64,000 nt of DNA from Adhaeribacter rhizoryzae (GTDB taxonomy: Bacteria; Bacteroidota; Bacteroidia; Cytophagales; Hymenobacteraceae): the NCBI RefSeq assembly GCF_008629685.1, contig NZ_VWSF01000001.1:558001-622000 (forward strand). The letters run 5' to 3'. The translations under genes and the position numbers were made by a program. The stretch's first letter is position 1, and every line of letters starts with the position of its first letter. The notes under the pieces were generated by a model. It saw only the letters and a list, made by a program, of their open reading frames with translations. It made no database searches and had not been told where the DNA came from. Positions 1-64,000 of this stretch are shown here, one piece after another.

Positions 1-195
1 ATTTGGATGGCCGCTGAAGATTTTGCGTATTATACCCAACAGGTAGATGCTTGCTTCTATCGGCTTGGTACCCGCAACGAAGAGCGCGGTATTACTTCAT
101 CGGTACATACGCCTACTTTTGATGTGGACGAAGCATCGCTGCAAACAGGAATGGGTTTAATGACCTGGCTGGCATTGGAAGAACTAAAAAGCTAA
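1..195 (+). CDS. M20-family metallopeptidase/amidohydrolase, C-terminal fragment
   Basis: Only the last 64 residues are inside the window; the gene continues upstream. The visible part has the closing signature of M20 peptidases and amidohydrolases: an AEDFAYY segment followed about 30 residues later by SSVHTPTFDVDE, whose His normally binds the catalytic metal. Family members hydrolyse N-acyl amino acids or small peptides. The C-terminal location of both motifs and the stop soon after fit a normal, undamaged 3' end. The exact substrate cannot be told from this fragment. Confidence 0.8.
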   Translation: MWMAAEDFAYYTQQVDACFYRLGTRNEERGITSSVHTPTFDVDEASLQTGMGLMTWLALEELKS

Positions 196-272
196 CAGCT
201 TTAAATAGCTTCTGGAATAGCATTTAGCGGGAGAAATATTCGGGAATAATATTAATAATTAATAAAGCATTT

Positions 273-1121
273 GTGCAGTTGAAATGGACTTTACCTCGAG
301 TTGGGCGCTGGGGTAAATATGGGGTGACGCTTTACTTTTTTAGCTTTCTATTTTCTCCGGGGGCAAGCCTAGCCCAACATAAAATAATGCGGCCGGCTAA
401 TTTCTGGCCCGAGTTGCAGGTAGAATACGTGCTAAAAAATACCAGCTTCTTTTATTTCCGGAATCATTATCGTTTTAATTTTGATGATGCAAATAATTAT
501 TTAGGCGAAAAAGGCCTGACCGAAAGCCTGGAGCGGGTACAAGTGCGGGCTGGGTATGAACAGGTGTTTAATAACCAGTGGAGCTTAGGCATTGCGGAGT
601 CTTATGCCAAAGAACAAACGCGCGGCATTTTCTTTAACGAGGTTTACGCCCGCCATATAAGTACCTTCGGAAAAATCCGGTTTGCGCAACGGGCCTCTTT
701 TGAGCATATTTTGCGGTGGCCAACCAATAATAATGGCCGCATCCGGTTCCGGGCCGATTTAGAGCAAAATATTAATGTAGGCAAAAGACTTATCAGGCCC
801 CGGCTTTCCTATGATTTGTTTTATAATATTAGCTACCAAAATCCCAAAGGGCCAAATATTGCCCAACGACTGGTTGATCGTACCCGCTTACGGCTGGAGG
901 TACTTTACAACTTTAACGAAAGATTTTCGGCTACGCCTTATTTTACCGAACAGGTAGATTTTACGGGTAAAGCGCCAGAATACAGCGCCGCGGGAGAAAT
1001 AATAAAGCCGGCTAGCAAGCAAAATGCGCATACTCCTATTGTCGGTCTGGATTTGCGCTACGTTTTATTTCATGGCGGCGAGCCATTTCCCCGGACATTA
1101 CCTAGCCATTCGAGTAAATAA
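273..1121 (+). CDS. DUF2490 family outer-membrane protein
   Basis: This 282-residue protein starts at a GTG. It has an N-terminal hydrophobic stretch ending near SLAQ (about residue 35) that looks like a signal peptide. The rest is rich in alternating aromatic and charged residues (for example YFRNHYRFNF, LRLEVLYNFN, LDLRYVLF), as in a small transmembrane beta-barrel, which is the usual view of DUF2490 proteins in Bacteroidota. It stands alone, 77 bp after the peptidase and well before hsp20. The function is unknown; the outer-membrane location is inferred from composition. Confidence 0.7.
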   Translation: MQLKWTLPRVGRWGKYGVTLYFFSFLFSPGASLAQHKIMRPANFWPELQVEYVLKNTSFFYFRNHYRFNFDDANNYLGEKGLTESLERVQVRAGYEQVFNNQWSLGIAESYAKEQTRGIFFNEVYARHISTFGKIRFAQRASFEHILRWPTNNNGRIRFRADLEQNINVGKRLIRPRLSYDLFYNISYQNPKGPNIAQRLVDRTRLRLEVLYNFNERFSATPYFTEQVDFTGKAPEYSAAGEIIKPASKQNAHTPIVGLDLRYVLFHGGEPFPRTLPSHSSK

Positions 1122-1288
1122 AATAATTATTTAACTGACTTTTAGTCTTATTTTAATATTTTTATATAGTTTTTAATGTCATAGTGTCTGGATTTTGTCG
1201 GATTTTTGGTTTGGTATGGAATTTATTAATAGTTAGATATCAGATTAAGAAATTAAAAATTCAGACATAAAACTAGGAGATTAAAACC

Positions 1289-1726
1289 ATGACAGTAGCA
1301 AGAGTAAACGGTCAGTTACTAGACAGATTACCAGAAACCTATGGTACCCTGTTAGATAAATTTTTTACCGAAGGCTTAACAACTAAGCGTAATTTAACTA
1401 CCTTCCGTCCGCAGGTAGATGCCATTGAAACACAAGAAGCCTTTAAGTTTGAAGTAGCTTTACCCGGTTTCCGGAAAGAAGATGTACAACTGGAATTACA
1501 GGAAGGTAAATTAACTATTTCGGGAGAGCGGAAGTTTGATACCGAAAATAAAGAAAACAAGTATCACTTCATCGAAACCAATTACGGTAAGTTTAGCCGT
1601 TCTTTCTTCCTGCCCGATAATATTAACGAAAGCGCCATAGAAGCGCAGTTCCAAAATGGTCTGTTAACTGTAGTAGTACCTAAAGATGCACAGAAGGTAT
1701 TAAAGCGGCAGATTGAGATAAAATAA
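1289..1726 (+). CDS. Small heat shock protein, Hsp20/alpha-crystallin family
   Basis: This 145-residue protein is of normal length for a bacterial small heat shock protein, an ATP-independent holdase that binds unfolding proteins. The alpha-crystallin domain covers roughly residues 40-142. It includes an EVALPGFRKEDVQLELQEG beta-strand region and a GLLTVVVPK motif near the end. A purine-rich AGGAG lies about ten bases before the ATG, which is unusually SD-like for this replicon. The gene is monocistronic, with a strong hairpin just downstream. No heat-shock operator was recognised. Confidence 0.95.
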   Translation: MTVARVNGQLLDRLPETYGTLLDKFFTEGLTTKRNLTTFRPQVDAIETQEAFKFEVALPGFRKEDVQLELQEGKLTISGERKFDTENKENKYHFIETNYGKFSRSFFLPDNINESAIEAQFQNGLLTVVVPKDAQKVLKRQIEIK

Positions 1727-1741
1727 TTTTTGAGATAAAAC

Positions 1742-1771
1742 AAAAAAGACGCATATTTTGGCGTCTTTTTT
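1742..1771 (+). terminator. Rho-independent terminator after hsp20
   Basis: A perfect stem AAAAAAGACGC / GCGTCTTTTTT surrounds a short loop and ends in a T run, 15 bp after the hsp20 stop. Confidence 0.9.
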
Positions 1772-1922
1772 GTTTTATTACCGTTATTAAAAGCTAAGTA
1801 GAGCCGGAACTATGGCCAATATACTAACACTAAAATATTAAGCGTTACTATAATCCAGGGTAATTAGGAAATCCGGCACAAGACTTATTAAAATACACCA
1901 TTAAACCTTATTTGTTTTATTT

Positions 1923-3434
1923 ATGAAAGCAAGACAATTTATGTTTGGCCTTGTGCTTTCTGCCGTAATGGGCGGCGGTATAGCTATTGGAGGTTATAAA
2001 TTATTAGACGATCAGGAGCAGGCACAGCAAGTACAGCTGCAAAACCAAAATGTACGGTACTCCAGTTTGTTACGCGATAGCGACGTTAAAGTACCGGAAG
2101 GCTTAAACTTTATTACAGCTGCCCAAACTGTAACGCCCGCCGTTGTACACGTTATGACGGAGTACGGCGTAACAGCCGCAAAAGGTGGTTCGCGGCAGCG
2201 CGACATGATGGACCCTTTTCTGCGCGATTTCTTTGGCGATGATTTTGAAAATTACCATCGCCAGCAAGGGCCTTCTATGGGTTCTGGTTCCGGCGTAATT
2301 ATTTCTTCGAACGGTTATATCGTTACCAACAACCACGTTATTGATAAAGCCGATAAAATTGAAGTAGTACTGGATGATAAACGTAAACTACAGGCTACCC
2401 TGGTTGGTACCGACCCCAGCACTGATTTGGCTTTGTTAAAAGTAACAGCTGATAATTTGCCTACAGTACGTTATGGCAACTCCGATAACCTGAAAGTAGG
2501 CGAGTGGGTGTTAGCCGTGGGCAACCCTTTTAACCTGAACTCAACCGTAACTGCGGGTATTATTAGTGCCAAAGGCCGCAGTGTTGGTATTATTCAGGCC
2601 ACCGACGATAAAAATAACAACGTAGGAATTGAGTCTTTTCTGCAAACCGATGCCGTTGTAAACCCTGGTAACAGTGGCGGTGCCTTAGTAAACCTGAACG
2701 GTGATTTAGTGGGTATTAATACTGCTATTGCTAGCCGCCGGGGTTCTTTCGAAGGTTATTCTTTTGCCGTACCATCCGCTATTGTAAGCAAGGTAGTAGA
2801 CGATCTCCTAAAATACGGGGAAGTACAGCGGGCGTTATTGGGTATCCGGATGCAGGAAGTGGATGCCCGTTTGGCGGAAGAAAAGAAAATTAAGAACCTG
2901 AACGGTATTTACGTAGTGCAGTTAACCGAAAACAGCGCCGCGCAAGCAGCCGGGTTAAAAGAAGGCGATATAATTACCCACATTAACAATACTCCGGTTA
3001 ATACTTCGGCCCAGTTGCAGGAGCAGGTTGCGCGTTACCGGCCCGGCGATAAAATTAAAGTTACTTACATTCGTGGCGGCGATGCCGAAACCGTAACAGC
3101 AACCTTACGCAACCGCATGGGCGATACCAATGTGGTGAAACGCGAAGCAGCTAAAGCCATAACTTTCTCAGGTGCTAAATTCTCGCCGTTGAGCAAAGAC
3201 GAGTTGAATAAATTAAACCTCGACGGTGGTGCCAAAGTAAGTAATGTGAAGGCCAGCCAATTTAAAAATTCCGGCATCGAAGACGGCTTTATTATTACCC
3301 GTATCGATAAATCTAAAGTAGAGAAGCCACAAGATGTAGAGCGGCTGCTGAAGAATTCGGATGATGAAGGTGTATTGGTAGAAGGTATTTATCCGGACGG
3401 CCGCCGGGCTTACTACCCAATCGGTCGCCGATAA
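1923..3434 (+). CDS. Do/DegP-type periplasmic serine protease (HtrA family)
   Basis: This 503-residue HtrA protease/chaperone has an N-terminal membrane anchor or uncleaved signal (about residues 6-25). The trypsin-like domain carries the complete triad: H138 in TNNHVID, D168 in DPSTDLALLKV and S251 in NPGNSGGALV. Two PDZ regions follow, at about 300-390 and 410-500; the second is divergent. Such enzymes degrade or refold misfolded envelope proteins. It is monocistronic with its own terminator. Two PDZ domains favour a DegP/DegQ-like over a DegS-like role. Confidence 0.95.
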   Translation: MKARQFMFGLVLSAVMGGGIAIGGYKLLDDQEQAQQVQLQNQNVRYSSLLRDSDVKVPEGLNFITAAQTVTPAVVHVMTEYGVTAAKGGSRQRDMMDPFLRDFFGDDFENYHRQQGPSMGSGSGVIISSNGYIVTNNHVIDKADKIEVVLDDKRKLQATLVGTDPSTDLALLKVTADNLPTVRYGNSDNLKVGEWVLAVGNPFNLNSTVTAGIISAKGRSVGIIQATDDKNNNVGIESFLQTDAVVNPGNSGGALVNLNGDLVGINTAIASRRGSFEGYSFAVPSAIVSKVVDDLLKYGEVQRALLGIRMQEVDARLAEEKKIKNLNGIYVVQLTENSAAQAAGLKEGDIITHINNTPVNTSAQLQEQVARYRPGDKIKVTYIRGGDAETVTATLRNRMGDTNVVKREAAKAITFSGAKFSPLSKDELNKLNLDGGAKVSNVKASQFKNSGIEDGFIITRIDKSKVEKPQDVERLLKNSDDEGVLVEGIYPDGRRAYYPIGRR

Positions 3435-3450
3435 ATGAAATATATTTATT

Positions 3451-3487
3451 AAAAAAGCTCCTGTGGTAATCACAGGAGCTTTTTTTT
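3451..3487 (+). terminator. Rho-independent terminator after htrA
   Basis: AAAAAAGCTCCTGTG pairs with CACAGGAGCTTTTTT across a five-base loop and continues into a T run. Confidence 0.92.
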
Positions 3488-3590
3488 GTTCCCTAAATCT
3501 CGCTGCTTTTACTTAAAGCATTATCACATTCCTGGGTTTTCACGTAATTAAAGTAGCGCATCAGCAAATTTTTAATTAATTCCTGAAATC

Positions 3591-5156
3591 ATGAGCCAAT
3601 CAACTGCTATTAGAAATTATTTTTCGGTTACTATTTTAGAGCAATTAGGCATTAACGCGGTAAATAATGCCTGGAGTACGGGTTTAAATGAGGGTGGTGA
3701 AAAGAATGAAGCAATTAAGGAAATACATTCGCCGGTAGATGGTAACCTGATTGCGAAGGTACGAATGGCTAATGCCGCCGATTATAACACGGTAGTTAAC
3801 CGTGCGCAGGAAGCTTTTTTAGTTTGGCGTAAAGTGCCTGCGCCCAAACGCGGTGACATTGTGCGGCAGATTGGCAATAAATTACGCGAGAATAAAGAAG
3901 CTCTGGGCCGTTTAGTTAGTTACGAAATGGGTAAAATAGTGCAGGAGGGCTTAGGCGAAGTGCAGGAAATGATTGATATCTGCGACTTTGCTCTTGGGTT
4001 GTCGCGGCAGCTCCACGGCCTTACCATGCACTCCGAGCGCCCCAACCACCGCATGTACGATCAGTATCATCCGTTAGGTATAGTGGGTATTATTTCGGCT
4101 TTTAATTTTCCGGTAGCGGTCTGGAGTTGGAATGCCATGTTAGCGGCAGTTTGCGGCAATGTGTGTGTCTGGAAACCCTCCGAGAAAACACCTTTATCAG
4201 CTATTGCCTGCCAGCATATAATCCGGGAAGTATTACAGGAAAACGATCTGCCCGAAGGAATATTTAACCTGGTAATCGGCGATGCTGGTATTGGTAGTTT
4301 AATGGCCCACGATACCCGAATTCCGTTAATATCAGCCACAGGCTCTACGCCCATGGGCAAGAAAGTAGGCGAGGCAGTGGGGGCGCGATTGGGTCGGGCT
4401 TTGCTGGAGTTAGGCGGTAACAACGCCATTATTATTACATCCAATGCTGATTTGGAAATGGCGCTCCGGGCCGTGGTGTTTGGGGCCGTTGGTACTTGCG
4501 GCCAGCGCTGCACCTCTACGCGCCGACTTATTATTCACGAATCGGTTTACGAAGAAGTAAAAGAACGGCTGATAAAAATATACGCTAACCTGCCCATTGG
4601 TAATCCTTTACAGGACAATATATTAGTAGGCCCACTAATTGATAAAACCGCCGCTAAAGCTTTCGAGCACGCCATAGCCGAAGTGCAAATAGAAGGCGGT
4701 AAATTATTAATTGGCGGCGAAATATTAAGCGGCGATGGTTACAAAACAAGCACCTATGTTACCCCGGCTATCCTGGAAGTAGAAAACTATTACCCCACTG
4801 TACAGGAAGAAACGTTCGGGCCAATTTTATATCTGATTAAATATTCCGGTGGGTTAGAGGAGGCCATTGCCTTACAAAATGGCGTGAGGCAAGGTTTGTC
4901 TTCGGCCATATTTTCTACGAACCTGTTCGAAACCGAAGCTTTTTTATCGGCCTGGGGCTCTGATTGCGGCATTGCCAACGTAAATATTGGTACTTCCGGC
5001 GCCGAGATTGGGGGTGCTTTTGGTGGTGAAAAAGAAACCGGCGGTGGCCGCGAATCGGGTTCCGATGCCTGGAAAGTTTACATGCGCCGCCAGACCAACA
5101 CCATTAACTTTGGCAGCGAGTTGCCCTTGGCGCAAGGCATAAAATTTGATATTTAA
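3591..5156 (+). CDS. Aldehyde dehydrogenase, ALDH7/antiquitin type (probable alpha-aminoadipate semialdehyde dehydrogenase)
   Basis: This 521-residue NAD-dependent aldehyde dehydrogenase has the general base E273 in LLELGGNN and the nucleophile C307 in GQRCTSTRR. The GTCGQRCTSTRRL wording and the LGGNNAIII motif are typical of ALDH7 (antiquitin), which oxidises alpha-aminoadipate semialdehyde to aminoadipate in lysine breakdown. Length fits the subfamily. It is transcribed alone and converges with the macrodomain gene only 7 bp away. A glutaryl-CoA dehydrogenase at 50.6 kb would act later in lysine catabolism. Subfamily assignment rests on motifs, so another aldehyde substrate remains possible. 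Confidence 0.88.
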   Translation: MSQSTAIRNYFSVTILEQLGINAVNNAWSTGLNEGGEKNEAIKEIHSPVDGNLIAKVRMANAADYNTVVNRAQEAFLVWRKVPAPKRGDIVRQIGNKLRENKEALGRLVSYEMGKIVQEGLGEVQEMIDICDFALGLSRQLHGLTMHSERPNHRMYDQYHPLGIVGIISAFNFPVAVWSWNAMLAAVCGNVCVWKPSEKTPLSAIACQHIIREVLQENDLPEGIFNLVIGDAGIGSLMAHDTRIPLISATGSTPMGKKVGEAVGARLGRALLELGGNNAIIITSNADLEMALRAVVFGAVGTCGQRCTSTRRLIIHESVYEEVKERLIKIYANLPIGNPLQDNILVGPLIDKTAAKAFEHAIAEVQIEGGKLLIGGEILSGDGYKTSTYVTPAILEVENYYPTVQEETFGPILYLIKYSGGLEEAIALQNGVRQGLSSAIFSTNLFETEAFLSAWGSDCGIANVNIGTSGAEIGGAFGGEKETGGGRESGSDAWKVYMRRQTNTINFGSELPLAQGIKFDI

Positions 5157-5163
5157 GCCAGTT

Positions 5164-5718
5164 TTATTTGGTAGCTAACAGCCGCTGATAGAGGTCATAA
5201 TTTTCCTGATCAAACACCACAAAAACTACATACTCCAGAAAAGAATCCTCAGCTAAAAACTTGCGCACAGTTTTTATAGCTACTTGTGCGGCTTTGTCTT
5301 TGGGGTAGCCATACACACCAGTACTGATATTCGGGAAGGCTACAGTTTTAGCGCTATTTTCTACTGCCAGTTTTAAGCTGTTCTGGTAGCAATTTGCTAG
5401 TTGCTCGGGTTCGTCCATTTCGCCGTTTTGCCAAACCGGACCAACCGTATGAATAACGTATTTAGCTGGTAAGCGGCCCGCTGTGGTAATAACGGCTTCT
5501 CCGGTTGGGCAAAAGCCTTGCCGGGCTCTAATTTCCTGGCAAGCTTCCAGAATAGCCGGTCCGCCAGCGCGGTGAATGGCGCCATCTACGCCGCCGCCAC
5601 CCAATAACGAACTGTTAGCTGCATTCACAATGGCATCTACGGCTACCTTGGTAATATCTCCCCGAAATAATACCAGCCGGCTGTTTGATTGGATTTCTTC
5701 TTGCCAGGTATGAGCCAT
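5164..5718 (-). CDS. Macrodomain protein, probable O-acetyl-ADP-ribose/ADP-ribose hydrolase
   Basis: This 184-residue single-domain protein contains the classic MacroD-type signatures: [20 protein letters not shown] near residues 27-46, the following AIHRAGG, and a [10 protein letters not shown] loop near residues 134-143 that wraps the distal ribose and phosphate. These enzymes deacetylate O-acetyl-ADP-ribose and remove mono-ADP-ribose from proteins. It resembles E. coli YmdB. It converges with the aldehyde dehydrogenase, and DUF5989 lies upstream on the same strand. No dedicated ADP-ribosyltransferase is visible nearby. Confidence 0.92.
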
Positions 5719-5855
5719 ATATTAATTTATTTTAGCGGTTTTCGTTAAAAATAGGAATGACTATAATATTGTTTACCTAGCATAAGTGCCGGAAATAAAT
5801 TCCTATTAAAAATAAGCAAAGCAAATATAAAGGGTACCTAAACCGAACCCACATG

Positions 5856-6005
5856 CTAAAATAAGGTGTAAATAAAAGGCGCAATTGCCGAGCTGCCACC
5901 AACTACCAGAAGCACCCCAATGAGCAATAGCACCAAAATTACCGGTGCCAGCCACCACTTTTTATTTTCTTTTAAATATTGCCACAAATCTTTTAAGAGT
6001 TCCAT
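5856..6005 (-). CDS. DUF5989 family small membrane protein (49 aa)
   Basis: A short reading frame encodes 49 residues: a charged amphipathic N-terminus (MELLKDLWQYLKENKKWW), one hydrophobic helix at about residues 20-36, and a conserved-looking SAIAPFIYTLF tail. This is the DUF5989 pattern as I know it: an aromatic/lysine N-terminus, a Leu/Val helix, then APFIYTLF. A purine-rich AGGTAGG precedes the ATG. It is divergent from the MutS-like gene. Function is unknown; the helix suggests inner-membrane location. Confidence 0.8.
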   Translation of the reverse strand: MELLKDLWQYLKENKKWWLAPVILVLLLIGVLLVVGGSSAIAPFIYTLF

Positions 6006-6139
6006 CCTACCTTGAGTAATATACCTAAGAAAGTTACGTAATATATTTTAATATTTGCTGCCGGATGCTTTTGCAGTTGCGGGTATAAATGTTTATACCC
6101 GCTCCCGAACAAACCTGTTTTCAAAATTAATGCATAATT

Positions 6140-7942
6140 ATGATTGATTCCCCTGAATCAGAATTTTTAAACCGCCAACAAGCTTTTGCCCGAGAAGAAG
6201 AACGTTTTAAGCGCAAAGCCAATGCTATGGGCTGGTTACGTTTAGCTATTTTTATTGCCGGTGCTGTTAGCTGCGGCTATTTATTTTATTACAACCAAAA
6301 TAGCCTGGGTTTTGTGGTGCTGCTGGTGGCGTATATATTTTTTCTGGTAGCTTTAAAAAAACATACCAAGCTACAGTATAACCAAAAACATAATCGGTTC
6401 CTGAAGAATATAAACGAAGCCGAAATAGAACGTTTAAACGGGAAGCTTAACCCTTTTGAAAGCGGGAGCCAATTTAAAAATGCAAAACACCCTTACACTG
6501 CCGATTTAGATATTTTTGGCGAACATTCGGTCTATCAGCTGATAAACCGGGCTGTTACCAGTATTGGAAAAGAAAAAATAGCTAATTGGTTAAGCAATGC
6601 TGCATCGGTGCTGGACATAACAGAACGACAGGAAACTGTGGCCGAACTAGCCCCGGATATTGATTGGCGGCAACACCTGCAGGCCAAAGCACTGCATTAC
6701 AAACACCAGGTAGAAGAGCCTTTTCTGTTTTTCGATTGGCTGAAAGCGCCCGATTTTTACCGGGATAAAGCTTGGTTAAAAGTAGCTACTTTTATTTTAC
6801 CGCTTTTAACCATTGGCAGCATTGTCTTATTTTTCAGCGGTTTTACCGGTTATCCGGCGGTAATATTTATGCTGGTGCAATACTTATTGTGTTATAAATA
6901 CGCGGCAGCCCGCGACGATTATTACGAAAAAAGCAGCGGCATGTACGATGTGCTACGCAGTTACCGCGACATGCTTCGGCATCTCGAAAACCGTCCTTCG
7001 CAGGCAAAGAAACTAAACACATTAAAACAAAACCTGGTAATTGCAGGGCAGCCTGCATCCGTTCAGATTCATCGTTTAGCCGTAATTGTAGAATATTTGG
7101 CAGCCCGGATGAATGTGTACATGAGCTTTATTCTGAACGCCGTTTTAATGTGGGATTTTTACTGGATGTACCGCCTGGAACGATGGAAAAAACATGTGGC
7201 TCCGGATTTAGAACATATTCTGGATGTAATTGCCGAAACAGAAGCTTTGGCCAGTTTGGCCGCTTTTTCTTATGCTTACCCGCAATATGCCCAACCAACC
7301 CTCAGCCAAATTCCTTTTGAAGTGGATGCCGGTGAACTGGGCCACCCATTAATATTTACGCAACAACGCATTACCAATAATTTTAAAATGGCCGGGGCGG
7401 GACATACCTGTATTATTACGGGCTCTAACATGTCCGGTAAAAGTACCTTTTTACGTACCTTGGGCGTTAACATGGTGCTGGCCTTAGCCGGGTCAGTGGT
7501 TTGTGCCCGCCAGTTCCGGTTGTACCCGGTGCAGGTATTTACCGCCATGCGCACCGAAGACAACTTAGCCGAAAGTACTTCTTCGTTTTACGCGGAGTTA
7601 AAAAGGCTGCGGCAATTACTGGATTTAACCACTGATACAACCCCGGTTTTTTACTTACTCGACGAAATATTAAAAGGCACCAATTCCCGGGATCGGCACG
7701 AAGGTGCAAAGGCTTTAATAAGGCAAATGCACACCCGCAATGCCGCCGGGTTGGTATCTACCCACGACCTGGAATTAGGAGGCATGCAGCAAGATCATCC
7801 GGAATATATTACCAACTACAGCTTTAACAGTACCATTGAAGAAGATAAAATATTATTTGATTATAAACTGCAACCGGGCTTGTGCCATAGCTTTAATGCC
7901 AGCAAACTGATGCAACTAATGGGAATAGAAATAGATAAATAA
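6140..7942 (+). CDS. Membrane-anchored MutS-related ATPase
   Basis: This 600-residue protein ends in a MutS-type ABC ATPase domain: Walker A at residues 428-436 (GSNMSGKST) and Walker B with D508-E509 (LLDEILKGT), followed by NSRDRHEG and a STHD switch motif. The middle resembles the MutS core helices. The N-terminus has no mismatch-recognition domain; instead it has two hydrophobic pairs (about 32-72 and 213-255) that look like membrane segments. Such shortened MutS homologues are widespread in Bacteroidota and distinct from MutS1 and MutS2. Canonical mismatch repair is therefore unlikely, and its true role is unknown. Confidence 0.85.
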   Translation: MIDSPESEFLNRQQAFAREEERFKRKANAMGWLRLAIFIAGAVSCGYLFYYNQNSLGFVVLLVAYIFFLVALKKHTKLQYNQKHNRFLKNINEAEIERLNGKLNPFESGSQFKNAKHPYTADLDIFGEHSVYQLINRAVTSIGKEKIANWLSNAASVLDITERQETVAELAPDIDWRQHLQAKALHYKHQVEEPFLFFDWLKAPDFYRDKAWLKVATFILPLLTIGSIVLFFSGFTGYPAVIFMLVQYLLCYKYAAARDDYYEKSSGMYDVLRSYRDMLRHLENRPSQAKKLNTLKQNLVIAGQPASVQIHRLAVIVEYLAARMNVYMSFILNAVLMWDFYWMYRLERWKKHVAPDLEHILDVIAETEALASLAAFSYAYPQYAQPTLSQIPFEVDAGELGHPLIFTQQRITNNFKMAGAGHTCIITGSNMSGKSTFLRTLGVNMVLALAGSVVCARQFRLYPVQVFTAMRTEDNLAESTSSFYAELKRLRQLLDLTTDTTPVFYLLDEILKGTNSRDRHEGAKALIRQMHTRNAAGLVSTHDLELGGMQQDHPEYITNYSFNSTIEEDKILFDYKLQPGLCHSFNASKLMQLMGIEIDK

Positions 7943-8000
7943 AAATTAATATAATAGCTGCTGCGCGCATACAGAACTGAAAAATATTGGATATAAGTAA

Positions 8001-8537
8001 ATGGTGAAACAAACGGCGGTCTTGGTCTTATTGCTGAGTTGTGTTTTTAGCGGGTGCTACGGGCAGGGCTTAGATGCAGCTACTTCCGTGCCCGATATTT
8101 CTAAAAAATATTACCTGGTACTAGATAAACCGGGTAAGGTTAGCCGTATTCGTTTTTACCCTGGTAGCCAGATTAGCTTTAAAATAACCAATGATAAAAG
8201 ACTTTACGCGGGCAAGCTAGAAGCCGTGCGGAAACAATCTATTGTTATTTTTAATACCGAGCTGCCTATCCGGGAAATCAGGAAAATAAAAGTAGTACAG
8301 CGGGCTCCCGCGGGCAGGTTTTTATATGGTTTGGGTAGCGGCATCCGGGGCGTCGGCTCCCTTTTTACCTTAATTGGGGGCGGTAATTATTTATTTACCA
8401 ATGATAAAGAAAATGGCCGGGTTACTGCTTTGGCCGGATTATCAGCCTTAGGTGTGGGCCAATTATTCCGGGGCTTTAACCGCCGCACCTACAACATAAA
8501 TAAAAACCGGCAACTCAAAACCATCCAGATTATTTAA
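8001..8537 (+). CDS. Hypothetical exported protein (178 aa)
   Basis: The protein is not recognised. It starts with a signal-like stretch ending VFSGC (Cys19), a poor lipobox because Phe occupies the -3 position, so either a lipoprotein or a cleaved periplasmic protein is possible. A beta-rich central part (about 35-105, with LYAGKLEAV and LPIREIRKIKVV) is followed by a glycine-rich hydrophobic segment (about 112-155), possibly a membrane hairpin. It lies 58 bp after the MutS-like gene, so co-transcription is possible. Confidence 0.6.
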   Translation: MVKQTAVLVLLLSCVFSGCYGQGLDAATSVPDISKKYYLVLDKPGKVSRIRFYPGSQISFKITNDKRLYAGKLEAVRKQSIVIFNTELPIREIRKIKVVQRAPAGRFLYGLGSGIRGVGSLFTLIGGGNYLFTNDKENGRVTALAGLSALGVGQLFRGFNRRTYNINKNRQLKTIQII

Positions 8538-8559
8538 GACTAAACCCAATATTGGTTTG

Positions 8560-8567
8560 TAGCTTTG
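8560..8567 (+). promoter_or_regulatory. -7 element of a Bacteroidota promoter
   Basis: The sequence TAGCTTTG matches the TAnnTTTG consensus. It would start transcription about 8 bases later, just before the ATG at 8585. It lies downstream of a possible TTG at 8552, which argues against that earlier start. No good -33 TTTG is seen. Confidence 0.5.
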
Positions 8568-8584
8568 CCCTAACATTAAAAAAT

Positions 8585-8827
8585 ATGCGTGTAATTAGTG
8601 AAATACCTCATCCGGCTGTTAAAATAACTGTGTTTTCCTGGAACGGGAAATATATTGTTAAGCTCGAAAAAGGTTCTTTTGAACAAACTTATAAAGTAAG
8701 CGAAATGGATATTCTGGATGAAAACGATATTCCAAAACTGTTGGATGAAGCTTTTATTGCAGCCGCGTTGCAACGTTTCCGCGAGATGGGCCAAGCCTGG
8801 CAGGAAGCTCAGGAACGCTTGGAATAA
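8585..8827 (+). CDS. Conserved-looking small hypothetical protein (80 aa)
   Basis: This small acidic cytoplasmic protein is not recognised. An N-terminal half with beta character (VKITVFSWNGKYIVKLEKG) is followed by a helical C-terminal half (LLDEAFIAAALQRFREMGQ). No signal peptide or membrane helix is present. The ATG at 8585 was chosen over an in-frame TTG at 8552 because a TAGCTTTG promoter element lies between them and the protein then begins cleanly at MRVISEIPHP. I cannot assign a function. Confidence 0.65.
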   Translation: MRVISEIPHPAVKITVFSWNGKYIVKLEKGSFEQTYKVSEMDILDENDIPKLLDEAFIAAALQRFREMGQAWQEAQERLE

Positions 8828-8939
8828 CAACTATCTGGGTATAACTATATTTTATTTAGCTGCCATTGCGGCAATTACGTAGAATATTTAATTAAACTAA
8901 AAAAGTAATTTTTTTATTTGCTAACGCAGGAAAATACAA

Positions 8940-10058
8940 ATGGAAAATGATTTTTCGGCTCTTAAGTCTTTGCAGGAACTGAAAAACCTGTTGGATTCTG
9001 GTGCCATTACCCAACAAGAGTACGAGGTGCTGAAGGGAAAAATTATTTTTGGTAATAGTTCTTCATCTTCGGCAACTCCCCCAAACGCCGTACCGCCAGT
9101 GGCACCGGCCAGCCCGGAAGTACCTAAAACAACGGTTCCCCAGTCGGTTGCCGCTAATCCATTAACGCCCGAATATCAGCGCGTAACCAATACAGCAGCC
9201 GAAAATAAGGTTAATGCTCCGGAAAATGTAAACCGCAATGAATATTTGGGTGATAATACTATCAACCAGCCGGAAGAATTAAGCGAGGTAAAACGCAAAG
9301 ATTGGCTCTTAACCATTCTGATAACCCTGGCAGTTGTATTGTTAATTGGTTTGGTGGCTTACCAGTTTTTTAGCGATTCAGAGTCGGAGCGATTAACAAG
9401 TATAAGTGGCCCGGATGCGGAGGAAGTTACAACAGCAGCAGAACCGGCCACTGAAACTGAGGAAAATATTGCCGCTACTACGCCGGCTCCTGTGGTAACC
9501 GATACAGCTCGTTTAAATCAGCCAAAAGAGCCAATTGCCGCGGTTAATACAACACCAACCGAATTAACCACGCCGGAAACGGCTACGCAACCAACTACCG
9601 AAAACCCGGCTACTACCACTGTACCCGTAACACCGCCGCCCGCATCTAAAATAACCGACGAAGAGGCTTTGAATAAAATAAAAGATCGGTTGCAGGCTTA
9701 TTATGCCGATATGAAGACCGCGCCTTTTGCCGCCCAAAATCATTTTGCCCCAACGGTAGAGCGGTATTATACCTTAACGGGTACTACGCCGCAGGCCATC
9801 AACGAAAATATTAGTTCTTACCACTTTAACGAATTTCAGGATAGCCAATCGAGCATAGAAGATGGCTCACTTAAAATGACTAACCGCGGCGATAATAATT
9901 ATGAGGTAACTTATATTGAACACGGCACTGCTTTCCGGAAGTCGAAAGGGCAAAAACAAGAAACTACTGCGCGGGTAAGGGCCCGGTTTGATAAAGACTT
10001 TAAGTTAACTTATTTCCGGCAGGAACAATTACTGGAAAACAGGTTTATAGAAGAATAG
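8940..10058 (+). CDS. Single-pass membrane protein with N-terminal SHOCT-like motif (372 aa)
   Basis: Residues 5-36 (FSALKSLQELKNLLDSGAIT then QQEYEVLKGKII) match the SHOCT motif, a short helical oligomerisation element. A proline/alanine linker, a single membrane helix at about 121-143, a long Thr/Pro/Ala/Glu-rich linker (150-235) and a folded C-terminal domain (about 240-372) follow. Topology suggests a cytoplasmic SHOCT and a periplasmic C-terminal domain. The C-terminal domain is not recognised. The low-complexity linker is typical of proteins that span the periplasm. The gene is monocistronic. Confidence 0.65.
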   Translation: MENDFSALKSLQELKNLLDSGAITQQEYEVLKGKIIFGNSSSSSATPPNAVPPVAPASPEVPKTTVPQSVAANPLTPEYQRVTNTAAENKVNAPENVNRNEYLGDNTINQPEELSEVKRKDWLLTILITLAVVLLIGLVAYQFFSDSESERLTSISGPDAEEVTTAAEPATETEENIAATTPAPVVTDTARLNQPKEPIAAVNTTPTELTTPETATQPTTENPATTTVPVTPPPASKITDEEALNKIKDRLQAYYADMKTAPFAAQNHFAPTVERYYTLTGTTPQAINENISSYHFNEFQDSQSSIEDGSLKMTNRGDNNYEVTYIEHGTAFRKSKGQKQETTARVRARFDKDFKLTYFRQEQLLENRFIEE

Positions 10059-10070
10059 AATTCATCTAAA

Positions 10071-10110
10071 AACAAAAGGCCTTCCGCATCTGCAGAAGGC
10101 CTTTTGTTTT
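10071..10110. terminator. Bidirectional terminator between the SHOCT protein gene and tsf
   Basis: AACAAAAGGCCTTC pairs with GAAGGCCTTTTGTT. T-rich tails on both strands can serve the two converging genes. Confidence 0.88.
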
Positions 10111-10126
10111 ATGGGGCTAAATAAAA

Positions 10127-10960
10127 TTAACCAATAGAAATGCGTTTGAATTCGCTAACGGTTAAACCTTTGCTGGTTTTATCCAATAATTGCGCAATAG
10201 ATAAAGAGTTATCTTTTACAAATTCCTGGTTTAACAAAGTATTTTCTTTGTAGAACTTGTTCAGTTTACCCATGGCAATTTTTTCCAGCATGGCTTCTGG
10301 CTTGCCTTCGGCGCGGGCTTGCTCTTTACCAATTTCAATTTCACGCTCAATCGTAGCTGAATCAACGCCGTCTTTATCCAAAGCAATTGGCTTCATAGCG
10401 GCAATTTGCATGGCTACATCTTTACCAACTTCGGTAACATCGGTGCCGTTGGTGTTTTTTAAGCCTACCAATACACCTAATTTGCCATTAGAGTGGTTGT
10501 AAGCCACAACCTGGTCGGCGGTAACAGACTCGTAAGAAACTACATCAATTTTCTCGCCTATTTTACCCATTAAATCGGTAATATGGTCTTGTAAGGTACG
10601 GCCATCGGCTTGGGCAGTAGCGAGTAAATCTTCTTTGGTAGCAGCATTGTTAGCAACAGCGGCTTCCAGAACAGCTTTGGCTAAACTCTGGAAATCGGCA
10701 ACCTTAGATACTGGCTCAGTTTCGCAAGCTAAAGCAATTACTTTACCGGTAGTACCATCGGGGCTTACCTGCGTCAGAACAACTCCTTCTGATGTTGCAT
10801 TATCGGCACGTTTGCTGGCTATTTTCTGACCTGCTTTACGCAGAATATCTTTAGCTGCTTCAAAGTCACCGTTTGCTTCGGTAAGTGCTTTTTTGCAATC
10901 CATCATACCGGCTCCGGTTTCCTGACGGAGTCTGTTTACGTCTTGTGCTGTAATAGCCAT
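10127..10960 (-). CDS. tsf: Translation elongation factor Ts
   Basis: EF-Ts exchanges GDP for GTP on EF-Tu. The 277-residue protein opens with the family signature (DVNRLRQETGAGMMDCKKAL) covering the N-terminal UBA-like module, followed by the core dimerisation domains. The length is normal. It follows rpsB as in most bacteria. However, a clear terminator and two heptamer repeat arrays sit in the 192-bp rpsB-tsf gap, so tsf is probably partly uncoupled from the ribosomal protein operon. No strong promoter of its own was found in the gap. Confidence 0.97.
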   Translation of the reverse strand: MAITAQDVNRLRQETGAGMMDCKKALTEANGDFEAAKDILRKAGQKIASKRADNATSEGVVLTQVSPDGTTGKVIALACETEPVSKVADFQSLAKAVLEAAVANNAATKEDLLATAQADGRTLQDHITDLMGKIGEKIDVVSYESVTADQVVAYNHSNGKLGVLVGLKNTNGTDVTEVGKDVAMQIAAMKPIALDKDGVDSATIEREIEIGKEQARAEGKPEAMLEKIAMGKLNKFYKENTLLNQEFVKDNSLSIAQLLDKTSKGLTVSEFKRISIG

Positions 10961-10971
10961 ATTTTTTATTT

Positions 10972-10999
10972 AGTTAAAAGTTATGAGTTAAAAGTTAAA
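10972..10999. repeat. Four heptamer repeats upstream of tsf
   Basis: Units AGTTAAA, AGTTATG, AGTTAAA, AGTTAAA run in strict 7-base register, beginning 11 bp upstream of the tsf start codon. Confidence 0.75.
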
Positions 11000-11027
11000 G
11001 TCAGATTTCGTGAATATTAAATTCTGT

Positions 11028-11069
11028 ATCTATTAGCTAGCATCCTATATCTAGTATCCAACATCCAAC
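11028..11069. repeat. Six degenerate heptamer repeats in the rpsB-tsf gap
   Basis: Units ATCTATT, AGCTAGC, ATCCTAT, ATCTAGT, ATCCAAC, ATCCAAC keep a 7-base period. On the minus strand they read GTTGGAT-like, so they face the AGTTAAA array. Confidence 0.65.
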
Positions 11070-11083
11070 GTTTGATTTATGCT

Positions 11084-11129
11084 TTAAAAAAAACTGAACA
11101 TCAGAATTAAGTTTTCCAATGTTCAGTTT
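11084..11129 (-). terminator. Rho-independent terminator after rpsB
   Basis: On the minus strand AAACTGAACAT pairs with ATGTTCAGTTT over a 17-base loop and runs into eight T residues, 24 bp after the rpsB stop. Confidence 0.8.
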
Positions 11130-11152
11130 CTGAGGTATTAAAAGATTTAAGA

Positions 11153-11926
11153 TTATTCTCCTGAGTCGGCAGCTACTTTTTCAGCAATACCTTCTTCTTC
11201 AGAACGCTTACGCTCGGTATCTTCTTTATCTACTTTTCTTTCAGATAAACCATCTTCAATGGCTTTACCCATTACGCTTACAATAAGCGAAATAGATTTA
11301 GAAGCATCATCGTTAGCCGGAATTGGGAAATCAACTAGCTCTGGGTTAGAGTTGGTATCGACAATCGCAAATACCGGTAAGTTTAATTTCTGCGCTTCTT
11401 TAATAGCAATGTGCTCACGCTTTACATCCACTACAAACAAAGCAGCTGGTAACCGGGATAAATCAGCAATACCACCCAATACCCGCGATAATTTTTCCCG
11501 CTCGCGCGATAACATTAAACGCTCACGTTTCGCCATTGCCGCATAAGCAGTGTTGTCTTTTACCATTTTATCAATGGTAGACATTTTCTTTAACGACTTA
11601 CGCACGGTTGCAAAGTTGGTAAGCATACCACCTAACCAACGATCGGTAACGTAAGGCATTTTAAGTCTTTTTGCTTCTTCGGCAACAATATCCTGGGCTT
11701 GTTTTTTTGTAGCCACAAACAGGATTTTACGACCCGATTTAGCTATCTGACGGATAGCAGCCGCTGCTTCGTCTAAAGAAGCAATGGTTTTGTTCAGGTC
11801 TATAATATGGATGCCGTTTTTTTCCATGAAAATGTAAGGAGCCATTTTCGGATCCCATTTCCGGGTAAGGTGCCCAAAGTGAACACCGGCATCAAGTAAT
11901 TCTTTATAATTTGTTGTACTAGCCAT
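11153..11926 (-). CDS. rpsB: 30S ribosomal protein S2
   Basis: This 257-residue small-subunit protein begins with the expected [19 protein letters not shown] signature and contains the [18 protein letters not shown] segment of S2. The acidic C-terminal extension is common in Bacteroidota. It is the third gene of rplM-rpsI-rpsB, 21 bp after rpsI, and is followed by a terminator before tsf. Confidence 0.97.
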
Positions 11927-11947
11927 TTTGTAAATACACCTTTAAGA

Positions 11948-12334
11948 TTAACGTTTAGAGAACTGGAATGAACGTCTCGCTTTTGCTCTACCAAACTTCT
12001 TCCGTTCCACCATACGTGGGTCGCGGGTTAAGAAGCCTTCTTTCTTCAGGGCCGGACGGCTTTCTGCATTTTCAGTTACCAAAGCTTTGGCAATGGCTAA
12101 CCGGATTGCTTCGGCCTGGCCGCTGGTGCCGCCACCTTTTACATTCACCCGAACGTCGTATTTACCAACGGCATCCAATGTTTTGAATGGCTGGTTTACA
12201 ATTGTTTGTAATACTTCGTTAGGGAAGTATTCTTTTATATCTCTATCGTTAATAGTGATATTCCCTTGCCCAGGCGCCATGTAAATACGCGCCACCGAGG
12301 TTTTTCTTCTACCAGATGTATTGAGAATTTCCAT
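11948..12334 (-). CDS. rpsI: 30S ribosomal protein S9
   Basis: This 128-residue S9 shows the N-terminal TSGRRKTSVARI motif, the central GGGTSGQAEAIRLAIAKAL signature and the basic C-terminal tail ending in FSKR that reaches the P-site tRNA. Length is standard. It starts 9 bp after the rplM stop, so the two are co-transcribed as in nearly all bacteria. Confidence 0.97.
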   Translation of the reverse strand: MEILNTSGRRKTSVARIYMAPGQGNITINDRDIKEYFPNEVLQTIVNQPFKTLDAVGKYDVRVNVKGGGTSGQAEAIRLAIAKALVTENAESRPALKKEGFLTRDPRMVERKKFGRAKARRSFQFSKR

Positions 12335-12343
12335 TAATTATGT

Positions 12344-12793
12344 TTATGAATTGATTTTAACTTGTTTTGGCTGTTGTGCTTCGTGCGGATGCTCGGCTCC
12401 GTTGTACACAAACAGATTACGGAATTGCTCGCGGCCCAAACGGGTGCGGGGTAACATACCGCGTACTGCTCTTTCTATTACTCTAGCCGGCGATTTTGCT
12501 TTTAGCTCACGAACAGTAGTACGTTTCTGGCCTCCTGGGTAACCAGAGTGCGTTACGTAAACTTTATTGTCTAATTTTCTACCGGTAACCCGTAAGTTAG
12601 TGGCATTAATAACAATTACGTTATCGCCACAATCTGAATTTGGAGTAAAAGAAGCTTTGTGCTTACCTCTTAAAATGTTGGCTATTTGGCTGGATACCCG
12701 GCCCAATGTTGCGTCTCCGGCGTCTATCACTACCCAACCTTTATTAGCGGTCGCTTTACTAACTGATAGCGTCTTATAACTTAAATGATCCAT
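12344..12793 (-). CDS. rplM: 50S ribosomal protein L13
   Basis: This 149-residue L13 has the VVIDAGDATLGRVSSQIANI segment near the N-terminus and the HSGYPGGQKRTTVRELKAK and GMLPRTRLGR signatures. It is the first gene of the rplM-rpsI-rpsB operon. The best promoter in the window lies just upstream, giving a leader of about 50 bases. Confidence 0.97.
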   Translation of the reverse strand: MDHLSYKTLSVSKATANKGWVVIDAGDATLGRVSSQIANILRGKHKASFTPNSDCGDNVIVINATNLRVTGRKLDNKVYVTHSGYPGGQKRTTVRELKAKSPARVIERAVRGMLPRTRLGREQFRNLFVYNGAEHPHEAQQPKQVKINS

Positions 12794-12854
12794 TATTTAT
12801 GGTTAAATGGTTATAAATGAATGATTTCCTGCTCAGGAATTCTGAAAGGAGGTG

Positions 12855-12886
12855 CAAAGTTAAGATTATTAATCGAATTTGCAAAA
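12855..12886 (-). promoter_or_regulatory. Consensus Bacteroidota promoter of rplM
   Basis: On the minus strand TTTTG (12882-12886) is followed after exactly 19 bases by TAACTTTG (12855-12862). This matches the primary sigma factor consensus TTTG-N19-TAnnTTTG in both boxes and spacing. Confidence 0.88.
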
Positions 12887-13053
12887 TACTGATAATTAAA
12901 AATATAGTTAAAAACCTTTTGCCAAAAGTGGTTCAGTAAAGCGGAAATTTTTAAATTTTATGGCTACTTAAGGTGCGGCCTTACCTACTAAATGGTTGGT
13001 ATAAAATCTGGCAAATAAGAAGTAATAATATTTTTTAAGAAGTAGTCAGTTTA

Positions 13054-13767
13054 CTATTTGTATTGGCGCAGCATTTTTAGCAGCACCTGAAAATCTTTTG
13101 GGTACGGTGCTTCTACCGAAATTTGTTCCCCGCTTAAGGACGAAAAACTTAATAGCGAAGAATGCAGGGCGAAACGCTTAATAAATGGTTGCTCTTCCTC
13201 TTCTTTCTTTAAATTAAATTTCCGCTTCAGGCTCGATAAGTACACGTGTTCTCCTTTGTATAAGGTATCGCCCACAATAGGCGCTTTCAGAAAAGCCAGG
13301 TGTAAGCGGATCTGGTGCATGCGGCCGGTAATGGGTTTGCAGGCTAATAAGGTATGCTGGCTAAATTTTTCCAGGGTGGTAAAATACGTTTCGGCGGCTT
13401 TGCCCGAGCGACTTAACTTGGCCGTACCCTTTAAACCCGGCTGAATAGCTTTATCTACGCATAAATCCTGAAAGTCGTGCGTGCCCCAAGCTACCGCGTG
13501 GTACAATTTGGTTACTTGGCGGTGTTCAAACTGCATTGATAAGTGGCGGTAAGCTTCATTATTTTTAGCCAAAGCTAGCGTACCCGAAGTTTCCTTATCT
13601 AACCTGTGACAAGCCTGCGCATCTTCGTGATATTGCCGGGCCAAACGCAAAATATTGGTGCTTTGGGGAGTGCGGTCTTCGAGGGTAGCTAGAAAAGGAG
13701 GTTTATTAATAATAATAAAGTCGTTGTCTTCGAAAAGTATTAAATCCTTAAAAACAGGATATTTCAT
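13054..13767 (-). CDS. RluA-family RNA pseudouridine synthase
   Basis: This 237-residue enzyme carries the catalytic HRLDKETSG motif (H54-G62, catalytic D57) of the RluA/RluD class, which isomerises uridine to pseudouridine in rRNA or tRNA. It has the later HQIRLHLA segment but no N-terminal S4 RNA-binding domain, so it is the short form. The upstream gap is taken up by a pair of inverted heptamer arrays. Target nucleotide cannot be deduced. Confidence 0.92.
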   Translation of the reverse strand: MKYPVFKDLILFEDNDFIIINKPPFLATLEDRTPQSTNILRLARQYHEDAQACHRLDKETSGTLALAKNNEAYRHLSMQFEHRQVTKLYHAVAWGTHDFQDLCVDKAIQPGLKGTAKLSRSGKAAETYFTTLEKFSQHTLLACKPITGRMHQIRLHLAFLKAPIVGDTLYKGEHVYLSSLKRKFNLKKEEEEQPFIKRFALHSSLLSFSSLSGEQISVEAPYPKDFQVLLKMLRQYK

Positions 13768-13800
13768 ATTCGTTGGTCGTTAATCGTTGTTCATTATTCG
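13768..13800. repeat. Heptamer array, left arm of an inverted pair
   Basis: Units TCGTTGG, TCGTTAA, TCGTTGT, TCATTAT plus a partial unit start right next to the pseudouridine synthase start codon. The 33 bp match the reverse complement of 13975-14007 at 28 of 33 positions. Confidence 0.75.
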
Positions 13801-13974
13801 CGCTTCGAATGTTTATTGTTTAAAAATTCGATGTTCGGAATAATTTTAGATTGACTGCAAAGATGCAGCTTTATTTTATTAACGTAACAAAACAGCTTTT
13901 GATAACTAAACTAGCAAAAGTAAAATTTTGCCAAGGCAATGAGAAAGTACAGTCTATGGCACATTATGAATCTC

Positions 13975-14007
13975 CGATTAACGAACAACAATTAACGAAT
14001 AACGAAT
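13975..14007. repeat. Heptamer array, right arm of an inverted pair
   Basis: Read on the minus strand this is TCGTTAT, TCGTTAA, TTGTTGT, TCGTTAA plus a partial unit. It ends at the base before the histidine kinase stop codon and mirrors 13768-13800 across 174 bp. Confidence 0.75.
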
Positions 14008-15045
14008 TTAAACCTTTGCTTTGCTCAGCCGGAACCGCATAGATGTGCCTTGGTTTAACTTGCTGGTAAGTTCTATGGAAGATCGATGAGCTTCTAATAT
14101 ATGTTTAGATATGGCTAAACCCAAACCCGAACCACCGTTTTCGCGGGAGCGGCTTTTGTCAATACGGTAAAAGCGTTCGAAAACCCGGGTTTGGTGTTCG
14201 GTAGCAATGCCGGGGCCATCGTCGGTTACGGTAACCTGAATGCGTTTTTTGGTTTCGGTAAGTTTAACCCAAATATTACCGGCAGAATGGCCGTATTTAA
14301 TGGCATTGTCTATTAAGTTTATTAATACTTGTTTAATCCGGTTTGGGTCGGCGTAAACCAGCAAGGGCTCTTCACTTTTGGTTTCGAGGTGTAAAGTTAC
14401 TTGCTGCTGGGCGGCTTTTTGTTCTAATTCCTCAAACACTTCGCGGCAGAGTACTTCAATATCAAAGTTTTTCTGCTCCATTTTAACTACGCCTTTTTCC
14501 AGTTGCGAAATACTGATTAAGTCCTGCACCAAATTATCCAGGCCATCGAGGCTTTTAGCGGCTTTCTGTAAAAATTTATCGCGCACGTTTTCGTCGTCAA
14601 TAGCCCCATCGAGCAACGTATGAATAAAGCCCTGGGCCGCGAAAATAGGGGTTTTGAGTTCGTGCGATACATCGGCCAAAAATTCCCGCCGGAGCACCTG
14701 CAAACGTTTTAATTCATCTATTTCTTTTTGTTTCTGCTCGGCCATGTACAGAATTTCATCTTTAATCCGCTTGAGCGGATCGGGCCGGAACAAAAATTTA
14801 TTACTCATTCGCCGGAATTCTTTGCGCTTTATATTTTCCAGGCCAGCATAAATATTATTTATCTCCCGGAAAATGAGGATTTCGAAAGAAAAATAAATAA
14901 GGATAAAACAAACCGAGAAGGTTAAGCCCAGCGTAATGGCCAGCCCACGCATAGATAAATATGGCGAAAAGAAAAGGAAAGCCGTAAATATAGCCGCTGC
15001 TACCACCGAAACAATAATGGCTATTGTCCGGGAATTAAATTGCAT
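14008..15045 (-). CDS. PhoR-like membrane sensor histidine kinase
   Basis: This 345-residue kinase has two N-terminal membrane helices (about 9-27 and 34-53) with almost no periplasmic loop, so it is unlikely to sense a large ligand outside. The DHp domain contains H128 in FLADVSHELKTP. The ATPase domain has the N box (LINLIDNAIKYG), DDGPGIA and GGSGLGLAISKHI. It starts 2 bp after its response regulator and is surely co-transcribed. PhoR-like architecture suggests phosphate or envelope control, but no phosphate genes are nearby. Confidence 0.92.
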   Translation of the reverse strand: MQFNSRTIAIIVSVVAAAIFTAFLFFSPYLSMRGLAITLGLTFSVCFILIYFSFEILIFREINNIYAGLENIKRKEFRRMSNKFLFRPDPLKRIKDEILYMAEQKQKEIDELKRLQVLRREFLADVSHELKTPIFAAQGFIHTLLDGAIDDENVRDKFLQKAAKSLDGLDNLVQDLISISQLEKGVVKMEQKNFDIEVLCREVFEELEQKAAQQQVTLHLETKSEEPLLVYADPNRIKQVLINLIDNAIKYGHSAGNIWVKLTETKKRIQVTVTDDGPGIATEHQTRVFERFYRIDKSRSRENGGSGLGLAISKHILEAHRSSIELTSKLNQGTSMRFRLSKAKV

Positions 15046-15047
15046 AC

Positions 15048-15740
15048 TTAATCTGTGTTAAATTTATAACCAACGCCTTTTATGGTTTTTATGTGATCTT
15101 CGCCAATTTTCTCGCGCACCTTTCTAATATGCACATCTACGGTACGGGCAATTACAAATACATCGGTACCCCAAATATTATTCAGTAACTCTTCGCGGTT
15201 AAAAACTTTATCGGGGGTAGCAGCCAGGAAAGAAAGCAGCTCAAATTCCTTTTTAGGTAAGGTAATTTTTTCGTCGTCTTTAAACACCGAGAAACTTGTC
15301 CGGTCTATTCGCAGGTTACCCACCTGAATTACTGCATTCGTATCGGCCGTTTGGCTGGCATCGCGCCGAACGTAGGCGGCTAAGCGGCTCAACAGTGCCC
15401 GGGGTTTAATGGGTTTGTTAATAAAATCGTCGGCGCCGGCCTCAAAAGCCGCCACTTCCGAAAATTCTTCGGAGCGGGCTGTTAAAAATATAATAAAAGT
15501 TTCTTTAAAATCTGGTAATTCCCGTAAATGCCGGCAGGCCGTAATGCCATCCATTAAGGGCATCATTACGTCCATCAGAATAATATCGGGCTTAAAGGTG
15601 AGGGCAGTAGCTATAGCGGCTTTGCCGTTTTCGGCGCTAGCAACTTCGTAGTTTTCCCGGGTTAAGTTGTATTGCAGGAGTTCTACAATATCCGGATCAT
15701 CGTCTACTACCAGAATTTTATAATTAGCCGTTGTTTGCAC
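15048..15740 (-). CDS. OmpR/PhoB-family response regulator
   Basis: This 230-residue regulator has a receiver domain with acidic pocket DDD at residues 13-15, phosphoacceptor D57 in IILMDVMMP and a conserved Lys in INKPIKP. A winged-helix DNA-binding domain follows (about 130-228, with LPKKEFELLSFLA and RTVDVHIRKVREKIG). It is the first gene of a two-gene operon with the histidine kinase. Its regulon is unknown. Confidence 0.94.
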   Translation of the reverse strand: MQTTANYKILVVDDDPDIVELLQYNLTRENYEVASAENGKAAIATALTFKPDIILMDVMMPLMDGITACRHLRELPDFKETFIIFLTARSEEFSEVAAFEAGADDFINKPIKPRALLSRLAAYVRRDASQTADTNAVIQVGNLRIDRTSFSVFKDDEKITLPKKEFELLSFLAATPDKVFNREELLNNIWGTDVFVIARTVDVHIRKVREKIGEDHIKTIKGVGYKFNTD

Positions 15741-15791
15741 TTTGTTGTATCTGAAATTAGGCTAGGTAAAGCCGTTGGGTTAAAACCTTAA

Positions 15792-15799
15792 CAAAGATA
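15792..15799 (-). promoter_or_regulatory. -7 element upstream of the two-component operon
   Basis: On the minus strand the sequence is TATCTTTG, a full TAnnTTTG match, about 50 bp before the response regulator start. No matching -33 TTTG is evident, which could mean activator dependence. Confidence 0.55.
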
Positions 15800-15897
15800 C
15801 AATATTTAAACGGGTAAGGTATTGGTTATAAAGCGGCTGTATGTTAAGAAATTATTAAGAATTAACTAAAAGCAGCCAGCCAACTTAGAATGGGCGG

Positions 15898-16743
15898 TTA
15901 ACTTCTTTTGTCAATATTTAGCTTGTACTTTAAACCGCTGTACTGGTATAAATTTACTTTTATAGAACCCACAAACATTTCGGCCTTAATCATAACCGGA
16001 ATTTTGTTTTTATCGTCGGAGAGGTAGACCGAAACTGCATTTTCGCCGGAGAATAATTTATTAGCCGGCATTTTGGGTACCAGTTTGAAGGCCTGAATAT
16101 TACCGGCTTTGGTTTCTACCATTTCGCGCCCCCGGAAAATAACCGTAAAATCATACACTTGATCGTCGAAGAACCCTTGCAGCCGGATTACGTCGCCGTT
16201 TTTATATTTATCGAGGTTTAAGGTGCGCATGTAGTAAAAGCCGCTCACAATATCCTGCACATTTTGCGGTATCTTAAAGGTTTCGGTGCCTTTTTTGTCT
16301 TCTACTACCGCCAGGTTCCGGTAATGATCAAAATTTACGTATTCTTTTTTGCGGTACTTGCCTTCCTCAATATTCCGGTGAAAGCGTATTGGTAAAATAG
16401 CAGTGGTATCTATATAAGAGCGCCAGGTATCGCGGATGCGTAGGAAAAAATCGAAAGAGCCAACGGTTTTGCCGTATACATTAGCTTTGTAGCAAGCCCG
16501 GTTATTTATTCGCTGAATATTCGGGTCGATATCTATAACAGCTTCCGCAGCGTTGATCATGCCGTAATGCACCTTATACCGCAGCACTTCACCGGTCGAA
16601 AAAGAATCCTGTTCCACGCGGCGCAGGGTATCGTTCATTACAAAACCCGATGCTATTACTAGCACCACCAGAAACAACAATATAGCCGGTAAAAACTTAT
16701 TCATATAATTTAAAAGCTGGCCTTTATTCTTCTGCATGAACAA
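15898..16743 (-). CDS. DUF3108 domain-containing protein
   Basis: This 281-residue protein (or about 268 if started at the internal Met14) has a hydrophobic N-terminal anchor at about 17-31 and a beta-rich body with GEVLRYKVHYGMINAAEAVI, typical of DUF3108 periplasmic proteins of Bacteroidota and Proteobacteria. The family is uncharacterised; the fold is expected to be a beta-barrel or lipid-binding type. The gene follows recA on the same strand but behind a terminator. Confidence 0.82.
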   Translation of the reverse strand: MFMQKNKGQLLNYMNKFLPAILLFLVVLVIASGFVMNDTLRRVEQDSFSTGEVLRYKVHYGMINAAEAVIDIDPNIQRINNRACYKANVYGKTVGSFDFFLRIRDTWRSYIDTTAILPIRFHRNIEEGKYRKKEYVNFDHYRNLAVVEDKKGTETFKIPQNVQDIVSGFYYMRTLNLDKYKNGDVIRLQGFFDDQVYDFTVIFRGREMVETKAGNIQAFKLVPKMPANKLFSGENAVSVYLSDDKNKIPVMIKAEMFVGSIKVNLYQYSGLKYKLNIDKRS

Positions 16744-16810
16744 ATGTTATACCAACAATACAAACGGTAAATTTAAGAGAATGATTTTATATGCAGAACC
16801 CTAAGTAATA

Positions 16811-16840
16811 AAAAAAGGTGCCTGGAACAGAGCACCTTTT
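16811..16840 (-). terminator. Rho-independent terminator after recA
   Basis: AAAAGGTGC / GCACCTTTT stem with an A run on the plus strand, that is a T run on the minus strand, 27 bp after the recA stop. Confidence 0.88.
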
Positions 16841-16866
16841 AGTTTTTACCTAAATGTAATATTTAA

Positions 16867-17898
16867 TTATTCATCGTTTAAAGCAGCGGCTACTTTTTCG
16901 GGCTCGCCTTTTACAATAGCCCGGATTTTACCTTCAATTTCTTCCATTAAGCCTTCATTGTCCAGCAACAGTTGTTTTACCGCATCGCGGCCCTGGCCTA
17001 ATTTATCGCCGTTGTAAGAGAACCACGAACCTGATTTCTGAATAATACTTAATTCTACCCCTAAGTCCAGGATTTCACCTACTTTAGAAATACCTTCGCC
17101 GTACATAATATCGAACTCTACTACTTTAAACGGAGGCGCTACTTTGTTTTTCACCACCTTCACTTTGGTACGGTTACCGGTTACATTATCGGCACCTTCT
17201 TTAATCTGACCAATCCGGCGAATATCTAAACGTACCGAAGCGTAGAATTTAAGCGCGTTACCACCGGTAGTAGTTTCGGGGTTACCAAACATTACCCCAA
17301 TTTTCTCGCGCAACTGGTTAATGAAAATACACAAACAGTTGGTTTTATTAATGGTACCGGTAAGTTTACGCAAAGCCTGCGACATTAAACGGGCCTGTAA
17401 ACCCATTTTGCTATCGCCCATATCGCCTTCCAGTTCACCTTTAGGAACCAAAGCCGCTACAGAGTCGATTACAATAATATCAATAGCGCCGGAGCTAATC
17501 AGGTGGTCGGCAATTTCTAAGGCCTGCTCCCCGTTGTCTGGCTGCGAGATTAATAAGTTAGTGGTATCAATACCTAATTTTTCGGCGTAAACCCGGTCGA
17601 AAGCGTGCTCGGCATCAATAAAAGCGGCCAGGCCACCTTTTTTCTGCGCCTCAGCAATACAATGCAAGGTTAAAGTTGTTTTACCAGACGATTCCGGACC
17701 ATAAATTTCAACCACCCGGCCTCTTGGAAGGCCGCCTACACCCAGTGCAATATCAAGCCCCAAAGAACCGGTGGATATAGCAGGAACTTCTTCCACTTTG
17801 TTATCGCTCAGTCTCATAACAGTGCCTTTGCCGTAGGCCTTGTCGAGTTTATCCATGGTTAACTGGAGAGCTTTTAATTTTTCGTTGTTTGCACTCAT
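16867..17898 (-). CDS. recA: Recombinase RecA
   Basis: RecA forms filaments on single-stranded DNA, drives strand exchange and triggers SOS cleavage. The 343-residue protein has Walker A GPESSGKT at 67-74, [10 protein letters not shown]-type Walker B ([19 protein letters not shown]), the L1/L2 loops ([20 protein letters not shown]) and an acidic C-terminal tail. Length and motifs are normal. It is monocistronic. No Gram-positive or E. coli type LexA box was recognised upstream, which is usual in Bacteroidota. Confidence 0.98.
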
Positions 17899-18046
17899 TT
17901 TTATCTTTTTATATTGCTTAATTTCAGGCCTAAATTACAATTTTTTACACTAATTTCCAAGCTTCGCCGTGCTAAGAAACCGCGGTAATTGAGGCTCATT
18001 TTTAACATACACGAGGGCTTTTTCGTGCCATACAGACCGCAATTTT

Positions 18047-19183
18047 ATGAAGATATTTTATTCTTTTTTTCTCTTGATTTTAACCTTTTCGGGTAGAGTA
18101 GTTTATGCCCAGCTAGACAATTCGGCCCTTGAAAAAAAGCTTACCGTAAAGCCCGAGTACGACCAGGATTTCCGGATTGGGCTGGATGCTTTCGGCTTTT
18201 CGAAGAACAACGAATATTTTAATGACATTGCCGATGGTTATACTTTATTTGGTTATCACCTGAACCCCAAGCTGGTTTATTTTCCGGCCAGTTTTATTCG
18301 GGTAGAGGCGGGCGCCTTGCTTTGGCAGGATTTTGGAACTAATAACTTTAACCAGGTGCGGCCAACGTTTACCATAAAAATTCAGAAACCAAATTACCAA
18401 CTCTTGTTCGGAAATTTGCAAGCCAACGTGAGCCACCGCTACATTGAGCCGCTGTACGATTTAGAAAAAGTAATAAACGACCCGCTCGAAAACGGCATTC
18501 AGTTTATCTGGCACCGCGACAAACTCTGGCTCGACTCCTGGATAGACTGGGAAAAAATGATTTATAAAGGCGATCCGTTCCGGGAAGAAATTGCCGGCGG
18601 CATTAGCGCGGAACAGCGCTTGTGGCAAGACGAGGTGCGGGGCTGGCGGCTAAGTTTACCGGTACAGTTTACCGCTCAGCACAAAGGCGGCCAGATAGAT
18701 GCTTCTCCTTTACCGCTGGTAACGCTGTTTAATGGTGCCGCTGGGTTTAAACTCCGAAAAAATATTGATGGCAATTTCTGGAAAGCCTGGCACACTGAAA
18801 ATTATTTGGTAGGGTTCAAAGATTTTTCTAATGTGTACCAATATCCTTATACCAGCGGAACGGGCATTTACTTAAACGCCGGCATTGATACGCGGGTGCA
18901 AAACGTGATGCTGAGTTACTGGCGGGGCAATGGCTACCTGGCCGAGCAGGGCGGACGATTATTCCAGTCGGCTTCGTCTACGTTTAAAAAACCTGATTAT
19001 TTAGAAAAACACCGGGAGCTCCTGATATTAAGGTTTAGCCACGATATTAAATTAATTGACGATATGTTTTTGACTATCCGGCTGGAGCCGCTTTACGATT
19101 TTAACGAACCACAACTAGAGTTTTCTAACTCGTTTTACATTAGGTTTAATACCGATTTTTTTGTGGCTAAACGACAGAAGTAA
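18047..19183 (+). CDS. Hypothetical outer-membrane protein (378 aa)
   Basis: The protein has a clear signal peptide (cleavage after VVYAQ, about residue 22) and a body rich in aromatic, alternating segments (YQLLFGNLQANVSHRYIEPL, FLTIRLEPLYDFN, FYIRFNTDFF) ending in an aromatic-rich strand. This fits an outer-membrane beta-barrel. No characterised family was recognised. It stands alone between recA (divergent) and a convergent GNAT gene. A porin or assembly role would be a guess. Confidence 0.65.
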   Translation: MKIFYSFFLLILTFSGRVVYAQLDNSALEKKLTVKPEYDQDFRIGLDAFGFSKNNEYFNDIADGYTLFGYHLNPKLVYFPASFIRVEAGALLWQDFGTNNFNQVRPTFTIKIQKPNYQLLFGNLQANVSHRYIEPLYDLEKVINDPLENGIQFIWHRDKLWLDSWIDWEKMIYKGDPFREEIAGGISAEQRLWQDEVRGWRLSLPVQFTAQHKGGQIDASPLPLVTLFNGAAGFKLRKNIDGNFWKAWHTENYLVGFKDFSNVYQYPYTSGTGIYLNAGIDTRVQNVMLSYWRGNGYLAEQGGRLFQSASSTFKKPDYLEKHRELLILRFSHDIKLIDDMFLTIRLEPLYDFNEPQLEFSNSFYIRFNTDFFVAKRQK

Positions 19184-19200
19184 TTGACGTGTATAAATAT

Positions 19201-19776
19201 TTAATACAAGGCGTTAAAATCGCTCCGGGTAAGGCCGTAATAATAAACATCAATTAATTGCCGGCTGTTGTCCCGGAAATCCTGCCGGATTAAGCCTTCG
19301 CGCCGGAAACCGCAACGCTCGGCTAACTCGTAGCTGCGGTTGTTTTGCAGCGAGCAACGGATGTATAATTTATTTATGCCGAGTTTACCGAATGCGAAAG
19401 TTACAACGGCGCGCAAGGCCTCAGTGCCGTAACCGCTGCCTTCCGATGAACCCGCCAAATAATAACCTACCTCGGCCTTAGGTACTGAATGATCGAAGTT
19501 TTTTAACGAAATATCGCCAATATATTGGTTTTGTTCTTTGCGCCAGATACCAAAGGCGTATACCTGCCCTAATTGCCAATCTACCCGGAACCGCTTTATT
19601 AAACGCAGGGCTTCTTCGTACCGGTTGGTTACCCGCACCCGGCTGGGAAAGGAGGGCGCTAAACGAATTTTATTTTCCTGAATTAAATCTAAAAAAGCTT
19701 TTGTATCTGGTTCCTGGTAAGCCCGTAACCGCAGGCGATCGGTTATTAACTCTGTTTCTACTGCTATTTCGGCCAT
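19201..19776 (-). CDS. GNAT-family N-acetyltransferase, RimJ/RimL type
   Basis: This 191-residue protein has the acetyltransferase_3 layout: N-terminal TDRLRLRAYQEPD, a central GDISLKNFD-AEVGYYLAGSSEGSGYGTEALRAV acetyl-CoA binding loop and the C-terminal NNRSYELAERCGFRREG. These features mark the RimJ/RimL group, which acetylates protein N-termini or small amines. Substrate is unknown. Confidence 0.88.
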   Translation of the reverse strand: MAEIAVETELITDRLRLRAYQEPDTKAFLDLIQENKIRLAPSFPSRVRVTNRYEEALRLIKRFRVDWQLGQVYAFGIWRKEQNQYIGDISLKNFDHSVPKAEVGYYLAGSSEGSGYGTEALRAVVTFAFGKLGINKLYIRCSLQNNRSYELAERCGFRREGLIRQDFRDNSRQLIDVYYYGLTRSDFNALY

Positions 19777-19830
19777 ACCGGTGAAAAAAGAAGTTAAACA
19801 AATAACCGATTTTTGCCCATCGGTGCCAGA

Positions 19831-20259
19831 TTATTTTTTGGTTCCGGTATAGTTATATTGCAAAGGGCTGCCCAACGTTTTTTGGGTGGCCATTACATTC
19901 AGTACCCGGGCGGCTTCGTTAAAATATTCTAAGCGCCGAATCAGCAGTTCTTTAACCAGTACGGTACCTTCGGGCGTTTTCATGTAAGAGCGTTTGTCGT
20001 TCAGAATTTTTTGCATAGCCCGTGAGGCGTGGTCTTTCTGGTGAACGTACAAGTCATGAAACTCGCTTACAGCATTTAAATCATCGGCTTTTACCCCAAA
20101 ATTTTCGCCGGTGGTGTTAAGCACGGTGCACAAAATTTTAATCTCAAGGGGCAACGATGTCTGAAACGGTGTGCGCTGTATTTCTACATCGCCGCGCAGA
20201 ACTTCTAATATGATATTCAGGTTTTGTTCAAATAATTCGTAAAGGGCTTTGGCTTCCAT
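19831..20259 (-). CDS. Hypothetical protein (142 aa)
   Basis: The protein is not recognised. It is predicted to be mostly helical and soluble, with no signal peptide or membrane segment. Notable are an N-terminal ALYELFEQNLNIILEVLRG helix and a basic stretch around KILNDKRSYMKTPEGTVL. It lies between a GNAT gene and the SurA-MoxR operon on the same strand, but with gaps and terminators that suggest its own transcript. Confidence 0.6.
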   Translation of the reverse strand: MEAKALYELFEQNLNIILEVLRGDVEIQRTPFQTSLPLEIKILCTVLNTTGENFGVKADDLNAVSEFHDLYVHQKDHASRAMQKILNDKRSYMKTPEGTVLVKELLIRRLEYFNEAARVLNVMATQKTLGSPLQYNYTGTKK

Positions 20260-20377
20260 GCTTCTTTTAAAAGAATGTATATATTATTAATACCGCTGAT
20301 TTGGGGGTAAAGTTAGCCAAAAGCCATTTACTTTTTAAACAATGTTACAGCTACTTAAAACCAAAAGCTTGAAAAGT

Positions 20378-20410
20378 AAAAAAGCCTGTTTAATATTAAA
20401 TTAAACAGGC
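20378..20410 (-). terminator. Rho-independent terminator after moxR
   Basis: GCCTGTTTAAT pairs with ATTAAACAGGC; on the minus strand it ends in a T run. It closes the SurA-like/MoxR operon. Confidence 0.88.
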
Positions 20411-20434
20411 CCATGCAATATTTTATAAAGGAGC

Positions 20435-21400
20435 TTACAGCAAGTTCTTGATAATGCTATCAACCGTAATGCCTTCGGCTTCGGCTTTAAAGTTCCGCAC
20501 AATCCGGTGCCGCAGAATAGGATAAGCTACAGCTTGTACATCTTCTATATCCGGCGAATATTTGCCGTTGAGCAAGGCATTGCACTTAGCGCCCACAATT
20601 AAATGCTGTGAAGCCCGCGGGCCAGCGCCCCATTCTAAATATTGGCTGGCTTGCGGCGCACCCATTGGGGTATTGGGCCGGGTTTTATGCACTAAGCGCA
20701 CAGCATAATCAACCACGTTATCTACTACCGGTACCCGCCTAACTAAGTGCTGATAGGCCATAATATCATCGCCGTGTAACACATTTTCGATGGTATTTCT
20801 GAGATCTGAGGTGGTGTTTTTTACAATCTGCAGCTCCGATTCAAAACTGGGATAATCCAGGTTGATGTTAAACATAAACCGGTCTAATTGGGCTTCCGGC
20901 AACGGATAAGTACCTTCCTGCTCAATGGGGTTTTGGGTAGCCAACACAAAGAAAGGCCGCTGCAAATCGTAACGCCGGCCAGCTACCGTAACCGAATATT
21001 CCTGCATCGATTCGAGCAAGGCCGCCTGGGTTTTTGGCGGAGTCCGGTTAATTTCATCGGCCAGAATAATATTGGCAAATACCGGTCCTTTTACAAACTG
21101 GAAGTTCCGGTTCTGATCCATGGTTTCGGAACCCACAATATCCGAAGGCATTAAATCGGGCGTAAACTGGATGCGGTTAAACGAAAGATCCAGCGACGAC
21201 GCAATGGTTTGAATGAGTAGGGTTTTAGCCAAACCGGGCACACCTACCAACAAACAATGTCCTTGCGAGAAAATGGCGGTTAGTACTAAGCGTACCACCT
21301 CATCCTGCCCAATAATAATTTTAGAAATTTCTTTATTAAGGCCCAAGTAGGCCTGGTGCAGCGAATCGGCTGCTTCTTTGTCCGAATTAAATTTCCTCAT
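20435..21400 (-). CDS. MoxR-family AAA+ ATPase
   Basis: This 321-residue ATPase has Walker A GVPGLAKT at 53-60, Walker B ILADEINRTPP and the sensor segment VLATQNPIEQEGTYPLPEAQ typical of MoxR. MoxR proteins act as chaperones, usually with VWA-domain partners, in maturing enzymes or envelope complexes. Here no VWA gene adjoins; the gene starts 6 bp after the SurA-like chaperone stop, so both are in one operon. A BatD homologue lies far away at 56.4 kb. Confidence 0.93.
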   Translation of the reverse strand: MRKFNSDKEAADSLHQAYLGLNKEISKIIIGQDEVVRLVLTAIFSQGHCLLVGVPGLAKTLLIQTIASSLDLSFNRIQFTPDLMPSDIVGSETMDQNRNFQFVKGPVFANIILADEINRTPPKTQAALLESMQEYSVTVAGRRYDLQRPFFVLATQNPIEQEGTYPLPEAQLDRFMFNINLDYPSFESELQIVKNTTSDLRNTIENVLHGDDIMAYQHLVRRVPVVDNVVDYAVRLVHKTRPNTPMGAPQASQYLEWGAGPRASQHLIVGAKCNALLNGKYSPDIEDVQAVAYPILRHRIVRNFKAEAEGITVDSIIKNLL

Positions 21401-21406
21401 GCGGCT

Positions 21407-22780
21407 TTAAAAGAGATTGCCTTGCAAGATATCACAATTATTAAATTCTGGATCGATATCGATGTAAACCGTGTTTTTATTTTTTTCGAACCAATCCGAT
21501 AAGGCTTTTCTTCTTTTCTCATTTAAAGCATAAGTTGCCAGTTTCTGGTAATCGTCTTTTAGGTTTGCCTGATGTGGAGGCGTATTAGATTTCAGGTAAA
21601 TAATGCGCATGGCCTGTTTGCCGTCTTCGGTGCGGTACTCCAATGGTTTGGTAATGCTGCCTACCTTCATGGTATCAATAATAAAGAAAATAGACGGATC
21701 TACCTGATCCAGGGGAATAAATGTACTCCGGTCGCGGGGGCTCATCATTAAACCACCGTTGTCTTTAGTAACTTTGTCATCCGAAAAATCCTTAGCTGCT
21801 TTCGAGAAAGAAATGCTATCGCTCTGGATACGGGCGCGGAGCTTATTTAGTTCGGCCGCAGTGGCTTCCATGTCAATATTGGTGCTGTTGGGCTTCAGCA
21901 AAATGTGCCGTGTATTGTATTCTTCGCCCCGACGTTCGATTAATTGAATCAGGTGGAAACCAAATTGTGATTCTATTACATCGGTTAACTGACCGGGTTC
22001 TAATTTAAGAGCGGCTGCTTCGTACTCCGGTACTAATTCGCGCTTCTTAAAAAAGCCCAGTTCGCCGCCTTTGGCCGCCGAACCCGGGTCTTCGGAATAT
22101 TGCGTGGCTAAAGTGGCAAAGCTTTCACCAGCCTGAATGCGTTTTTTTAGTTCGAGTAAGCGGTTGCGTACTTCGTCTTTCTGCGTTTTACTTACGCCAG
22201 CTAACTTCACAATCTGACCAATTTCTACTTCGGTAGAAAAATATGGCAAGCTGTCCTGCGGAATTTTATTGAAGAATTTTTTTACATCGTTAGGCGTAAC
22301 CGAAAGCTTCTGGGTAATTTCTCCCTGCATTTTTTCGGCGATTAACTGCTCTTTTATGGGTTTGCGCAAATCGTCTTTTATTTGCTTAATGCTTTTGTTG
22401 TAGTACTCTTCCAGTTTTTGTTCGCTACCAATCTGCGAAACAAAGTAAGCCATCCGTTGGTCCAGGGTACCTTCAATGGTTTCCTGGTCTACTACCACCG
22501 AGTCTATTTCGGCGCGGGCTACTAATAATTTTTGCTGCACCAGCGCCCGCAAAATATCACAACGGTCCTGATCGCTGAGTTTTTTCTGCGCTTGGGCTTC
22601 TTCCTGGGCAACTGCCGTTTGCAAATCGGAGCGCAAAATAATCTGGTTATTAACTTTTACAATAATGCCATCCAGGGCTTTGCTGCGTTGCTGCGCCCAG
22701 GCAACTGAAGTTACTAAAAGTAGAACCAGCGAAAAAAAAGTGTGTTTACTTAATATTTGTAAACCTGATTTAAATATCAT
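21407..22780 (-). CDS. SurA-like periplasmic peptidyl-prolyl isomerase
   Basis: This 457-residue protein has a signal peptide (cleavage after AWAQ, about residue 30), a SurA N-terminal helical domain and two parvulin domains at about 175-285 and 290-395. Their landmarks are YSEDPGSAAKGGELGFFKK and FGFHLIQLIERRGEEYNTRH in the first, and FSDDKVTKDNGGLM in the second. SurA escorts unfolded outer-membrane proteins through the periplasm. It is the first gene of an operon with moxR, with a TACCTTTG promoter box about 105 bp upstream. Confidence 0.9.
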   Translation of the reverse strand: MIFKSGLQILSKHTFFSLVLLLVTSVAWAQQRSKALDGIIVKVNNQIILRSDLQTAVAQEEAQAQKKLSDQDRCDILRALVQQKLLVARAEIDSVVVDQETIEGTLDQRMAYFVSQIGSEQKLEEYYNKSIKQIKDDLRKPIKEQLIAEKMQGEITQKLSVTPNDVKKFFNKIPQDSLPYFSTEVEIGQIVKLAGVSKTQKDEVRNRLLELKKRIQAGESFATLATQYSEDPGSAAKGGELGFFKKRELVPEYEAAALKLEPGQLTDVIESQFGFHLIQLIERRGEEYNTRHILLKPNSTNIDMEATAAELNKLRARIQSDSISFSKAAKDFSDDKVTKDNGGLMMSPRDRSTFIPLDQVDPSIFFIIDTMKVGSITKPLEYRTEDGKQAMRIIYLKSNTPPHQANLKDDYQKLATYALNEKRRKALSDWFEKNKNTVYIDIDPEFNNCDILQGNLF

Positions 22781-22886
22781 CGGAATTAAATAAATATTTG
22801 GTAGCAGCTAAGCTTTTAATTTAAGCTAAAATCTACTGATATGTAACGTTTTATTTAAGAGAAAAATTTTATTTCCGTCAGAAAAG

Positions 22887-22894
22887 CAAAGGTA
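22887..22894 (-). promoter_or_regulatory. -7 element upstream of the SurA-like/MoxR operon
   Basis: The minus strand reads TACCTTTG, matching TAnnTTTG, just beyond the terminator of the preceding gene. The -33 box is not at ideal spacing. Confidence 0.5.
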
Positions 22895-22910
22895 CCTAAA
22901 TATAAGCACA

Positions 22911-22942
22911 AAATAAAAACGCTGCGGATTAGGCAGCGTTTT
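22911..22942 (-). terminator. Rho-independent terminator after the parvulin-OmpA gene
   Basis: AAAACGCTGC / GCAGCGTTTT stem, T-rich on the minus strand, 14 bp after the stop codon. Confidence 0.88.
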
Positions 22943-22955
22943 AACATCCAGCTAT

Positions 22956-25229
22956 TTATTTTTTTACTAATTTATCTACTTCGGCCTGGTTTACTTTTAC
23001 CGGATAACGCTGGCGCAGTTCTGTTACCCATTGTTTTTCCAGGTAATTCTGGTAATCGGAGGTAGCTATGCCGCGGGTTTCGTTCAGGTTTTTGTAGCCC
23101 GGTGGCAATATTTTATGAACCTGCACCAGGTAAAACCGGCCATCTTGCTCCAGGGTATAGGTGCCTTCCTGCCAATTAACCTTATCCAGAATCTTACTTT
23201 CGCCTTTTCCAAAACGCCGGTTTGTTACCTGCAGCGCCAGCGGGTTGTTTTCGTTAAATACTTGTTCCAGCACTTTTACATCTTTAGAGTATAAATCTAA
23301 GGTAACGGCGCGTTGGCGATTACCGGCGGGCGTATTATTTATACTAACCTGCGCTGCCGGTACGCCTTTATTAAGTAAGTAGCTGCTTACTTGGCTGGCG
23401 CGCTGCTGCACCAAGGTATTTTTGCGGGTAGCTTCGCGGGCATCTGCCTGGCCGGTTAATATTACCGATAAATTTGGGTCGGCGGTTAACCGGTTGGCGA
23501 GTTCATCGAGTTGGGCAGTGGCTCTGGCCGAAAGCGTGGTGGCATTAGCTGCAAATAAAACAGGGGCTGGTTTATTTTTACGTGCCTCGTAGCGGCCAGC
23601 GTTCAGTAACGGTTGCGCCTTTTCCAGAATTTGTTTATTTGCGGCACTTAAAATAGTGGCTTCGGCCCGGGTATCCCATTTATAATTTTCCCGGTTCTGA
23701 TCAAAAAATGTTTTTAGGCCAACCGTATCCTCAATGGCTTTAGACCAAACTTTTTCATCCATCAACTGAAAAAGTAAAATGCCTTCGCGGTATTCCTGTA
23801 CCAGCATTTTATAATCTAGGTGTTTGTTTTCGAGGTTTTCTTTTTCGTAGTTCAGCAACGATTGTTCGGCAAAGCCATCGTAAAGCAATTGCATGGCGTG
23901 GGCCGGCGAAGTTTTAGGCTTTGGTTTCTGGTTTTGCTCGGCGTAATCGAAAAAATCTTTTACCCGGAAGTTTTTACCCTGAATGCTAAACAAAGGCGTA
24001 TTGGTTTCTTTCTCCGGAAAGCGGTTTTTCCAGGAACCTTTTACCAAAGAAGAATCGGCTTTGCCCAGTGCATATTGTTTGGCTGCCGGTATTTCCAGAA
24101 AATTATTTTCGGTTTTAATGCGCTTAATAAAAGCGGCTTTGTTTAGTTCCGAACGCGAATCTTTGGCTACGCGGTTGCGCAAAGAAGTTTCCATGTCGTC
24201 GTAAGAAGGCAGGCTGCGCCGTTCAACCAGTTTAATAATATGCCATCCGTAGGGCGTTTGTACTGGTTTTGAGATATCGCCGGGTTTGGCTAGTTTAAAA
24301 GCTACTTCCTCAAAGCTAGGTAACATGCGGCCCGTACCAAACCAAGGCAGTTCGCCGCCGTTCTGGTTAGAGCTTACATCTTCCGAAAATTGCGCTACCA
24401 ACCGGTCCCAGTTTTCTTTACGGACCACGCGGGTATATATTTCGTCAATTTTTCTTTTAGCAGCTACTGAATCAGCTTTGGGCATACCCGGTGTGGCCCG
24501 CACCATTATATGCGATACTTTTACTTCGCCCTGGGCCGGCCGTACGTTGTTTACTTTAATTAAATGGTAGCCAAAACGGGTGCGAACCGGGTTAGAAAGT
24601 TGCCCAACCGGCGTTTTATAAGCAGCATCCTCGAAAGGATAAACCATTTGCAGCGCCGTGAAATAACCCAGGGTGCCGTGGTTTTCTTTTGCAGATGGAT
24701 CTTCGGAATAGGTTTGCGCGAGTTTATTAAAATCTTCGCCGGCCAGAATGCGTTTGCGCAGGTCTAATATTTTGTTGTAAGCCGCTAGCGTGTCTTTGGG
24801 TTCGGCATCGGGGGGCACGTTAATTAAAATATGCGAAGCATTAATTTCCTGCTTCATCCGGTCGTATGCTTCCCGGATTAATTTTTCGGTTACGCTTTTT
24901 TCGGTAAGGTAGGGCTGTGCCAGTTGCTGCTTGTACCCGTCCAGTTCCCGCCGGAAGGCCAGGGTGGTATCGAGCCCCCGGCTTTCGGCATCCATTACTT
25001 TTAGTTTAAAGTTGGTATAAAGGTCTAAATATTCCTGCACACTGGCCTGGGTGTAGGCGTTTTCGGCGCTCCCATTGTTTTTGTTATAAACGTATTGGAA
25101 TTCCGAGGTATATACCGGTCGGTCGCCGAGGGTAAGAATAACAGGTTCTTTGCTGGCTTGCGGTTGCGCACCTTTACAACCCACCAGAAGCAACGCGGCA
25201 GCGCCAAAATAAAAAAAGCTTTTACGCAT
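22956..25229 (-). CDS. Multi-parvulin lipoprotein chaperone with OmpA-like domain (757 aa)
   Basis: The start was set at the ATG that begins MRKSFFYFGAAALLLVGCKG, giving a clean lipoprotein signal with lipobox LVGC; an upstream in-frame start would add 20 unlikely residues. Two parvulin domains follow at about 130-245 and 245-350 (YSEDPSAKENHGTLGYF, FSEDVSSNQNGGELPWFGTG). The C-terminal third contains an OmpA-like segment at about 555-650 (ATTLSARATAQLDELANRL, VILTGQADARE, QQRASQVSSYLLNKGV). A role in outer-membrane protein folding with peptidoglycan contact is inferred. The combination is unusual. Confidence 0.85.
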   Translation of the reverse strand: MRKSFFYFGAAALLLVGCKGAQPQASKEPVILTLGDRPVYTSEFQYVYNKNNGSAENAYTQASVQEYLDLYTNFKLKVMDAESRGLDTTLAFRRELDGYKQQLAQPYLTEKSVTEKLIREAYDRMKQEINASHILINVPPDAEPKDTLAAYNKILDLRKRILAGEDFNKLAQTYSEDPSAKENHGTLGYFTALQMVYPFEDAAYKTPVGQLSNPVRTRFGYHLIKVNNVRPAQGEVKVSHIMVRATPGMPKADSVAAKRKIDEIYTRVVRKENWDRLVAQFSEDVSSNQNGGELPWFGTGRMLPSFEEVAFKLAKPGDISKPVQTPYGWHIIKLVERRSLPSYDDMETSLRNRVAKDSRSELNKAAFIKRIKTENNFLEIPAAKQYALGKADSSLVKGSWKNRFPEKETNTPLFSIQGKNFRVKDFFDYAEQNQKPKPKTSPAHAMQLLYDGFAEQSLLNYEKENLENKHLDYKMLVQEYREGILLFQLMDEKVWSKAIEDTVGLKTFFDQNRENYKWDTRAEATILSAANKQILEKAQPLLNAGRYEARKNKPAPVLFAANATTLSARATAQLDELANRLTADPNLSVILTGQADAREATRKNTLVQQRASQVSSYLLNKGVPAAQVSINNTPAGNRQRAVTLDLYSKDVKVLEQVFNENNPLALQVTNRRFGKGESKILDKVNWQEGTYTLEQDGRFYLVQVHKILPPGYKNLNETRGIATSDYQNYLEKQWVTELRQRYPVKVNQAEVDKLVKK

Positions 25230-25455
25230 AGAAAGAAAAGGATACCCGATAAGCTGGGATAAATTAACAGAAAATAATGCTGACTGCAATTTTACTAAAT
25301 ATTTAATTATTATAAGTAATTAGAGTAGTGGTTAATGCCAGATAGGTAACGAAAAAATTAATGGAAAATTTAAATTTAATTGGCGTAGGAGTGAGTGGTA
25401 ATATTTCTGACGGAAAGGTACTGAATTGTTTGGGGTAAATTAAATTATTGAGGTA

Positions 25456-25503
25456 TAAAAAAATCCTTAAGCAAGCCCAACAAAAATATTGGTGTTTAAG
25501 GAT
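25456..25503 (-). terminator. Probable terminator after the anti-sigma factor operon
   Basis: ATCCTTAA / TTAAGGAT stem with a 25-base loop and, on the minus strand, a T-rich tail. It is the only structure seen in the 25230-25567 gap. Confidence 0.5.
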
Positions 25504-25567
25504 ATTTGTGAAAATGGTAAAGTATAGTGTAGAGAATTTTAATCAGTGGCAAGCTTACCTTTAAAAT

Positions 25568-25987
25568 TTAAATAGTATAACTAACTTTTTTGTACAGCCG
25601 GCAAATATTGCTGGTGCCCTGGGTGGTAAATTCTACCTTATCCATTATTCTTTTAACCAAAGCTACCCCCATTCCGCCTTTGCCTCCTTCCGAAATAATT
25701 TTTTTTAAATCGGGTTCTTTGTAGTTTTTTTGGTTAAACGAGTGGCCATTATCTGATAACTCAAATAAAAAGGTATCTCCGGTCTGAAATATAGCCAGCT
25801 TTACGTACTTACTTTCGTCCTCCTTGTTGGCATGAATAATTAAATTGGCTGTAATTTCGTCTACAGCCAAAATAATCTGGTTTAATTCTTTTTCCGTCAG
25901 GGTATAAGGACTAAGGTAGTTTGTTACAAAATCTCTAACTACTTTCAGGTTACTCTTATTACTTTTAATCCTGATCGAGTTATTCAT
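25568..25987 (-). CDS. RsbW-like anti-sigma factor / serine kinase
   Basis: This 139-residue GHKL ATPase-fold protein has an N box (VDEITANLIIHANKED), an FELSDNGHSF G1 box and GGKGGMGVALVKRIMD. In partner-switching systems such proteins bind a sigma factor or other client and phosphorylate a STAS antagonist. It overlaps the STAS gene by 8 bp and is last in a phosphatase-STAS-kinase operon. No sigma factor gene is adjacent, so the client is unknown. Confidence 0.9.
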   Translation of the reverse strand: MNNSIRIKSNKSNLKVVRDFVTNYLSPYTLTEKELNQIILAVDEITANLIIHANKEDESKYVKLAIFQTGDTFLFELSDNGHSFNQKNYKEPDLKKIISEGGKGGMGVALVKRIMDKVEFTTQGTSNICRLYKKVSYTI

Positions 25988-26324
25988 TCGAAACGGTCAT
26001 GGCTTCGTCGTAGGTCGAGACAATGGTCATTAGCAGGTCGAGCCCCAGGATCTCGAAAACGTTTTTAACTTTTTCCTGCATGTTAAAGAAAATGAGTTTG
26101 ATCTGCGCGTCTTCGAAACGCTGCAAATGAGAGATGAATACGCCCAAACCGGCCGAAGAAATGTAATTAAGATGCTCACAATCAACGAGTACCTTGTTGA
26201 AGAGCATGATTTCTGGTTTTGATAATTCTTCGTCTAATAATACAGAAGAACTTGCATCTAATTCACCGTTTAAGCTAATGGTGATCGTTTTGTCTTTGAT
26301 TTCTTGTGTTATTTTCATGGCCAT
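25980..26324 (-). CDS. STAS-domain anti-sigma factor antagonist (RsbV/SpoIIAA-like)
   Basis: This 114-residue STAS protein shows the N-terminal NGELDASSS and the phosphorylation loop NYISSAGLGVF with candidate Ser56/Ser57. When unphosphorylated it would sequester the RsbW-like kinase. It lies 9 bp downstream of the PP2C phosphatase gene and overlaps the kinase gene, a tight operon that fixes stoichiometry. Confidence 0.92.
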   Translation of the reverse strand: MAMKITQEIKDKTITISLNGELDASSSVLLDEELSKPEIMLFNKVLVDCEHLNYISSAGLGVFISHLQRFEDAQIKLIFFNMQEKVKNVFEILGLDLLMTIVSTYDEAMTVSNE

Positions 26325-26333
26325 TTTATTACG

Positions 26334-28400
26334 TCAAGCGGAAAAGTTTGGTTGAACATTTCTGAACTTAATTACTAGTAGTGTCTGGTCATCGTGAATG
26401 GGCATATCCTGACTAAATTCAGTAACGTCCTGAACAACAGCGTTCTTTATGTCGTCTGCTTCCAGATGATAGGTCTGCGCAAGCATCTCGCGCAAGCGGT
26501 CTTCACCGTATTCCTCCTGGTTTTTGTTACGGGCCTCCACAATGCCGTCGGTATAAATTACCATTACATCGCCCGGGTTATAATCGTAGTGCATGTTATG
26601 AATGCGCTTGCTGTAGTTCTGATCCCGGATAATGCCCAAGCCCAATCCTTCGGTGTTAAAGTAAAAGGTTTCTTCGGTCATGGAGTTGTAATACAGCGTA
26701 TGGCAATGACCGGCCCGGGCAAAAAATATTCCTTTTAATTTATAATCAATTATATATAACGAACTGGTAATAAACGAGGTTCTTTCGAGGCAGTGGGTAA
26801 GGGCATTATTGGCTTTTACCATAAATTTTACTGGCTCCAGATTATCCTGCATCAGGCCATGAAATATGCCTTTCATTTGGGCCATGTGGAAAGCCGCCGA
26901 TATTCCTTTACCCGAAACATCGCCAATAATAATAGCAATCCGGCCTTCGCTTAACTGCAGAAAATCGTAAAAATCGCCGCCTACTTCTTTTGCCGCCTGA
27001 GAAAAGCAACTAATCTCAAACCAACTGTCGCTGGGGAAGGTTTTGGGAATAAGGCTCTCTTGTACGGTGCTGGCAATTTTAAGCTCTTCTTTGTAACGCT
27101 CGGTTTGCAGCGCTTCTTCGGCCAATTGTAAGTTCTCAATAGTAAGGTTGGTTTGGCTTACAAAAGTCCGGATTACATTAATGGTTTCCCGATCAAAGCC
27201 TTGCTCCACATCTTTTAGCAAATACAAAACGCCAAAGGTACGTTGCGCTGTGCGGAGCGGTGTTACAAACAAAGATTTATACGGCAAGCGGAGGCGCTTA
27301 AACTGGCTGTTATCTAAATTATTATTTACATAATCGAGATTACTGGCCACCGGGCTTTGTACTTCCTGCCGGATTTGGGCAATACTGTTTTCTGCTATGT
27401 TAAAGGTTTCTACAATTTCTACTTCTTCTTCGTGCAACAATTCCAGCCAGCCCGCATCGGTGTCGGAGGCGTTAACGGCGCTTTCAAAAAATGTTTTAAA
27501 AACCTGGGCCTGATCTTCGCCTTGCTGAATAAGTTGGGTTAAGCGCTGAAAGTTTAAGAGATCGGCTCTTTTTTGCTCAAAAACGGATGCCGTAGGTAAG
27601 CTAAATATGGCTACCAACAAAGAAAACGCCGGGTACAACACCACAAACAAAGTAATTAACCGGATAAAAGGATTATCCAGGAAAGTATTGTACACGGGTG
27701 TATTCAGGTGTAAATCGACGAATATTTTAATGAAAATTAAGGTGCTCGCCAGTATTACCAGCAGCAACAAAATAACCCGCCATTTTTTTGCACCAGGAAC
27801 GTAAGCTACCCACTTTAAATGAAAGCTCAGGAAAACCACAAAAATGGCCAATAAAGGCTGCAGCGGAATAAAAATAAAATCCAGAAAATCTAACTGAAAC
27901 AGCGACAGGAGCAGAATAACAAAAAGTGCACCTTCAAAAAGCCGCCACTCAAATACCAAAGCCTTTGTTTTCTGATACAAAAGTAACTCGTGCCAGATGT
28001 AAAATGCTTTGGCTATAAAGAATACAAAAAAGCCAAAGTTGAGGGCATATAACGTTGTAGAAAGGTAAAATTCGTAGCCGGTAAAATAATGATGTGCCCA
28101 CTGGTAGCCAAAGTGCAGCACTGCGCAAACATAGGCAGTTATGCCCCCCCGGAAAAAGAGCTTCCAGAGGTAACCTAGTAAGTCCAGCCCCTTATAGCTA
28201 TTTACCCGAATGCGCTGCAGCATAAAAACAGCCAGCACAAAAACAGCTTTTATGGCATACGAGAAAGTTTCGGTAAGGCTGGTGGCAGCAGTGCTCTGGC
28301 CAATTTTTACCGGATACAATAATGAACTTCCTACCAGCAACCCCCAGCTTAAAACCGCAATAAAAATAAGATATTTTTTAAGCTTTATTTGATCTGGCAT
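26334..28400 (-). CDS. Membrane-bound SpoIIE/PP2C phosphatase with GAF domain (RsbU-like)
   Basis: This 688-residue protein begins with about seven or eight hydrophobic segments (residues 10-270), then a short coiled region, a GAF domain (about 290-425) and a SpoIIE-type PP2C domain (about 460-680) with EVGGDFYDF, IIGDVSGKGISAA, YTDGIVEAR and HDDQTLLVIKF. It should dephosphorylate the STAS protein in response to a membrane or GAF-sensed cue. It is the first gene of the three-gene partner-switching operon. Confidence 0.92.
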   Translation of the reverse strand: MPDQIKLKKYLIFIAVLSWGLLVGSSLLYPVKIGQSTAATSLTETFSYAIKAVFVLAVFMLQRIRVNSYKGLDLLGYLWKLFFRGGITAYVCAVLHFGYQWAHHYFTGYEFYLSTTLYALNFGFFVFFIAKAFYIWHELLLYQKTKALVFEWRLFEGALFVILLLSLFQLDFLDFIFIPLQPLLAIFVVFLSFHLKWVAYVPGAKKWRVILLLLVILASTLIFIKIFVDLHLNTPVYNTFLDNPFIRLITLFVVLYPAFSLLVAIFSLPTASVFEQKRADLLNFQRLTQLIQQGEDQAQVFKTFFESAVNASDTDAGWLELLHEEEVEIVETFNIAENSIAQIRQEVQSPVASNLDYVNNNLDNSQFKRLRLPYKSLFVTPLRTAQRTFGVLYLLKDVEQGFDRETINVIRTFVSQTNLTIENLQLAEEALQTERYKEELKIASTVQESLIPKTFPSDSWFEISCFSQAAKEVGGDFYDFLQLSEGRIAIIIGDVSGKGISAAFHMAQMKGIFHGLMQDNLEPVKFMVKANNALTHCLERTSFITSSLYIIDYKLKGIFFARAGHCHTLYYNSMTEETFYFNTEGLGLGIIRDQNYSKRIHNMHYDYNPGDVMVIYTDGIVEARNKNQEEYGEDRLREMLAQTYHLEADDIKNAVVQDVTEFSQDMPIHDDQTLLVIKFRNVQPNFSA

Positions 28401-28475
28401 GTATTACCGGCTCTTCTTTTTTTTGCGACAATTAAGTTGCTTAATATTTATTTAAAAAATTGAGGACATAAAAAA

Positions 28476-28570
28476 TTATTTTTGGGAAAGGGGCAGTTTT
28501 GTAATAACCCAAACCCACCATACAGGAGCAGCCTAGGTAATCCGGAAAACTATCCTTCTCCCAAAAATAA
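28476..28570. repeat. 12-bp perfect inverted repeat between guaB and the PP2C gene
   Basis: TTATTTTTGGGA (28476-28487) and its exact reverse complement TCCCAAAAATAA (28559-28570) enclose 71 bp; pairing extends by AAGG with one bulge. It could be the guaB terminator region, a small-RNA fold or operator halves. Confidence 0.5.
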
Positions 28571-28599
28571 GTCTAAATATATAATAAATTATCTATTTT

Positions 28600-30069
28600 T
28601 TAGCGACTATAATTTGGCGCTTCTCTAATTATCTGAACATCATGCGGATGGCTTTCGCGTAAACCAGCACCGGTAATTTTAACCATTTGGGCTTCCTGGA
28701 GTTTATCAATGGTAGCTGCCCCGCAATAGCCCATACCGGCCCGAACGCCGCCTACTAACTGATAAAGCACTTCGGCCACCGCGCCTTTATAGGGTACCCG
28801 GCCCACAATACCTTCGGGTACTAGTTTTTTCATGTCGTCTTCGGCATCCTGGAAATAACGGTCTTTCGAGCCATCTTCCATCGCTTCAATCGAGCCCATA
28901 CCCCGGTAGGTTTTAAACTTACGGCCTTCGAGCAACAGCATTTCGCCGGGAGCTTCTTCGGTACCGGCTAGTAAAGAACCAATCATCACCGTGCTGGCGC
29001 CGCCGCCAATTGCTTTTACAATATCACCCGAAAATTTAATACCGCCATCGGCAATTACCGGAACACCAGTACCTTCCAGACCACGGGCCGCTTCCATTAC
29101 GGCCGATAATTGAGGCACCCCAATACCCGCAATAATACGAGTGGTACAAATACTTCCGGGACCAACGCCAACTTTAACGGCATCGGCTCCGGCATCGGCC
29201 AGGGCTTTGGCACCTGCGGCAGTAGCTACGTTACCGGCAATTAAATCTAACTTCGGAAATTGTTTTTTTATTTCTTTTACCGCATCCAGTACGCCTTGCG
29301 AATGACCGTGCGCAGTATCTACACTAATTACATCTACGCCGGCTTCTACCAGGGCGGCTACCCGGGCCAGGGTATCGGGAGTTACACCAACAGCAGCGCC
29401 AACGCGCAAACGGCCAAACTCGTCTTTACAGGCATTAGGCCGATCTTTTCTTTTCAGGATATCTTTATACGTAATTAATCCTTCCAGTTTACCGTCGCCG
29501 TCTACAATCGGTAGCTTCTCAATGCGGTATTGCTGCAATATATCTTCGGCTTCGGTCAGGCTGATTCCTTTTTTTGCGGTAATCAGGTTGTCGCGGGTCA
29601 TTATTTCGGCAATCGGCTGCGTTTTGTCTTTCTGAAACCGAATATCGCGGTTGGTTATAATGCCTACTAGTTTTCGGTCGCCGTTGGTAACCGGTATACC
29701 ACCAATATTATATTCCCGCATCAGCTTTAGTGCATCGCCCAGCACCGCTTTTTCATCTAGTATTACCGGGTCCAGGATCATGCCGCTTTCCGAACGTTTT
29801 ACTTTCCGGACCATGTTGGCCTGTTTTTTAATGGACATGTTTTTATGGATGATGCCGATACCGCCTTCGTGGGCCATTGAAATAGCCAATTCCGCCTCGG
29901 TTACCGTATCCATAGCGGCCGAGATTAACGGAATATTTAGCCGGATGTTGCGGGTGAGCGGGGTAGAGGTGTCGCAGTTGCGGGGTAAAACCTGGGAATA
30001 AGCCGGGAGCAGAAGCACATCGTCGTAAGTCAGGGCTTCAAAAATTATCTTGGATTGGGAGGAAGACAT
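28600..30069 (-). CDS. guaB: IMP dehydrogenase
   Basis: This enzyme converts IMP to XMP with NAD, the committed step of GMP synthesis. The 489-residue protein has the TIM-barrel N-terminus ([13 protein letters not shown]), two CBS domains at about 97-210, the catalytic loop [15 protein letters not shown] with C308 and the flap region containing RYFQDAEDD. Length is standard. It is monocistronic; a TAACTTTA sequence about 30-40 bp upstream on the minus strand is one base from the promoter consensus. Confidence 0.97.
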
Positions 30070-30462
30070 TGCAAATACGTTTTGTTATTTGCCGTGTAAA
30101 GTTACTATAAATTTTGGAATTGGCAGCATTTATGGAATAATAATGTTTGGAATTAAGAAAGTACTGGATTTCTTTTGAAAGATTACACCTTTCAATGTAG
30201 AGGTGCTAACTAATATTTACAGGTCTAAGTCGCCTCCTGCCCGGCGGGACCCGTTTGGTCATTCGGGCTGCTCATCTTTCCTTTGCTCGTACCTCGCAAT
30301 GCTGCGCACCGGAAAGCTGAAAGGCCCTCATCGCCCAAACTGCTGTCAGTTACCCGTAGCCAAAGCTTTTCTCCCTTCAGCTAATACTATATACCTTAAA
30401 TATTAAGCATAATAAGAAAAGCCAATTCTATAATCCACCGACTGGGCTTAAGCGTTGGCGGA

Positions 30463-30487
30463 GCTCCCCGCCTATTTTAGGAGGGGC
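30463..30487. repeat. GC-rich imperfect hairpin
   Basis: A CTCCCCGCCTA-type left arm faces TAGGAGGGGCT over a short T-rich loop, followed by a G-rich tail. It lacks a proper T run on either strand. Confidence 0.45.
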
Positions 30488-30500
30488 TGGGGGTGGTAAA

Positions 30501-30535
30501 ACCAACAACCAACAACCAACAACCAACAACCAACA
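30501..30535. repeat. Five perfect heptamers ACCAACA
   Basis: Five exact tandem copies of ACCAACA (TGTTGGT on the other strand) plus a partial unit lie against the stop codon of the rhodanese gene. Confidence 0.9.
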
Positions 30536-30538
30536 ACC

Positions 30539-30859
30539 TCAATACACCGGCATGGTAGGGTCTATTTGTTCGGCCCAGGCGTGGATGCCGCCTTTGAGGT
30601 TGAGCAGGTTTTTATAACCAAAACGTTGCTGTAAATATTGCAGGGCCTGGGCACTGCGGAAACCGTGGTGGCAAACCAAAACTACAGTTTTATCCTGGGG
30701 AATATTTTCGATATTTTTCGGTATTTCAGCTAATGGAATCAATACAGAAGGTAAGGCACAAATTTCGTACTCAATCGGTTCCCGCACATCTACTAATAAG
30801 ATATCTTCGCCGGCGACCATTTTTTTACTAAGTTCAGTTACTGTAATTTCGGGCAGCAT
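30539..30859 (-). CDS. Single-domain rhodanese-like protein
   Basis: This 106-residue protein is one rhodanese domain with LLVDVREPIEYE and the active-site loop VCHHGFRSA (C63), consistent with sulfur transfer via a persulfide. The HHGFRS loop resembles small PspE/GlpE-type sulfurtransferases. It is divergent from pnuC. Partner and acceptor are unknown. Confidence 0.92.
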   Translation of the reverse strand: MLPEITVTELSKKMVAGEDILLVDVREPIEYEICALPSVLIPLAEIPKNIENIPQDKTVVLVCHHGFRSAQALQYLQQRFGYKNLLNLKGGIHAWAEQIDPTMPVY

Positions 30860-30924
30860 ACTTCAATTATCAGGGAACAGTTAATCAATTAACGTTTAAT
30901 AATAGGGATTCAATTAATTAGTAA

Positions 30925-31497
30925 ATGAATAATTTCGAAATAGTGGGGGCAATAACCGGACTCTTGTGCGTGTGGTTGGCTGCCCGGCAAAATGTCTGGA
31001 CGTGGCCTATTGCCCTGATAAGTGTTATTTGCTATTTCATTTTTTTCTACCAAATACAATTGTATGCCGATATGTGGCTGCAGGTATTCTTTTTGGGTTC
31101 TAATTTATACGGCTGGTACGAATGGCTTTACGGCGGCAAAAATAAATCGGAGTTGCCGGTTACGCGGCTGCAACCAAAGCAAATTGGATTGGTGGTAATT
31201 ACCGGAATAATTACGAGTGTATTGCTGGCGCTGTATTTTCAAAGCTTTACCGATGCTTCTTATCCGTGGCTCGATTCAATATTGGCTGCTTTTAGTGTAT
31301 TAGCCCAAATATTACTTACCCGTAAAAAAATTGAGAACTGGATAATCTGGTTGGTGGTCGATATTTTTTACGTGGGTTTGTACTGGAAAAAGGAAGCCCA
31401 CCTCACGGCAGGCCTTTATTTTATATTCCTGATTATTGCGGTCCAAGGATTTTGGGAATGGCGGAAGTCGATGCGATCGCCGGCGCCGGTTGTTTAA
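30925..31497 (+). CDS. pnuC: PnuC-family nicotinamide riboside (or related vitamin) transporter
   Basis: This 190-residue integral membrane protein has about seven helices and the PnuC-type aromatic motifs (RQNVWTWPIALISV, LGSNLYGWYEWLYGG, NWIIWLVVDIFYVGLYW). PnuC proteins carry vitamin precursors by facilitated diffusion coupled to phosphorylation. In Bacteroidota a paralogue (PnuT) carries thiamine and lies behind a TPP riboswitch; no such riboswitch is seen here, so nicotinamide riboside is the better guess. A NadR-kinase-like gene at 45.7 kb could trap the product. It converges with the ABC ATPase gene 3 bp away. Confidence 0.9.
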   Translation: MNNFEIVGAITGLLCVWLAARQNVWTWPIALISVICYFIFFYQIQLYADMWLQVFFLGSNLYGWYEWLYGGKNKSELPVTRLQPKQIGLVVITGIITSVLLALYFQSFTDASYPWLDSILAAFSVLAQILLTRKKIENWIIWLVVDIFYVGLYWKKEAHLTAGLYFIFLIIAVQGFWEWRKSMRSPAPVV

Positions 31498-31500
31498 ATA

Positions 31501-32169
31501 TTATGCTTTCACCACGGAGCCATCGAGCAAATCAATAACCCGGGAGCCGTAGGTGGCGTTCTTCTCAGAATGGGTTACCTGAATAATAGTGGTGCCTTCC
31601 TGGTTCAGGCGTTGAAAGAGTTCCATTATTTCTTCGCCCTGGCGGGAGTTGAGGTTGCCGGTAGGTTCATCGGCCAAAATCAATTTGGGCGAGGCTACTA
31701 CTGCCCGGGCAATTCCTACTAATTGCTGCTGTCCGCCCGAAAGCTGCGTGGGAAATAAATCTTTTTTACCAACAATATTAAATTTATCCAGAATATCGGC
31801 CACTTTGGCTTTGCGGTCCGAAGATTTTACGTCCTGGTAAAGCAAGGGCGTCTCAATATTTTCGTAAACGGTTAATTCATCAATTAAATGATAACTCTGA
31901 AATACAAACCCGATAAAACTTTTGTGGAGTTGGGTGCGCTCTTTTTCCTTAATCTTATGTACCGGCTTGTCTAAGAAATAATATTCGCCGCTGGAGGGCT
32001 CTTCCAGCATACCAATAATATTCAGCAGCGTCGATTTTCCGGAACCCGATGGGCCCATAATGGAGATAAATTCGCCTTCCTGTACTTCCAGGTTAATGTT
32101 ACGGAGCACGTAGGTGCGCGAGAAACCACTGGCGTAATATTTATCGATATCTTTCAGGGTAATCAGCAT
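31501..32169 (-). CDS. LolD/MacB-type ABC transporter ATPase
   Basis: This 222-residue ATPase has Walker A GPSGSGKS at 39-46, a Q loop ([19 protein letters not shown]), signature LSGGQQQ and Walker [11 protein letters not shown], all typical of the LolD/MacB/FtsE group that pairs with MacB-type permeases. It lies downstream of two such permeases but is separated from them by the DUF4097 gene and two terminators, so it may have its own promoter. It likely energises those permeases. Confidence 0.93.
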
Positions 32170-32225
32170 AGATTTATTTTGGTATATATAGGTAAGCGAT
32201 GGTAAATTATATTTTCGAAACGGAA

Positions 32226-32276
32226 TAAAAAAATACCCTGACCTAATAATTTTGGAATTTCGGGCCAGGGTATTTT
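32226..32276 (-). terminator. Terminator after the DUF4097 gene
   Basis: AAAATACCCTG pairs with CAGGGTATTTT across a 25-base loop, with a T run on the minus strand. Confidence 0.75.
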
Positions 32277-32292
32277 AAATATAAATAGTTAT

Positions 32293-33234
32293 TTACATCC
32301 GGTAAGCTAATTCGGTGGTGCCACCCGAAGTGCTTAGTTTTACCGGAATGCCGCCGCCATTTACCCGACCTTTCACCCGGTTGGTTTCGGATTCGCCGTC
32401 GAAGTTGGTAAGTGTAGTTTTTACGCGGTTACCGCTTAAATCTAAGTCCAGGCCCTGACCTTTAGGTACGGTAGCATGAACGCTGCCGCCGCTGGTGTGC
32501 AGGTTTAAATATTTGCCCAGTTGGGTTACATCGGCGTGAATGCTGCCGCCACTGGTGCGGGCATCAATATCGCCGGCTACTTTTTGCAGTTGAATGCTGC
32601 CGCCCGAAGTCCGGGCTTTTAACGTGCCCCGGGCATCCGATAACACAATAGAGCCGCCGCTGGTATTAGCATCCAGGTTGCCCTGGTATTGGTTTAATGT
32701 AATACTGCCACCGGAAGTGTTGGCTACCGCATTACCCTTAATATTTTTTAGGGTAATGCTGCCGCCGCTGGTTTTGGCTTCCTGCGAGCCGGTAAGGTTG
32801 GCCAGGCTAATGCTGCCGCCGCTGGTGTTTAATTTGGTAGCAATATTTTCGGGTATCTGTATTTCAAAAGAAACATTCAAAGCATCATCGTTATTCCATT
32901 TCCAGTTTTTTTCTTTGCGTTCGGCTACAGCGTAAACGGTATTGCCTTCCTGGCGCACATCAAACGTATATTTATCCAAGGCTTCTTTAGAAGGGGCTTC
33001 GTTGCGATTGCGCCAATTGGCCGGCCGCACAAACATTTCTACCTTAACCTGGTTGCCCGCACTACCGGTAACTTTAATGCTGCCACCCGAGGTTTTGGTT
33101 ACCAGGTTGCCGCCGTTGTTTAAACTAAAGTTTTTAACCAGATAAGGTTTTTGTTTATCGTCTTGGGAAAAAGCTAATAGGGTAGTAGATAGTACCGCTG
33201 CCACAACAACCAGGGCAAAGATTAATTTTTTCAT
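32293..33234 (-). CDS. DUF4097-family exported repeat protein
   Basis: This 313-residue protein has a signal peptide (cleavage after LLAFSQ, about residue 24) and a repetitive beta body in which TSGGSI or a close variant recurs about ten times from residue 48 onward at roughly 18-20 residue spacing. This is the DUF4097 beta-helix-like architecture, often encoded beside envelope stress systems. It sits between the ABC permeases and the ABC ATPase, so a link to that transporter is likely by context, but its molecular role is unknown. Confidence 0.88.
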   Translation of the reverse strand: MKKLIFALVVVAAVLSTTLLAFSQDDKQKPYLVKNFSLNNGGNLVTKTSGGSIKVTGSAGNQVKVEMFVRPANWRNRNEAPSKEALDKYTFDVRQEGNTVYAVAERKEKNWKWNNDDALNVSFEIQIPENIATKLNTSGGSISLANLTGSQEAKTSGGSITLKNIKGNAVANTSGGSITLNQYQGNLDANTSGGSIVLSDARGTLKARTSGGSIQLQKVAGDIDARTSGGSIHADVTQLGKYLNLHTSGGSVHATVPKGQGLDLDLSGNRVKTTLTNFDGESETNRVKGRVNGGGIPVKLSTSGGTTELAYRM

Positions 33235-33317
33235 AGTGATTTATTTATGGTGTAAATATTTTATAAAATATTGTATTTCAGTAATTTATTTGGGAGTTAA
33301 GCTAAGTTGATATATTT

Positions 33318-33431
33318 ATGCTCCAAAGTAAAGGCCTATTCATTCTGGTAGATGTACTACTAAGCACTTTGGTTGCCTGCGCAAACAAATATTTCTCCGG
33401 AGAGGGTAACCGGCGTTTAAATAAAAAGTAA
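33318..33431 (+). CDS. Possible 37-residue small lipoprotein
   Basis: A short frame encodes MLQSKGLFILVDVLLSTLVA followed by Cys and a short polar basic tail. The LVAC lipobox at residues 18-21 is good, but there is an Asp inside the hydrophobic stretch, no clear promoter, and the frame is antisense to the surrounding operon. It may be chance. Confidence 0.25.
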   Translation: MLQSKGLFILVDVLLSTLVACANKYFSGEGNRRLNKK

Positions 33432-33553
33432 CAGACAACTTTAAAATAAATTATAGGGCTTGCCGATCTGCAATATTTAGTTGCTGGGTTGAACCATAGT
33501 TATTAGCTAAGAGAAAAGAATCACTACCTGCACCTTTGTCCAATCGACTGACT

Positions 33554-33623
33554 TTGCATTGCCCCTGACTTTAGTCAGGGGATACCGAAATAAATCCGGG
33601 GCTAAAGCACCCGTGCAATGCAA
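33554..33623. repeat. REP/MITE-like nested palindrome
   Basis: Outer arms TTGCATTGC (33554-33562) and GCAATGCAA (33615-33623) enclose a perfect inner hairpin CCCCTGACT-TT-AGTCAGGGG (33562-33581) and a half-palindromic CCGGGGCTAAAGC segment. Neither stem has a T run. The surrounding gap 33235-33742 also holds a possible tiny lipoprotein frame and a terminator. Confidence 0.65.
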
Positions 33624-33672
33624 GGGCACTTTTATAATCTAGCTGAAAATTCTAAGTCAGATGTGCTAAAGT

Positions 33673-33711
33673 AAAAAAGCGGACTAGAAAATAATTTTCT
33701 TTCTGGTCCGC
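33673..33711 (-). terminator. Terminator after the second FtsX-type permease
   Basis: GCGGACTAGAAA pairs, with one wobble, to a TTTCT..CTGGTCCGC arm and ends in a T run on the minus strand. Confidence 0.75.
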
Positions 33712-33742
33712 CAGTAAGTTGTTTAGGAGAATAGGTTAATTT

Positions 33743-36154
33743 TTATTCGGTGCGCAGACTTTTGATGGGGTTGGTAGAGGCGGCCCGGTGCGCCAGGTAA
33801 CTAACGGTAACCAAAGTAAACAATAACGAAATAAAGCCGGCTAGTAAGAAAATCCAGGGGCTGATGGTAATGCGGTACGGGAAATCTTGTAACCAAGTAT
33901 GCATGGCGTACCAGGCAATGGGGGTGGCAATTAAGATGGCAATTAGCACCAGTTTGGTAAAATCTTTGGTGAGGAGCAAGGTGATTTGGGCTACCGAAGC
34001 ACCCATTACTTTCCGGATGCCAATTTCTTTGGTGCGTTGCTGCGCCGAAAAAGCCACTAAGCCCAGCAAACCTAAACAGGCAATAAATATAGCCAGCCCC
34101 GCAAAAATGGTAAATACCTGGCTGAGTTTACGTTCCGATTCTACCATTTTCCCAAAATATTCATCCAGAAAATTGTACTCAAAAGGATATTCCGGGGCAA
34201 AAGTTTTCCAGGTTTTTTCGAGGTGCGCCAAGGTAGCCGGAATATTACCGGGCCGCATCCGGATAGTTATTTGGTTGAAAGTACCGGGGTAAACGTGCAT
34301 GATAAACGGCTCTATTTTCTGGTGCAGCGATTTAAAATGAAAATCTTTTACTACCCCCACTACTTTCCCTACTTTCAGTTTGTCCGGCTTCAGCCATTCA
34401 TCCCAAATAATTTCATTTCCCAAGGCTTTTTCAGGAGTGCCAAAACCTAGCTCTTTTGCCGCAGTTTCGTTTATAATATAGGCTTGCTGTTCATCGGTTT
34501 TATAGCTTTTAGAAAACGGCCGGCCGGCTACTATTTGGAGTTTCAGGGTGGAGATATAATCGTAATCTACGGTAAACATGCTGATGGGCCGGTTGTCTTT
34601 ATCACCCCGCAGCCGGATGCCGTCGCCGGCTACTACGCCGCCGGGTTCGCCGTATGAAGCCGATGCCGCAACAATATTGGGGTTGCGCAAAAGCTCGGTT
34701 TTTACTTGTTCGGAGGCTTGCTGCATTTTATCGCCTTGCATATTAAAAACCAATAATTGGTCTTTATCGAACCCCAAATCTTTCTGCTGCAGGTAATTTA
34801 ATTGCCGGTATACAATAGCCGTAGCGGCAATTAAAGCCACCGATATCACAAACTGGGTAATGACCAGCACTTGCCGTAAAGCCGAAAGCCGAAAACCTTT
34901 ACCGGTATTGTTACTTTTTAAAACATCGATGGGCAGGAAAGAAGATAAAAAGAAAGCTGGGTATAGGCCGGCCAACAAGCCGACCGGAATACTGCATAAC
35001 AGCAACCCCGCTACTACCAGAAAATCCTGGCCTAAGTGCAGCCTCAAGGTTTCGCCGGAAAGTTCGTTAAAGTAAGGCAAAGCCAGTTCTACAATAGGAA
35101 TAGCCAGTAAAAATGCTACCAAGGTCATCAGGATCGATTCGCCTAAATATTGCAGAATAAGCTGGCCTTTGTGGGCGCCGATTACCTTACGCACGCCTAC
35201 TTCTTTGGCGCGTTTTAAAGAACGGGCCGTAGCTAGATTCATAAAATTAAAGCAGGCAATTACCAGAATAAACAAAGCAATAACGGCAAAGGCATATACA
35301 AAATTAATGTTACCCCGGTTAGGCTGGTCGTATTCTAAGTGGCCGGAATGCAGGTAAATATCTTTTACCGGCTGCAAATGGAAAACATCGTTAATTCCGG
35401 CTTTAGCTGTAATGGGGGCAACTTCTTTCTCCGTAAAGCGGGCCAATTTTTCTTCGAAGTCAGGGCCCGATGTATTATTTTTTAGGCGGACGTAGGTATA
35501 AAACTGGTGCCAGTTCCAGCTTTGCAGCCGTTCCGGAAAAAATTGCCGCGCAAAAGCAAAAGAAAGAATGATATCGGCTTTTAGATGCGTAGGCGTTTTA
35601 GGCTTCGCCAGCACCCCAGTTACTTTTAATTTTGTATCGTTGTTCAGGCTAATAATTTTGCCGATCGGGTTTTCCGAACCAAAATATTTTTGGGCAACAA
35701 CATCCGAAATAATAACCGCATCCGGGGCGTTAAGCGCGGTTCGGGCATCGCCGTGCTGCAGTGGTAAGGTTAATACCTGTAGAATAGAAGAATCGGCGAG
35801 GTAAAGATTATCTTCATAAAATTCATGCGCTTTGTATTCTATCAGGTTGCCAGGTAATATTATCAGGCGGGCAGCAGCTTCTACTTCCGGAAAATTTTTG
35901 ACCAAGGTTGGCGCTACCATGGGCGGTGTTAAGGTGAGCCATTGCTGTTGGTCACTTTTTTTATTTTCGGTTACAACGCGGTAAATATTATCGGCTTCTT
36001 TGTGGTGGGTATCGTAACTGAGCGATGTGCGCACGTACAAGAAGATAACCAAACAACAGGCAATGCCAATGGCCAGACCTATAATATTTATGAAAGAATA
36101 AAATTTATGACGGAACATGTTCCGGATAGCCAGTTTCAAATAATTCTTCAGCAT
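33743..36154 (-). CDS. MacB/FtsX-type ABC transporter permease (803 aa)
   Basis: This is a long, double-module permease: N-terminal membrane helix (about 20-43), a MacB periplasmic domain (about 45-250), three helices (about 285-400) with the RAKEVGVRKVIGAHKGQL coupling motif, a helix at about 430, a second periplasmic domain and three C-terminal helices with RTKEIGIRKVMGASVAQI. Such proteins act as mechanotransmission pumps for lipoproteins, peptides or lipids. It follows the first permease by 61 bp. Confidence 0.92.
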   Translation of the reverse strand: MLKNYLKLAIRNMFRHKFYSFINIIGLAIGIACCLVIFLYVRTSLSYDTHHKEADNIYRVVTENKKSDQQQWLTLTPPMVAPTLVKNFPEVEAAARLIILPGNLIEYKAHEFYEDNLYLADSSILQVLTLPLQHGDARTALNAPDAVIISDVVAQKYFGSENPIGKIISLNNDTKLKVTGVLAKPKTPTHLKADIILSFAFARQFFPERLQSWNWHQFYTYVRLKNNTSGPDFEEKLARFTEKEVAPITAKAGINDVFHLQPVKDIYLHSGHLEYDQPNRGNINFVYAFAVIALFILVIACFNFMNLATARSLKRAKEVGVRKVIGAHKGQLILQYLGESILMTLVAFLLAIPIVELALPYFNELSGETLRLHLGQDFLVVAGLLLCSIPVGLLAGLYPAFFLSSFLPIDVLKSNNTGKGFRLSALRQVLVITQFVISVALIAATAIVYRQLNYLQQKDLGFDKDQLLVFNMQGDKMQQASEQVKTELLRNPNIVAASASYGEPGGVVAGDGIRLRGDKDNRPISMFTVDYDYISTLKLQIVAGRPFSKSYKTDEQQAYIINETAAKELGFGTPEKALGNEIIWDEWLKPDKLKVGKVVGVVKDFHFKSLHQKIEPFIMHVYPGTFNQITIRMRPGNIPATLAHLEKTWKTFAPEYPFEYNFLDEYFGKMVESERKLSQVFTIFAGLAIFIACLGLLGLVAFSAQQRTKEIGIRKVMGASVAQITLLLTKDFTKLVLIAILIATPIAWYAMHTWLQDFPYRITISPWIFLLAGFISLLFTLVTVSYLAHRAASTNPIKSLRTE

Positions 36155-36215
36155 AATAGTAGCAAATAGGAATTCCTAATTTCTTTTTAGTGGTAGCCTT
36201 TGTCTTAGGATTTAA

Positions 36216-38594
36216 TTACTCTACCCGCAAGTTCTTTATGGGATTAGCAACGGCCGCTTTAAAGGTGCGGGCCGCAATGGTAAGCAGCGCCAGCAACAAC
36301 GTAGCCAAACAGGGCAGCGCAAACAACCACCAGTTCAACGAAATGCGGTAAGGAAAATCTTGCAGCCAGGTATTAATAGCGTAATATCCTACCGGTACCG
36401 AGATGAAAAAGGCCAGGGCTACCACCTTTGTAAAATCGGTAGAAAGCATGAGCACAATATCCGAGACGGCCGCGCCAAATACTTTGCGGATGCCAATTTC
36501 TTTGGTGCGTTGCTGAATAGCCAAAGTAGCTAACCCGAATAAACCAATGCAGGAAATAAATATCGATAAAACAGCGCCCACGGTTATGAGTTGTTTCCAC
36601 TTGGCTTCCTGCTCGTAATTTTTTTCGTTCAAGACATTTATAAAATCGAACTCAAAAGGTTTAAAAGGAAGAACTTTGCGGTGTGTTTGGGCCAGTACCT
36701 TCAGGGTTTGGGGAATATTTTGGGGCTGCATTTTCACCCAAACATCGCCGGAACCAACTACAAATAGCTGCGGACCAATTTTTTCTTTTAAAGAAGCATA
36801 ATGATAATCTTTTACCACGCCCACTACGGTCATGGGGTTAGGATTGCCGTTTACGTTGTAGAGCTTTTTACCAACAGGATTACGCCAGCCGGCGGCTTGG
36901 GCAAAGGTTTCGTTTATGATAACTGCATTTTCGGCATCGGCCGGGAAATCTGGTGAAAAGTTGCGGCCTTTTACGATTGGAATTTGCAGGGTGGGCAAAA
37001 AGTTTTCATCAATCCGGCTAAAAGCAAATTCTATTTCTTTGCCAGCTACTTTAACTACCGTATAATTTTGGCCGGCATCTTTGGTAGCTACCCACTGGAT
37101 GTTGGGATTCTGGGCTAATTCGTTTTTAAATAATTTAACCTCCTCAGCATGGGGCCCGCGGCCTAAATGAATAACCGCCAGATTTTCGTCGTGGTAGCCT
37201 AAATTTTTATGCGTTAAAAAATTAAATTGGTCGTAAACGGCCAAAGTGGCAATCATCAGAAAAGAAGTTACCGCAAACTGAAATATTACCAGACCTTTAG
37301 CTAAGTAGCCGTTGCCATTAAATTTATAGCGGTGTTGCAGCACCATGATAGGCTTAAAACTCGATAACACCAGCGCCGGGTAAAAACCTGCCAGAAATCC
37401 AGTTAACAGAAATAAACCCAGGTAACCGGCCACCAGTTTAGTATTGAGGAGGTAAGGCAAGCTCAGGCGTTTATTCGCTACTTCGTTAAAAAACGGCAAC
37501 GATAGTTCTACCAATACCACGGCCAAAGCAAAAGCCAGGAAACACAACAAAAACGATTCGCCTAAAAATTGAAAAGTAAGCTGCAAGCGGTTGCCACCAA
37601 TTACTTTCCGGATGCCAATTTCTTTGCCGCGTTTAAGCGAATGCGCTACGGTTAGGTTTACAAAATTAATGCAGGCAATAAGCAGCATAAAAATAGCGAT
37701 ACCGGTTAAAATATAAGCATAAACCGGGTTACTGCCGTACTTTAAGCCGTTCCGGACATCGGCATAAGCGGTATCGAGGTGAATTTGCAATAAGGGTTGC
37801 AGGCCAAATTGAATGCTGTTTTTAAAATCAAACTTTGCTTTGGCTTCCTGTAACTCTTCCCGGACTTGTTGCAGAAATACCTGGTTTAGTTTGGGTGCCA
37901 CCTTCTCCGGATTGGCCAAAGGGTTTAAAACCACAAACGTGTTCATGTAAAAGCCTAGCCACGCGTTATCAGGAAAATGGGTTTCGGTATATTTAAAAGG
38001 CAGCAACACCTCGAACTGTAGCGATGAGTTTTGGGGCGGATTTTTAGCAATGCCCGTTACTACAAACGGCTTAAAGGTATCGCCCATTTTCAGCTCAAGG
38101 GTTTTGCCAATGGCCGTTGCATCACCGAAATATTTTTGGGCGGTTTTTTCGGTAAGCACCAGGGAGTTGAGGTTACTTAAGGCTTTTCTGGGGTTGCCGG
38201 CCAGTAGGGGTAAAGAAAAAACAGAGAAAATACTTTCGTCGGCGAATACTACTTCCTGGTTAAAAGTGTTTTCCTGCTGCCGCACAATGTAAAAGTCTTC
38301 CTGCATTCGCACAAAGGCTTCTATTTCGGGTATGGCTTGTTTAAACGATGGCCCTACTACCATGTTGGTACTGCCGGTTTTGGTTACTTCGCCTTCGTTA
38401 ATAATATTGGCTGTTACCCGGTAAATCCGGTCTTTCTTCGCGTGAAAACGGTCGTAGCTGACTTCGTCTTTGATGTACAAAAAAATAAGCATGCAGCACG
38501 CCAACCCTAGACTCAGGCCCCCAATATTAATAAAGGAAAAAACTTTGTTTCGCCAAAGGTTGCGAAAAGCCAGTTTAAAGTAGTTGTGTAGCAT
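36216..38594 (-). CDS. MacB/FtsX-type ABC transporter permease (792 aa)
   Basis: This protein shares the architecture of its downstream neighbour: MacB domain, two FtsX modules with RGKEIGIRKVIGGNRLQL and RTKEIGIRKVFGAAVSDI coupling motifs and about eight membrane segments. The pair probably arose by duplication. It is the first gene of the minus-strand ABC operon, and two TGTTC-N6-GAACA operators lie 218-255 bp upstream. Only a weak -24/-12-like sequence (38620-38633) faces it. Regulation by the NtrC-type regulator at 42.9 kb is inferred. Confidence 0.92.
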   Translation of the reverse strand: MLHNYFKLAFRNLWRNKVFSFINIGGLSLGLACCMLIFLYIKDEVSYDRFHAKKDRIYRVTANIINEGEVTKTGSTNMVVGPSFKQAIPEIEAFVRMQEDFYIVRQQENTFNQEVVFADESIFSVFSLPLLAGNPRKALSNLNSLVLTEKTAQKYFGDATAIGKTLELKMGDTFKPFVVTGIAKNPPQNSSLQFEVLLPFKYTETHFPDNAWLGFYMNTFVVLNPLANPEKVAPKLNQVFLQQVREELQEAKAKFDFKNSIQFGLQPLLQIHLDTAYADVRNGLKYGSNPVYAYILTGIAIFMLLIACINFVNLTVAHSLKRGKEIGIRKVIGGNRLQLTFQFLGESFLLCFLAFALAVVLVELSLPFFNEVANKRLSLPYLLNTKLVAGYLGLFLLTGFLAGFYPALVLSSFKPIMVLQHRYKFNGNGYLAKGLVIFQFAVTSFLMIATLAVYDQFNFLTHKNLGYHDENLAVIHLGRGPHAEEVKLFKNELAQNPNIQWVATKDAGQNYTVVKVAGKEIEFAFSRIDENFLPTLQIPIVKGRNFSPDFPADAENAVIINETFAQAAGWRNPVGKKLYNVNGNPNPMTVVGVVKDYHYASLKEKIGPQLFVVGSGDVWVKMQPQNIPQTLKVLAQTHRKVLPFKPFEFDFINVLNEKNYEQEAKWKQLITVGAVLSIFISCIGLFGLATLAIQQRTKEIGIRKVFGAAVSDIVLMLSTDFTKVVALAFFISVPVGYYAINTWLQDFPYRISLNWWLFALPCLATLLLALLTIAARTFKAAVANPIKNLRVE

Positions 38595-38811
38595 CGCCTT
38601 GTTTTTACAATTTACTTATGCCGATAATCTTCCGGAAATAGTGCTTAAGCCAGTTTAATATTTTACTAAAACGGCCAAACAAGCATACTATCCTATATTA
38701 GAAAGCTTGGTCAAGATGGTTTCTTTTAGTCTTAATACTTAGGCCAATTTATATGCCATTAAAATAATTTATTGATTATCAGATATTTATTAAACAAAGC
38801 AGCTTGTTGCC

Positions 38812-38827
38812 TGTTCATAGTTGAACA
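38812..38827. promoter_or_regulatory. Operator 1: TGTTC-N6-GAACA
   Basis: TGTTCATAGTTGAACA, a 16-bp dyad that extends to CTGTTC/GAACAG. Its centre is 22 bp from operator 2, two helical turns. It is about 200 bp upstream of the -24/-12 element, as expected for an enhancer. Confidence 0.72.
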
Positions 38828-38833
38828 GTTTGC

Positions 38834-38849
38834 TGTTCGGGCGTGAACA
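38834..38849. promoter_or_regulatory. Operator 2: TGTTC-N6-GAACA
   Basis: TGTTCGGGCGTGAACA, identical in its ten outer bases to operator 1 and to the two sites upstream of the response regulator, but with an unrelated spacer. Confidence 0.72.
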
Positions 38850-39028
38850 GGTTTTGTAATAGCTGGAGAAAAGTATTTATTTCTAAGCAGCCAGCGCGCG
38901 CTTTAGCAGCCATATTATTTAAATAAAACAAACTTCTTACTTCAAGCGAATTTAAATTACCCATAACTATGAATTAATACGTAGCTTTGCTCGTTACATA
39001 AGTAGTATTACGGATAGGGCTTCAGGGC

Positions 39029-39043
39029 TGGCTGTATTATTGC
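39029..39043 (+). promoter_or_regulatory. Sigma-54 (-24/-12) promoter upstream of the desaturase
   Basis: TGGC-N7-TTGC with exact GG-N10-GC spacing, followed by T. It matches the RpoN core consensus. Transcription would start near 39055, about 160 bp before the desaturase ATG. Confidence 0.7.
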
Positions 39044-39215
39044 TTTTTATCCTAATATTCTATCGGTCAAAGATTTAGTTTGTGGCCGCCTGTAAAAAGA
39101 CCTTCTGTTAATTTAATCTAATTCATTATCTGCTATGCCGGCACGGTAATATTTTTGATAACCTTAGTTGCGGGAATTTCTCTTTTTATTTTTTATTTAT
39201 TCCCAACTATAGTAT

Positions 39216-40334
39216 ATGTCATCAAAAGTAAAATTCATAAACACGCATCAATCTCAATTTTTTGCAACTGTCCGGCAACGGGTCGATAACTATTTTAAAG
39301 AAAACAATATTTCGAAGCATGCCAATACGGCCATGTGGGGTAAAGTAATATTTTACTTAACCGGTTTTTTAACGCTTTATCTGCTTATTTTATCTAACCA
39401 GTTTAGCCTCTGGACCATGTTTGGGCTGGCTTTGCTGCTGGGCGTTTTTTGTGCCTTTATTGGCTTTAATATTTGCCACGATGCGGTGCACGGCTCTTTT
39501 TCTGCTAACCAGAAAGTAAACAAAGTATTTGGTTTTGTATTTAATCTCATTGGGGCTAGTCCGTACGTGTGGAGCATTACGCATAATGTGGTGCATCATA
39601 CCTATACCAATATTCCGGGCCACGACGAAGATATTGATGTAGCCAAAGGCCTCATTCGGATTTCGGAAGAAGAAAAGGTAAATAAATTGCAGCGGTATCA
39701 GCACCTTTACGCTTTTGCCTTGTATAGTTTTGCTTCTATTTCCTGGGTGTTCCGCAAAGACTTTGTCAAGTTTTTTCAGAAAAAAATAGGAGAACATGCC
39801 AGCCCGAAGCATCCTAAAAAAGAATATTTTAACCTGTTCTTTTACAAGGCTATTTATTATTTTTTCTTTATCGGGTTGCCGTTGCTGGTGTTAAATATTA
39901 CCTGGTGGCAGTTTCTGATTGGGTTTATTTGTATGCACCTGGCCGAAGGATTGGTAATGGGATTGGTATTTCAGTTGGCGCACGTAGTAGAAGGTACCGA
40001 TTTTCCGGTGCCCAATGTACAAGGCAACATGGAAGAAGCCTGGGCCGACCACCAGATGCGGACCACGGCTAATTTCTCAACGCAAAGCAAAATGGCCGGC
40101 TTTTTACTTGGTGGCCTGAACCGGCAAATAGAGCATCATCTTTTTCCCAAATATTGTCATATTCATTACCCGGCTATTTCGGTTATATTAAAAAAAACGG
40201 CTCTGGAATTTAACTTGCCTTACCTCGAAAGCCCTTCATTTGGAGCCGCCTTGCGATCGCATTACCGGATGCTTAAAAAATTTGGTAAACACGCTTATTC
40301 AGAGCGCGAAAAGCAAGCTTTAATGGCTGCGTAG
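39216..40334 (+). CDS. Membrane fatty acid desaturase (acyl-lipid/acyl-CoA type)
   Basis: This 372-residue di-iron desaturase has three histidine boxes: H88-DAV-H92, H123-NVV-HH (127-128) and QIEHH ending at 307-308. The Gln in the third box is typical of front-end and related desaturases. Several membrane helices surround the boxes. It would introduce double bases into membrane acyl chains and so tune fluidity. A sigma-54 promoter and NtrC-type operators upstream suggest control by the regulator at 42.9 kb (inference). Confidence 0.92.
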   Translation: MSSKVKFINTHQSQFFATVRQRVDNYFKENNISKHANTAMWGKVIFYLTGFLTLYLLILSNQFSLWTMFGLALLLGVFCAFIGFNICHDAVHGSFSANQKVNKVFGFVFNLIGASPYVWSITHNVVHHTYTNIPGHDEDIDVAKGLIRISEEEKVNKLQRYQHLYAFALYSFASISWVFRKDFVKFFQKKIGEHASPKHPKKEYFNLFFYKAIYYFFFIGLPLLVLNITWWQFLIGFICMHLAEGLVMGLVFQLAHVVEGTDFPVPNVQGNMEEAWADHQMRTTANFSTQSKMAGFLLGGLNRQIEHHLFPKYCHIHYPAISVILKKTALEFNLPYLESPSFGAALRSHYRMLKKFGKHAYSEREKQALMAA

Positions 40335-40549
40335 GTTTACCATAACATTCTTAAATTATTAATATTATTCTGGGCTTCGCAGCCGTAAAGTAACCTATTA
40401 ATAATATTTAATTCCGGGTAGTTTTTTGCCTGGTTAAAGGTTGGCTGAAGCAGATGTTTTAGCCGGCCGGTTTAAAATAAATCTTTTATTTTGAACGAAG
40501 TACAGTTAAAAAAAATAGTTAACGTATACCTTAATATAACAACCAGCTT

Positions 40550-40702
40550 ATGAACTTAATATTCTTGTTTTCTTTGTTGATTGTAGCCGGAATGGTTATT
40601 AATCTTAAATATATAGCAGAGGCAGTACGCAAATTGCTGGTGCCTCAGCGGCAGTTAGTGCCGCAAACAGCCCCGGTGGGAAATTCCATCGAAAAAAAGT
40701 AA
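40550..40702 (+). CDS. Small single-pass membrane protein (50 aa)
   Basis: A 50-residue frame starts MNLIFLFSLLIVAGMVINLK, a clear hydrophobic helix, and continues with a basic amphipathic segment (YIAEAVRKLLVPQRQ) and a polar tail. The layout resembles small inner-membrane proteins with a cytoplasmic C-terminus. It is not recognised as a family. Same-strand position between the desaturase and the small genes that follow is suggestive only. Confidence 0.5.
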   Translation: MNLIFLFSLLIVAGMVINLKYIAEAVRKLLVPQRQLVPQTAPVGNSIEKK

Positions 40703-40897
40703 TAGGCCTTGTGCTTATACAATATTCCTGGTTAGCGAAGAGAATAAATTCTCTTTGCTAACTTTTAGTAATATATAACTTCTGAAACCAGGTACCTGGC
40801 TCTTCTAAATATTTCGGCCAGCCTCATGCTGCCTTGCTATTACCTGCCTTCATCTACCGCGCTAAATTTCTTATTAACCAACTTTTATTTTAAAAAC

Positions 40898-41077
40898 ATG
40901 CCTAAAAATTTCAAAACGGGTGATTCCGTAATTCTTAAATCTGGTAATAAAATGATGACCGTTGATTACCTAACCAAAACCGGCCTTTACAACTGCCGCT
41001 GGTACGAAGGCATGGCCTTGAAAGAGGCGACTTTTAACCCCGAAGACTTGTTGCTGAAAAATCGGAAGCATGGTTAA
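40898..41077 (+). CDS. DUF2158 (YodC-like) small protein
   Basis: The 59-residue protein matches the DUF2158 pattern: FKTGDSVILKSGNKMMTVDY at the N-terminus, then a CRWYEG core and an F-x-PEDLLL end. The ATG at 40898 was chosen because the pattern starts there; an upstream in-frame ATG would add an unrelated hydrophobic stretch. The family has an SH3-like fold and no established function. Confidence 0.85.
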   Translation: MPKNFKTGDSVILKSGNKMMTVDYLTKTGLYNCRWYEGMALKEATFNPEDLLLKNRKHG

Positions 41078-41133
41078 ATAACCATTGTTTAGATAATATT
41101 TTTTATAATAAATTTTAAATTAAAGTGTAAAGT

Positions 41134-41391
41134 ATGGTAGCGAGTAAAGAAATAATACCCCTGGACGATGTTAAAAAAGAGATGCTGGAGTTTTGTTTAG
41201 AACCGCAGAACCAGAAAACCATATTAGAACACATTCAGGTACCGGTTTCTACTGATAATTACAAAAGGTATGTGGCCGTGTTGTTGAAGCAACGATTTAT
41301 TAAATCGGACCAGGATCGAAACCGGAATTCTATAAAACAACAATACGTAATCACCCAAAAAGGCTTAAACTACCTGAAAGCCATTTCCTGA
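41134..41391 (+). CDS. Small winged-helix-like protein (85 aa)
   Basis: The sequence reads as a winged helix: helices EMLEFCLEPQNQKTILEHI and YKRYVAVLLKQRF, then a beta wing (IKQQYVITQKGLNYL). It resembles the C-terminal winged helix seen in Fic-type and related proteins, but stands alone. DNA binding is plausible and no target is known. It lies 56 bp after DUF2158 and may share its transcript. Confidence 0.65.
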   Translation: MVASKEIIPLDDVKKEMLEFCLEPQNQKTILEHIQVPVSTDNYKRYVAVLLKQRFIKSDQDRNRNSIKQQYVITQKGLNYLKAIS

Positions 41392-41501
41392 TAAACTACT
41401 CTCTCTTTTTTCTTACGCAATAATTTACTGCCGCAATATTTTTGCTTTCAGTAGTAGTTGCGCTGTTACTGCACCGGAACGCCGCCTTTTTTTCAATTCT
41501 T

Positions 41502-42068
41502 ATGTCTACTGATTTCGTTAAAAGCCCTATGCAGCTTAAATATGAGCTGGATAAAATTAATATTGAACTTGTTTCGTTGCTGAAAAACTGGAAGAAGAAA
41601 AAGAATGAATATTTAGCCCGCCTCGTCGGGTACCGGGCCGAATTAAAAGAATTTAAAGCGGTTTTAGCAGCTACCGAAGAAGGTCATAAATCCTTTCTGG
41701 ACCTGGTACATCCCATTCTGGAATTATCAATTCTGGAATTATCAAACGCATCTGACAATAACGTAAGTCCTGTTTCCGGTACAGAGCCGCCGGTGCTGGC
41801 TAAAGGCGAAACAAATTACCTGCGCCAATTAAAAGAATTTGTTAAGGCGGCTCAGGAAAAAGAAACCGCGCGTATAACGCAGGCCAGGAGCGTTTACAAA
41901 ACCAACTCGGAGCATATATTGCGTAAAACAAAAGAGATTTATAGGGCTATGGAAGAAGAAAAAGGGCAAGTAGATGCTTATGCCGTTATTCTGACCAACA
42001 ATTGTAAGGCTACCGAAAAGCAACTAGAGGTTCAATTAAAAACGAGCGGCATTGGTATTGGTTTATAG
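41502..42068 (+). CDS. Hypothetical coiled-coil protein (188 aa)
   Basis: The protein is not recognised. It is highly charged and helical, with likely coiled coils at about 10-65 and 105-175 separated by a Ser/Pro-rich linker. No signal peptide is present. An internal tandem duplication repeats ILELS. The start at 41502 was preferred to an upstream in-frame codon that adds a hydrophobic, non-conserved-looking prefix. Confidence 0.55.
   Translation: MSTDFVKSPMQLKYELDKINIELVSLLKNWKKKKNEYLARLVGYRAELKEFKAVLAATEEGHKSFLDLVHPILELSILELSNASDNNVSPVSGTEPPVLAKGETNYLRQLKEFVKAAQEKETARITQARSVYKTNSEHILRKTKEIYRAMEEEKGQVDAYAVILTNNCKATEKQLEVQLKTSGIGIGL
41715..41744. repeat. Perfect 15-bp in-frame tandem duplication
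   Basis: ATTCTGGAATTATCA occurs twice head to tail inside the coiled-coil gene, adding five residues (ILELS). The perfect identity suggests a recent slippage event. Confidence 0.95.
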
Positions 42069-42177
42069 CCATGCCTAATATTTTATTAATCTTCGGGTAA
42101 TGTATCGCTAATGTTTAACCAGCTGCTGGTTGCCAAAAAACTTAATATTGCTTACACAGTTGGTTCTGGGTAAAAAA

Positions 42178-42621
42178 TCAGCGTTTAAAAACCTTCTGCA
42201 TAATAGCAATACCGTCCTGAGTCGGGAAATCTAATTTTATTTCGGTAGAAGTAATTTTTAAGGTGCCGCTATTCCGGAACGTTTTGCCATTCAGTTCCAG
42301 CGTGTAATCACCGTTTTGTAAAGCACCTAAATCAATTTTGGCGCGGGCCGGCCCTAAAGCATTCGCGCAATAATTAATTTTATCGATGCCAGAAAAATTA
42401 ATCCGGAAAAAATTTGGCTGAACTTCCTGCGTGGTAAGCAAATTGAAATTAGAGCAGGTGTACGTTTGTTCGGTAGCGCAGTACAGAAAAATTCTTTTTT
42501 CGTTAGCAATATTTACCTCAGCGGGTTCTATCTGAATGGTAGAACTAATGGGGTGCGTAGTTGCTGCTTCTTCGCAGCTCAGGAGCAGCAGCAATCCCAG
42601 AATATAGCCTATTTTGCGCAT
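42178..42621 (-). CDS. Hypothetical lipoprotein (147 aa)
   Basis: A lipoprotein signal with LLSC lipobox (Cys16) is followed by a beta-rich domain with several cysteines (residues around CATEQTYTCSNF and INYCANAL) that could form disulfides. The family is not recognised. It is divergent from the sigma-54 regulator, and the second operator pair lies in the shared upstream gap, so it might belong to the same regulon. Confidence 0.65.
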   Translation of the reverse strand: MRKIGYILGLLLLLSCEEAATTHPISSTIQIEPAEVNIANEKRIFLYCATEQTYTCSNFNLLTTQEVQPNFFRINFSGIDKINYCANALGPARAKIDLGALQNGDYTLELNGKTFRNSGTLKITSTEIKLDFPTQDGIAIMQKVFKR

Positions 42622-42742
42622 ACAGTTAGCTTTATAAAAGTAATGCCTTTATAAAAACAGACCCTAACCTTTGGCGCTTGGTTGCAAGCCAATATTTATT
42701 TAATAGCTTGGCAAACCTAAACCAATATTTAAATTCCGCAGG

Positions 42743-42758
42743 TGTTCAGTTCTGAACA
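42743..42758. promoter_or_regulatory. Operator 3: TGTTC-N6-GAACA
   Basis: TGTTCAGTTCTGAACA, extended to a 22-bp near-perfect palindrome (AGGTGTTCAG arms). It lies about 130 bp before the response regulator start and 23 bp, centre to centre, from operator 4. Confidence 0.75.
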
Positions 42759-42765
42759 CCTGTTT

Positions 42766-42781
42766 TGTTCACCGCCGAACA
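42766..42781. promoter_or_regulatory. Operator 4: TGTTC-N6-GAACA
   Basis: TGTTCACCGCCGAACA, paired with operator 3 in the same way as operators 1 and 2. A CACTTTTG sequence overlapping its right end is one base from a primary-sigma -7 box. Confidence 0.72.
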
Positions 42782-42887
42782 CTTTTGCGCAATATTTAAT
42801 ACAAAAAAGCCTAAATTAAGCCAGGCAAGCCAATCTTAAACACTGGCATTATTTCGGATAAACAAACGTATATACTCCGGCACAACA

Positions 42888-44267
42888 TTGGAAAATAACT
42901 TAGGCAAAATATTAATCATCGACGATAACGAGGACGTTTTGTTTGCGGCCAAAATGCTCCTGAAAAAGCACACGCCTACCATTTTTCTCGAAAAAAATCC
43001 CAAACGCATTCCTTTTCTGGTGAGCCAGGAAAAGTTTGATATTATTCTGCTGGATATGAATTTCAGCGAAGATATTTCGAGCGGCAACGAAGGTTTTTTC
43101 TGGTTGAAAGAAATATTAAAAATAGACCCCAAAGCGGTAGTAATTATGATTACGGCTTTCGGCAACGTAGAAATGGCCGTGCGCGCCCTGAAAGAAGGTG
43201 CTACTGATTTTGTGCTAAAACCCTGGCAAAACGAAAAATTAATTGCCACACTCTCGGCGGCGGCTAAACTAAAAAAATCTTACCAGGAAGTAGAAAGCCT
43301 GCAGCAGAAAAACTCGGCCCTCACCGAACTGAATCAGCAACCTTTTACGCTCATTACCGGCCAAAGCCACCGCATGCAATATTTGTTCGGGATGATCGAC
43401 AAAGTGGCCGATACCGATGCGGATATTTTATTATTAGGCGAAAACGGCACCGGCAAAGAAGTAATTGCCCGCACCATTCACCAAAAATCGTTGCGGGCGC
43501 ATAAGGTTTTTACCACCGTAGACATGGGCGCCGTCACCGAAACCTTGTTTGAAAGCGAGCTTTTTGGGCATAAAAAAGGCGCTTTTACCGATGCGCGCGA
43601 AGACCGCATTGGCCGCTTCGAAATTGCTAACGGCGGTACTTTGTTTTTAGATGAGATTGGTAATTTATCGTTGGCCTTGCAAGCTAAATTATTAACGGTG
43701 TTGCAGCGGCGAGAAATTATTAGAGTAGGCACCAATAAACCTATTCCGATTGATGTGCGGTTGATTTGCGCCACCAACATGCCCTTGTACAAAATGGTGC
43801 AGGAGCAAAGATTTAGGCAGGATTTATTGTACCGCATTAATACCGTAGAGTTGCAGTTGCCGGCTTTGCGCGAACGCGCCGAAGATATTCCGGCTTTGGT
43901 AATGCATTTTTTAGAAGTGTACAGCCAGAAATACAAACGCCCGCTTAAAACCATTTCGCCGGAGGGACTGAAAAAATTGCAGCGTTATACCTGGCCGGGC
44001 AATATTCGGGAATTGCAGCACGTAATTGAGCGCGCCACTATTATTAGTACTAACGCCCGACTACAGGCCGAAGATTTTTATTTTCTGGAAGAGCCTGTAA
44101 ATACCGCTTTAAAAGAAGAACCCGATACCCTGAACCTCGACGAAATGGAAAAAGATACGGTGCGGCGGGCCATGCAAAAGTTTAACGGCAACATTTCGAA
44201 AGTAGCAAAAGAACTGGGCTTGTCGCGGGCATCGCTTTACCGGCGTTTAGAAAAATATGAGCTTTAA
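42888..44267 (+). CDS. NtrC-family sigma-54-dependent response regulator
   Basis: This 459-residue activator starts at a TTG, with the receiver domain (8-125; phosphoacceptor D56, Lys110) beginning at once, so no upstream start is needed. The AAA+ domain has Walker A GENGTGKE (184-191) and a GAFTDA loop (231-236), a variant of the sigma-54-contacting GAFTGA. A Fis-type helix-turn-helix ends the protein (NISKVAKELGLSRASLYRRL). It overlaps the kinase gene by 11 bp. Two dyads upstream suggest autoregulation, and two matching dyads upstream of the ABC/desaturase genes suggest targets. Confidence 0.95.
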   Translation: MENNLGKILIIDDNEDVLFAAKMLLKKHTPTIFLEKNPKRIPFLVSQEKFDIILLDMNFSEDISSGNEGFFWLKEILKIDPKAVVIMITAFGNVEMAVRALKEGATDFVLKPWQNEKLIATLSAAAKLKKSYQEVESLQQKNSALTELNQQPFTLITGQSHRMQYLFGMIDKVADTDADILLLGENGTGKEVIARTIHQKSLRAHKVFTTVDMGAVTETLFESELFGHKKGAFTDAREDRIGRFEIANGGTLFLDEIGNLSLALQAKLLTVLQRREIIRVGTNKPIPIDVRLICATNMPLYKMVQEQRFRQDLLYRINTVELQLPALRERAEDIPALVMHFLEVYSQKYKRPLKTISPEGLKKLQRYTWPGNIRELQHVIERATIISTNARLQAEDFYFLEEPVNTALKEEPDTLNLDEMEKDTVRRAMQKFNGNISKVAKELGLSRASLYRRLEKYEL

Positions 44268-45615
44268 GAATTTCCGGGTGCAGGTGGTGCTGCGGGTGCT
44301 GGCATTGGGTTGCACACTCTGGCTTTTCCTGTACTTAGATTTTCAGGCCCGCTTTACCGGTACGCTTATTTTTCTGAGCGTATTACTATTGCTGCAAATA
44401 ATATTTCTGATTCGATACCTCGAAAAATCTAACCAGCAGCTAAATAAATTTCTCGATTCTATTCATTACGACGATTTTACCGAGACTTATTCGCCCCGCG
44501 GCGAGGGCGAAGTGTTTGATAAACTGCACCTGAAATTTAACCAGGTGCTGCAAAAATTCCGGGAAATACGCGCCGAGAAAGAAGCCGATGCGCATTATTA
44601 CCGCACGCTGGTGCACCACGTAGGCACCGGCATTATTTCGTATCATAAAAAAAACGGGCAAATTCATTTATTAAACACGGCGGCCAAACGGCTGCTGGGC
44701 GTAAACCAGTTGCACAACCTCCACGATTTAAATTTATCGGATGCCAAAGCTACCGAAACGCTGCTGCACCTCCCGCACGGCGAAAAAACTTTGCTTAAAC
44801 TGGAGCAGGGCGGGCAAATGGTGCAGCTATCGGTAAATGCTATTGAAATAAGGCTGCGGGGCGAGGAATACCGGTTATTGTCGGTACAGAATATTCAGCA
44901 GGAACTCGAAGAAAAAGAGATGGAAGCCTGGCAAAACCTGATTAAAATTCTGACCCACGAGATCATGAATTCGGTAACGCCTATTTCGTCGTTGGCGGCG
45001 AGTGTAAGCGAAGAGCTAACCGATCACCGGCAGCATCCCGACCAAAACCACCAAATCCGGAAAGAAGACTTGGGTGATATTGAGTTGGCTATGCAAACCA
45101 TTCAGCGGCGCAGCGAAGGCCTGGTAAAATTTGTACACGATTTTCGCAACCTTACGCAGGTACCCACCCCGCAATTAAATTATATTCACCTAGCCAATTT
45201 ATTTAACCGGCTGGCCTTATTGCTGAAAACAGAATTAGAAGCAAACCGCATTCTTTTACAGGTTGAGGCACCGCCGCCCGGCATTATTTTAGTAGCCGAC
45301 GAAAATTTAGTAGAGCAGGTACTTATTAATTTAATCAAGAATGCCGTTCAGGCCATGCAAGACCAACAAAACAAACAAATAAATTTATTGGCTTACCAAA
45401 ACGAAAAAGGAAGGCTGGTGCTGGAAGTAACCGATAACGGACCGGGCATTAACAAGCAAGCACAGGATAAAATATTTATTCCGTTTTATACCACCAAAAA
45501 AACTGGTTCGGGCATTGGCCTGAGCCTCTCCAAACAAATAATGCGGTTACACAACGGCACAATTTCCGTACATTCACCCGAAAATGGCGGCTGCACCTTC
45601 CGGTTACAGTTTTAA
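44257..45615 (+). CDS. NtrY-like membrane histidine kinase
   Basis: This 452-residue kinase has two closely spaced membrane helices (about 10-27 and 35-54), a HAMP-like/coiled linker, a PAS-like domain (about 115-215), H234 in LTHEIMNSVTP and an ATPase domain with LINLIKNAVQAM, DNGPGI and GSGIGLSLSKQIM. The HEIMN phosphoacceptor box is typical of NtrY/NtrB-like kinases that pair with NtrC regulators. It is translationally coupled to the preceding regulator. The tiny periplasmic loop suggests sensing within the membrane or cytoplasm. Confidence 0.93.
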   Translation: MSFKNFRVQVVLRVLALGCTLWLFLYLDFQARFTGTLIFLSVLLLLQIIFLIRYLEKSNQQLNKFLDSIHYDDFTETYSPRGEGEVFDKLHLKFNQVLQKFREIRAEKEADAHYYRTLVHHVGTGIISYHKKNGQIHLLNTAAKRLLGVNQLHNLHDLNLSDAKATETLLHLPHGEKTLLKLEQGGQMVQLSVNAIEIRLRGEEYRLLSVQNIQQELEEKEMEAWQNLIKILTHEIMNSVTPISSLAASVSEELTDHRQHPDQNHQIRKEDLGDIELAMQTIQRRSEGLVKFVHDFRNLTQVPTPQLNYIHLANLFNRLALLLKTELEANRILLQVEAPPPGIILVADENLVEQVLINLIKNAVQAMQDQQNKQINLLAYQNEKGRLVLEVTDNGPGINKQAQDKIFIPFYTTKKTGSGIGLSLSKQIMRLHNGTISVHSPENGGCTFRLQF

Positions 45616-45659
45616 TATTTATTAGCCAAATTTCGGATCTAAAAACCAAAACAAACCGC

Positions 45660-46184
45660 TTGTCAGTACCTATTTTAAAAGTAGCCATTACCGGACCCGA
45701 ATCGACGGGTAAATCGACGCTGGCAACGCAACTGGCGGCGCATTACAATACCATTTGGGTACCCGAATTTGCCCGGACTTACATTGCCGAATTGCCGCAG
45801 CGCTACACGCCCCAGGATATCGAAAATATTGCCCGCGGGCAACTAACAACCGTACAAGCTGCAGTACCAACCGCCAATAAAATATTATTCGCCGATACTG
45901 ATTTACTCGTGATAAAAATCTGGTTTACGCACGCATTTGGCTATTGCCCGGCCTGGATTTTGGCAGCCCTGGAAAAGCAGGATTTCGATTTATACCTGCT
46001 GATGGATGTGGATTTGCCCTGGCAGGCTGACGAGCAACGGGAACATCCGCATTTGCGGCAATTTTTTTACGACTGGTATAAAAAAGAACTAGAGTTACAT
46101 GGTTTTCCTTTTGTGCAAATTTCGGGCAGCCAAGACGAGCGGTTACAAAATGCTTTGACGTATATTGAACCGTTAGTTAAGTAA
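45660..46184 (+). CDS. NadR-type ribosylnicotinamide kinase-like ATPase
   Basis: This 174-residue P-loop protein has Walker A GPESTGKS (12-19), then WVPEFARTYI and an ILFADTDLL segment, as in the C-terminal kinase domain of NadR. It has no N-terminal nucleotidyltransferase or HTH domain. It probably phosphorylates nicotinamide riboside or a similar vitamin, thereby trapping what PnuC imports. It starts at TTG, 44 bp after the kinase gene. Confidence 0.82.
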   Translation: MSVPILKVAITGPESTGKSTLATQLAAHYNTIWVPEFARTYIAELPQRYTPQDIENIARGQLTTVQAAVPTANKILFADTDLLVIKIWFTHAFGYCPAWILAALEKQDFDLYLLMDVDLPWQADEQREHPHLRQFFYDWYKKELELHGFPFVQISGSQDERLQNALTYIEPLVK

Positions 46185-46249
46185 TATTTCGATTATAGTT
46201 AGATTCAAAGACTTTCACGTTAATGAGAATATTACTCATTTTGCTGGTT

Positions 46250-46361
46250 CAAGTTTAACGAAGTGTAACTTGGACCTATTTTATAAAGGCCAGTTTTCAA
46301 CTGGCAAGAAGTTGGAAACTTCCTTTTATTCAAAGTCACAAGTTACGCTTCGCTAAACTTG
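46250..46361. repeat. 112-bp imperfect palindrome of MITE/REP type
   Basis: The 23-bp ends (46250-46272 and 46339-46361) are inverted repeats with only two mismatches. Between them are two smaller hairpins, GCCAGTT/AACTGGC and AAGTT/AACTT. There is no coding capacity and no T run. The element lies between the NadR-like kinase and the aldose epimerase genes. Confidence 0.75.
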
Positions 46362-46401
46362 CGACAGCACATAGTATTTTTTAATTCTAAATTAGTTGCT
46401 C

Positions 46402-47274
46402 ATGCTACATTACCTGGAAAACGATAACTATAAAGTAGGGGTGAAAACCGCCGGTGCCGAACTGAGCAGCTTCCGGAATAAACAGACGAACCTGGAATAT
46501 ATCTGGCAAGCCGATCCGCAAATATGGCCCCGCCACGCACCGGTATTATTTCCCGTAGTAGGTAAATTACCCGGTGGTAAATTTAGCTACGGAGGCAAAA
46601 CCTACGAACTGTCCCAACACGGCTTTGCCCGAGATCTGGATTTTACCCTGGTTAGCCAATCCGGAAAAGAATTAATATTTGAGCTGAAGGATTCCGAACA
46701 AACAAAAGCAGTTTATCCATTCCCGTTTCGGTTGCAAATAATTTACCGGCTCGAAGGAAATGCTTTGGAAACAACCTATGCGGTTCAAAATCCGGCCGAG
46801 GCAGACCTATATTTTTCGATTGGCGCGCATCCGGCTTTTAACTGTCCGTTGCTGCCCGGCGAATTTTTTGCGGATTATTACCTGGAATTTGACCAGCCGG
46901 AAAACCAAGCACATTATTTATTAGAACTGGGTTTGCTGAACGGCAAAACAGAGCCTTTGCTGAAAAACGAAATTAAACTGCCGCTCTCGTACGATTTATT
47001 TTTGCACGATGCGCTGGTATTTAAAAATCTTGCTTCCGAAAAAATAGAGCTAAAAAATTTAAAGCATCACCACGGCCTAAGTTTCGAGTTTAAAGGTTTT
47101 CCTTATTTCGGCATCTGGACGAAGCAGCCTGGTGCGGGTTTTATTTGCCTGGAGCCTTGGCACGGCATTGCCAGCAGCGTAGGCGATAATGGTGAATTAA
47201 CGCAAAAAGAAGGTATTAAAAAGTTAGCCGCCGGCGAGGCATTTTCCTGCGCTTATACCATTCGGGTTCATTAA
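46402..47274 (+). CDS. Aldose 1-epimerase family protein (LacX-like)
   Basis: This 290-residue galactose-mutarotase-fold protein has WPRHAPVLFPVVGKLPGGKF, GFARDLDFTLV and SIGAHPAFNCPL (catalytic-type His) segments. The form resembles the LacX-like/YeaD branch rather than classical GalM, so it may act on phosphorylated or other sugars. The ATG at 46402 is preferred to a TTG two codons upstream. It is monocistronic with a terminator. Confidence 0.88.
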   Translation: MLHYLENDNYKVGVKTAGAELSSFRNKQTNLEYIWQADPQIWPRHAPVLFPVVGKLPGGKFSYGGKTYELSQHGFARDLDFTLVSQSGKELIFELKDSEQTKAVYPFPFRLQIIYRLEGNALETTYAVQNPAEADLYFSIGAHPAFNCPLLPGEFFADYYLEFDQPENQAHYLLELGLLNGKTEPLLKNEIKLPLSYDLFLHDALVFKNLASEKIELKNLKHHHGLSFEFKGFPYFGIWTKQPGAGFICLEPWHGIASSVGDNGELTQKEGIKKLAAGEAFSCAYTIRVH

Positions 47275-47285
47275 AATTCATCAAA

Positions 47286-47321
47286 AAAATAGAGGAGCTA
47301 AATATTCAGCTCCTCTATTTT
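47286..47321 (+). terminator. Rho-independent terminator after the epimerase gene
   Basis: AAAATAGAGGAGCT pairs with AGCTCCTCTATTTT over a short AT loop; T-rich on both strands. Confidence 0.9.
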
Positions 47322-47439
47322 AATATTTTATATTCTTAACCAACCTATAAAAGGCCATAAGTCAATATTTTTAGATAAGTATTTGCGCGGACTAAACCCG
47401 GAAATTCCTAATTAAACCTAAAGAGGTAGTAGCAGCGGA

Positions 47440-47694
47440 TTACTTCGAAAATACCAGGGCCCCATCCTGATCCACGAAAACCCGCGTTGGCTTTTTGTTG
47501 TAATCCGGTTCAAAATCGTTGATGGGTAAACTAATGCCCGGCGGTAAATCCAAATCCGGTAAATCGTAGCCAATTGGTTCGCCGCCATCGTCATCATTTC
47601 CTTCGGAAGGCGGATTATTAAATTTCTTTTTGGGCATCACCATAAAGTAAGCCAAAATGGTTAAAACGGCGAAGGTATAAAATAAGCTAATCAT
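47440..47694 (-). CDS. Small membrane-anchored acidic protein (84 aa)
   Basis: One N-terminal hydrophobic helix (about 2-20) is followed by an acidic, Pro/Gly-rich tail (EGNDDDGGEPIGYDLPDLDLP) and a short VFVDQDGALVF end. It is not a recognised domain. It is divergent from the TPP-regulated receptor gene, with 209 bp between them. Confidence 0.6.
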   Translation of the reverse strand: MISLFYTFAVLTILAYFMVMPKKKFNNPPSEGNDDDGGEPIGYDLPDLDLPPGISLPINDFEPDYNKKPTRVFVDQDGALVFSK

Positions 47695-47902
47695 ATAAAT
47701 TTCATCCAGAATGAATACCGCGTTTTGTGCCTGAAAATCAACGAAATGGCTAAAGTCATTTGTGAAGGGGCGTAGGTTTAATAACGCAAGGAGCCGGTTT
47801 TGGTTTATGATTTTTTATAGTTGTATTAAATTTATTTCAAGAATATTTTTGGACCCAATTTAAAAAAAGAAAGTTATCCTTTTTAATGTTTAAAGAAGCA
47901 TA

Positions 47903-47910
47903 TACCTTTG
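47903..47910 (+). promoter_or_regulatory. -7 promoter element for the TPP riboswitch transcript
   Basis: TACCTTTG matches TAnnTTTG and lies directly before the riboswitch, so the aptamer would be at the very 5' end of the RNA. A TTTT, not TTTG, sits at the -33 position. Confidence 0.65.
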
Positions 47911-47918
47911 ATCTTAGT

Positions 47919-47993
47919 TTAGGGGTGCCTTAATAAAACGGGCTGAGATCATACCCATTGAACCTGATCCGGGTAATGCCGGCGAAGGGAAAA
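47919..47993 (+). promoter_or_regulatory. TPP (thiamine pyrophosphate) riboswitch
   Basis: The aptamer landmarks appear in the right order: GGGGTGCC, GGCTGAGAT (with the invariant CTGAGA at 47943-47948), ATACCC, GAACCTGATCCGGGTAATGC and CGGCGAAGGGAA. TPP binding should reduce expression of the downstream TonB-dependent receptor. Confidence 0.96.
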
Positions 47994-48065
47994 CGGTTAC
48001 TTTCTTCTTCTTTCCTTCTTTTGAGGGGCATTCCTGCGCAACAATATTTTTTAAATTTTAGCAGG

Positions 48066-50477
48066 ATGAAAAAAATTACATTCTTTTGGTTTATTTTTCT
48101 GTGTCCGGTATTGGTTTTTGCGCAGTATGCCGTAACCGGTAAAATTACCGATGCTCAAACCCAGCAGCCTTTAATTGGCGCTACCGTGCAGTTGGGCCAA
48201 TTTGGCACCACCAGCGATGCCCAGGGTTTTTACAGGTTAACTAATATTCCGGGTGGGTCTCAAACCCTGGTAATTTCATACATTGGGTATTCCGTAGATA
48301 AACGAACCCTTACGGTAGAACAAGACATCACGCTCGATATAAACTTGCGCCCTACCAGTTACCGCACCGAAGAAGTAATTGTATCGGCAACACGGGCCAA
48401 CGAAAAAACCGGCACTACTTATACCAACGTAAGCAAAGCGCAGATTCAGGAACAGAATTTTGGCCAGGATTTGCCTTATTTACTCGAACAAACGCCCTCG
48501 GTAGTAGTTAATTCCGATGCCGGAGCCGGCGTAGGTTATACCGGTATCCGCATTAGGGGCTCCGATATTACCCGCATTAATGTAACGGTAAATGGTATTC
48601 CGGTGAATGATGCCGAATCGCATGGTACTTTTTTCGTGAATATGCCCGATTTGGCGTCTTCGGTGCAGGACATACAGGTGCAGCGGGGGGTAGGTACTTC
48701 TACCAACGGGGCCGCCGCTTTCGGGGCGAGCTTAAATATTCGGACGCTGGGTTTTAACCAGGAAGCTTACGCCGAAGCCATTAATTCTATTGGTTCTTTC
48801 GATACCCGCCGTCATTCGGTTAGTTTTGGTACCGGGCTGATTAAAGACAAATTTACGTTTGATGGGCGGCTGTCTAAAATATCTTCCGATGGTTACATCG
48901 ACCGGGCTTTCTCTGATCTGAAGTCTTATTATTTTTCGGCGGGTTATTTAGGTAAAACCGGTATGCTGCGCTTTGTTTCGTTCTCGGGTAAAGAAAAAAC
49001 TTACCAGGCCTGGAACGGCGTACCCGAAGATAAATTAGAAACCGACCGTACCTATAATTCGCTAACCTACGACAACGAAACTGATAACTACCAGCAGGAT
49101 CATTACCAGTTACACTTCTCTAAAAACCTGGCTAAATATTTCGATTTGGGTGGCGCTTTCCACCTTACCCGCGGCCGGGGTTATTACGAGCAGTATAAGA
49201 ACAATCAGAAATTAGCCAACTATAATTTGCCGGCAGTCGTGTTAGGCGATACCACCATTAGCCGCACCGACCTGATTCGGCAGAAATGGCTCGACAATTA
49301 TTTTTACGGTGTTACTTACGCCCTGAATTATAATCCGCAGAACGATCGCTTTACTGCTACTTTGGGCGGTGCCTGGAATAAATACGACGGAGACCATTTT
49401 GGCGAAGTAATTTGGGCGCGGTTCGCCTCCAATAGTGAAATCCGGCAGCGGTATTACGAAGGCACCGCTTTAAAAACCGACTTTAATATTTACGGCAAAG
49501 TAAATTATCAGCTAACCGATAAGTTAGGCTTGTTCGGCGATTTGCAATACCGCACCATTAATTATGAACTCGACGGTACCGACGACAACCAACGCGATGT
49601 AACCCAACAAGCAAATTTTAATTTCTTCAACCCGAAAGGCGGCATTACTTATGCTTTATCGCCTAACCAGACTTTGTATGCTTCTTATGCCGTGGGCAAC
49701 CGCGAGCCCGTGCGCAGCGATTTCGTAGACCGGAAGGGAGCGGGTTCGCCCCAAGCCGAAACCATGTATAACCTGGAAGCTGGTTACCGCCTGCGGGGCA
49801 ATAACCCCCAAATAACCGGCCGCCGGATTGGGTACAGCCTCGATGCGAATTATTATTACATGGATTACAAAAACCAGTTGGTACTTACCGGACAATTAAA
49901 CGATGTCGGCTCGCCGCTGCGCACCAATATAAAGGAAAGCTACCGCACCGGCGTGGAGTTAGCCGGCTTATTAAACCTGTATAATCGGGTAGAAATAAGC
50001 AGTTCGGTAAGCTTAAGCCGGAATAAAATACAGAACTACACCGAAACCGTTTACATTTACGATGCCGACTACAACCCCGAAGGCACCGTAGAAAACAACT
50101 ACACCGAAACCGATATTTCTTTCTCACCGAACTTTGTATCGACCCACAAACTGGAAGTGCAGCCGCTGAAAGGTTTGAAAGCAGCATTGCTTTACAAAAC
50201 CGTAAGCAAGCAATATTTAGATAATACCGCCAGCGAAACCCGTAAAATAAACGGTTACCAGGTTGCCGATTTGCGTTTGCGCTACGTGGTAAAGCCTTCT
50301 TTTATGCGCGAGCTGGAAGTAGGTTTGCTGCTGAATAATTTATTTAATGCCAAGTACGAAGCCAACGGCTACACTTTCAGCGAACAATATTCCGGCGACG
50401 CTACCCGCTACGATTATAATTATTATTTCCCGCAAGCCACCCGCAATTACCTGCTCACGCTGGGTCTGCGCTTCTAA
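48066..50477 (+). CDS. TPP-regulated TonB-dependent receptor (thiamine uptake)
   Basis: The ATG at 48066 gives a proper signal peptide (MKKITFFWFIFLCPVLVFAQ) and 803 residues; a longer frame would start inside the riboswitch. A carboxypeptidase-regulatory-like domain (about 22-100) precedes the plug (about 110-225, with GYTGIRIRGSDITRINVTVN) and the 22-strand barrel ending YLLTLGLRF. With the TPP riboswitch this is very likely the outer-membrane receptor for thiamine or a precursor. A CATTCCTGC/GCAGGATG hairpin can hide the start codon. Confidence 0.93.
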   Translation: MKKITFFWFIFLCPVLVFAQYAVTGKITDAQTQQPLIGATVQLGQFGTTSDAQGFYRLTNIPGGSQTLVISYIGYSVDKRTLTVEQDITLDINLRPTSYRTEEVIVSATRANEKTGTTYTNVSKAQIQEQNFGQDLPYLLEQTPSVVVNSDAGAGVGYTGIRIRGSDITRINVTVNGIPVNDAESHGTFFVNMPDLASSVQDIQVQRGVGTSTNGAAAFGASLNIRTLGFNQEAYAEAINSIGSFDTRRHSVSFGTGLIKDKFTFDGRLSKISSDGYIDRAFSDLKSYYFSAGYLGKTGMLRFVSFSGKEKTYQAWNGVPEDKLETDRTYNSLTYDNETDNYQQDHYQLHFSKNLAKYFDLGGAFHLTRGRGYYEQYKNNQKLANYNLPAVVLGDTTISRTDLIRQKWLDNYFYGVTYALNYNPQNDRFTATLGGAWNKYDGDHFGEVIWARFASNSEIRQRYYEGTALKTDFNIYGKVNYQLTDKLGLFGDLQYRTINYELDGTDDNQRDVTQQANFNFFNPKGGITYALSPNQTLYASYAVGNREPVRSDFVDRKGAGSPQAETMYNLEAGYRLRGNNPQITGRRIGYSLDANYYYMDYKNQLVLTGQLNDVGSPLRTNIKESYRTGVELAGLLNLYNRVEISSSVSLSRNKIQNYTETVYIYDADYNPEGTVENNYTETDISFSPNFVSTHKLEVQPLKGLKAALLYKTVSKQYLDNTASETRKINGYQVADLRLRYVVKPSFMRELEVGLLLNNLFNAKYEANGYTFSEQYSGDATRYDYNYYFPQATRNYLLTLGLRF

Positions 50478-50499
50478 ATAATACTGGGTTATCTTTTAC

Positions 50500-50536
50500 A
50501 AAAGACCTGCTTTACTTTTAAGGCAGGTCTTTTTTG
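50500..50536 (+). terminator. Rho-independent terminator after the TonB receptor
   Basis: AAAGACCTGC / GCAGGTCTTT stem, 12-base loop, then a T run. Confidence 0.9.
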
Positions 50537-50598
50537 TATAACTTAACCTAAACTTTACCGGTAATTATTACTCCGGAGAAATAAAGAGTAAAGCGCTT

Positions 50599-51777
50599 AT
50601 GACTGCAGAAACCACTGGCACCGTCGATTATTTTAATATTGATGATTTACTGACTGAAGAACACAAACTGGTGCGGCACACCATGCGCGATTTTGTGCGG
50701 CGGGAAATATTACCCGATATTGAGCGCTGGGCCCAGGAGGCTTATTTCCCGAAAGAGATTGTGCAGAAGTTTGGCGAAGTGGGCGCTTTTGGTCCAACCA
50801 TTCCGGAAGCGTACGGCGGCGGTGGATTAGATTATATTTCTTACGGTATTATTATGCAGGAAATTGAGCGCGGCGATTCCGGCATGCGTTCCACTGCCTC
50901 GGTACAAGGTTCCTTGGTAATGTACCCGATTTACGAATACGGATCGGAGGAACAGCGAAACAAATATTTGCCCAAACTGGCCAGCGGCGAGTTGTTAGGT
51001 TGTTTTGGTTTAACCGAACCGGATTTTGGTTCTAACCCGGCCGGCATGCTTACCAATATTAAAGACAAAGGCGATTATTATTTGCTGAACGGCTCTAAAA
51101 TGTGGATCTCGAATTCGCCGGCTTGTGATTTGGCTATTGTGTGGGCCAAAAATGAAGAAGGCCGGATTAAAGGTTTAATTGTAGAGCGGGGCATGGAAGG
51201 TTTTAGTACGCCCGAAATTCATAATAAATGGAGCTTACGCGCCAGCACTACCGGCGAACTGGTGTTTGAAGACGTGCGGGTACCTAAAGAAAACTTATTG
51301 CCCAACGTGGAAGGCTTGCGCGGCCCGCTGGGTTGCCTCGATTCAGCCCGGTACGGCATTGCCTGGGGCGCTATTGGGGCGGCTATCGATTGCTACGAAT
51401 CGGCCCGCAGCTATGCTTTGCAGCGCATCCAGTTCGATAAACCCATTGCTTCGTTTCAGTTAATTCAGAAGAAACTGGCTGAAATGCTGACTGAAATAAC
51501 CAAAGCCCAGTTAATGGTTTGGCGCTTAGGCGTGTTAAAAAACGAAGGTAGAGCGAGCACCCAGCAAATCTCGATGGCCAAGCGCAACAGCGTAGAAATA
51601 GCGCTAAATATTGCCCGCGAAGCCCGCCAGATCCACGGGGGCATGGGCATCACCGGCGAGTACCCCATTATGCGACACATGATGAACCTCGAATCGGTAA
51701 TAACCTACGAAGGAACCCACGATATTCACTTACTCATTACCGGTGCCGATATTACCGGTATTCCGGCTTTTAAATAA
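50599..51777 (+). CDS. Acyl-CoA dehydrogenase, probable glutaryl-CoA dehydrogenase
   Basis: This 392-residue flavoprotein has SGMRSTASVQGSL with R97, the Arg that in glutaryl-CoA dehydrogenase binds the distal carboxylate, and catalytic E371 in TYEGTHDIH. FAD-binding GCFGLTEPDFGSNP and W166-region KMWISNSP motifs are intact. It would oxidise and decarboxylate glutaryl-CoA to crotonyl-CoA in lysine/tryptophan breakdown. It is monocistronic. The ALDH7-type enzyme at 3.6 kb fits the same pathway. Confidence 0.88.
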   Translation: MTAETTGTVDYFNIDDLLTEEHKLVRHTMRDFVRREILPDIERWAQEAYFPKEIVQKFGEVGAFGPTIPEAYGGGGLDYISYGIIMQEIERGDSGMRSTASVQGSLVMYPIYEYGSEEQRNKYLPKLASGELLGCFGLTEPDFGSNPAGMLTNIKDKGDYYLLNGSKMWISNSPACDLAIVWAKNEEGRIKGLIVERGMEGFSTPEIHNKWSLRASTTGELVFEDVRVPKENLLPNVEGLRGPLGCLDSARYGIAWGAIGAAIDCYESARSYALQRIQFDKPIASFQLIQKKLAEMLTEITKAQLMVWRLGVLKNEGRASTQQISMAKRNSVEIALNIAREARQIHGGMGITGEYPIMRHMMNLESVITYEGTHDIHLLITGADITGIPAFK

Positions 51778-51939
51778 AGAGGCAATAAATATTGGTTGCT
51801 GCTAATTAATTTAGTAAAATTCTGAATAAAGTAAAATATTTAGTTTTAAGCTAATTTATCTGCACCTTTTTGACCGTTTTATTAGCCGAAAGTGTTAACT
51901 TTATAAGCTCAAAATTTATTTACTTGCATTTATTTAATT

Positions 51940-52977
51940 ATGCGTGAAGAATATCTAACCGGTTCTGACGAACAAATGTCGCCGGCCGAAAAGGAAATTG
52001 ACAAGGCGCTTCGGCCTTTAAGTTTCCGCGATTTTACCGGCCAGGACAAGATTGTTGAGAACCTCAAAATATTTGTGGCCGCCGCCCGCCGCCGGGGCGA
52101 GGCACTGGACCATGTGCTGCTGCACGGCCCCCCGGGCTTGGGTAAAACAACGCTGTCGCATATTATTGCTTCGGAGCTAGATGCCAATATTAAAATGACT
52201 TCGGGCCCGGTACTGGATAAGCCCAGCGATTTAGCCGGTTTGCTTACCAACCTGGAGCAGAACGATGTATTGTTTATCGACGAGATTCACCGGCTGAACC
52301 CCATTGTGGAAGAATATTTGTACTCGGCCATGGAAGACTATAAAATCGATATTATGCTCGATTCCGGTCCGAATGCCCGTACCGTACAAATTAGCCTGAA
52401 CCCGTTTACCTTAATTGGCGCTACTACCCGTTCGGGTTTGTTAACTTCGCCGTTGCGGGCCCGTTTTGGTATTAACTCCCGCTTAGAATACTACGATTCG
52501 GAACTGCTTACCACTATTGTAAAACGGTCAGCTGATATTTTAGGATCGCCTATTCACGAAGATGCTGCCTACGAGATTGCCCGCCGGAGCCGCGGAACGC
52601 CCCGTATTGCGAATAATTTGCTGCGCCGGACCCGCGATTTTGCCCAGATAAAAGGCAATGGCACCATTACCGTAGATATTGCCCAGTTTGCCTTGAATGC
52701 CCTGGATGTAGACCACAATGGTTTAGACGAAATGGACAACCGCATTCTGAATACCATTATCGATAAGTTTAAAGGTGGTCCGGTTGGTTTGAGTACCATT
52801 GCTACAGCTTGCGGCGAAGAAGCCGAAACCATCGAAGAGGTGTACGAGCCATTTCTGATTCAGGAAGGTTACCTGAAGCGTACCGCCCGCGGTCGCGAAG
52901 CTACCGAATTAGCCTACGTACATTTAGGTAAAATTCCGCCGCAAAAAATTGGTACGTTGTTCGATACTTCCGGCTAA
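51940..52977 (+). CDS. ruvB: Holliday junction branch migration ATPase RuvB
   Basis: This 345-residue AAA+ motor has Walker A GPPGLGKT (63-70), Walker [12 protein letters not shown], sensor 1 GATTRSGLL and the C-terminal winged helix ([17 protein letters not shown]). It drives branch migration with RuvA. Length is standard. It is not next to ruvA or ruvC here. A TTTTTG-N23-TAACTTTA sequence at 51867-51903 may be its promoter. Confidence 0.97.
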
Positions 52978-53017
52978 ACCGCTATTTAATTAAGTTTTTA
53001 AATCTGCTGAATACCCG

Positions 53018-53049
53018 AAACGCCATGTGCTTAGTGCATGGCGTTTTTT
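53018..53049 (+). terminator. Rho-independent terminator after ruvB
   Basis: AAACGCCATG / CATGGCGTTT stem with a T run, 40 bp after the ruvB stop. Confidence 0.88.
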
Positions 53050-53051
53050 CG

Positions 53052-53084
53052 TTTGCCACAAGGATTTATTTTCCGGTACTTTTG
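53052..53084 (+). promoter_or_regulatory. Bacteroidota promoter of queG
   Basis: TTTG (53052-53055) and TACTTTTG (53077-53084) spaced by 21 bases, just after the ruvB terminator. It implies a start near 53092, which supports the TTG at 53114 as the queG start. Confidence 0.7.
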
Positions 53085-53113
53085 TTACAAAGCTAATCAG
53101 GCGTAAATATATT

Positions 53114-54052
53114 TTGTCAGTAAAACAGCAATTTACCAATCTTATTAAGCAAAAAGCCACCGAACTGGGCTTTATGTACTGCGGTATTTCCAAAGCGGAT
53201 TTTCTGGAAGAAGAAGCACCGCGCCTGGAAAACTGGCTGAACAAGCAAATGCACGGCCAGATGCACTACATGGAAAACCACTTCGATAAACGCCTGGACC
53301 CGCGCTTGCTGATGCCCGGTGCCAAATCGGTGGTGTCGCTGCTGTTGAATTACTACCCCCCCGAAACGTTACCCGCCGATACTTTACAAATTTCCAAATA
53401 CGCTTACGGTCAGGATTACCATTTTGTAATAAAAGACAAACTAAAATCGCTGCTAACTTATATCCGGGAAAATATTGGCGAGGTAGATGGCCGGGCTTTT
53501 GTCGATTCGGCGCCGGTACTGGATAAGGCCTGGGCAAAAAAAAGCGGTCTGGGCTGGATTGGTAAAAACAGCAATTTAATTACACCCCAGGTCGGCAGCT
53601 TTTACTTTATTGCCGAACTAATTATTGATTTGGAACTGGCGTACGATGGCCCAATAAAAGATTATTGCGGTACCTGCACCAAATGCCTGGATGCTTGCCC
53701 TACGGGTGCCATTACCGAGCCCTACGTGGTAGACGGCAGCAAATGCATTTCGTATTTTACCATTGAGCTGAAAGATAAAATTCCGGATGAAGTAGGAGGT
53801 AAATTTGGTAACTGGGTGTTTGGGTGCGATATCTGCCAGGATGTTTGCCCCTGGAACCGTTTTGCTAAACCGCACCAGGAACCGGCATTTACGTTAGAAC
53901 CGGCTTTACAACATTTAGCTAAAAACGATTGGCGGGAACTGACCGAAGAAGTGTTTCGGCAGGTGTTTCGTAAATCGGCCGTTAAACGAACGGGGTTTAA
54001 CGGCCTTTTACGTAATATTAAATTTGTAGAGGAACAAAAGGAAAATAATTAG
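53114..54052 (+). CDS. queG: Epoxyqueuosine reductase QueG
   Basis: QueG reduces epoxyqueuosine to queuosine in tRNA, using cobalamin and two [4Fe-4S] clusters. The clusters are visible as [16 protein letters not shown] (about 197-212) and [11 protein letters not shown] (about 245-255). The TTG start gives 312 residues, the normal length; an upstream ATG at 53027 lies inside the ruvB terminator and before the promoter. The 3' end overlaps the next, convergent gene by 4 bp. Confidence 0.93.
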
Positions 54053-54240
54053 ATAGCAGCTTTCGCAAATACCCGCTTAATAATACGGCGGTAAATTCCC
54101 GAAAATTTTTCATAACACCAGGTTCTTAGTAGTACTAGTTCCTGTTTAGCCAGCATTTTCAGGCCTTTGCGGAGCTCTTTCTCAAATAAACGGACATCAA
54201 AACTAACTTTAACAAGAATGGTTTTTACATACTCCAGCAT
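54049..54240 (-). CDS. Small basic hypothetical protein (63 aa)
   Basis: The protein starts [25 protein letters not shown] and continues with a helical, basic segment and [12 protein letters not shown]. This wording is familiar to me as a small conserved protein of Hymenobacteraceae-like genomes, but no function is known. The convergent 4-bp overlap with queG is typical of real small genes. Its lysine/arginine richness allows nucleic-acid or membrane contact. Confidence 0.65.
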
Positions 54241-54408
54241 TTTTTATACTCCTTAATTTTAAAAGGTGAACTGATATAGTATACGAAAATTTGAGCCGTC
54301 AGTTAGTAATTGTAAAAATTACAAATATCCTTTTCGAAAGGGAGCTTAAGTTACATATTTTCTAAATAAATTAAAAGGGTAAGGGCTAATTAGTTTCTTA
54401 TTTCTTCC

Positions 54409-54444
54409 TGAAAAAATAAAGGCCTGTTTATACAGGCCTTTATT
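54409..54444 (-). terminator. Rho-independent terminator after the ferritin-like operon
   Basis: AATAAAGGCCTGT pairs with ACAGGCCTTTATT over a four-base loop; the minus strand ends in a T run. Confidence 0.92.
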
Positions 54445-54470
54445 CTAGGAAAATATACTTGGGAAAAATA

Positions 54471-55298
54471 TTACCGTAAAAATGGCGTTACAATAGCGGT
54501 TACCTGGGCGGTATCCAAAGGTTCATCAAAAGCTTCGGAAGCCGCATTAGCTGAAACACTACCCGTGGCAATATTTACGCCGGCCTGGGTTGTAATTTCT
54601 TCGCCATCATAAATAGGTTGTACCAGAGCCGGTAAGCCGCCGCGGTCTTTTAAAGTAATCCAGGGTTTCTGGTTAGCCGGGCTGCTGGCCAAATCGCGGC
54701 GCATGCGGCGGATGTGGGCTGCATGGCGCGCTTCAATAGAATGTATTTGTAAGGCTGCTTCCAGTACCGCGTTGTTGCTAATCAGGAATTGCGCCTGACC
54801 TTTGTACGCCCGCACGCCAGTATCTTCAAAAGCCTGGGCTACGGCCAGCATGGTGCCGTAATCGGTAAAAGTATTGGGTAAATTGCCTTTAGCCGAAAAA
54901 TCGAAACTGTTGGCTGTATAATTGGTGGGCGTACCGCTGGCGCCGGTTATGGCCGACCGTAAAAAAGCTACGTGGGCTACTTCGTGGTCTCTTATGGTTT
55001 CGAAAGCCATTTTGGCGGGTGCCGCCGGAAATAAACTGGTAGCAGCCGCTTGTTTGTAAAATTCAGCTTCCAGGTTTTCGAGTAACAGGGCAAATTGCAA
55101 CACCTCCATTACGCTGCGGGTGGCAGTTTGGCCGTAAGCTTTGTTTAGCATAGAACCAAAAGCCAATGGTACGGCCGCTACTGCTAATTTTTTGCCAAAA
55201 CCACCAAAGTGTTTAAACACGGCGCGGCGCGAATCTAACCGACCGTAAACTTCCGGATCTGCCTTTTCAATTTCGGTTAATAAATTAAATATATTCAT
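54471..55298 (-). CDS. Ferritin-like domain protein (275 aa)
   Basis: This protein belongs to the ferritin-like (DUF4439/ferritin_2) group. A helical four-bundle domain at about 60-220 contains NLEAEFYKQ, RDHEVAHVAFLR and SIEARHAAHIRRMR, with Glu/His residues in ferritin-like positions. An N-terminal hydrophobic segment (about 33-50) could be a membrane or signal part. It follows a related gene by 18 bp. Whether it binds iron, another metal or nothing is unknown. Confidence 0.85.
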   Translation of the reverse strand: MNIFNLLTEIEKADPEVYGRLDSRRAVFKHFGGFGKKLAVAAVPLAFGSMLNKAYGQTATRSVMEVLQFALLLENLEAEFYKQAAATSLFPAAPAKMAFETIRDHEVAHVAFLRSAITGASGTPTNYTANSFDFSAKGNLPNTFTDYGTMLAVAQAFEDTGVRAYKGQAQFLISNNAVLEAALQIHSIEARHAAHIRRMRRDLASSPANQKPWITLKDRGGLPALVQPIYDGEEITTQAGVNIATGSVSANAASEAFDEPLDTAQVTAIVTPFLR

Positions 55299-55316
55299 GA
55301 TTAATTTCCTCCTGGC

Positions 55317-56051
55317 TTAAGTGGTTGGCAGATTACTGAAATTGATTTTTTCTTTGATAAAGGGCTGGGCCGCCGCGAGTACATCTCTAGGCATTAAAGC
55401 CCGGTCCATGCCCATATTGTTTATTTCGGGGCCGCTGGCAAAGGTGCCGTTCGAAATAATATCCCGGATTTCGGCCGCGTGGCGCGCTTCTACCGAAACA
55501 ATTTTGCCGGCCAGGGTTAAAAAGGTGGCACTGGTAAGTAATTTGCCGGCTCCGTTATAAGCAGCTACTCCTAAATCTTCGAAAGTTTTGGCAGTAGCCA
55601 GTACCGCATTGCGGTCGTTAAAATTTACCGCCGAAAAATCTGGTGTTAAGCCCGGAATAATATCGTTGGGAGCAGCACTGGTAATGGCGGCTTTAAAAAA
55701 CTCCCGGTGTGCCACTTCATGATCCCGGATATCGGTTAAAATCATTCTTTCCATGGCATTGGAAAACGTAGTGTTAAAGGCCGTAGCAGCAACCACCTGG
55801 GTATAAAAAGCCGCTTCCAGTTGCTCCAGGGCATAAGCATAATTTAATATTCCTACATCGCCGGAACCCAGGTTTACCCCATCGCCGGGCATGTTATTCA
55901 TGTCATCGTCATTGTCGCAGCCCATTATAAAGAGCGTTGAAAGAGCCGCACCAACCCCGGCATATTTCAGAAACGACCGCCGCTGAATAGGACTGGTAAC
56001 CTTTTTAGTTAATCCGGCCTGGGTTTCCTGCGGATTTGTATTTTTTGCCAT
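55317..56051 (-). CDS. Ferritin-like domain protein with Tat/lipoprotein signal (244 aa)
   Basis: The N-terminus carries a twin-arginine motif RRSFLKYAGVG followed by a hydrophobic core and a FIMGC lipobox (Cys45), so a folded, possibly metal-loaded lipoprotein is exported. The ferritin-like domain shows QLEAAFYTQ, RDHEVAHREFFK and SVEARHAAEIRD, matching the downstream paralogue. The pair forms a short operon ending in a strong terminator. Similar pairs are common in Bacteroidota and uncharacterised. Confidence 0.88.
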   Translation of the reverse strand: MAKNTNPQETQAGLTKKVTSPIQRRSFLKYAGVGAALSTLFIMGCDNDDDMNNMPGDGVNLGSGDVGILNYAYALEQLEAAFYTQVVAATAFNTTFSNAMERMILTDIRDHEVAHREFFKAAITSAAPNDIIPGLTPDFSAVNFNDRNAVLATAKTFEDLGVAAYNGAGKLLTSATFLTLAGKIVSVEARHAAEIRDIISNGTFASGPEINNMGMDRALMPRDVLAAAQPFIKEKINFSNLPTT

Positions 56052-56440
56052 AGTTTTAATATTTGAAGTGAAACAATCATCTTTGTTCCGGATTACAGCA
56101 ATCGCCGCCGGCTGACGATTACCTTTTAAAATCCGGAAAGATGACGAGACCTACGGAGTGGATGGCAAAACTGGATTTAATAAAAACGCCGTAAATAGAA
56201 ATATTTTTGTATTTGGGCTTTTGGGTTGATATAACTAAATGATAATTAATTGGTTGTGGTATGGGGCTTTGGTAAATTTCTGATGAACTTTGCCGGGTTA
56301 ACTTAATGCTCCTGAAAAAGCATAATACCTTTTGTAACAAACCGTTAATATTTTATTCTGATTTATCTGTATTGATTAAAAACTGGTAGCATGCAGGCTT
56401 TAAATTTATTTTTAATAGTAGGTAATATGCTGGGGAAGGC
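56052..56440. other. 389-bp gap without recognised features
   Basis: This gap separates the divergent ferritin-like operon and the BatD gene. It is AT-rich. No gene, clear promoter box, terminator or repeat was recognised; a 73-codon minus-strand frame (56119-56340) does not look like a protein. Confidence 0.5.
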
Positions 56441-57898
56441 TTGGCTGCTTTGATTAATGATTGCTTAAAGAAAATTGTTTTTTTATCTCTGTTCCTGTTG
56501 TGCCTGGTTTGCAGCAGCCAGGTAACTTATGCCCAGGAAGTAATAATTGTTTTGGGCCCGAATAAAATTCCGATTAATGAATATTTTACTATTTCGGTAA
56601 CCTTACGCAACCAACCGCTGCAAAATTTGGGCGATTTTCCGGAGATAGAAGGCTTCAAAAAAAGTACCCGCACCAATACTACGTCGCGTATTGGGTTGGG
56701 CAACAAAACTATTATTGAGCAAACCATTACGCAGAATTATGCGGCCCTGGACGAAGGAAAATTTACTTTAAAGCCTTTTGGCATATTGGTAAATGGTAAA
56801 CGAATTGCATCTAAAGGCACGCTTATTACTATTTTGCCCATGGCAGCGGAACCAACAGAAACCACAACGCCCCCGGTAAAAGAAGAACCCATAGAAATTG
56901 GTCCGCCCGAAAGTAAACCTTTAGCAAGCCAATCTTTTTTTTCGCTGGAAACCGATAAAGATGAAATTTATGTAGGAGAGGGCTTATTTGTGCGGTTGGC
57001 TTTTTACTTGCATGAGGCGGAACAAGGCCTGTTAGATTTTTACGACTTTGGCCAGCAATATCCGGAATTCTTAAAAAAATTAAGACAAAAAAATGCCTGG
57101 GAAGAAGCTTTTGAACCGGTAACCGAAATTAAACCCGATACCATTATTATCCGGGGAAAAACCTTTCTGAAATTTAACCTTTTCCGGAAACTGCTTTATC
57201 CGCTTAGTGCCAACCCTTTAATATTTCCGGAAGTACCGCTAACCATGAATCAGCAACCGGAACCCCTAACCTTTGCTGCGCCGGCTGCACCTATTAATTT
57301 AATAACGTTTACCTCGCGGCCCAAAACGGTAACGGTAAAACCTTTGCCGCCCCATCCGCTAAGCAATGTGGTACCAGTGGGCCAGTATAAATTAAAAGAA
57401 AGTTTAACTAAATTAACTTACCGCACCGGCCAGAGCTTTTCGTACGCGTTTGCAATAGAAGGCGAAGGCAATCTGGGCGCTATTCTGCCGCCGGTTCCGC
57501 CGGCTTTTAGTGGCCTGGAAATATATCCGCCCGAAACCAAGCTTATCCGCAATAAAATTAGTGGGGCGCAGCAAGGAACAAAGCGTTTCCGGTACAACTT
57601 ACTGGCCCGGCAACCCGGCCAATATTATTTGGGCAACCTGTTCCGGTTTATTTATTTTAATCCGGTAACCAGCCGCTACGATACTTTGCGGTCTGAATTA
57701 GTAGTTAAAGTAAGTGGCACCGAAAACCAGCAAGCAGCCTTTCACCCCGAAGAGTCAGACCCTTTTTATAAACTTATCCGGGAAGAGGAAAATAATCTTA
57801 TTAGTTTAAATCAGTTTAACGAGATAAAGTTGTATACGAATGTGGTCATTTTGTTCTTACTTTGTGTCTCGTTGTTTTTGTTCTTTAAAAAAAGATAA
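56441..57898 (+). CDS. BatD-family protein
   Basis: This 485-residue protein has a signal peptide (cleavage after VTYAQ, about residue 31), tandem Ig-like beta domains and a C-terminal membrane helix (about 464-481) before a KKR end, as in BatD (oxygen/aerotolerance) proteins. It shows PINEYFTISVTLRN and IEGFKKSTRTNTTSRI, typical of the N-terminal domain. Start is probably the TTG at 56441, because the nearby ATG is out of frame. The other bat genes are absent; aroC begins at the next base. Confidence 0.8.
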   Translation: MAALINDCLKKIVFLSLFLLCLVCSSQVTYAQEVIIVLGPNKIPINEYFTISVTLRNQPLQNLGDFPEIEGFKKSTRTNTTSRIGLGNKTIIEQTITQNYAALDEGKFTLKPFGILVNGKRIASKGTLITILPMAAEPTETTTPPVKEEPIEIGPPESKPLASQSFFSLETDKDEIYVGEGLFVRLAFYLHEAEQGLLDFYDFGQQYPEFLKKLRQKNAWEEAFEPVTEIKPDTIIIRGKTFLKFNLFRKLLYPLSANPLIFPEVPLTMNQQPEPLTFAAPAAPINLITFTSRPKTVTVKPLPPHPLSNVVPVGQYKLKESLTKLTYRTGQSFSYAFAIEGEGNLGAILPPVPPAFSGLEIYPPETKLIRNKISGAQQGTKRFRYNLLARQPGQYYLGNLFRFIYFNPVTSRYDTLRSELVVKVSGTENQQAAFHPEESDPFYKLIREEENNLISLNQFNEIKLYTNVVILFLLCVSLFLFFKKR

Positions 57899-58975
57899 AT
57901 GAGTAATTCATACGGTAAACTTTTTAGAATAACCACTTTCGGAGAGTCGCACGGTTTGTCGGTGGGGGTAGTGGTAGATGGTTGCCCGGCTGGGCTGGAA
58001 ATAACGGCCGAAGAAATTCAGCGGGAACTGGAACGCCGGCGGCCCGGACAGTCTAATATTACTACGCAGCGCAAAGAAGAAGACGAAATTATTATTCTTT
58101 CGGGCTTATACGAAAATAAAACCACCGGCACCCCAATTGCCATGATGGTTAACAATAAAAACCAGGCTGGTAAAGATTATTCGCACTTAGAGCACGCTTT
58201 CCGGCCTTCGCACGCCGATTATACTTATACCACCAAGTACGGCTTGCGCGACCACCGGGGCGGCGGCCGTAGTTCCGCCCGCGAAACGTTGGCCCGGGTA
58301 GCAGCTGGTGCCATTGCGAATAAATATTTAAAACAGCAAAATATTCAGATTGCTTCTTACGTGTCGGCGGTGGGTCCCATAAAGCTAAAAGAAGGTTACG
58401 AAGCGTTAGATTTAAACCTGATCGACAGCAATAAAATCCGTTGTCCGGAGCCGACTACTGCCGAGGCCATGATTAAACTGGTGGAAGAAACCCGCAAAAA
58501 TCGTGATACGGTAGGTGGTGTTATTACCTGCGTTATAAAAGGTGTGCCGGTAGGTTTAGGTGAACCCGCTTTCGATAAATTGCACGCCGAATTGGGTAAA
58601 GCCATGCTGAGCATTAACGCGGTAAAAGGTTTTGAGTACGGTAGCGGTTTTGAAGGTACCAAAATGTTTGGCTCCGAACACAACGACGAGTTTTACACCG
58701 ATGAAAACGGCAAAATCAGAACCCGCACCAACCACTCGGGCGGTATTCAGGGCGGTATTTCTAACGGCGAAGATATTTATTTTAAAGTAGCCTTTAAGCC
58801 AGTAGCCACCATTCTGCAACCCCAAACCAGCATTAACGATGCCGGTGAAACCATTACTTTAGAAGGCAAAGGCCGCCATGATCCTTGTGTTTTGCCCCGC
58901 GCTGTACCCATTGTAGATGCCATGGCTGCCCTGGTACTCATCGATTTTTTAATGCGGCAGAAGGCTATTCAATAA
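57899..58975 (+). CDS. aroC: Chorismate synthase
   Basis: This is the last enzyme of the shikimate pathway; it eliminates phosphate from EPSP using reduced FMN. The 358-residue protein has [10 protein letters not shown] at the N-terminus, the [26 protein letters not shown] flavin/phosphate region and [13 protein letters not shown] near the end. Length is normal. It starts at the base directly after the BatD stop, so translation is coupled to an unrelated-looking gene. Confidence 0.97.
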
Positions 58976-59039
58976 GTAACTTTTTTAACCAAACAAGCAT
59001 CTTTTACTAACCCATTAGGTAAACAAAATTAAGCTTTTA

Positions 59040-59063
59040 GGCGCAGGCGGGTATGCCTGCGCC
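59040..59063. repeat. GC-rich perfect 9-bp palindrome
   Basis: GGCGCAGGC and GCCTGCGCC flank a six-base loop, 64 bp after aroC and 24 bp before the YitT gene. There is no T run. It could be an RNA stabiliser, an operator or a repeat. Confidence 0.6.
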
Positions 59064-59086
59064 AAGGCTATTTTCAGGAATATTTT

Positions 59087-60064
59087 ATGAACCCGCCCTT
59101 TCAGCAGTTTGTCGTTAACAGGTTTCGGCAACGGAAAAAACAAGATGATTTTCCGGCTATAAGCAAGTACGGACAGGCAAAAGAATTTCTGCGCCTGAAG
59201 GTTACGGTTTGGCACCTGGTTAAAGATATCCTGTTTATTTCTATTGGCATTATTTCGGCGGGTTTTGGCCTGAAAAGCTTTTTACTGCCCAATTCCTTTA
59301 TTGACGGCGGTGTAACGGGTATTTCGCTTTTAACCAACCACCTGACGGCTTATTCTTTGCCGCTGCTGATTATAATATTTAATATTCCTTTCCTGATTTT
59401 AGGATTTACCCAAATAGGGAAAGGTTTTGCGGTTAAAAGTATCCTGGCTATTTGTGGTTTGGCTTTGGCCCTCTTAACCATTACCTATCCGGTTATTACC
59501 TCCGATAAATTATTGGTGGCAACGTTTGGTGGTTTTTTTCTGGGAGCTGGTATTGGCTTATCGGTAAGGGGCGGAGCTGTACTGGATGGCACCGAAATAT
59601 TGGCCATTACGCTCAGCCGCAAAACCGGCCTTACTATCGGCGATATTATCTTAATATTTAATGTGGGTATATTTTCGGTGGCCGCTTATTTGCTTTCCAT
59701 CGAAGTAGCTTTATATTCCATTCTCACGTATCTGGCGGCCTCCAAAACCATCGATTTTATTATTGAAGGGGTAGAAGAATATACCGGCGTTACTATTATT
59801 TCGGCGCACAGCAACGAAATAAGGCTTATGCTAACCGAGCAAATGGGCCGGGGCGTAACCATTTATAATGGCAAACGCGGCTACGGCAAACAAAGCGAAC
59901 AATTAGGTTCCGTTGATATTGTTTTTACCGTTATTACCCGCCTCGAAATTGCCCGCCTGCAAACCGAAGTAGAGAAGATTGACCGGAACGCCTTTATTGT
60001 GATGAACAGCATTAAAGATACCAAAGGCGGCATGATTAAGAAGCGGCCTTTAAAAGGAAAGTAA
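59087..60064 (+). CDS. YitT-family membrane protein
   Basis: This 325-residue protein has an extra basic N-terminus (about 1-40), then five to six membrane helices with FGLKSFLLPNSFIDGGVTGISLL and a cytoplasmic DUF2179 domain (about 245-320) with YNGKRGYG and VMNSIKDTKGGMIKKRP. YitT proteins are widespread and of unclear transport function. It is followed by the longest heptamer array of the window. Confidence 0.88.
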   Translation: MNPPFQQFVVNRFRQRKKQDDFPAISKYGQAKEFLRLKVTVWHLVKDILFISIGIISAGFGLKSFLLPNSFIDGGVTGISLLTNHLTAYSLPLLIIIFNIPFLILGFTQIGKGFAVKSILAICGLALALLTITYPVITSDKLLVATFGGFFLGAGIGLSVRGGAVLDGTEILAITLSRKTGLTIGDIILIFNVGIFSVAAYLLSIEVALYSILTYLAASKTIDFIIEGVEEYTGVTIISAHSNEIRLMLTEQMGRGVTIYNGKRGYGKQSEQLGSVDIVFTVITRLEIARLQTEVEKIDRNAFIVMNSIKDTKGGMIKKRPLKGK

Positions 60065-60065
60065 A

Positions 60066-60156
60066 CAGTTGTCAGTTATCAGTTACCAGTTATCAGTAAA
60101 CAGTTGTCAGTTAACAGTTATCAATTAGCAGTTATCAGTAATCAATTAACAGTTCT
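60066..60156. repeat. Thirteen-unit heptamer array CAGTTAT
   Basis: Thirteen consecutive 7-mers keep register: CAGTTGT, CAGTTAT, CAGTTAC, CAGTTAT, CAGTAAA and so on, with CAGTTAT the most frequent. It begins 1 bp after the YitT stop codon. Confidence 0.9.
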
Positions 60157-60247
60157 CAAAAAAAGGTAAGTTAGGCTAAGTAGCAGTGAGCGTTGCTACT
60201 TTTCTTATAACCAAAAAAGTTAAAATTCTATTTTTAGCTTTTTACTA

Positions 60248-60303
60248 ACTACTGTTTACTGATAATTGATTACTGATAACTGTTTACTGCTAACTGTTAA
60301 CTG
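60248..60303. repeat. Eight-unit heptamer array, inverted partner
   Basis: On the minus strand eight units CAGTTAA, CAGTTAG, CAGTAAA, CAGTTAT, CAGTAAT, CAATTAT, CAGTAAA, CAGTAGT. It ends at the base before the antiporter stop codon and faces the 60066-60156 array across 91 bp. Confidence 0.88.
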
Positions 60304-61680
60304 TCACCGCACTACTACCAGCCAAATTAAAAACAGAACGGGTAACAGAAACGGGATTGAATAAGATAGAATATATTTAAAGAAAGAAGGCATTTTAATA
60401 CCGGCACTTTCGGCAATGGCTTTAACCATAAAATTGGGCCCGTTGCCAATATAAGAAAAGGCACCAAAGAATACCGAACCTAGCGAAATGGCTTCCAGCA
60501 AATGATAGGTTTCGGGTGAGCCGGTTAAGCCCGTCGCAAAATTATGCACATCCTGCACGTTGCTGTAACTCAGGTTGTATTTAGCCATGCTCAGCGATAG
60601 AAAATTGGCGTAGGTAGGCGCATTATCTAAAAAGCCAGATAAGGAGCCGGCGGCCCAGTAAACCGTATCGGGGTTGAGCAAACTGCTGAAAGCCGGCGAA
60701 GCGGCCAAACGGGAAGCCATTTGTAAAGCCGGCATCATGGTAAAGAATATACCGAAAAATAAGAATACTACTTCCAGAATAGGCCCGAAAGAAAAGTGGT
60801 TACCGTTAAGCGCGGTTTTGCTCGAATACCGGTAGCAGAAGAAAGCAGCCGTTAGCTGAATTATTTCCCGGATAAAAGAAAATTTCATGTCGCCGACCGT
60901 GATGGCGGGTAGCCCCGGCACTACGTTAGGGTCCAGGAAAATAGCGCCAATAATTATGGCTAGCCACACCAAGTTGCGCTTGCCGGTAAAGTAAAACTCA
61001 ATGCGCTGATCTATTTTTTGTTTTACTTCGGATTTAGGCGCGTAATCTTCGGCCCGGTTTTTCCAATCGAAATAATAAAAAATGGCGCATAAGCTGGTTA
61101 CGCCAATAAACCAGGGCAATACTAAGTGCTGCAAGGTCCAGAAAAAAGGAACGCCTTTTAAGAAACCAATAAACAAGGGCGGGTCGCCGAGCGGCGTAAG
61201 TAAACCGCCGGCATTGCTAACAATAAATATAAAAAAGATGATCTGGTAAGGTTTTATCCGGTGAATATTTAGCCGTATAAAAGGCCGGATAAGCAAAAGC
61301 GAAGCCCCGGTAGTACCAATAATATTGGCCAGACAAGCTCCGGAAAATAGCACAATAATATTTATTAACGGTGTAGCCCGGGCATTAGCGTTTATATAAA
61401 TACCACCGGCCGCAATATATAAGGAACTCAGCAATACGGCAAAAGAAGTATAATCGGCCAGGGTTTCGGCGGGCATGTGGTGGTCGTGGAGCACCAGTAA
61501 ATAATAGCCCAGCACTAGCAAACCCAGCGTAACAGCTACATAGCGGTAATTATGTTCCCAAAAATGCGGAAATAATACCGGACCGGAAGCAATCATGCCT
61601 AATAACAGCAGGAATGGAATAATCAGGAACCCAGGCAAGGCCGGCATTGTTTCAGTAAGGAGAAGGAAAAGAGGAACCAT
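60304..61680 (-). CDS. NhaD/citrate-transporter-like sodium:proton antiporter
   Basis: This 458-residue membrane protein has about twelve helices and the ion-transporter superfamily landmarks NIIGTTGASLLLIRP and SNAGGLLTPLGDPPLFIGFL, and later LDNAPTYANFLSL, which match NhaD-type sodium:proton antiporters. An internal Met12 is an alternative start. Ion specificity is inferred from family. Confidence 0.87.
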   Translation of the reverse strand: MVPLFLLLTETMPALPGFLIIPFLLLLGMIASGPVLFPHFWEHNYRYVAVTLGLLVLGYYLLVLHDHHMPAETLADYTSFAVLLSSLYIAAGGIYINANARATPLINIIVLFSGACLANIIGTTGASLLLIRPFIRLNIHRIKPYQIIFFIFIVSNAGGLLTPLGDPPLFIGFLKGVPFFWTLQHLVLPWFIGVTSLCAIFYYFDWKNRAEDYAPKSEVKQKIDQRIEFYFTGKRNLVWLAIIIGAIFLDPNVVPGLPAITVGDMKFSFIREIIQLTAAFFCYRYSSKTALNGNHFSFGPILEVVFLFFGIFFTMMPALQMASRLAASPAFSSLLNPDTVYWAAGSLSGFLDNAPTYANFLSLSMAKYNLSYSNVQDVHNFATGLTGSPETYHLLEAISLGSVFFGAFSYIGNGPNFMVKAIAESAGIKMPSFFKYILSYSIPFLLPVLFLIWLVVVR

Positions 61681-61840
61681 GCAAATTAAATCTGTACTTA
61701 AACTTTAAAGGCGGTAAAGTTACGTGTTCTGGTTTAATATACTACCGTAATAAAAAGCAAAGAATGTAAGAATTGCCCTGACGCAATGGCAGGTTGTTTA
61801 CAGAAAATGCGTATCTTATACGGTATTTTGATTTTATGTT

Positions 61841-61848
61841 TAACTTTG
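61841..61848 (+). promoter_or_regulatory. -7 element upstream of the Nfu gene
   Basis: TAACTTTG, a full TAnnTTTG match, about 48 bp before the ATG. The nearest TTTTG upstream is too close (10 bases) to be a normal -33 box. Confidence 0.55.
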
Positions 61849-61895
61849 GATCAATAATAGCAGTTATTATATTTACCTGTTAACCTCAGAATATT

Positions 61896-62519
61896 ATGAT
61901 AGAAAATAAAGAAAAATCGGTTTCGGTATACGCCGAGGCCAATCCTAACCCGGAGTCGATGAAATTTGTGCTAAGCACAACCCTGGCTCCCGATAGCGTT
62001 AGTGTAGATTACCCAAACCTGGAAAGTGCTTCCAACTCGCCGCTGGCCCAGGAATTATTTAATTTTGATTATGTATCGCGGGTATTTATTGCCAGCAACT
62101 TTGTAACGGTTACCAAAAACACCGATATTCAGTGGGTGCAATTAATTCCGGAACTGCGTAATTTTATTAAATCTTACGTAGAAGCGGGCGGACCAATATT
62201 TTTACAGGACCCAGCCGCCGAACAGGTGCAAGCCAATAACAATGCTACCGCCGAGTTAACCGGTGAAGATGCTGTTATTTCGCAAAAAGTAATTGATTTA
62301 CTGGAAAATTATGTACGCCCGGCCGTAGAGCAAGATGGTGGTAATATTACTTTTAAATCGTATAACCAGGGAGTAGTTACTGTGAATCTGCAAGGTTCGT
62401 GCAGCGGCTGTCCATCGGCTACTATTACCTTAAAATCAGGTATCGAAAATTTATTAAAGCGGATGGTACCCGAAGTAACCGAAGTTGTTGCCGAAGGCGT
62501 AACCGATTTTGGTTATTAA
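61896..62519 (+). CDS. NifU/Nfu-type iron-sulfur cluster carrier
   Basis: This 207-residue protein has an Nfu N-terminal domain (about 8-100; EANPNPESMKFVLS) and a NifU C-terminal domain (about 125-205; VEQDGGNITFKSYNQGV, GSCSGCPSATITLKSGIENL) with the CxxC that holds a transient [4Fe-4S] cluster. It should pass clusters to apo-proteins. It is monocistronic with a strong terminator. Confidence 0.93.
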   Translation: MIENKEKSVSVYAEANPNPESMKFVLSTTLAPDSVSVDYPNLESASNSPLAQELFNFDYVSRVFIASNFVTVTKNTDIQWVQLIPELRNFIKSYVEAGGPIFLQDPAAEQVQANNNATAELTGEDAVISQKVIDLLENYVRPAVEQDGGNITFKSYNQGVVTVNLQGSCSGCPSATITLKSGIENLLKRMVPEVTEVVAEGVTDFGY

Positions 62520-62552
62520 TTTACCAAAAGAATTCTGTTAAGGAATATTTAT

Positions 62553-62594
62553 AAAAGCAAAAGCCCGGTTCAATTGAGCCGGGCTTTTGCTTTT
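62553..62594 (+). terminator. Rho-independent terminator after the Nfu gene
   Basis: A very long perfect stem of AAAGCAAAAGCCCGG and its complement CCGGGCTTTTGCTTT, with T run. Confidence 0.93.
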
Positions 62595-62746
62595 TACAAG
62601 CTTTTACCTACCGCTTTAAACACGCCTTAATTATTACGTTGCATTGTTGCCGGATAAATGCGCTCTCCATTATTAGCGAGAGATAAATGCCGCTAGATTT
62701 TTTCTGAATATTTTAAGCGCCAATAAAGTCAATTCGGGTTATCTGT

Positions 62747-62754
62747 TATCTTTG
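62747..62754 (+). promoter_or_regulatory. -7 promoter element
   Basis: TATCTTTG, a TAnnTTTG match, only 6 bp before a possible ATG at 62761. If used for that frame the mRNA would be nearly leaderless. Confidence 0.4.
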
Positions 62755-62760
62755 CTACGC

Positions 62761-63129
62761 ATGCAAATTAAGCGTAAAATATCGGTTAGGACTCGGGTGA
62801 CATTATCTGGCTTAGTCTTGTTTTATTTGCTCGCAACTGCTTTAAGGTTTTACACGCCATTCAAACCAATTAATTCCCCTGAGGTCAGTTCAAAATGGGT
62901 TGCAGCGCGTGGGTTGCCGGCAAAACAGCCTTTGCTTTTGCAGGAAGCTGCTATCGCAAACACTATTATTTTCGGAATTAATTCGGTAAATGAAACTTGG
63001 GGGCTGCCGGCAATATTTTCTGCTAAAATATTGCCGTTTATTTCCAGGCCAATATTCTTGCATAAAGTTAATTTCTTTTTAGCCAGCCGGTTGCTATTTC
63101 GGGCGCGGGAATTACCTAATGGCCCCTAA
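62761..63129 (+). CDS. Doubtful hypothetical protein (122 aa)
   Basis: A frame of 122 residues begins with a basic stretch and a hydrophobic segment (about 14-31), followed by a sequence without recognisable domain and with unusually many Ala/Leu/Phe/Arg. The composition is less protein-like than that of neighbours. A TATCTTTG box directly before the ATG is the only positive sign. It may be a small membrane protein or non-coding DNA. Confidence 0.3.
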   Translation: MQIKRKISVRTRVTLSGLVLFYLLATALRFYTPFKPINSPEVSSKWVAARGLPAKQPLLLQEAAIANTIIFGINSVNETWGLPAIFSAKILPFISRPIFLHKVNFFLASRLLFRARELPNGP

Positions 63130-63341
63130 TTTTTCCTGACAGATGTTACAGCCAGGTACGCTATCTGTTTTAATTTTAAGCTTTAACTAAGCAAAATTCA
63201 GGAAATAATTCTTTTTCTTTTAATTCAGATGCAATCCCGCTTTATTTGTTATTGGCTGCAATATTTTAGTCATAATTAATCTTAAAAAGCTCTTAATTTA
63301 ACTTGTTTCTACTATCAAATTAACATTTACAACACACACGA

Positions 63342-64000
63342 ATGGCTTCTAAACTATTTGCCAGAAAATCGATTACAAAACTAATACAGGAAGCCGAAGG
63401 GGGCATGACCGACGGCCACGGTGGGCATACCCTTAAACGCACCTTATCGGCAACTAACCTGGTTATGCTGGGAATTGGGGCCATTATTGGTACCGGCATT
63501 TTTGTGCTAACTGGCAGTGCCGCGGCCCAGTTTGCTGGTCCGGGCTTGGTGCTTTCCTTTATTATTGCGGGTATTGGTTGCGCCTTTGCCGGCTTATGCT
63601 ACGCCGAATTTGCTTCTATGATTCCGATTGCCGGTTCGGCTTATACTTACGGCTATGCTACGCTGGGCGAGCTGGTGGCCTGGATTATTGGCTGGGATTT
63701 AATTCTGGAATATATGTTTGGTGCCGCTACCGTGGCTGTAGGCTGGAGTGGTTACGTGGTAAGTTTTCTGCGCGATTTAGGTATTAATATTCCGCCCATG
63801 TGGTGGAATGCGCCCGGTATAGAATTAGTGCAGGACCCTAAATCGCAGGCCTGGTTGCAGGTTTCGGATCAGCTTGCCCAAACGTACAGCAGCCAGGGCC
63901 TGGATATTGCTACTTTGCCCCATGCTACCGGCGTTTTTAACCTGGTGGCCGCCGGCGCTATCCTGGTTATAACGGTTATTTTAATAATTGGAATTCAGGA
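63342..64000 (+). CDS. APC-superfamily amino acid permease, N-terminal part
   Basis: The gene runs off the window's 3' end after 219 codons. Visible are a cytoplasmic N-terminus, then helices with GIGAIIGTGIFVLTGSAAA, CYAEFASMIPIAGSAYTYGY and LGELVAWIIGWDLILEYMFG, the hallmarks of cationic/neutral amino acid permeases of the YfnA type. The unwound GIG substrate motif in helix 1 is intact. Substrate is not identifiable from this part. Confidence 0.93.
   Translation, partial: MASKLFARKSITKLIQEAEGGMTDGHGGHTLKRTLSATNLVMLGIGAIIGTGIFVLTGSAAAQFAGPGLVLSFIIAGIGCAFAGLCYAEFASMIPIAGSAYTYGYATLGELVAWIIGWDLILEYMFGAATVAVGWSGYVVSFLRDLGINIPPMWWNAPGIELVQDPKSQAWLQVSDQLAQTYSSQGLDIATLPHATGVFNLVAAGAILVITVILIIGIQ

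Follow-up and report, generated by a model that had tools for sequence, protein, structure and literature searches.

Tandem TGTTC-N6-GAACA dyads as probable enhancers of a σ54-dependent regulator and of MacB/FtsX permeases in Adhaeribacter rhizoryzae

The window, by which we mean the whole 64,000-nucleotide stretch of Adhaeribacter rhizoryzae DNA that was analysed, carries an NtrC-type σ54 response regulator (42888–44267, + strand) whose gene overlaps by 11 bp with that of the partner histidine kinase (44257–45615, + strand; HATPase_c). The surrounding genes are those named in the first-pass annotation, namely two permeases of the MacB/FtsX type, a fatty acid desaturase (39216–40334, + strand; Pfam match) and a lipoprotein-like ORF (42178–42621, − strand; 147 aa, without a Pfam match), which adjoins the regulator in the related genome G019 too (77%). 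In the regulator the Pfam models Response_reg, Sigma54_activat and HTH_8 all score above their cut-offs, and the receiver, the AAA+ σ54 interaction domain and the Fis-type helix-turn-helix that define the NtrC family are all present. Among the best 25 of 84 matching models, no named NCBIfam equivalog (NtrC, ZraR, AtoC and others) reached its cut-off. The Walker A motif reads GENGTGKE and the σ54-contacting loop GAFTDA, a variant of GAFTGA; of 51 regulator rows, 45 have GAFTDA or GSFTDA and 4 were not readable by the pattern. In the available excerpt of PMC4641369, GAFTDA is listed among the loop variants expected to stay active. The genome has a single match to rpoN (Sigma54_DBD, E 1.7e-57). 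In a simple hydropathy scan the kinase showed two hydrophobic segments near its N-terminus, separated by hardly any loop.

The permeases lie on the opposite strand. PERM1 (36216–38594, − strand; Pfam MacB_PCD and FtsX), an ADOP-like protein, is the first gene of the presumed target operon, and PERM2 (33743–36154, − strand; the same two Pfam models) begins 61 bp downstream of it. Scores of PERM2 fell below the NCBIfam cut-offs for ADOP (TIGR03434; 336 against 622.3 bits), DarB (160.2 against 700) and MacB (67.5 against 966); those of PERM1 were lower still, and it too missed the ADOP cut-off. At 508 bp after PERM2 lies a DUF4097 toastrack protein (32293–33234, − strand), LiaG-like with a score below cut-off; an interrupted hairpin followed by a T-run can be seen by eye in the gap, where a terminator scan found none. 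An ABC ATPase (31501–32169, − strand) resembles MacB, LolD and DarD, again with scores below the equivalog cut-offs. Permeases of the MacB/FtsX type are numerous, with 15 at E <= 1e-100 in this genome and 35 in a relative.

Four dyads of the form TGTTC-N6-GAACA had been reported in two tandem pairs, and all four are present at those positions with their ten outer bases intact. The permease-side pair consists of TGTTCATAGTTGAACA (38812–38827, proximal to the permease promoter described below) and TGTTCGGGCGTGAACA (38834–38849, distal), both the same in G019; the regulator-side pair consists of TGTTCAGTTCTGAACA (42743–42758, distal) and TGTTCACCGCCGAACA (42766–42781, proximal), and recurs in G019 and in G047, where its inner bases differ. 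The centres lie 22 bp apart in the first pair and 23 bp apart in the second, as first described. Shuffled windows contained 0.02 exact dyads on average, and none of 100 shuffles reached the four observed. In 12 Markov-simulated windows the best tandem pair carried 5–7 mismatches out of 24, against 0 in both real pairs.

A genome-wide search for the motif gave different answers for pairs and for single sites. Exact tandem pairs (gap 3–12) occur twice in the genome, both times in the window, and no further one was found. Exact single dyads number 7, of which 4 are those of the window (reversed-pattern control, 2); with R/Y inner bases and at most one mismatch there are 34 single dyads, barely in excess of the 25 in the control. 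It follows that the signal lies in the tandem pair and not in the single dyad, and a regulon built on single dyads was rejected on the same counts. The pieces surrounding the three other exact single sites (C9, C23, C34) showed neither a regulator nor a permease homolog, and one of them (L151) gave a weak kinase match only, at 23%. The strict exact pair is rare elsewhere, being present in 2 of 296 Bacteroidota genomes and in 5 of 200 family members, the genome of the window included in each case and the reversed control giving 0 in both.

NtrC-family enhancer-binding proteins typically use paired dyads about two helical turns apart, upstream of −24/−12 promoters, and are often autoregulated. 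We looked at the −24/−12-like sites near the pairs, with the offset defined as the distance in bp from the pair to the first base of the site, and with a maximum score of 12.7. On the permease side a putative σ54 promoter of correct internal spacing, TGGCATATAAATTGG (38744–38758, − strand), scores 11.7 at offset 53 and sits within a 24-bp block identical in G019; the operon transcript would start near 38732. On the regulator side the putative promoter TGGCATTATTTCGGA (42844–42858, + strand; score 10.0, offset 62), also correctly spaced, is weaker, having CGGA in place of TTGC at −12. G019 has a counterpart at offset 61 and L068/L127 have one at 63, and the regulator transcript would start near 42870.

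Contigs of public genomes were scanned for tandem pairs, and the loci were sorted into TGTTCR-N4-YGAACA pairs (class B, an R/Y definition made after the loci had been viewed), C-inner pairs and others; the loci include near-copies, and the counts are not independent. Among the matches listed, a regulator, kinase or permease homolog lay near 39 of 54 class-B pairs and near 7 of 24 others, as against 0 of 39 C-inner pairs; the remaining 15 class-B pairs had no such neighbour. Class-B pairs recur, in several phyla, beside relatives of the window regulator and MacB/FtsX permeases. A motif-blind survey of 80 Bacteroidota genomes found a tandem dyad in the 600 bp preceding 13 of 19 regulator homologs, a dyad being accepted when it was matched by at most 2% of 100 shuffles; in the other 6 a convincing pair was absent.

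Promoter-like sites follow the same pairs. Among the matches listed, a σ54-like site lay 34–81 bp from 40 of 54 class-B pairs (absent from the other 14), against 4 of 54 at 234–281 bp, and from 4 of 39 C-inner pairs. The 41 sites within 35–80 bp, again among the matches listed, fell at 52–53 bp (18), 63–64 (12), 71–75 (4), 39 (2) and elsewhere (5), and the permease-side offset of 53 thus falls in one of two preferred peaks. A Rayleigh test was significant for all trial periods between 9 and 12 and so singles out no exact helical period; the observation that stands is the two peaks, at 52–53 and 63–64. The first genes past such promoters (46 sides listed) were 14 permeases, 8 HlyD/MacA adaptors, 4 ABC ATPases, 4 regulators and 16 unclassified, two of the last being outer-membrane efflux proteins. 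At 12 of 17 class-B regulator loci among the matches listed, the pair starts so close ahead of the aligned start of the regulator (49–81 bp) that a promoter at the usual spacing would not fit between them; autoregulation of the kind proposed for the window would therefore not be general.

Taken together, the recurrence and the promoter distances make it highly probable that the tandem pairs are enhancers for the neighbouring σ54 activator, driving both permeases as well as its own gene. The part of the original regulon that joined regulator-linked enhancers to the permeases is supported; its two other proposed members, the desaturase and the lipoprotein, are not. On the side facing the lipoprotein, sites scoring at least 10 are absent from the usual distance; the best one reaches 8.7, at 94, and another of 10.5, at 143, lies inside the lipoprotein's own coding region. 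The lipoprotein was rejected as a target.

In the fuller regulon, the pair at 38812–38849 would act bidirectionally, drive the desaturase too and couple efflux to membrane-lipid desaturation. A σ54-like site that is well spaced internally does face the desaturase (TGGCTGTATTATTGC, 39029–39043; score 11.2), and σ54 enhancers are able to act at longer range; its offset of 179, however, lies outside the class-B cluster of 39–75 seen among the matches listed. Conservation speaks against it as well. G019, the nearest relative, keeps both dyads and the permease promoter beside a remnant of the desaturase, of which only the last 87 residues were detected. Eight intact desaturase orthologs in six other genomes of the genus have no pair in the 500 bp upstream (best 8–9 mismatches, the chance level) and no permease homolog on the surrounding pieces. 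The desaturase was rejected as a target, seems not to be a conserved one, and its membership in the regulon is unlikely.

Another reading keeps the operators in the circuit but assigns them chiefly to a paralogous regulator (C12, C8 or C53), with cross-talk. Four regulator–kinase pairs adjoin ABC genes in this genome, and the operator of the C12 paralog resembles that of the window. Yet 2 of the 8 genomes of the genus (G000, G019) have both the window-type regulator and the exact pairs, and the other 6 have neither but do have the C12-type paralog, which makes service by a paralog very unlikely. The paralog (57–60%) that all 8 genus genomes have speaks in turn for the enhancer reading: 6 of its 8 rows show related tandem dyads, and 7 show a TGGCA(C/T)-N5-TTGT site. 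In a third group (C8, 53%), TGTYCG-N4-TGATAC-like repeats precede the regulators of C8 and G005, a lead only, as shuffles reached the score in 9–12% of trials. Where the recognition helix has residue A, half-site position 4 is T in 28 of 36 half-sites, and where that residue is T or S the proportion is 28 of 56; these counts, taken over related sequences from regulators with a pair of at most 7 mismatches (9/11, 11/18 and 3/3) and with one row of no readable residue dropped (T at 4/4), offer covariation as a lead only.

That the pairs serve another DNA-binding protein, ParB-like or a repressor, and lie near these genes by chance is very unlikely: C-inner pairs fitting the same pattern do make up 39 of 117 scan loci listed (23 with a CACGTG core, recalling parS, which has a CACGTG-type core between TGTTC/GAACA arms), and single dyads in this genome hardly exceed background, but CACGTG is in none of the four inner hexamers of the window, the C-inner pairs have other inner bases and another spacing (37 of 39 at 24–28 bp, against 51 of 54 class-B pairs at 20–24, a range that the window pairs share), none of the 39 among the matches listed is beside a regulator or permease, it is the neighbouring regulator that recurs at class-B pairs, and promoters at fixed distance point to a σ54 activator.

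If the tandem pairs are indeed enhancers for the adjacent activator, the kinase would phosphorylate the regulator, and two regulator dimers would then occupy each pair, on roughly the same side of the helix. Bound regulator would form an AAA+ ring and remodel σ54 RNA polymerase waiting at a −24/−12 promoter that starts some 53 bp past the pair at the permease operon and some 62 bp past it at the regulator's own operon. The output would be two MacB/FtsX permeases together with more regulator and kinase, a positive feedback, and the circuit presumably serves to remove envelope-active compounds.

The regulator is similar to NtrC, ZraR and GlrR/QseF in its receiver, AAA+ domain, Fis-type helix-turn-helix and paired dyads, and differs from them in its putative operator (TGTTCR-N4-YGAACA), its predicted MacB/FtsX efflux targets and its GAFTDA loop. 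The permease and ATPase model matches recall MacA-MacB-TolC efflux and the darobactin exporter DarBCD, and in some relatives adaptor and outer-membrane genes come first after the promoter; unlike those systems, the window operon has no adaptor or TolC gene that we could see, and its equivalog scores lie below the curated cut-offs. Bce/Lia-type modules are antimicrobial-peptide sensing modules of Firmicutes. The window resembles them in its near-loop-less two-segment kinase, FtsX-type permease and LiaG-like protein (below cut-off), but has a σ54 NtrC-type regulator in place of one of the OmpR/LuxR type. A bolder extension, which we consider rather improbable, is that the kinase senses envelope attack through the permeases, as a σ54 counterpart of the Bce/Lia-type modules; that diverged operators (TGTTCR.., TGTWCG.., TGTYCG..TGATAC), paired with changes in the recognition helix (R-A-S/A against R-T-A before LYRR), insulate the several paralogous copies in the genome (window, C12, C8, C53) from one another; and that the same cis-module extends from Bacteroidota to Proteobacteria.

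In the open-access literature we recognised no description of the operator TGTTCR-N4-YGAACA or of an activator of these permeases, and little was found on the control of MacB/FtsX permeases. COG0577 permeases of Bacteroidia, Gammaproteobacteria and Opitutia were predicted in 2025, from promoter predictions, to be under σ54 (PMC12316311); the available excerpt of that paper names no activator or enhancer for these permeases, and the present analysis adds a candidate regulator and a candidate operator. The occurrence of similar pairs in distantly related bacteria points to a σ54 circuit, probably widespread and so far little studied, that may turn on efflux pumps. MacB/FtsX permeases are abundant in these bacteria, and with an operator and a promoter at preferred distance, candidate regulons can be read from sequence. 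Several paralogous regulator–operator pairs in one genome would, moreover, provide a natural test of insulation between duplicated signalling systems.

The four TGTTC-N6-GAACA dyads lie exactly where the first-pass annotation had placed them, as two tandem pairs (38812-38849 and 42743-42781). No other exact tandem pair (gap 3-12) was found in the 6.5-Mb genome, and both of these have 0 mismatches of 24, against 5-7 for the best pairs in 12 simulated windows. Single dyads with one mismatch barely exceeded the reversed-pattern control (34 vs 25). The genome-wide search therefore supports the pair, and not the single dyad, as the informative unit.

Two MacB/FtsX permeases flank the first pair on one side, running from 38594 down to 33743; beyond a 508-bp gap come a DUF4097/LiaG-like gene and an ABC ATPase, which may share the permease transcript. 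An interrupted hairpin with a T-run can be read by eye in this gap, and a terminator scan of it found no terminator. The desaturase lies on the opposite side. Behind the second pair stand an NtrC-type response regulator (42888-44267) and an overlapping kinase, whose two hydrophobic segments lie close together, an arrangement reminiscent of intramembrane-sensing kinases. The sigma-54-contacting loop of the regulator (aa 231-236) reads GAFTDA; GAFTDA or GSFTDA was found in 45 of 51 regulator rows (the window's included), with a GA ending in 2 and the loop unread in 4. The nearest relative found, G019, retains the regulator at 93-94%, the kinase at 86-87%, the lipoprotein at 76-77%, the permeases at 91% and 96%, the LiaG-like protein at 94% and the ATPase at 99%. 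MacB/FtsX-type permeases are much expanded in the window's genome and seven further genus genomes (each carries between 4 and 35 with E 1e-100 or better, and the minimum comes from a 78%-complete genome), and nine lie at G000:C8:31611-66291 in the window's own genome.

Scanning genome_contigs for such pairs (gap 3-12) gave at least 117 loci, which were divided by inner bases post hoc, the loci having already been inspected. Among the matches listed, a regulator, kinase or permease homolog was present on the fetched piece in 39 of 54 pairs of the form TGTTCR-N4-YGAACA (class B), versus 0 of 39 pairs in which both sets of inner bases start with C (C-inner) and 7 of 24 others. This supports the proposed link of the pairs to the regulator and the MacB/FtsX transporter. 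By type, the 54 listed class-B loci included 19 with a regulator and 31 with a permease; listed records with such neighbours came from Sphingobacterium, Parapedobacter, Saprospiraceae, Flavobacteriales, Ignavibacteria, Kapaibacterium, Kordiimonadales, Emcibacteraceae, SAR86/K189A and Pseudomonadales. Spacing was 20-24 bp in 51/54 class-B and 24-28 bp in 37/39 C-inner pairs listed, and 23 of these 39 share a CACGTG core, which likens them to parS. Tandem TGTTCCCATGGGAACA or related dyads spaced 25-28 bp occur on seven Acidobacteriaceae contigs (L010, L029, L032, L054, L099, L114, L118), with three successive dyads in L032 and L054; these are possibly parS-like or belong to another system. Near-identical TGTTC-N6-GAACA pairs were also seen on Lokiarchaeota MAG contigs L009 and L024, and no homologs of the window's proteins were found on the fetched pieces.

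A motif-blind survey of 80 Bacteroidota genomes, the window's own included, gave 20 regulator matches at E 1e-135 or better in 15 genomes. Besides the window's regulator, 19 were examined, two being paralogs within its genome. Thirteen, three of them near-copies of one another, carry within 600 bp upstream a tandem dyad equalled by at most 2% of 100 base shuffles (in L192 about 560 bp upstream); the other six have no such dyad within that distance.

TGGCA(C/T)-N5-TTGC-type sites were scored on both sides of every pair (maximum 12.7). Among the matches listed, sites of at least 11 within 250 bp occurred on 34% of class-B sides (4.3% in Markov shuffles), 6.5% of C-inner sides (4.4%) and 17% of other sides (4.1%). 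Sites of at least 10 at 34-81 bp, compared with an equal-width window at 234-281 bp, were found in 40/54 vs 4/54 class-B, 4/39 vs 4/39 C-inner and 6/24 vs 4/24 other listed pairs. The 41 listed class-B sites at 35-80 bp fall at 52-53 (18), 63-64 (12), 71-75 (4) and 39 bp (2), and singly at 44, 55, 56, 61 and 65 bp. The distances step by near one helical turn (Rayleigh p ~5e-11 at 10.5 bp, <1e-6 for all trial periods between 9 and 12, significance being inflated by near-copies). In the window, the putative permease-side promoter TGGCATATAAATTGG (offset from the pair 53, score 11.7) sits in a 24-bp block that is the same in G019. The putative regulator-side promoter TGGCATTATTTCGGA (offset 62, score 10.0) has counterparts at 61 in G019 and at 63 in G047 and Rufibacter L068. 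Relative to the predicted starts, the dyad centres would be placed near -88/-110 for the permeases and -97/-120 for the regulator.

The desaturase, also proposed as a target, is not supported. G019 keeps the dyads intact, yet of the desaturase just aa 286-372 could be detected there. Six other genus genomes hold eight intact orthologs (72-80%), and no pair lies within 500 bp upstream of these (best match 8-9 mismatches). The sigma-54-like site facing the desaturase scores 11.2 but lies at offset 179, beyond the usual range. No permease homologs were found on the fetched pieces of the eight orthologs. The G019 remnant (L130:1045-1305, 83%) adjoins the intact dyads; another desaturase copy, in G003, has an internal stop and split matches. 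The suggested inclusion of the lipoprotein likewise lacks support, no suitable sigma-54-like site facing it.

The window's genome holds four regulator-kinase pairs adjoining ABC genes (C1, that of the window, C12, C8 and C53). The C12 type is present in 8/8 genus genomes and the window type in 2/8. Upstream of the C12-type regulator, a tandem dyad was found in 6/8 rows (L139 lacks it, and in L141 it is weak), the first dyad resembling TGTWCG-N4-CGNACA and the second more degenerate, and a TGGCA(C/T)-N5-TTGT site in 7/8 rows, not L139. Regulators with A in R-x-(S/A)-LYRR tend to go with the TGTTC half-site (28/36 half-sites, vs 28/56 for regulators with T or S), a lead, from sequence, to what may set regulator specificity.

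Taken together, the original observation is real and its interpretation is mostly correct. Most likely, judging from sequence, the adjacent regulator would activate sigma-54 transcription in the standard manner and would positively control its own gene in this lineage. Autoregulation, as proposed, agrees with TGGCATTATTTCGGA on the window's regulator side, but in 12/17 class-B regulator loci among the matches listed the aligned start of the regulator follows just 49-81 bp after the beginning of the pair, too near for the usual promoter distance, so this form is not general. A literature search recognised no description of this operator. The parts seen of PMC12316311 predict sigma-54 promoters for COG0577 permeases, claiming the first evidence for the link, and name no activator for them. 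In 59 class-B loci (the 54 listed and five more taken from whole genomes, namely the window, three repeats of genomes in the first set, and G042), a promoter-like site stands at 34-82 bp in 45. Read as the longest early ORF, the target on the 46 promoter-bearing sides of these loci was a permease 14 times, an HlyD/MacA-like adaptor 8 times, an ABC ATPase 4 times and the regulator 4 times (from two genomes that each entered the count twice); the remaining 16 were unclassified. When tested, two of the unclassified first genes turned out to encode outer-membrane efflux proteins; further ones encode an M61/M1-like peptidase, an S41 peptidase and a beta-lactamase-fold hydrolase. At the Owenweeksia/Cryomorphaceae-type loci L060, L075 and L101 the first gene encodes a small secreted-looking protein (118-119 aa); that of L060, the one tested, had no Pfam match. 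The tally of first genes indicates that the core output of the system is MacB-type efflux.
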